A program made the position numbers and the translations under genes. The notes under the pieces were generated by a model that was not told the DNA's origin, did no database searches, and worked only from the letters and a program-made list of their open reading frames with translations. 64,000 nucleotides of DNA from Xestospongia muta (taxonomy: Eukaryota > Porifera > Demospongiae > Haplosclerida > Petrosiidae), in contig OY848921.1 of the NCBI GenBank assembly GCA_963693285.1, positions 6,709,229 through 6,773,228 on the forward strand, given 5' to 3'. Shown piece by piece: positions 1-64,000 of this stretch (position 1 is its first letter; every line of letters starts with the position of its first letter).

Positions 1-72
1 TAGCTAACATAAACATCCATGGTAAATAAACAATAGTTTTTCAATTTTATAATTATTGTGTCCTGTGTTTAG

Positions 73-1501
73 GCCCACCTTTATCTCAACAAGAGAAAAT
101 AATTCAGTCAATGATGAAGCAAAGACTAATAGAAGGAGACTCATGGTATATACACTAATTGTTAAATACACTACTTTAGTCATTCTACTGTAGGTGTCTT
201 GTCAGTACCCTGTGGTTTGAAAAATGGAAAGCATATGTCAAGAGTGCTACTGGAACTGGAGTTGTTACTGATAGTCCTGGTCCAGTTACTAACTTCATGT
301 TGTTGGAACGTAAAAATCATCAACGCAGTCTTAAGGAGAATCTGAATAGAGGTACACATTACATACTGGTTCCTGAGATAGCCTGGGATCTGTTGATACA
401 GTGGTATGGATTAAGTGAGAAGTCCACCTACATTGCAAGGTTAGGTTTGTTTGTGTCTTGTGAAATATACTTACGATGTTTATATTACTAAGATTGACTA
501 CGTTGATATAATGTTATATAATCAATACTTGTATGAATGCTTAGTTATTTCAAGTGTTCACATGCTAACATATTAAATGACATTTTACTATAATTATTAA
601 ATGATCCTTATCATCTGCTATAGGAAAGTTGTAAAAATTCAAAGACATGCTATCACAGAATTTATAGTGGAGGTGTATCCATTACATATCCATGTAACAC
701 TAAGTTCTAGCAAAACATTAAGACCATATACAATTCAACGAAGTGATAATGTTGGTAAGTTATTTAACATATCTCTCCTACTAGTCTATAAGACTATATT
801 ATATGTAGTTTATGTGATGGAGAAACTCCGTACGAAGTACAATGTAGGAGATAGCATTGAGACCAGACTATGGTTATGTCATGAGAGTAATAAGACTATA
901 CTAAAACCCACAGACACTATGGGATGTAATCAATCACATTATTCAGTAGAACCTAATGATGTAAGTACATTGTTCAATAATTGATAATACACTTTTACAT
1001 TAAATATAGACACTGTTACTTGAGACTAAGATTGGTGCTTGGTCAATACAGGAGTCAACTAGTAATGGACAAATATTCAATAAACCAAAAGAAGGTATAT
1101 TAAAAAATATTAACTGAAATTAGTTAACAAGTAATTGGTGTGTGACCTCCCATTTATAAAAATTGTATAATCTAAACCTTTAATCACAATGCCTTATATA
1201 GTATGTCAATAGCTACAACGACATAAAGTGGACATAGCTGAAATAATAATATAGGATACTGAGAGATCTAATGTAAATCCTGAATATAATAGTTCAGTCA
1301 TATAATGGTATAAATATTAGAGAATGTTTTTTAATATTATGTGCTGTTTATTTCTTTTTTCCAGCTAAATTATCATGTGTTGTACCTTCTGATGGTCAAC
1401 ATCTATTACTAAAATCAAATCCCTCCTATATGTATAAACATTTATTACCAGTGATACCATCCTTTGAAGAATCTGCTGACTATGAGACAATGCCATCTTA
1501 A
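73..1501 (+). CDS. DUSP + ubiquitin-like protein related to USP4/11/15, 5' partial, no catalytic domain
   Basis: Exons read at 73-145, 194-439, 624-754, 809-960, 1010-1094 and 1365-1501 (TAA), all with AG/GT borders and matching phases; the gene begins left of the window. Exons 1-2 give a DUSP domain: GDSWCLVSTLWFEKWKAYV, then PGPVTNF and HYILVPEIAWDLLIQWYG, the pattern of USP4/11/15 N-termini. Exons 3-5 give the following ubiquitin-like fold (VEVYPLHIHVTL, MEKLRTKYNVGDSIETRLW, LLLETKIGAW). In USP family members a cysteine-protease domain (NLGNTCFMN-like Cys box) follows. Here the frame closes after a short tail ending DYETMPS, and the next gene lies antisense. The product would therefore be a substrate- or partner-binding module without deubiquitinase activity, or a truncated paralogue. 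Exon calls are firm; the functional status is uncertain. Confidence 0.8.
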
Positions 1502-1931
1502 TTTATAACAAGATACACTTACAATATACAATTTATGTCTAAGTTTGTATGGACTCCTGTTATACTAACAATGTGTAATTTATCAGTTTATGTTGAGGTA
1601 ATTGTTAATGAGTATAATGATGTTTTATTAATTAATCATTATATAAATTTCATTTTTATATCATGCAAAGTCACCTAATTATTGTATTTTGAACTTTACT
1701 TTATAATGTCTCCTAATATTATACCACTAAATAATGCTTGTCACATGATAGTCATGTGTTGCTTTGTCATCATTTTTTCGTTACATATTTGGCTGATCTA
1801 GTATCACTCACTAGCTCTCATTATCCAAAATATACCTTTTAAAATGATTTGTTCTTTGGACTTTATGCATTGAAACTATAATTGTTACAATGAAAATATT
1901 TAAGATGAAGTGATGTATTTATCAAAGAGTG
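1502..1931. other. intergenic, convergent 3' ends
   Basis: AT-rich gap between the stop of the DUSP-UBL gene (+) and the stop of SPT4 (-). I see no further coding frame or RNA gene in it. Confidence 0.5.
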
Positions 1932-3379
1932 TTAGGCTCTGTCTGATGTATCTCTAGATTGATAGACCACACCTCTTTCTCTTAACTCATCTAGCACATC
2001 TTCAGGAAGTTCTCCCGATACTGATATTGCATAACATCCCTTAGTAAATTTATCTAAAGATAAAGAAATTGATGACATTATAAATACTTAGTTATTAAAT
2101 CAATTACATTAGAAGAGGTAATCATATAGACAAATACTTAAATTTAAGATCAGCAAATGAACCATGTTGAGCCACACCCACAAAAGCAATATACAATTAT
2201 CAAGAAATGTCAAATGCATTTCTAAATTGTCTCAACAATAAAACAGACTATATCAAATATATATATAATATTATTATTTCCTAAGAAATAGTTTTGTAGA
2301 CTCTACATCTATGTAGAAGTAATTTTTAATTTTGAGTTTGCTATGAGCCTAAATGAGAGAATATTATCCAATCCCTACATAGGGTAGTGCTACCATCTAC
2401 CTAATGACATATACCACTGGTTACTTATGTAGTAAATACTAATAATACTTACCTATTCTCTGCCATTTAGCTACCCAGCTATCTTCATTACCCATCATAG
2501 CTATCATCCTAACAAGAGATACAATAACACAATAGAACTAACCCTCTATTTCTCTCCTTATCCTTCAAACACACATATACATACTACTAACAAACTATTT
2601 TAAAGAGATCATCCTAATGTCCTGTATTTATTTGTTTTCCTTTAGTGTTGTTATTTATATCATGTAACCATCCTTAAATTTTCATTAATTTCTTGTGATA
2701 AATGGTATGAAGAGATTAATATTTTCTGTAAAATATTTAAACTCTCCATAGATTTGTGGTGGCAAAGGACTTATAATGGCATTTTCATTGACAATGAGGG
2801 TTTTTACCAACAAAGTAGATAAGACACAATGTACACTGTTGTGAATGAATTTATTAGTGCAGTCTAAGGAATCTGAAACAAGATGGAAATGTGTATGAAA
2901 TTAATTTCAAAAATTATTCTGTGATTTTAAACATCTTATGATTTCTAAGCTCTGTGTACAGATATAAACAGTATTTGTTAGTGATTTTTGACTAACATTT
3001 CTCATTTAATATTGAAAGTGTACAAGATGTCAGCTTCAATTATTACATCAGACTCCTAGGTGCATGATGTCTCTGATATAACGTATCACATGTAGGTATT
3101 TATATGTTATATCTGATAGACTTACCCATCAAAATTTGAACTAGTACAATCATTGACTTTTCCTCTGTTTCCTTTGAGATGAAGATATCTCTCACAATTA
3201 TCACATCCAGTATAGAGAAACTGATCAAATGACTATATTAATGATAGATATTATTACCACTAACATTGTAGAGTAGACTTCTACTTTATGATACATCACT
3301 ACAAACTTACCTTTACCATAGAACATAGCTTACAAGCTCGTAGTCCTCGAAGATCCTTAGGAATAGATTCTAAAGACAT
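1932..3379 (-). CDS. SPT4: transcription elongation factor SPT4
   Basis: Four exons on the minus strand: 3379-3311, 3232-3126, 2508-2453 and 2053-1932 (stop 1934-1932). Phases match at all three introns, giving a 116-residue protein; human SUPT4H1 is 117. The N-terminus [19 protein letters not shown] carries the first CxxC of the zinc finger, and CDNCERYL in exon 2 carries the second. [25 protein letters not shown] and the C-terminal [20 protein letters not shown] follow the family closely. SPT4 pairs with the NGN domain of SPT5 to form DSIF, which controls RNA polymerase II pausing and processivity in the nucleus. Exon 1 is duplicated at 32062-32130. The copy boundary (about 3239) lies only a few bases from the exon-2 acceptor, so this copy is the intact one. 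Confidence 0.93.
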
Positions 3380-4241
3380 TGTGGAAATTTTTAACCCGTT
3401 GAGTTTGTACCCGCCTTGAACCACGCCTACAAGATTACAGACCCGATTGCGCTGTGAAACACAAAGAAGGGCGAGAACTTGCACCACTGTAAATTTAGTC
3501 AAAGAAAGGAGGTAAGCTGAACAGTACCTTATCTGATTATTAATATAACTTACACTATCTGAAACTTTAACTAAATGACTAAGTCTGTGCAATTTACAAG
3601 TCTGTACAATTTCTAATTGTCTGACTCTATGATGAGACTATGACACTGGTTATAGTCACCTGACTATGACAATTATTGACCTAGTTTTGGGTGTCTCTAA
3701 GCTTGGTAAAATTCCATCAGGTCAACGAAGTATTAAGTTAAGTAGAGAATGTATTTTATTTTTGCCCTAATTAATGTTTCAATAATTGTAAATAACATAC
3801 AATTTAGTAAAGTTATGTTGATTCATCAACTTCAATGATCATGACACAATAGATATCAGACAACCTGACACAGGATTAGAATATTGTAACAACACCTACA
3901 TGTTGTAGTCATAAAGTAATGAAACTATTCCACTATCCAGCAATAGAATAATGGTTGATTGTACAAGAAATTATATTTATCCCAATTTAGCATTTTCTAA
4001 CTGAAATACTTCTTAGCCGGCACTATATAGCCATTATTAACTTTCCAGTCTTTAATATTACATAATTTATAGTATTAAAATTAATCTTAAGAACCTTTTA
4101 TAATTATTATCTTGTTCATCATCAACAAATAAAATTTACCTTTTATATGTTGGATCATCAAAACAATCAAGTTTGGATATAAATATATTATTAATAATAT
4201 ATTATAGCTTAGTGCTACAACTGATTAAGCAATTTAACCAG

Positions 4242-4932
4242 TTAACAGTGGCGGTACGGTGGTGTTAATGATATTCATAGCTTAACTTTTTTACTATATA
4301 GTTTCTATATCTTTTCTTGTTTTAATACCATCCTTTGACTACTACATTATACCAATGGTCTTTAACTTCGATAAAAAATGTAAAACAATTGCAAGTATCA
4401 ATCAAGAGTTACTGGAGTAACAGTATACAGAACAAAGGTACATTTTTCTAAAAACTTCTTATAGCTAGACATTAGAAACTTACCTTGCTATTACAGTTAT
4501 ATGAGATCTATAATCCTATGAAAGCTTTTTTTAAAATTACTGCTATACTTTCTAAGATACACTAATCAGAGTCAAATCTTTGAGAGCCTTCGGGAAACCG
4601 AATGCCATTTTTTAAAATTGGCTTCATAGGATTACTCATGCACATGTTGGGTAAAGTTGTTCAAGATTTCTTACCTGTACATAGTATTAGAGCTGAAATA
4701 AATGTACCTTAGTACAACAGTTTGTACTTGCTCATTAACTTTAGCTACGAAACCACTGGAGTGTGAAAAGTATTCATTATCTTGGAACCACACACATTCT
4801 TTATCCTTTCTTTAGGCATACTTAGAATGCAAACCAACCACAAATATGTGTTAATGAGTGTGTTAGGAATATCATGAATATAATTATAATAAAATTATTT
4901 GGCTTCTGACTTCCACCATACCGCCACCTTAA
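4242..4932. mobile_element. 683-bp TTAA-flanked non-autonomous DNA transposon (piggyBac-like MITE)
   Basis: The element occupies 4246-4928 and is bounded on both sides by TTAA (4242-4245 and 4929-4932). Its ends form a terminal inverted repeat, GTGGCGGTACGGTGG on the left and the complement of CCACCATACCGCCAC on the right, 15 bp with one mismatch. The duplicate locus near 32985 has the uninterrupted empty site (cagttaatatgtct) with a single TTAA, so insertion and target-site duplication are directly visible. TTAA target preference is typical of piggyBac-type transposases. No transposase frame is present, so it would be mobilised in trans. Confidence 0.85.
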
Positions 4933-5039
4933 TATGTCTGAGTATCACAGATAGGTATCATAGCTGTAATGAGTTAAATTTTGTTAAGAACATGCCACAA
5001 CATTAGAGTAACACTGACGTCTTTTTCTCATTATAAATA

Positions 5040-5315
5040 AACTATATGGAGTAGAAGCACTGAAAGCACCTCAGTAATACATCAAGACAGCAAAACAGAT
5101 CAGTTGTCTTTGTCAACACTTAGCCCTCAACCAGAGATGCAAGTGCTACCATATGCTCCCATGATATCTCCATCAGAAGCCTCTGGTCCCCTCCACTGAA
5201 AGATACAAAATTGAAAGACATCAAACTCTGCACACGTATGAGCCCACCCACACAACGTGTACAGGAATGCAGGATGTTTTGAACTTTGTACCTTAGCGCG
5301 TAGTATAAATAGATG
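5040..5315. other. island with overlapping open frames, unassigned
   Basis: A less AT-rich stretch, strongly conserved in the duplicate at 33080-33330. The minus strand is open at 5120-5431. The plus strand shows frames such as LSLSTLSPQPEMQVLPYAP and, in the frame that is fully open in copy B, two stops. No recognised family, no clear start or splice sites. It may be an old transposon fragment or promoter-proximal DNA. Confidence 0.3.
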
Positions 5316-6463
5316 CTTTTTACTTTTACTTTTTCATTATTTAAGCTACTGATGATGATAGTTGCTCTGACTATTGAAACGTTTGGCATTAATATATATT
5401 TTTGTTTGGTGAAATAAAAATGAACATTCAAAACACTAATCTACCCAAACACCCAGGTCTTTTTATCAGAGTATATAATGATTACATCAGATAAAGTGGT
5501 TCATAGATAGCTACAATACATATCATAGCTATGATGAGTTAAATTATCATAAGAACATACCACAACTATAATATGTGTACTCTCCTCATATATAGATCAG
5601 AATATATGATGTTTATATCAGATAAAGTGGTATATATTCATAGTATAATAATATAACGAAATTTATTTAAGGTTACAGTTTATATATGTAAAATGTATAA
5701 ACTTTATGACTAGAGCACTGTATGCCTGACTGTAACAGGTTTGACATTCATACAGACATCATGTCAGGTTTATATCTCTGTCATCATTTGATGTTACAAG
5801 ACCTGCAACTATATTGATTTACTAGTGCTAGGCCAGCATATTGTATTTGATTCTATTATTGTTTTGTTTAATACATAATTGTATACTGAAAACTTTACTT
5901 TGATCTTTCTACAATAATAATTATTAACCACCAGTAACTAAGCTATGATATAAAACATAGTTATGACACAACTCTAATATAATAAGAGAAATTAATGACA
6001 GTTGAAACAAGACAGTTGGCTGTGCTATTCCTTGTTACTAGTTAATTACAAATAGAACTATTTCATTTATACTTCAACTGATATTGGGAAATGTCATATA
6101 ATATTATTATAAACTTCATTGTGCTAGCTCTATTGTAGTGTATGTTATTACAATGTGTAGTTGTATATTAAAATGCTTTTAGGCCATTCACTTTTATGAG
6201 TACTTGTACATATAACAAAGACAGTTAGAACATTCTAGTTCTCTGAACTGTCCAGCTACTGTTTACATAAATGTACTTTTTGTTTAATATAAATCAATTT
6301 GACTGTATATGTTAGAGTGTCAAACTAATCAAGTTTATATATTTATATATTATTGTTTGAACATTAATATAACAAATGACCAATACGTGAAGGAGCTTCA
6401 GATGATAGTATGTGCATTATTAACATTACTGCCTAGCATTCATATATAGATACATTATATATA

Positions 6464-6522
6464 TGTGTGTGTGTGTATTTCTTTTGATACGTATGTGTGT
6501 GTGTGTGTGTATGTGTGTGTGC
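6464..6522. repeat. (GT)n microsatellite
   Basis: Interrupted GT/TG runs; a shorter counterpart lies at about 34212-34230 in the duplicate. Confidence 0.85.
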
Positions 6523-6752
6523 ATTTCCTTTGTTTTATTCTATTATCATATGTGACTTATCCAAGTACATAACCTTGACTTATAGAATGATCAACATAAA
6601 TAATTACAAACATTATCAGTAAACATTATTATTTGTATTTACAAGATACACATCATCCTTTATTAGAGTTAGTATGTTCAGTATTCATTTTGTTTAAATG
6701 TTCTTTGTAATCCAGTATAGAATTATACTAACCATACATTAAATGTTGACAT

Positions 6753-6764
6753 TATAGTATAATT
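6753..6764 (+). promoter_or_regulatory. possible TATA-like element before Roco A
   Basis: TATAGTATAA lies about 60 bp before the ATG at 6815 and is kept in copy B before 34521. An AT-rich background makes such matches common, so this is weak. Confidence 0.22.
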
Positions 6765-6814
6765 TGTATCTGAATTGTTATATTATGTGTTATTACTAGC
6801 ACATATTACTGACT

Positions 6815-6844
6815 ATGGCTGAAAGAAATGAAAGACCAAGTTTG
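6815..6844 (+). other. Roco A exon 1 (start exon, phase 0)
   Basis: ATG in good context (A at -3, G at +4) followed by ten codons, then the donor GTAAGT at 6845. A TAG lies in frame five codons upstream. The copy at 34521-34550 keeps length, start and donor while six substitutions change four of ten residues. Confidence 0.7.
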
Positions 6845-9800
6845 GTAAGTCATTCTATATATGTAACTAATGGAGAATATTGCTACATCAAATAAAGAAA
6901 AACAATTAAATGTATTCAATACTATAATCTAAAAATAGTAAAGATTGTTACTATTGACTAGTTAATTTATAATATTTTCAATGGTGACCGAGATTATTAT
7001 GACACCTATCATGGTTTAAAGCCACACCTTTGATATCTACTTGGAAAAAACCTAATATAAACTTTAAATATTCAAACACTTGATAGTTATTCAATAGTAT
7101 TTTTAATAAATATATATATAGCAAGCTCACTTGTTGTGATATGTCTTTCTTTTTTTTATGTTCCTATGATGACAAACCTATACTCTCATTGTCACAACTA
7201 TTTATAGCTGGTAAGTATGTACAATGTCAATTCAGGCTATCTTATTTGCATTTTATCTTAATTGAGTAATTGTTTATATCAATTAAAGTTATTAGGTTTT
7301 AAATACAATCCTTGTTACTATGTGTCTTTCTTTGTTTTTATGTTCCTATGATGACAAACCTATACTCTCATTGTCACAACGATTTATAGGCGGTAAGTAT
7401 GTACAATGTCAATTCATGTGATCTCATTTGCATTTTATCTTAATTGAGTAGTTGTTTATATCAATTAACCTTATTAGGTTTTAATTAGAATCCTTGTTAC
7501 TATGTGTTTTTCTTTCTTTTTTACGTTCTTATGATGACAAACCTACACTCTCATTGTCACAACTATTTATAGGTGGTAAGTATGTACAATGTCAATTCAT
7601 ATGATCTCATTTGCATTTTATCTTAATTGAGTAGTTATTTATATCAATTAACGTTATTAGGTTTTAATTAGAATCCTTGTTACTATGTGTTTTTCTTTGT
7701 TTTTTATGTTCCTATGATGACAAACTTATACTCTCATTGTCACAACTATTTATAGATGGTAAGTATGTACAATGTCAATTCATGTGATCTTATTTGCATT
7801 TTATCTTAATTGAGTAGTTGTTTATCTCAATTAACCTTATTAGGTTTTAATTAGAATCCTTGTAACTATGTGTTTTTCTTTCTTTTTTACATTCTTATGA
7901 TGACAAACCTACACTCTCATTGTCACAACTATTTATAGGTGGTAAGTATGTACAATGTCAATTCATATGATCTCATTTGCATTTTATCTTAATTGAGTAG
8001 TTATTTATATCAATTAACGTTATTAGGTTTTAATTACAATCCTTGTTACTATGTGTCTTTCTTTGTTTTTTATGTTCCTATGATGACAAACCTATACTCT
8101 CATTGTCACAACTATTTATAGCGGGTAAGTATGTACAATGTCAATTCATGTGATCTTATTTGCATTTTATCTTAATTGAGTAGTTGTTTATATCAATTAA
8201 CGTTATTAGGTTTTAATTACAATCCTTGTTACTATGTGTTTTTTTCTTTTTTTATGTTTTTATGATGACAAACCTACACTCTCATTGTCACAACTATTTA
8301 TAGTTGGTAAGTATGTACAATGTCAATTCATGTGATCTTATTTGCATTTTATCTTAATTATATAGTTGTTTATATTAATTATACTTAATAGGTTTTAATT
8401 ACAATCCTTGTTACTATGTGTTTTCTTTTCTTTTTTATGTTCTTATGATGACAAACCTACACTCTCATGGTCACAACTATTTATAGGTGGTAAGTATGTA
8501 CAATGTCAATTCATGTGATCTCATTTGCATTTTATCTTAATTGTGTAGTTGTTTATATTAATTAATGTTATTAGGTTTTAATTAGAATCCTTGTTACTAT
8601 GTGTTTTTTTTCTTTTTTTATGTTTTTATGATGACAAACCTACACTCTCATTGTCATAACTATTTATAGGGGGTAAGTATGTACAATGTCAATTCATGTG
8701 ATCTTATTTGCATTTTATCTTAATTATATAGTTGTTTATATTAATTATACTTAATAGATTTTAATTACAATCCTTGTTACTACGTGTCTTTCTTTGTTTT
8801 TTATGTTCCTATGATGACAAACCTATACTCTCATTGTCACAACTATTTATAGGCGGTAAGTATGTACAATGTCAATTCATGTGATCTCATTTGCATTTTA
8901 TCTTAATTGAGTAGTTGTTTATATCAATTAACATTATTAGGTTTTAATTACAATCCTTGTTACTATATGTTATTGTTTGTTTTTTATGTTCCTATGATGA
9001 CAAACCTATACTCTCATTGTCACAACTATTTATAGATGGTTAGTATGAACAATGTCAATTCATGTGATCTCATTTGCATTTTATCTTAATTGAGTAGTTG
9101 TTTATATCAATTAACGTTATTAGGTTTTAATTAGAATCCTTGTTACTATGTGTCTTTCTTTGTTTTTATGTTCCTATGATGACAAACCTATACTCTCATT
9201 GTCACAACTATTTATAGGAGGTAAGTATGTACAATGTCAATTCATGTGATCTCATTTGCATTTTATCTTAATTGAGTAGTTGTTTAAATCAATTAACCTT
9301 ATTAGGTTTTAATTAAAATCCTTGTTACTATGTGTTTTTCTTTCTTTTTTACGTTCTTATGATGACAAACCTACACTCTCTTTGTCACAACTATTTATAG
9401 GCAGTAAGTATGTACAATGTCAATTCATATGATCTCATTTGCATTTTATCTTAATTGAGTAGTTATTTATATCAATTAACGTTATTAGGTTTTAATTAGA
9501 ATCCTTGTTACTATGTGTTTTTCTTTCTTTTTTATGTTCCTATGATGACAAACTTATACTCTCATTGTCACAACTATTTATAGATGGTAAGTATGTACAA
9601 TGTCAATTCATGTGATCTTATTTGCATTTTATCTTAATTGAGTAGTTGTATATATTAAATAAAGTTATTAGGTTTTAATTACAATCCTTGTTACTATGTG
9701 TCTTTCTTTCTTTTTTATGTTTCTCTGATGACATACCTATACTCTTATTGTCACAACTATTTATAGGATGTAAGTATGTACAATGTCAATTCATGTGATC

Positions 9801-12800
9801 TTATTTGCATTTTATCTTAATTGAGTAGTTGTATATATAAATTAAAGTTATTAGGTTTAATTACAATCCTTGTTACTATGTGTCTTTCTTTCTTTGTATG
9901 TTCCTCTGATGACAAACCTATACTCTTATTGTCACCACTATTTATAGGAGGTAAGTATGTACAATGTTAATTCATGTGATCTCATTTGCATTTTATCTTA
10001 ATTGAGTAGTTGTTTATATCAATTAACGTTATTAGGTTTTAATTACAATCATTGTTACTATGTGTTTTTCTTTCTTTTTTATGTTCCTATGATGACAAAC
10101 TTATACTCTCATTGTCACAAATATTTATAGGCAGTAAGTATGTACAATGTCAATTCATGTGATCTTATTTGCATTTTATCTTAATTGAGTAGTTGTATAT
10201 ATTAATTAAAGTAATTAGGTTTTAATTACAATCCTTGTTACTATGTGTCTTTCTTTCTTTTTTATGTTTCTCTGATGACAAACCTATACTCTCATTGTCA
10301 CAACTATTTATAGATGGTAAGTATGTACAATGTCAATTCATGTGATCTTATTTGCATTTTATCTTAATTGAGTAGTTGTATATATTAATTAAAGTTATTA
10401 GGTTTTAATTACAATCCTTGTTACTATGTGTCTTTCTTTCTTTGTATGTTCCTCTGATGACAAACCTATACTCTTATTGTCACAACTATTTATAGGCGGT
10501 AAGTATGTACAATGTTAATTCATGTGATCTCATTTGCATTTTATCTTAATTGTGTAGTTGTTTATATTAATTAAAGTTATTAGGTTTTAATTACAATCCT
10601 TGTGACTATGTGTGTTTCTTTGTTTTTTATGTTCCTATGATGACAAACCTATACTCTCATTGTCACAACTATTTATAGCGGGTAAGTATGTACATTGTCA
10701 ATTCATGTGATCTTATTTGCATTTTATCTTAATTGAGTAGTTGTATATATTAATTAAAGTTATTAGGTTTTAATTACAATCCTTGTGACTATGTGTCTTT
10801 CTTTGTTTTTTATGTTCCTATGATGACAAACCTACACTCTCATGGTCACAACTATTTATAGGCGGTAAGTATGTACAATGTCAATTCATATGATCTCATT
10901 TGCATTTTATCTTAATTGTGTAGTTGTTTATATTAATTAAAGTTATTAGGTTTTAATTACAATCCTTGTTACTATGTGTCTTTCTTTCTTTTTTATGTTT
11001 CTCTGATGACAAACCTATACTCTTATTGTCACAACTATTTATAGGATGTAAGTATGTACAATGTCAATTCATGTGATCTTATTTGCATTTTATCTTAATT
11101 GAGTAGTTGTATATATTAATTAAAGTTATTAGGTTTTAATTACAATCCTTGTGACTATGTGTCTTTCTTTGTTTTTTATGTTCCTATGATGACAAACCTA
11201 CACTCTCATGGTCACAACTATTTATAGGCGGTAAGTATGTACAATGTCAATTCATATGATCTCATTTGCATTTTATCTTAATTGTGTAGTTGTTTATATT
11301 AATTAAAGTTATTAGGTTTTAATTACAATCCTTGTGACTATGTGTCTTTCTTTGTTTTTTATGTTCCTATGATGACAAACCTATACTCTCATTGTCACAA
11401 CTATTTATAGGCGGTAAGTATGTACAATGTCAATTCATATGATCTCATTTGCATTTTATCTTAATTGTGTAGTTGTTTATATTAATTAAAGTTATTAGGT
11501 TTTAATTACAATCCTTGTGACTATGTGTCTTTCTTTGTTTTTTATGTTCCTATGATGACAAACCTATACTCTCATTGTCACAACTATTTATAGCGGGTAA
11601 GTATGTACAATGTCAATTCATGTGATCTTATTTGCATTTTATCTTAATTGAGTAGTTGTTTATATCAATTAACGTTTTAGGTTTTAATTACAATCCTTGT
11701 TACTATGTGTTTTTTTCTTTTTTTATGTTTTTATGATGACAAACCTACACTCTCATTGTCACAACTATTTATAGCGGGTAAGTATGTACAATGTCAATTC
11801 ATGTGATCTTATTTGCATTTTATTTTAATTATATAGTTGTTTATATTAATTATACTTAATAGGTTTTAATTACAAGCCTTGTTCCTATGTTTTTTTTCTT
11901 TTTTATGTTCTTATGATGACAAACCTACACTCTCATGGTCACAACTATTTATAGTTGGTAAGTATGTACAATGTCAATTCATGTGATCTTACTTGCATTT
12001 TATCTTAATTGAATAGTTGTTTATATTAACTAAAGCTATTAGGTTTTAATTACAATCCTTGTTACTATGTTTTTTTGTTTGTTTTTATGTTCCTCTGATG
12101 ACAAACCTATACTCTCATTGTCACAACTATTTATAGGGGGTAAGTATGTACAATGTCAATTCATGTGATCTCATTTGTATTTTATTTTAATTGTGTAGTT
12201 GTTTGTATTAATTAAAGTTATTAGGTTTTAATTACAATCCTTGTTACTATGTGTCTTTCTTTGTTTTTTATGTTCCTATGATGACAAACCTATACTCTCA
12301 TTGTCACAACTATTTATAGCGGGTAAGTATGTACAATGTCAATTCATGTGATCTTATTTGCATTTTATCTTAATTGAGTAGTTGTTTATATCAATTAACG
12401 TTATTAGGTTTTAATTACAATCCTTGTTACTATGTGTTTTTTTCTTTTTTTATGTTTTTATGATGACAAACCTACACTCTCATTGTCACAACTATTTATA
12501 GTTGGTAAGTATGTACAATGTCAATTCATGTGATCTTATTTGCATTTTATCTTAATTATATAGTTGTTTATATTAATTATACTTAATAGGTTTTAATTAC
12601 AATCCTTGTTACTATGTGTTTTCTTTTCTTTTTTATGTTCTTATGATGACAAACCTACACTCTCATGGTCACAACTATTTATAGGTGGTAAGTATGTACA
12701 ATGTCAATTCATGTGATCTCATTTGCATTTTATCTTAATTGTGTAGTTATTTATATTAATTAATGTTATTAGGTTTTAATTAGAATCCTTGTTACTATGT

Positions 12801-15800
12801 GTTTTTTTTCTTTTTTTATGTTTTTATGATGACAAACCTACACTCTCATTGTCATAACTATTTATAGGGGGTAAGTATGTACAATGTCAATTCATGTGAT
12901 CTTATTTGCATTTTATCTTAATTATATAGTTGTTTATATTAATTATACTTAATAGATTTTAATTACAATCCTTGTTACTACGTGTCTTTCTTTGTTTTTT
13001 ATGTTCCTATGATGACAAACCTATACTCTCATTGTCACAACTATTTATAGGCGGTAAGTATGTACAATGTCAATTCATGTGATCTCATTTGCATTTTATC
13101 TTAATTGAGTAGTTGTTTATATCAATTAACATTATTAGGTTTTAATTACAATCCTTGTTACTATATGTTATTGTTTGTTTTTTATGTTCCTATGATGACA
13201 AACCTATACTCTCATTGTCACAACTATTTATAGCGGGTAAGTATGTACAATGTCAATTCATGTGATCTTATTTGCATTTTATCTTAATTATATAGTTGTT
13301 TATATTAATTATACTTAATAGGTTTTAATTACAATCCTTGTTACTATGTGTTTTCTTTTCTTTTTTATGTTCTTATGATGACAAACCTACACTCTCATGG
13401 TCACAACTATTTATAGGTGGTAAGTATGTACAATGTCAATTCATGTGATCTCATTTGCATTTTATCTTAATTGTGTAGTTGTTTATATTAATTAATGTTA
13501 TTAGGTTTTAATTAGAATCCTTGTTACTATGTGTTTTTTTTCTTTTTTTATGTTTTTATGATGACAAACCTACACTCTCATTGTCATAACTATTTATAGG
13601 GGGTAAGTATGTACAATGTCAATTCATGTGATCTTATTTGCATTTTATCTTAATTATATAGTTGTTTATATTAATTATACTTAATAGATTTTAATTACAA
13701 TCCTTGTTACTACGTGTCTTTCTTTGTTTTTTATGTTCCTATGATGACAAACCTACACTCTCATTGTCATAACTATTTATAGGGGGTAAGTATGTACAAT
13801 GTCAATTCATGTGATCTTATTTGCATTTTATCTTAATTATATAGTTGTTTATATTAATTATACTTAATAGATTTTAATTACAATCCTTGTTACTACGTGT
13901 CTTTCTTTGTTTTTTATGTTCCTATGATGACAAACCTATACTCTCATTGTCACAACTATTTATAGGGGGTAAGTATGTACAATGTCAATTCATGTGATCT
14001 TATTTACATTTTATCTTAATTGAGTAGTTGTTTATATCAATTAACGTTATTAGGTTTTAATTACAATCCTTGTTACTATGTGTTTTTTTCTTTTTTTATG
14101 TTTTTATGATGACAAACCTACACTCTCATTGTCACAACTATTTATAGTTGGTAAGTATGTACAATGTCAATTCATGTGATCTTATTTGCATTTTATCTTA
14201 ATTATATAGTTGTTTATATTAATTATACTTAATAGGTTTTAATTACAATCCTTGTTACTATGTGTTTTCTTTTCTTTTTTTATGTTCTTATGATGACAAA
14301 CCTACACTCTCATGGTCACAACTATTTATAGGTGGTAAGTATGTACAATGTCAATTCATGTGATCTCATTTGCATTTTATCTTAATTGTGTAGTTGTTTA
14401 TATTAATTAATGTTATTAGGTTTTAATTAGAATCCTTGTTACTATGTGTTTTTTTTCTTTTTTTATGTTTTTATGATGACAAACCTACACTCTCATTGTC
14501 ATAACTATTTATAGGGGGTAAGTATGTACAATGTCAATTCATGTGATCTTATTTGCATTTTATCTTAATTATATAGTTGTTTATATTAATTATACTTAAT
14601 AGATTTTAATTACAATCCTTGTTACTACGTGTCTTTCTTTGTTTTTTATGTTCCTATGATGACAAACCTATACTCTCATTGTCACAACTATTTATAGGCG
14701 GTAAGTATGTACAATGTCAATTCATGTGATCTCATTTGCATTTTATCTTAATTGAGTAGTTGTTTATATCAATTAACATTATTAGGTTTTAATTACAATC
14801 CTTGTTACTATATGTTATTGTTTGTTTTTTATGTTCCTATGATGACAAACCTATACTCTCATTGTCACAACTATTTATAGATGGTTAGTATGAACAATGT
14901 CAATTCATGTGATCTCATTTGCATTTTATCTTAATTGAGTAGTTGTTTATATCAATTAACGTTATTAGGTTTTAATTAGAATCCTTGTTACTATGTTTTT
15001 TTTCTTTTTTATGTTCTTATGATGACAAACCTACACTCTCATGGTCACAACTATTTATAGTTGGTAAGTATGTACAATGTCAATTCATATGATCTTACTT
15101 GCATTTTATCTTAATTGAGTAGTTGTCTATATCAATTAGCGTTATTAGGTTTTAATTACAATCCTTGTTACTATGTTTTTTTTCTTTTTTATTTTTTTAT
15201 GATGACAAACCTATACTCTCATGGTCACAACTATTTATAGTTGGTAAGTATGTACAATGTCAATTCATGTGATCTTACTTGCATTTTATCTTAATTGAAT
15301 AGTTGTTTATATTAACTAAAGCTATTAGGTTTTAATTACAATCCTTGTTACTATGTTTTTTTGTTTGTTTTTATGTTCCTCTGATGACAAACCTATACTC
15401 TCATTGTCACAACTATTTATAGGGGGTAAGTATGTACAATGTCAATTCATGTGATCTTATTTACATTTTATCTTAATTGTGTAGTTGTTTATATTCAATT
15501 AAAGTTATTAGGTTTTAATTACAATCCTTGTTACTATGTGTCTTTCTTTGTTTTTTTATGTTCTTATGATGATAAACATATACTCTCATTGTCACAACTA
15601 TTTATAGAGGGTAAGTATGTACAATGTCAATTCATGTGATCTCATTTGCATTATATCTTAATTGTGTAGCTGTTTATATTAATTATAGTTATTAGGTTTT
15701 AATTACAGTCTTTGTTACTATATGTCTTTGTTTGTTATGTTCTTATGACAACAAACCTATACTCTTATTGTCACAACTATTTATAGGAGGTGAGTATGTA

Positions 15801-17238
15801 CAATGTCAATAAACTAAGTTACTAGGAATATTGTTAATAGTCATTGCTCTTAGTCTAGGCAGGCATTACAGTACTTGCTTTGTATATATGTGTGTTTCTG
15901 TCTGTTAACAGACAGTGTACTCTGAAGTGCTTACCAAAGATATTATCTAAAGCTGCAAAATTAGGGAAGGAGATAAAAAAGTTTAGCACTATAAATTATT
16001 TCTAGTTAACTGGTTTTCAACAAGATGGAAGATTTGATCACTACAGTAATTTACTAATAAGATGTGGAAAGTTTCATAGAAATGCTTTATTTTGAAGTTA
16101 TTGAGTCAAAAAAACAGCCATTTGCAAACGCACAACTGTTATAACACACCTGTAAAATTAAACAGTTGGCAGTCCTATGGTTTTTATCACCATATACCAC
16201 ATCCATTAATTTCTATTTAGTAAGTTCTCAGGTAGTGGTAGTATGACCAACTAAAATCATTCAGTATAATTTAGCCACTACTACAGCAAATGTTCTGTAC
16301 TTTAGTGCTTTTTTCTTTGTCAATTATTGAACTAAGCTTTGTTTATGTCTTTTATATTTTTATTTAAAAACACCTTTCTGACCATTTGATGATAATATGT
16401 TCTTATCAGTTATTTACAAATTTACAGGATACTTAATTGATTTGTTGTTTATTTTTTATGTCAATGATTTACCTGCTGATATCAAATCGAACATATACAT
16501 GTATAGAGGGATGATGAAAGAGGTAAAGTATTTATGTATTACTTAATATAACATTATAGTGCTAGGAGATATAACAATATAACACAAACTAATTCTATAC
16601 TATTGTCAAATCACTTCTCAAGTCATTTTTGTAAAATGTCTGAAGAAACCATACCTTAACTGTTTTATATGATGTACAGACAAATTAAAGACACTTCATG
16701 AGGTTATTAAGAAGTGTCAAACTATATAGGTAATTTTTATTGCAGTTTAAATTTCTGTGATCATATCTCACAATGCTCAAAGAATAAATGACATGACAAA
16801 TCAACAATATACCATGGTGTTAAAAAGAGTTCAGCCACCCAAGTAGAAGTTGCATTATTTGAGTTTATTTGAATTAACTACAGCTACACATGTAGTGTTT
16901 CTGTGCTGTTACAGCTATTTTTGAAGAGAAAGCTTAACACAGGGAGTGGTATAGTTTTGGCAAACAGAACAAATGTACAAATCACATCCCACATACTTTC
17001 AATTATTGAGACCAGTTCAAAACTTTTAAACAGAACTGGTAGGGACATTATATGAAAGTATCAATTGTGATATCATTGCAGTATTTAGAATGACAGCAAT
17101 ATCATAAAAATATTTTTCTTCTGAAATACGGAATTGTTTTTTATTTTCAATATGGTTTATATAACATTGACTTGTGCTTTATATAATATATACATCCATG
17201 CATGCATGCATACATATATATGTACATATATGTATGTG

Positions 17239-17298
<60 letters not shown>

Positions 17299-20200
17299 TA
17301 CGTATATATACATATATATAAGTAGCAATAAAGTATTGTCAAGCCTTGTGATGAGGCAATTAATCATGAGTTACTATCCATAACATCATAAGAAACTATC
17401 CATCAATGTCATTCTTAGCAATGTATATCAAACCCCATATAACTGTATATATTCAATATGACTACATCATTTAACTGGCTACTGAATACTGAGCATTGAA
17501 CGAAGTTGTATGTGTTAATAAAACAATAACAACTATCATCCTGACTATAGGGTATACTATTGCTCCCAGTATAGTTATAATAAAGCAACTTATATTAATG
17601 AAATGATGTTGCTTCAAGTATACCTCTATGGAATTATCGTTGTTTACTCAATACTGAATTTTATTATATAGTTGAAGTATAAAATCATTATCAATAAGAT
17701 TGTTGTATCATCATTCTTGTATGTTGTATTGTGTAACTAGTCCTAAAAATATCTGTTAGTTTGGTCTCACACTATTCAGCCTTCAGTGGAAAATACCACA
17801 TTGATCTATTGAGTGTTCATAATAATTATTGTATGATAAAAATTAAATTACTTCACAATAATCACTGTGAATATTCCTAGTCAAGTTTCAACAGTTACAA
17901 ATTCTACCATTTTATTAACTATCCAGGTATATGCTTTGAAGCACAATTGATCATATCCATATTATAGTTGGTTAATACCATATTGATTGTAACAGCTGTC
18001 ATGACTTTAAATGTTAACTGAAGTGTAGTTACTATTGTAGTATTTCTCAGAAACACAATGGTTTAGTAAATGTATATTGAATTTTAATTTGTCACGGTAC
18101 ATATAGAACTATTCTCTAAATAGATATATTAAATTAGGATAATATTTTATGATATTAATAATCGTTGTTTAATTTTATCTGATAGATGCCTATAAGAGAG
18201 CTCTAGCAGAGGGAGAAATGGATGTAGCATATGGACGTGTTATGTTACTTGGTTCAGCTGGAGTAGGAAAAAGTAGCTTAAAGCGATCATTGATGAAGTT
18301 ACCATGGCAACCTCACACTACCAGCACCATTATATCTGATGTTACATGTGTTCGACCATTTGGACATGAGTGGTATTCTATGAGCCTGGAAGATACTGAT
18401 GACAAATGGAGAGAAGTAACCTTTGAAGACGAGATAGAAGAAATGGCACAACTACTTGCTATAGTATATAAAGATCGTTCCAGTCCCAGATCTGTACTCA
18501 ATACAGTGGCAGCTTCAGCACTCTACCCTATAACTGCTATGATGAGGGCTTCATCCTTATCTTCACAACTAGTTCAAGATATAGAGACCACCAAAGTTAA
18601 TGAAATTCTTTCAAAAGCTATAGCTCGTTCTGAGCATATATCCAGAGGTGATCTTAGCAATATTAAACCTCAGCCATTTTTGCACATCTGGGATTGTGGT
18701 GGTCAGCCTGTTTTTCTTGAAATCCTCCCTGCCTTCCTGACTCCTCGTACACTGTTCCTCCTCCTGTTTGATGCCTCTAAGGATATCAATGAAAGGTGGC
18801 AGTCTATACAGAATATTGAGGGGAGGCAAATTTTTGGTGAGGAAGTAAACATCAGCACACTTGATCTGATGCTCAACTGGATGGCTAACATTCATGGTCA
18901 CCTCATTTGTCGTGACAAAGAAGGTAGTCTTTGTGAGTACCCTCGTATGTACTGCATTGGTACTCACGGTGATGTCCTAGAGACTGATGAGAAGAAGAAA
19001 GCAGTTGTAGATGAGCTGGAGTCCAAGTATAAAGATAAAGCATTTATGGAACTTGTTGAAGAAACTTTGATTATCGACAACACCACTTCTGGTAAAGGAA
19101 AACATGAAGATCCAAATCTCATTAAGCTACGTAGAGCTATTTGTCAGTTCACATATGAAAAGCTCATTGTCAAGACTCCAGTTAGCTGGGTTCTCTTTCG
19201 AAAAATAATCCAAATGTTTAAAAAAAATGTAATCGATCTTAAAGAAGCTCATGCTATTGGAGTAGCTTGTAAAATACCTCATGATGATGTTCCAAAGGTC
19301 CTCCTGTTTTATCATGATCTAGGAGTAGTGCTGTTCTATCCCCACATTACTGGTTTAAGAAACAAAGTTATCATCAATCCTAAATGGTTTGTGGAAACAC
19401 TTGGGAAAGTGTTGACATTAGATGGACAAGCTGATGGACAAACAAGACTAATGTGGACATTACTACAAGAAAAAGGCATTCTAGTACAACCATTTTATGT
19501 GTCTCTTTGGAAAGAATGTAGAGCAGACCTTAGTCCAGAAGATATAATTGAACTTTTAATTCATTTTCGCCTTGCTGCTAAAGTTACTACTAAAGTATAT
19601 TATGATCGAACAGTCAAGCAGTATTTTTTGCCAGCCACACTTCCAACTTTCAAAGGAGATCCCAATGAAGCTCTACCAAGTTATCATCTTCAAGCTACTC
19701 CACTACATATCACTTTTAGCACAAAATTTGTACCTCCTGGTTTCGTCACACGTTTAATTACCTCTCTGGCTAGTAATCCATCTTGTGAGCTTATGTTTGA
19801 ATGTGGTATATATCGCAATCGTGTCACTTTTGTATATCACAAATCAGATGATCATATCACACTCACTGATCTCCACTATGCCATACAAGTTGATGTATTA
19901 CGATATGCTCCAGTTACCTTCAAGATTCCATCCTTTGATATAATATGTCAAGAACTATTGAGTGTTCTTAAAAGTTGTGGAGATCTCGTTGAACAAACTC
20001 TTACAGGTCATTGGGGAATGATAAATGAATCCACTCAATCTATCTCTATGGAGAGGGAATTTCGATATGTATGTAGATCAAAAGAATGTGATCAATCTGA
20101 GGTTCATTACTTCAATATATCAGTAGACAAGTCTTCCATTCACTGTGAAAAGAGTATGTATAGATCATATCGTAGACCAACTGCTGAGGAAAGAGTCTGG

Positions 20201-20850
20201 TTTGATGGATGGAACATACCAGAAGAGGTACAGTTCAGGAGAGTTCATTATAATGTCTCAATATATTCTTTATAGGCAGTGTCTCTTGAATCATCACCTC
20301 CTGTAACCACGGTGTCAAGTGCTACTGGTCAAATTTGTCAGCAAGAGTCTCTTGAAAGTGAAAGAGGTAAGCCAGATCATTGTGTATATGAATTGTTACG
20401 TAACTTGTGATAATTACATGTACATAATGTTTTGTGGTCTTTGTTATTTTGAACATGTTTATAGTCATCAAAACTGGTTGGATTATTCCTATTACATAGT
20501 GAATACATATTGTATTTATTGTAGATATTTCTAGTGTTCTATCAAAAGTTCCTACTGGTAAAGATGCCCTCTCATTGCTCATTCCTATTATGAATCAGTG
20601 GTATATCATTGGTGGTGCACTAGATATTAATCCTGGTAAGCTCGACAGTTTAGATCAAAGTCAGGATCCAGTCAAGACAAAGCTTTTCAAAGTCATCACA
20701 ACATGGCTGAATGAAAAAGGTAGGGCAGCTACTTGGGGAGAACTCCTTGAAGCAGTTGAAGGTGACATTGTGAAAAGTCGTCAAACTGGTGAGAATATTC
20801 GTGAATTTCTAAGAAAGCCAGATATCTACAGAAAATATTCTGGTCAATGA
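6815..20850 (+). CDS. Roc-COR GTPase with C-terminal death domain (Roco copy A), N-terminus spanning a microexon array
   Basis: Model: exon 1 6815-6844 ([10 protein letters not shown], phase 0), 0-48 three-base microexons at 7208-15789, a 16-nt exon at 16507-16522 (RDDER plus G), then 18186-20227, 20276-20366 and 20525-20850 (TGA). Product about 834 residues plus one per microexon used. The big exon holds the Roc GTPase. Numbered from the methionine at 18218, the P-loop GSAGVGKS is at 12-19, switch II WDCGGQ at 158-163, and the THGD guanine-specificity motif at 249-252. A COR-like region follows (about 320-520). The last exon is a death domain ([31 protein letters not shown]). There are no LRRs. 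Roco proteins are signalling GTPases that dimerise through COR; a death domain suggests apoptosis or innate-immune adaptor signalling (inference). The intron at 20228-20275 is only 48 nt. The C-terminal exons are secure; the N-terminal join rests on splice sites and phase. Confidence 0.82.
7120..15812 (+). repeat. array A: 48 tandem units of about 183 bp, each a 3-nt microexon between a 3' and a 5' splice site
   Basis: Each unit contains a T-rich tract, ATGATGACAAACCTA, CACAACTATTTATAG, three variable bases, GTAAGTATGTACAATG, ATTTGCATTTTATC, and an AT spacer. Triplet positions include 7208-7210, 7390-7392, 7573-7575, 7756-7758 and, last, 15787-15789. By-eye counts: GCG 8, GGG 8, GTG 6, CGG 6, TTG 6, ATG 5, GAG 3, GCA 2, GAT 2, CTG 1, AGG 1. 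Units 11 and 43 carry the donor GTTAGT and unit 48 GTGAGT; all others keep GTAAGT. Blocks within the array are re-duplicated: R-L-V-G-A-M at units 6-11 recurs in part at 29-33 and 39-43. The array fills the intron between Roco exon 1 and the 16-nt exon. Confidence 0.93.
15813..16506 (+). other. intron between array A and 16-nt exon; possible alternative terminal exon
   Basis: After the last unit, an acceptor-like TGTTAACAGACAG at 15903-15915 opens a phase-0 frame at 15916-16005 ([17 protein letters not shown]..., TAG). Copy B has a related frame at 60967-61038. No donor follows, so it could only be a terminal exon. Many replacement differences make coding doubtful. The rest is AT-rich with no other gene. 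Confidence 0.3.
16440..16506 (+). pseudogene. short reverse-transcriptase-like remnant
   Basis: The plus strand reads [17 protein letters not shown] just before the 16-nt exon. The VNDLPADI core resembles the conserved YVNDLP segment of non-LTR retrotransposon reverse transcriptases. Only about 20 residues are recognisable. The duplicate (61545-61598) keeps it with changes. Confidence 0.4.
16507..16522 (+). other. Roco A 16-nt linker exon
   Basis: Acceptor ATGTATAG, exon AGGGATGATGAAAGAG, donor GTAAAG. Read in phase 0 it gives R-D-D-E-R plus a G. That G joins the AT opening the exon at 18186 to make Asp, continuing [10 protein letters not shown] into the Roc domain. The 3n+1 length is exactly what links a phase-0 array to a phase-1 exon. 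The copy at 61599-61614 (REHKR plus G) has the same length and borders. Confidence 0.72.
16523..18185 (+). other. Roco A intron with (TA)n microsatellite
   Basis: AT-rich intron. About 17196-17320 holds CATG/TA-rich simple repeat; the short open frames across it are artefacts. An 8-bp stem (ACCAGTTC/GAACTGGT) near 17011-17041 is kept in copy B. Nothing else recognised. Confidence 0.6.
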
Positions 20851-21232
20851 GATGATTGTTATTGTTACACACAAATACATTTATTTTTATTAGTTGTTCT
20901 GCATAACATTAAATATTTTGATAATAACTGTCTTCTTAGTTTTAATTTTAGCTTTAATACAAGTTTGTATTAAAGTGCTAGTATATCTATATGTTTTATT
21001 AGTGATTTCTTCTTTCTAGTCAACATACATGATCTATTATTTGGTCTTATATTTACACATATTGTGTCATATTATGTAATTAGATTAATAAGCTTTGTCA
21101 TGATAACACAATTGTTTATATCACATGTTAGACCAGACAAGTCATAATTTACACCCACACTGTGTGTTAGTATAAAACCTGAGTAATCTCCTGTTACAGT
21201 TTACTAGTATTTAGCTTGTACATCTAGTAACA
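20851..21232 (+). promoter_or_regulatory. intergenic with TATA box for the reeler gene
   Basis: TATAAAA at 21171-21177 lies 56 bp before the ATG at 21233, a sensible distance for a short 5' UTR. The rest of the gap is AT-rich with no coding frame seen. Confidence 0.45.
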
Positions 21233-24037
21233 ATGAAGTTAAACTACTTTGCTGTTCTGGTCCTTACAATATTATTGATAGAGACTAGTAATGCATTCAG
21301 TAGTGGAGCTCCTTCAGATGCATGTAGTACTATGCAACCAAGTCATGGAGCTAATGTACCTAGTGATTGTGGACCTAATTGTCCATTTAATGTTGTAGTA
21401 ACTAATATTGGTGGACAACCAGTTCAAGGCAATGTTGATTATCGATGTGGACAAGTACACACAAGTAAGTAAAATGACACTATTATGATTTGTACCAGTA
21501 CATTAGAGAAGTGATTGACTAATATAGTTACTAATATTTTTAATATTATATTAATTCACTATTGTAGTTTGTTGATATAATGAAAGATATCTACTAACAT
21601 TATTAAGAGAAATTGAATCAAATTATATTAATATCTTGACATCTTTCTCTATTAGTTATAGTATCTACTGATGATCCATCAGTTCAATTTCGTGGCTCCA
21701 TGTTAGAAATAAGAGAGACCACTAATACTTTTGATAACCAGTCACCATTTGCTGGTCAGTTCGTAAACTTTGGAGTATCACAAGCTGGTACATGTCCTGG
21801 TGTTGGACCTGTAAGTAGTTTATAGAATATATGTTTTGTAATAGTATGTACACATTAATATAAACTGTTGTATTACATTATATCTTTCTAAGTAGTTTAT
21901 TATAAAGATACAATGATTATATTAATACTCTATATTTTGGGGCCACATTACTTGTTGAAGATTTGTCAGGTCAAAACAACAATTTTAGCCTCAATAATGA
22001 ACTTGGTTGATCTCTACAGCTATATAATGTCTATCTTAAATGTATGATATATTTACTGTAACAAATATACTTTGTTTAATATTCATAACAATATAACATA
22101 TAGTTATGTCAGACCATCATTATAGTCTAGTTATAATATAACACTGTGTTATAGGGTGCTTATGGTACACACACTGAGAACAGTGATAAGACTTCTCTCA
22201 CCTTTCAATGGTTAGCACCTTCTAATGGTAATACTCCTTCATCAGTGACTATATGGTAAGGTCTTCATGATACATCATTGATGTTCTCTAATCTTGTTAG
22301 GTTCACTGTGTGTAGAATGTTTAGTTTGTTTCATGTTACACTGAGAGGTCCTGATCTTGTAAGTAAATATCTTGTCATTTTATGTCATATGTATGTAATA
22401 TGTATGTAGATACCAGACCCAGTGTTTTGTGATACTGCCACTACACCAACTACTCCACCCACTACCCCACCCACTACCTCACCAACTACTCCACCCACTA
22501 CCCCACCCACTACCCCACCAACTACTCCACCAACTACTCCACCCACTACCCCACCAACTACACCAATTACTCCACCAACTACTCCACCAACTACTCCACC
22601 CACTACCCCACCAACTACTCCACCCACCACCCCACCAACTACTCCACCCACTACCCCGCCAACTACCCCACCCACTACTCCACCAACTACTCCACCAACT
22701 ACTCCACCCACTACCCCGCCATCTACTCCACCCACTACTCCACCAACTACCCCACCAACTACCCTGCCAACTATTCCACCCACTACCCCACCAATTACTC
22801 CACCCACTACTCCACCCACTACCCCGCCATCTACTCCACCCACTACTCCACCAACTACCCCACCCACTACTCCACCCACTACATCTACACAGCCTACAAT
22901 ACCATCAAGTAAAATACTTTAGATATATTATTTTTTAAATTTATATTTATTGTTAACAGAACGACCCAAGAAATTCAAAATTTCTCTACTCAGAGATTCT
23001 CCAATAATTAGAGGTAACAGTTTACTTGCTTACATCAAGACATCACATAGGAGTATTAAATTGTCCTGTAAAATAACTGGTAGAAAATGGAGGGATTGTA
23101 AGTTATATATATTACATGGAACATATAATATCATTGAACATGTACAGGTAGTTCTGGAGTTGTTAGATTTTATGATCTTCCTTCACGAAGTACACCTTAC
23201 TATTTGAATATACGTGGTTATTCTTATTATGGATATGATGAATTTCACAGGATTTTTTGGATTGGTAAGTCATATTATGTGTTCTATTAAGTAGATGAGG
23301 TATCTGACAGATGAATAGCTCCGTTATGAGTCTTATGACATTACAGTTGAGACTGACCCTATAATTATATAGTTCTTATAGCTAATTACTACATGTGATA
23401 TTATGATAATATGATATTTCATAGGTAAACCACTGTTCTGTGCTGTCGGCTTTATCAATAACGGTCTTACAATTACTAATTCTAATGTTGTTGCCGAGTA
23501 TAAAGCTGTTGGGAAAGCTGTAGAGTCTCTATTATGTCAACTAGATAATGGAGACTATTATCCCTGTAAATCACTCTTGTTGTACAGTAATATCACATAC
23601 ATACATACTTTGAAATTTTTACAAATACCATGATCTACTAGAATTTGATATGTATCCTCACATACTGATAATCTATACTGTGTACTGGAATCTATGGTGT
23701 CCAATTTAGAAGCCCTAGAGCCTTTGCTAATTACATTTAATGATGATAAGTGAGGCTGTATTAGGTTTTTAGGTTTGTGGTTTCTAAAACCAAAAAACTA
23801 AATGTATTAACATATAACTTTATGTACATATAACCACTAATGTATATTATATATATATATATATAATTACTGTAATGTGTAATGTTGCCTTGTTCATTCT
23901 ATTTCTCTCTCATGTATTAAGGTACTAGTCCTGTTACTATTGAGAATTTAATTTTTGGTAAACACACATTTATCATAAAACCACAAGGAATAAACTGTAC
24001 CAGGAAAAGAGCTGTAGCCATTTGTTTCTATATCTGA
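21233..24037 (+). CDS. secreted reeler-domain protein with Thr/Pro mucin-like repeat
   Basis: Nine exons with matching phases: 21233-21464, 21656-21810, 22155-22255, 22301-22358, 22410-22908, 22960-23097, 23148-23264, 23425-23586, 23922-24037 (TGA); 525 residues. Residues 1-22 are a signal peptide (hydrophobic FAVLVLTILLIE). A reeler domain follows: GAPSDACSTMQPSHG, VQFRGSMLEIR, AGQFVNFG, FQWLAPS, as in reelin, FRRS1 and insect defence proteins. Exon 5 encodes about 150 residues of near-perfect TTPP repeats, a likely O-glycosylated extracellular stalk. The remaining 190 or so residues are cysteine-containing and unassigned; CKITGRKWRDCSSGVVRFYDLP and a later CQLDNGDYYPCKS...LIFGKHTF segment look like two copies of one small beta-rich domain. 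No transmembrane segment is seen. The role is probably extracellular matrix or defence; only the reeler assignment is firm. Confidence 0.82.
22435..22890 (+). repeat. 12-bp coding minisatellite (TTPP)n
   Basis: Tandem ACTACTCCACC-type units inside exon 5 of the reeler gene. The long Gly/Val frame on the opposite strand is an antisense shadow. Copy number is likely polymorphic. Confidence 0.9.
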
Positions 24038-24141
24038 AGACGTCATCATTTATTTATTTATATATACATATTTCAGTTATAAAAAAATAATTTATTTAAA
24101 TTGCAAGGCCTTTAGAAATATTCAATACAATCTACAGTGTT

Positions 24142-24147
24142 AATAAA
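24142..24147 (+). terminator. polyadenylation signal AATAAA, reeler gene
   Basis: AATAAA lies about 105 bp after the TGA at 24035-24037. On the other strand an AATAAA (TTTATT at 24091-24096) lies about 120 bp past the AACS stop, so the two convergent genes probably have overlapping 3' UTRs. Confidence 0.5.
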
Positions 24148-24215
24148 GATTAAAATGTACAGTGTTAACAAAGATTAAAATGTCAGTTAAAACATGCTAT
24201 CATTAGTAAAATAAT

Positions 24216-31850
<7,635 letters not shown>

Positions 31851-32061
31851 CTAGAAATAAACGTGATAGGTTAACTACTTGTATATGTAGATAATGTTCA
31901 ACATCATAAAGGTACTATTATATTGAAACAACAATACAGATATGACAATATGACACTATATAATACTAGTAAGATACAAACTGTGAATTTAATGATAGAT
32001 ATTATTATCACTAACATTGTAGAGTAGACTTCTACTTTATGATACATCACTACAAACTTAC

Positions 32062-32130
32062 CTTTACCATAGAACATAGCTTACAAGCTCGTAGTCCTCG
32101 AAGATCCTTAGGAATAGATTCTAAAGACAT
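32062..32130 (-). pseudogene. SPT4 exon-1 relic
   Basis: Identical over all 69 coding bases to SPT4 exon 1 (start ATG at 32130, donor GTAAGT below 32062), encoding the same 23 residues. The other three exons are absent because the duplication begins inside intron 1. The next downstream acceptor on the same strand is AACS exon 31850-31747, so SPT4-promoter transcription could run into AACS. That splice would be out of frame (phase 0 onto a phase-1 exon). Confidence 0.85.
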
Positions 32131-34520
32131 GGTGGAAATTTTTAACCCTATAAGTTTGTACCGCCTTGAACCACGCTTACAAGATTACAGACCCGATTGC
32201 GCGGTGAAACACAAAGAAGGGCGAGCACTTGCACCACTGTAAATTTAGTCAAAGAAAGGAGGTAAGTTGAACAGTACCTTATCTGATTGCTAATATAACT
32301 TACACTATGTGAAACTTTAACTAAATGACTAAGTCTGTGCAATTTTAATTCTAATTTGTCTGAGTCTATGATGAGATCATGACACTGGTAATAGTCACCT
32401 GACTATGACAATTATTGACCTAGTTCTGGGTGTCTCTAAGCTTGATGAAATTCCATAATGTCAACGAAGTATCTAGTTAAGTAGAGAATGTATTTGATTT
32501 TTGTCCTAATTAATGTTTCAATAATTGTAAATAACATACAATGTAGTAAAGTTATGTTGATTCCTCAACTTCAATGATCATGACACAATAGATATCAGAC
32601 AACCTGACACAGGATTGGAATATTGTAGCAACATCTACATGTTGTAGTCATAATGTAATGAAACTATTCCACTATCCAGCAATAGAATAATGGTTGATTG
32701 TACAAGAAATTATATTTAACCCAATTTAGCATTTTCTAGCTGATATACTTCTTAGCCGGCACTATGTAGCCATTATTAACTCTCCAGTCTTTAATATTAC
32801 ATAATTTATAGTATCAAAATGAATCTTAAGAACCTTTTATAATAATTATCTTGTTCATCATCAACAAATAAACTTTACTATTTATATGCTGGATCATCAA
32901 AACAATCAAGTTTGCTTGTTAATATATTATTATTAATAATATATTATAGCTTAGTGCTACAGCTGATTAAGCAATTTAAGCAGTTAATATGTCTATATGT
33001 CTGGGTATCACAGATAGGTATCATAGCTGTGATGAGTTAAATTTTGTTAAGAACATGCCACAAGATTAGAGTAACACTCAAGTAGAAGCACTGAAAGCAG
33101 CTCAGCAATACATCAAGACAGCAAAACAGATCGGTTGTCTTTGTCAACACTTAGCCCTCAACCAGAGATGCAAGTGCTACCATATGCTCCCACGATATCT
33201 CCATCAGAAGCCTCTGGTCCCCTCCACTGAAAGATACAAAATTGAAAGACATCAAACTCTGCACACATATGAGCCCACCCACACAATGTGTACAGGAATG
33301 CAGGATGTTTTGAACTTTGTACCTTAGCGTGTAGTATAAATAGATGCTTTTTACTTTTACTTTTTCATTATTTAAGCCACTGACAATGAACATTCAAAAC
33401 ACTAATCTACCCAAACAACCAGGTCTTTTTATCAGAGTATGTAATGATTACGTCAGATAAAGTGGTTCAGAGATAGCTACAATAAATATCATAGCTATGA
33501 TGAGTTAAGTTATCATAAGAACATACCACAACTATAGTATGTGTACTCCCCTCATATATAGATCAGAATATATGATGTTTATATCAGATAAAGTGGTATA
33601 TATTCATAATATAATAATATAATAAAATTTATTTAAGACTATAGTTTATACATTTAAAATGTATAAACCTTTTGACTAGAGCACTATATGCCTGACTGTA
33701 ACAGGTTTAACATTCATACAGACATCATGTCAGACTTGTATCTCTTTGTCATCATTTGATGTGTTATAAGACCTGCAACTATTTTGATTTACTAGTGCTA
33801 GGCCAGCATATTGTATTTGGTTCTATTGTTGTTTTGTTTAATACATAATTGTATACTGAAAATGTTACTTTGATCTTTCTACGATAATAATTATTAACCA
33901 CCAGTCACTAAGCTATGTTATAAAACATAGTTATGACACAACTCCAATATAATAAGAGAAATTAATGACAGTGGAAAGAAGACAGTTGGCTGTGCTATTC
34001 CATGTTACTATAATTAATTGCAAATGTACTTTTTGTTTAATATAAATCAATTTGACTATATATGTTAGAGTGTCAAACTAATCAAGTTTATATATTTATA
34101 TATTATTGGTTGAATATTAATATAACAAATGATCAATGTATGAAGCAGCTTCAGATGACAGTATGTCCACTATTAACATATTACTGCCTAGTGTTCATAT
34201 ATAGATATATATATGTGTGTGTGTGTGTATTTCCTTTGTTTTATTCTATTATCATATGTGACTTATCCAAGTACATAACCTTGACTTGTAAAATGATCAA
34301 CATAAATAATTACAAACATTATCAGTAAACATTATTATTTGTATTTACAAGATACACATCATCCATTATAACAGTTAATATGTTTAGTATTTATGTTGTT
34401 TAAGAGTTCTTTGTAATCCAGTACAGAATTATACTAACTATACATTTAATGTTGACATTATAGTATAATATGTACCTAAATTATTATATTATGTATTGTT
34501 ACTAGCGCACATTACTGCCT
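32131..34520. other. intergenic of copy B
   Basis: Colinear with 3380-6814 but lacking the TTAA element (empty site near 32985) and a block of about 70 bp present at about 5350-5420. The open-frame island recurs at 33080-33330. Here the plus frame starting VEALKAAQQYIKTAKQIG is open to a TAG near 33327, while copy A has two stops. No start codon or family is recognised. Confidence 0.5.

Positions 34521-64000
<29,480 letters not shown>

What the first reader, a model, noticed from the sequence alone, without database searches (positions are those of the whole stretch)
6815..16522. A ladder of 48 one-codon microexons between the start exon and the GTPase exon of a Roco gene
Each unit places three bases between a full 3' splice site (CTATTTATAG) and a full 5' splice site (GTAAGTATGT). 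The exon before the array ends in phase 0 and the exon after it begins in phase 0, so 0 to 48 extra residues can be inserted without frame loss. If used, this would generate a variable peptide directly before the Roc domain, by combinatorial choice or serial inclusion. I know of no described system of tandem single-codon exons. Splice-site presence and phase are seen directly; usage is inference.
Basis: partly seen in the sequence, partly recalled or inferred. Interest (0 to 1): 0.95.

Follow-up and report, generated by a model that had tools for sequence, protein, structure and literature searches.

The report
Peptides spelled by one-codon exon arrays
In what looks like a sponge genome, a family of neighbouring signalling genes carries long rows of exons each only three bases (one codon) long, which seem to be spliced together in order to build a fast-changing protein tip for each gene; DNA evidence is strong that they are translated, but no RNA has yet been seen.

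Summary
Confirmed and much enlarged. The 48 units are there (7198-15799), each placing exactly three bases between a 3' and a 5' splice site, in phase between a 10-codon start exon and a 16-nt exon leading into a Roc-COR exon. The window holds a second gene with 142 units, and the contig 18 places with the 16-nt exon; the exact motif occurs 526 times, all + strand. The triplets look like real, translated exons. Length is 3 in 403 of 403 anchored units, while 371 of 648 unit spacings differ from 183 bp. No stop occurs in 526 exact motifs or 687 relaxed units, where 12-28 are expected. The third base obeys the 5' splice site (G 528, T 125, A 34, C 0), with T mostly where it changes the amino acid. 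Triplet positions 1 and 2 have higher entropy than any of 177 flanking columns. In one paralogue pair order is kept with only synonymous triplet changes. Best reading: serial inclusion, codon by codon, giving each Roco paralogue a private N-terminal peptide (16-142 residues in ladders read in full). Combinatorial choice is possible but unsupported. No transcript was available: usage is inferred.

The parts
6815..6844 (+). Gene 1 exon 1: ATG plus 9 codons ([10 protein letters not shown]), ends in phase 0 at GTAAGT
   Evidence: Read; the exon pattern with GTAAG after it occurs at 8 places in the genome; the 5 found in the stretches scanned all end in GTAAGTCATTC.
7198..15799 (+). Gene 1 codon ladder: 48 three-base exons in ~183-bp units; read in order LAVMVRLVGAMEAMDEAMARADAARRLGRLVGARVGGGLVGAMLLGRE
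16507..16522 (+). Gene 1 16-nt exon (RDDER + first base of next codon)
   Evidence: variants of this exon at 18 places of the contig in all.
18186..20227 (+). Gene 1 Roc-COR exon
   Evidence: Pfam Roc 3.8e-10, COR-A 9.6e-13, Ras 4.6e-5; PDB sequence matches to a leucine-rich-repeat protein (4wnr) and LRRK2.
20276..20366 (+). Gene 1 linker exon
   Evidence: In frame between GT-AG introns.
20525..20850 (+). Gene 1 last exon, Death-like domain, ends in TGA
   Evidence: Pfam Death E 0.0054, below its gathering score; frame; stop read.
34521..34550 (+). Gene 2 exon 1 ([10 protein letters not shown])
34897..60689 (+). Gene 2 codon ladder: 142 three-base exons, with ten copies of an 11-unit (~2013-bp) higher-order repeat; begins DPEWRPEVPPVPVEP, ends FEPKKKRVRR
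60740..60860 (+). Decayed unit at the end of ladder 2: exon and both splice sites missing
61599..61614 (+). Gene 2 16-nt exon (REHKR)
63359..64000 (+). Gene 2 Roc exon, cut by the window end

Best explanation
Each ladder is a protein-coding region in which every codon is its own exon. The spliceosome removes the ~180-nt introns one after another, most likely from the 5' end (each joined codon is at once followed by the next strong 5' splice site), so that all or nearly all triplets are joined in order between the first exon and the 16-nt exon. This gives each Roc-COR(-Death) paralogue its own N-terminal peptide (16 to 142 residues in the ladders read in full, a decayed copy aside) with its own composition. 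Because a unit is one codon plus one intron, gain, loss or swapping of units always keeps the frame, so the peptide can be rewritten fast while the GTPase part stays conserved. Shown from DNA: the architecture, phase, stop avoidance, splice-constrained third base, excess variability of the triplet, order kept in some paralogues. Inferred: splicing itself, serial inclusion, direction of splicing, and the use of the peptide (probably a gene-specific interaction or localisation tag on a cell-signalling protein).
For: (1) Gap exactly 3 nt in 403 of 403 units that matched anchors with a gap of 0-30 allowed (411 units lie in those stretches; 8 did not match the anchors), while 371 of 648 unit spacings differ from 183 bp. 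(2) No TAA, TAG or TGA in 526 exact motifs of the genome (all 88 NNH and 60 TNG places listed) nor in 687 relaxed units. After collapsing near-identical units to 492-217, shuffled positions give 28 to 12 stops on average and never 0 in 5000. CAG, AAG and GAG are present, so TAG is not simply avoided as a false splice acceptor. (3) Third base G 528, T 125, A 34, C 0, against T 271, A 216, C 99, G 94 in the gene 1 Roc exon. For proline CCG is 85 of 106 in the ladders and 0 of 31 in that exon: the base before GTAAGT is under splice-site selection. (4) A and T in third place: fourfold boxes 20:3, split boxes 8:81 (collapsed; p 6e-13; at the strictest collapse 14:3 and 7:42, p 7e-7), so T appears mostly where it is needed for F, D, N, Y, H, I. 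(5) Entropy of triplet positions 1 and 2 is 1.95 and 1.96 bits, above all 177 flank columns (maximum 1.26). AG is kept in 685 and 686, GT in 687 of 687 (the search pattern favours kept sites). (6) Two paralogous ladders spell WDYTEGLSVTDPESP over 15 aligned units, with 82 flank changes and 3 triplet changes, all synonymous. The nearest relative in another ladder is also a first unit for 7 of 13 first units, and also a last unit for 7 of 13 last units. (7) Roc exon dN/dS 0.16-0.52 between four intact copies and the part of gene 2 in the window.
Against: No transcript or protein was seen: the search with the spliced N-terminus returned nothing at E 10. Three-base exons are very short for the spliceosome (recalled). 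The third-base test is not significant when limited to dinucleotides with one G or C (p 0.06, 0.21, 0.30). In unit pairs less than 1% apart, triplet positions 1 and 2 (0.023, 0.020) do not exceed the fastest flank column (0.0245), only the mean (0.0016); in wider pairs position 3 does not exceed the fastest column. The synonymous-only stretch rests on 3 changes, and only 3 of 78 ladder pairs could be aligned at my threshold. Peptides are low in complexity, as passive repeat growth would also give. About five units have lost exon or splice site (60831 in the window; 6290293, 6323677, 6387093, 6338785 on the contig, judged by eye).
Confidence: 0.68

Rival explanations
1. Combinatorial or mutually exclusive choice: only one or a few of the triplets enter any mRNA, so each gene makes many isoforms that differ by a few residues before the Roc domain (Dscam-like).
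For: Tandem near-identical cassettes with strong sites, any subset keeps frame; 19 of 20 amino acids occur over all ladders.
Against: Cassettes are highly redundant: 55 of 142 in ladder 2 are Glu, and single ladders use only 5-14 amino acids. A stop in one of 142 optional cassettes should be tolerated, yet none is seen. Order is kept in the alignable paralogues, and many end units correspond. Pairing between units (docking signals) was not examined; the hairpin within a unit shows no covariation.
Confidence: 0.15
2. Passive in-frame satellite: units multiply by unequal exchange, are spliced in and translated, but the peptide has no function; only stops and frame errors are purged.
For: Higher-order repeats, 16 to 142 units per gene, low complexity. 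In pairs of units under 1% apart, triplet positions 1 and 2 do not outrun the fastest flank column.
Against: Neutral triplets should change like neutral intron sites, but in pairs 1-3% apart positions 1 and 2 differ at 0.42 and 0.48, against a flank mean of 0.02 and maximum of 0.22; in pairs 3-5% apart at 0.62 and 0.71 against 0.04 and 0.30. A 15-codon stretch is kept with synonymous changes only. The last codon of four related end units is GAG at 5-9% flank divergence (two of the four are 0.7% apart); a second group of three reads GAG, GAG, GAT.
Confidence: 0.12
3. Not exons: an intronic satellite or ratchet (recursive splicing) sites whose triplets never stay in mRNA.
For: Closely spaced acceptor and donor resemble ratchet points (abstract and passages of PMC8605326 seen); no RNA evidence to the contrary.
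Against: Stop avoidance and amino-acid-dependent third bases have no reason without translation.
Confidence: 0.04

Closest known systems
Schistosome micro-exon genes (MEGs)
   Same: Many very small symmetrical exons that can be included without frame loss and vary a protein by a few residues (passages of PMC4350168 seen).
   Different: There the small exons make up most of the coding region and are not described, in the passages seen, as a tandem array of a one-codon repeat unit; here the ladder exons are exactly one codon, the introns are near-identical copies, and the rest of the gene has ordinary exons.
Three-base microexons (Drosophila homothorax and troponin T; mouse Ncam)
   Same: Single-codon exons are spliced in animals (start of abstract of PMC7392893 in the listing; passages of PMC8042270).
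   Different: Reported as single exons; here 16-142 in a row, hypervariable.
Recursive splicing / ratchet points (Drosophila Ubx)
   Same: Acceptor next to donor, stepwise removal of a long intron (abstract and passages of PMC8605326).
   Different: There the cryptic RS-exon is said to be always skipped; here triplets bear coding signatures.
Dscam-type tandem exon clusters
   Same: Arrays of duplicated cassettes creating variable protein parts (recalled; abstract starts in the listing).
   Different: Dscam cassettes are full domain pieces chosen one at a time (recalled); here one codon each, redundant, with order kept in alignable paralogues.
NAGNAG splicing
   Same: Adds or removes one codon at a junction (start of abstract of PMC3250501 in the listing).
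   Different: Two acceptors at one exon, not separate exons.
COR/Death-domain proteins of Amphimedon queenslandica
   Same: The only named relatives among the 120 listed for the Roc-COR exon (5 rows), 45-52% identical.
   Different: The four such records read (P0072, P0088, P0101, P0112) start at or close to the Roc domain; none shows a ladder peptide.

Membership tests
Roco (Roc-COR) proteins | Roc GTPase domain | tested here: met
   Pfam Roc 40.5 bits over cut-off 27; LRRK2 matches in PDB, E 6.5e-4 at best.
Roco (Roc-COR) proteins | COR domain after Roc | tested here: met
   Pfam COR-A 48.7 bits over cut-off 35.3, residues 331-481.
Roco with Death domain | Death domain | tested here: inconclusive
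   Pfam Death 17.3 bits, below cut-off 22.6.
Microexon | Exon of at most 30 nt between splice sites | tested here: met
   Exactly 3 nt in 403 of 403 anchored units; definition from the abstract start of PMC8042270.
Microexon | Included in mRNA | not testable with these tools
   No RNA reads held; protein search empty.
Schistosome-type micro-exon gene | Most of the coding region in very small symmetrical exons | tested here: not met
   Gene 1: 48 of 882 codons in ladder exons.
Ratchet point (recursive splicing) | Acceptor directly followed by donor | tested here: not met
   Three bases lie between them in 403 of 403 anchored units.
Ratchet point (recursive splicing) | Cryptic exon absent from mRNA | not testable with these tools
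   Needs RNA; coding signature speaks against absence.
Dscam-like mutually exclusive array | One cassette per mRNA | not testable with these tools
   Needs cDNA; indirect evidence against.

The most novel reading that the evidence does not exclude
A codon-by-codon diversity generator: an exon-focused rewriting process (short-tract conversion between units, perhaps helped by a hairpin that would put the triplet at its tip) together with serial or partly combinatorial splicing makes paralogue-, allele- or even cell-specific recognition peptides on Roc-COR-Death signalling proteins of a sponge. It would be a self/non-self or pathogen recognition system unlike antibody, VLR, Dscam or NLR diversity.
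Probability: 0.15. Interest if true: 0.98.

Novelty: categorically new. Interest (0 to 1): 0.93.

Why it matters
If the ladders are spliced as they read, about 26 kb of DNA encode a 142-residue peptide one codon per exon, at the lower size limit of an in-frame exon. It would be a natural test bed for how the spliceosome handles exons too short for exon definition, and for serial splicing fidelity. It also shows a way to evolve peptides in which gain, loss or duplication of a unit keeps the frame. Ordinary gene finding and RNA alignment could easily miss it (the abstract start of PMC8042270 notes the mapping difficulty below 8 nt), so similar systems may lie unseen elsewhere.

Tried and rejected
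RNA hairpin: 3' and 5' sites of a unit are complementary, with the triplet in the loop (14 units, no pair with both sides changed). Over 505 distinct units the paired fraction is 0.940 against 0.9375 +- 0.0007 (maximum 0.941 of 300) when partners are shuffled among units; slid partners give 0.22-0.59, as a consensus-derived structure would. The fold is no stronger than base-shuffled sequence (z -0.9 and -0.5). So I do not claim selection for the structure.

Transcript evidence through protein databases: search with the spliced gene 1 product, residues 1-76, found 1870 word-sharing candidates and none at E 10 or better. Of the 120 listed hits of the first search (628 in all) I read 20 sequences; by eye, none shows exon 1, a ladder peptide or the 16-nt exon before the Roc domain.

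Start codon as microexon: four loci have a lone ATG triplet 1.7-4.1 kb before the next unit, with a conserved block and GTAAGT upstream. In one of them (6357254) the acceptor reads TATTG, so I leave this open.

Papers: the rows listed in searches (listings are capped) show no tandem array of single-codon exons; the library lacks most subscription papers and all bioRxiv preprints.

Full report
What was checked. The 48 units exist at 7198-15799, spaced about 183 bp. Each has CTATTTATAG, three bases and GTAAGTATGT, 43 of 48 exactly; the pattern with up to 3 mismatches occurs 190 times in the window against 0.04 expected in shuffles. 48 belong to the reported ladder and 142 to a second ladder at 34897-60689, between a second start exon (34521-34550) and a second 16-nt exon and Roc exon. 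Gene 1 joined by GT-AG rules reads as one frame of 882 residues: exon 1, 48 codons, 16-nt exon, Roc-COR exon, linker, Death-like exon. Roc and COR-A are above Pfam's cut-offs; Death is below.

Extent. The window lies on contig C5 of a 158-Mb genome in 28 contigs. The exact motif occurs 526 times, all on the + strand, none on the other strand or in the reversed-pattern control. The places listed there, and all 88 NNH and 60 TNG motifs, lie on C5 between 6.238 and 6.908 Mb; the rest were counted but not listed. Variants of the 16-nt exon occur at 18 places of the same stretch (16, two more), the MAERN-type exon 1 at 8. I read 16 clusters of units, 13 of them with 10 or more units, 687 units in all under a relaxed pattern. 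Two of the 13 (6507727, 6391383) reach the end of the stretch I fetched or nearly so and may be longer. Further ladders at 6575-6580, 6836-6838, 6881-6885 and 6902-6908 kb were seen only as matches.

Are the triplets exons? The gap is 3 in 403 of 403 units that matched anchors with 0-30 allowed, out of 411 units in those stretches, although indels are common in the introns: 371 of 648 spacings are not 183. GT is kept in 687 of 687 and AG in 685 and 686 (the pattern itself favours intact sites). With an anchor that ignores the splice sites, 6 of 196 places in the window and 23 of 220 in the neighbouring 200 kb lack the motif; by eye most are unrelated sequence, two are units with an extra T in the acceptor, and about five are decayed units that have lost the exon or a splice site rather than holding a frame-breaking exon. 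The third base is G 528, T 125, A 34, C 0, the reverse of the Roc exon's T 271, A 216, C 99, G 94, as expected for the base before a 5' splice site.

Are they translated? No stop among 526 exact or 687 relaxed units. After collapsing near-identical units with equal triplets at four thresholds (492, 379, 309, 217 left), column shuffles give 28, 19, 16 and 12 stops on average and never none in 5000. Third-base T is used mostly where it changes the residue: collapsed counts of A and T are 20 and 3 in fourfold boxes, 8 and 81 in split boxes; at the strictest collapse 14 and 3, 7 and 42. Against this: limited to dinucleotides with one G or C, T in fourfold versus split boxes is 1 of 43 versus 28 of 222 (p 0.06), and p is 0.21 and 0.30 after further collapsing, so base composition may explain part of it. 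19 of 20 amino acids occur, no Cys.

Are they special? Triplet positions 1 and 2 have 1.95 and 1.96 bits, position 3 0.95; the most variable of 177 flank columns has 1.26 and the median 0.31. In 1270 unit pairs 1-3% apart the triplet sites differ at 0.42, 0.48 and 0.20, the flanks at 0.02 on average and 0.22 at most. In 4554 pairs 3-5% apart: 0.62, 0.71, 0.29 against 0.04 and 0.30. In 856 pairs under 1% apart: 0.023, 0.020, 0.037 against 0.0016 and 0.0245, so there positions 1 and 2 exceed the mean but not the fastest column. Of 618 pairs with identical 158 flank columns, 27 have different triplets, 11 of them by two or three bases. Short-tract conversion between units plus selection on the codon would explain this; a mutational hotspot is not excluded.

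Serial or alternative? Read in order, the ladders give peptides of distinct composition for each gene: Q/L-rich, P/W/E-rich, R/E-rich, W/L/Q-rich, A/V/L/G/M-rich, E/P/F-rich. Of 78 ladder pairs, three passed my filter for an alignable run of units (aligned on flanks only). 6327431 and 6391383: 15 units, same peptide, 82 flank and 3 triplet changes, all synonymous. 6744125 and 6507727: 40 units, 28 flank changes (0.4%), 6 triplets changed, 4 of them nonsynonymous. 6716426 and 6420243: 16 units, 2.7% flank, 11 triplets changed, 9 nonsynonymous. A fourth comparison, two parts of the ladder at 6454840 that I split by eye: 45 units, 0.3% flank, 2 changed, both nonsynonymous. The nearest unit in another ladder is a first unit for 7 of 13 first units and a last unit for 7 of 13 last units (the ladder ends at 6514851 and 6400844 may not be the true ends). 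First units of six genes correspond yet code L, L, I, D, D, E; one group of four last units is all GAG, a second group of three is GAG, GAG, GAT; the other six do not group. Zero stops in 687 units would be hard to keep if each were used in a small share of mRNAs. I therefore favour inclusion of all or nearly all units in order, as the plain reading of strong sites predicts.

Host gene. The Roc exon evolves under constraint (dN/dS 0.16-0.52 among four intact copies and the part of gene 2). The copy at 6276600, with a shortened frame and only four units before it (KPRN), looks decayed, dN/dS 0.29-0.57. Roc exons of the intact copies are 91-94% identical in protein, while most ladder pairs share no alignable run of units at my threshold (75 of 78), so the variable part is the ladder.

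Known systems. Single 3-nt exons, micro-exon genes, ratchet points and tandem exon clusters each share one feature. I found no description of a tandem array of one-codon exons in the rows listed by nine searches of an open-access library without preprints. I call it categorically new as a coding architecture, though its ingredients are known.

Limits. No RNA, no second individual, no second species. Usage, direction of splicing and function of the peptide are inference.

Noticed in passing
window 3302-3637 (-): An ORF holds [23 protein letters not shown], matching the N-terminus of transcription elongation factor SPT4 (PDB sequence search E 2.7e-6; the whole ORF has no Pfam match). A similar minus-strand block (read by eye) lies just before the ladders at 6288051 and 6357254, so the Roco copies may share a divergent promoter with it.
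   Followed up: partly
window 180-488 (+): DUSP domain, Pfam E 4.3e-17.
   Followed up: no
window 21233-22922 (+): A gene whose first exon looks like a signal peptide (by eye) and which seems to run into a 37-copy 12-bp repeat coding TPPTTPPT, mucin-like.
   Followed up: no
G000:C5 6288051, 6323862, 6357254, 6387278: Lone ATG triplet exons 1.7-4.1 kb before the next unit, ATG in all four at 11-14% flank divergence in the comparisons listed (6323862 and 6387278 look nearly identical to each other); possibly start codons that are themselves one-codon exons. One has lost its acceptor.
   Followed up: partly
L017, G000:C5 6272005-6276600: Copy with four units and a shortened Roc exon frame, apparently decaying; a protein of the public set (P0021) looks the same where I compared the ends by eye.
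   Followed up: partly
window 34897-60689: Ladder 2 contains ten copies of an 11-unit (~2013-bp) higher-order repeat coding FEDFEEEFEPP or FEPVEEEFEPP, a sign of recent block duplication.
   Followed up: partly
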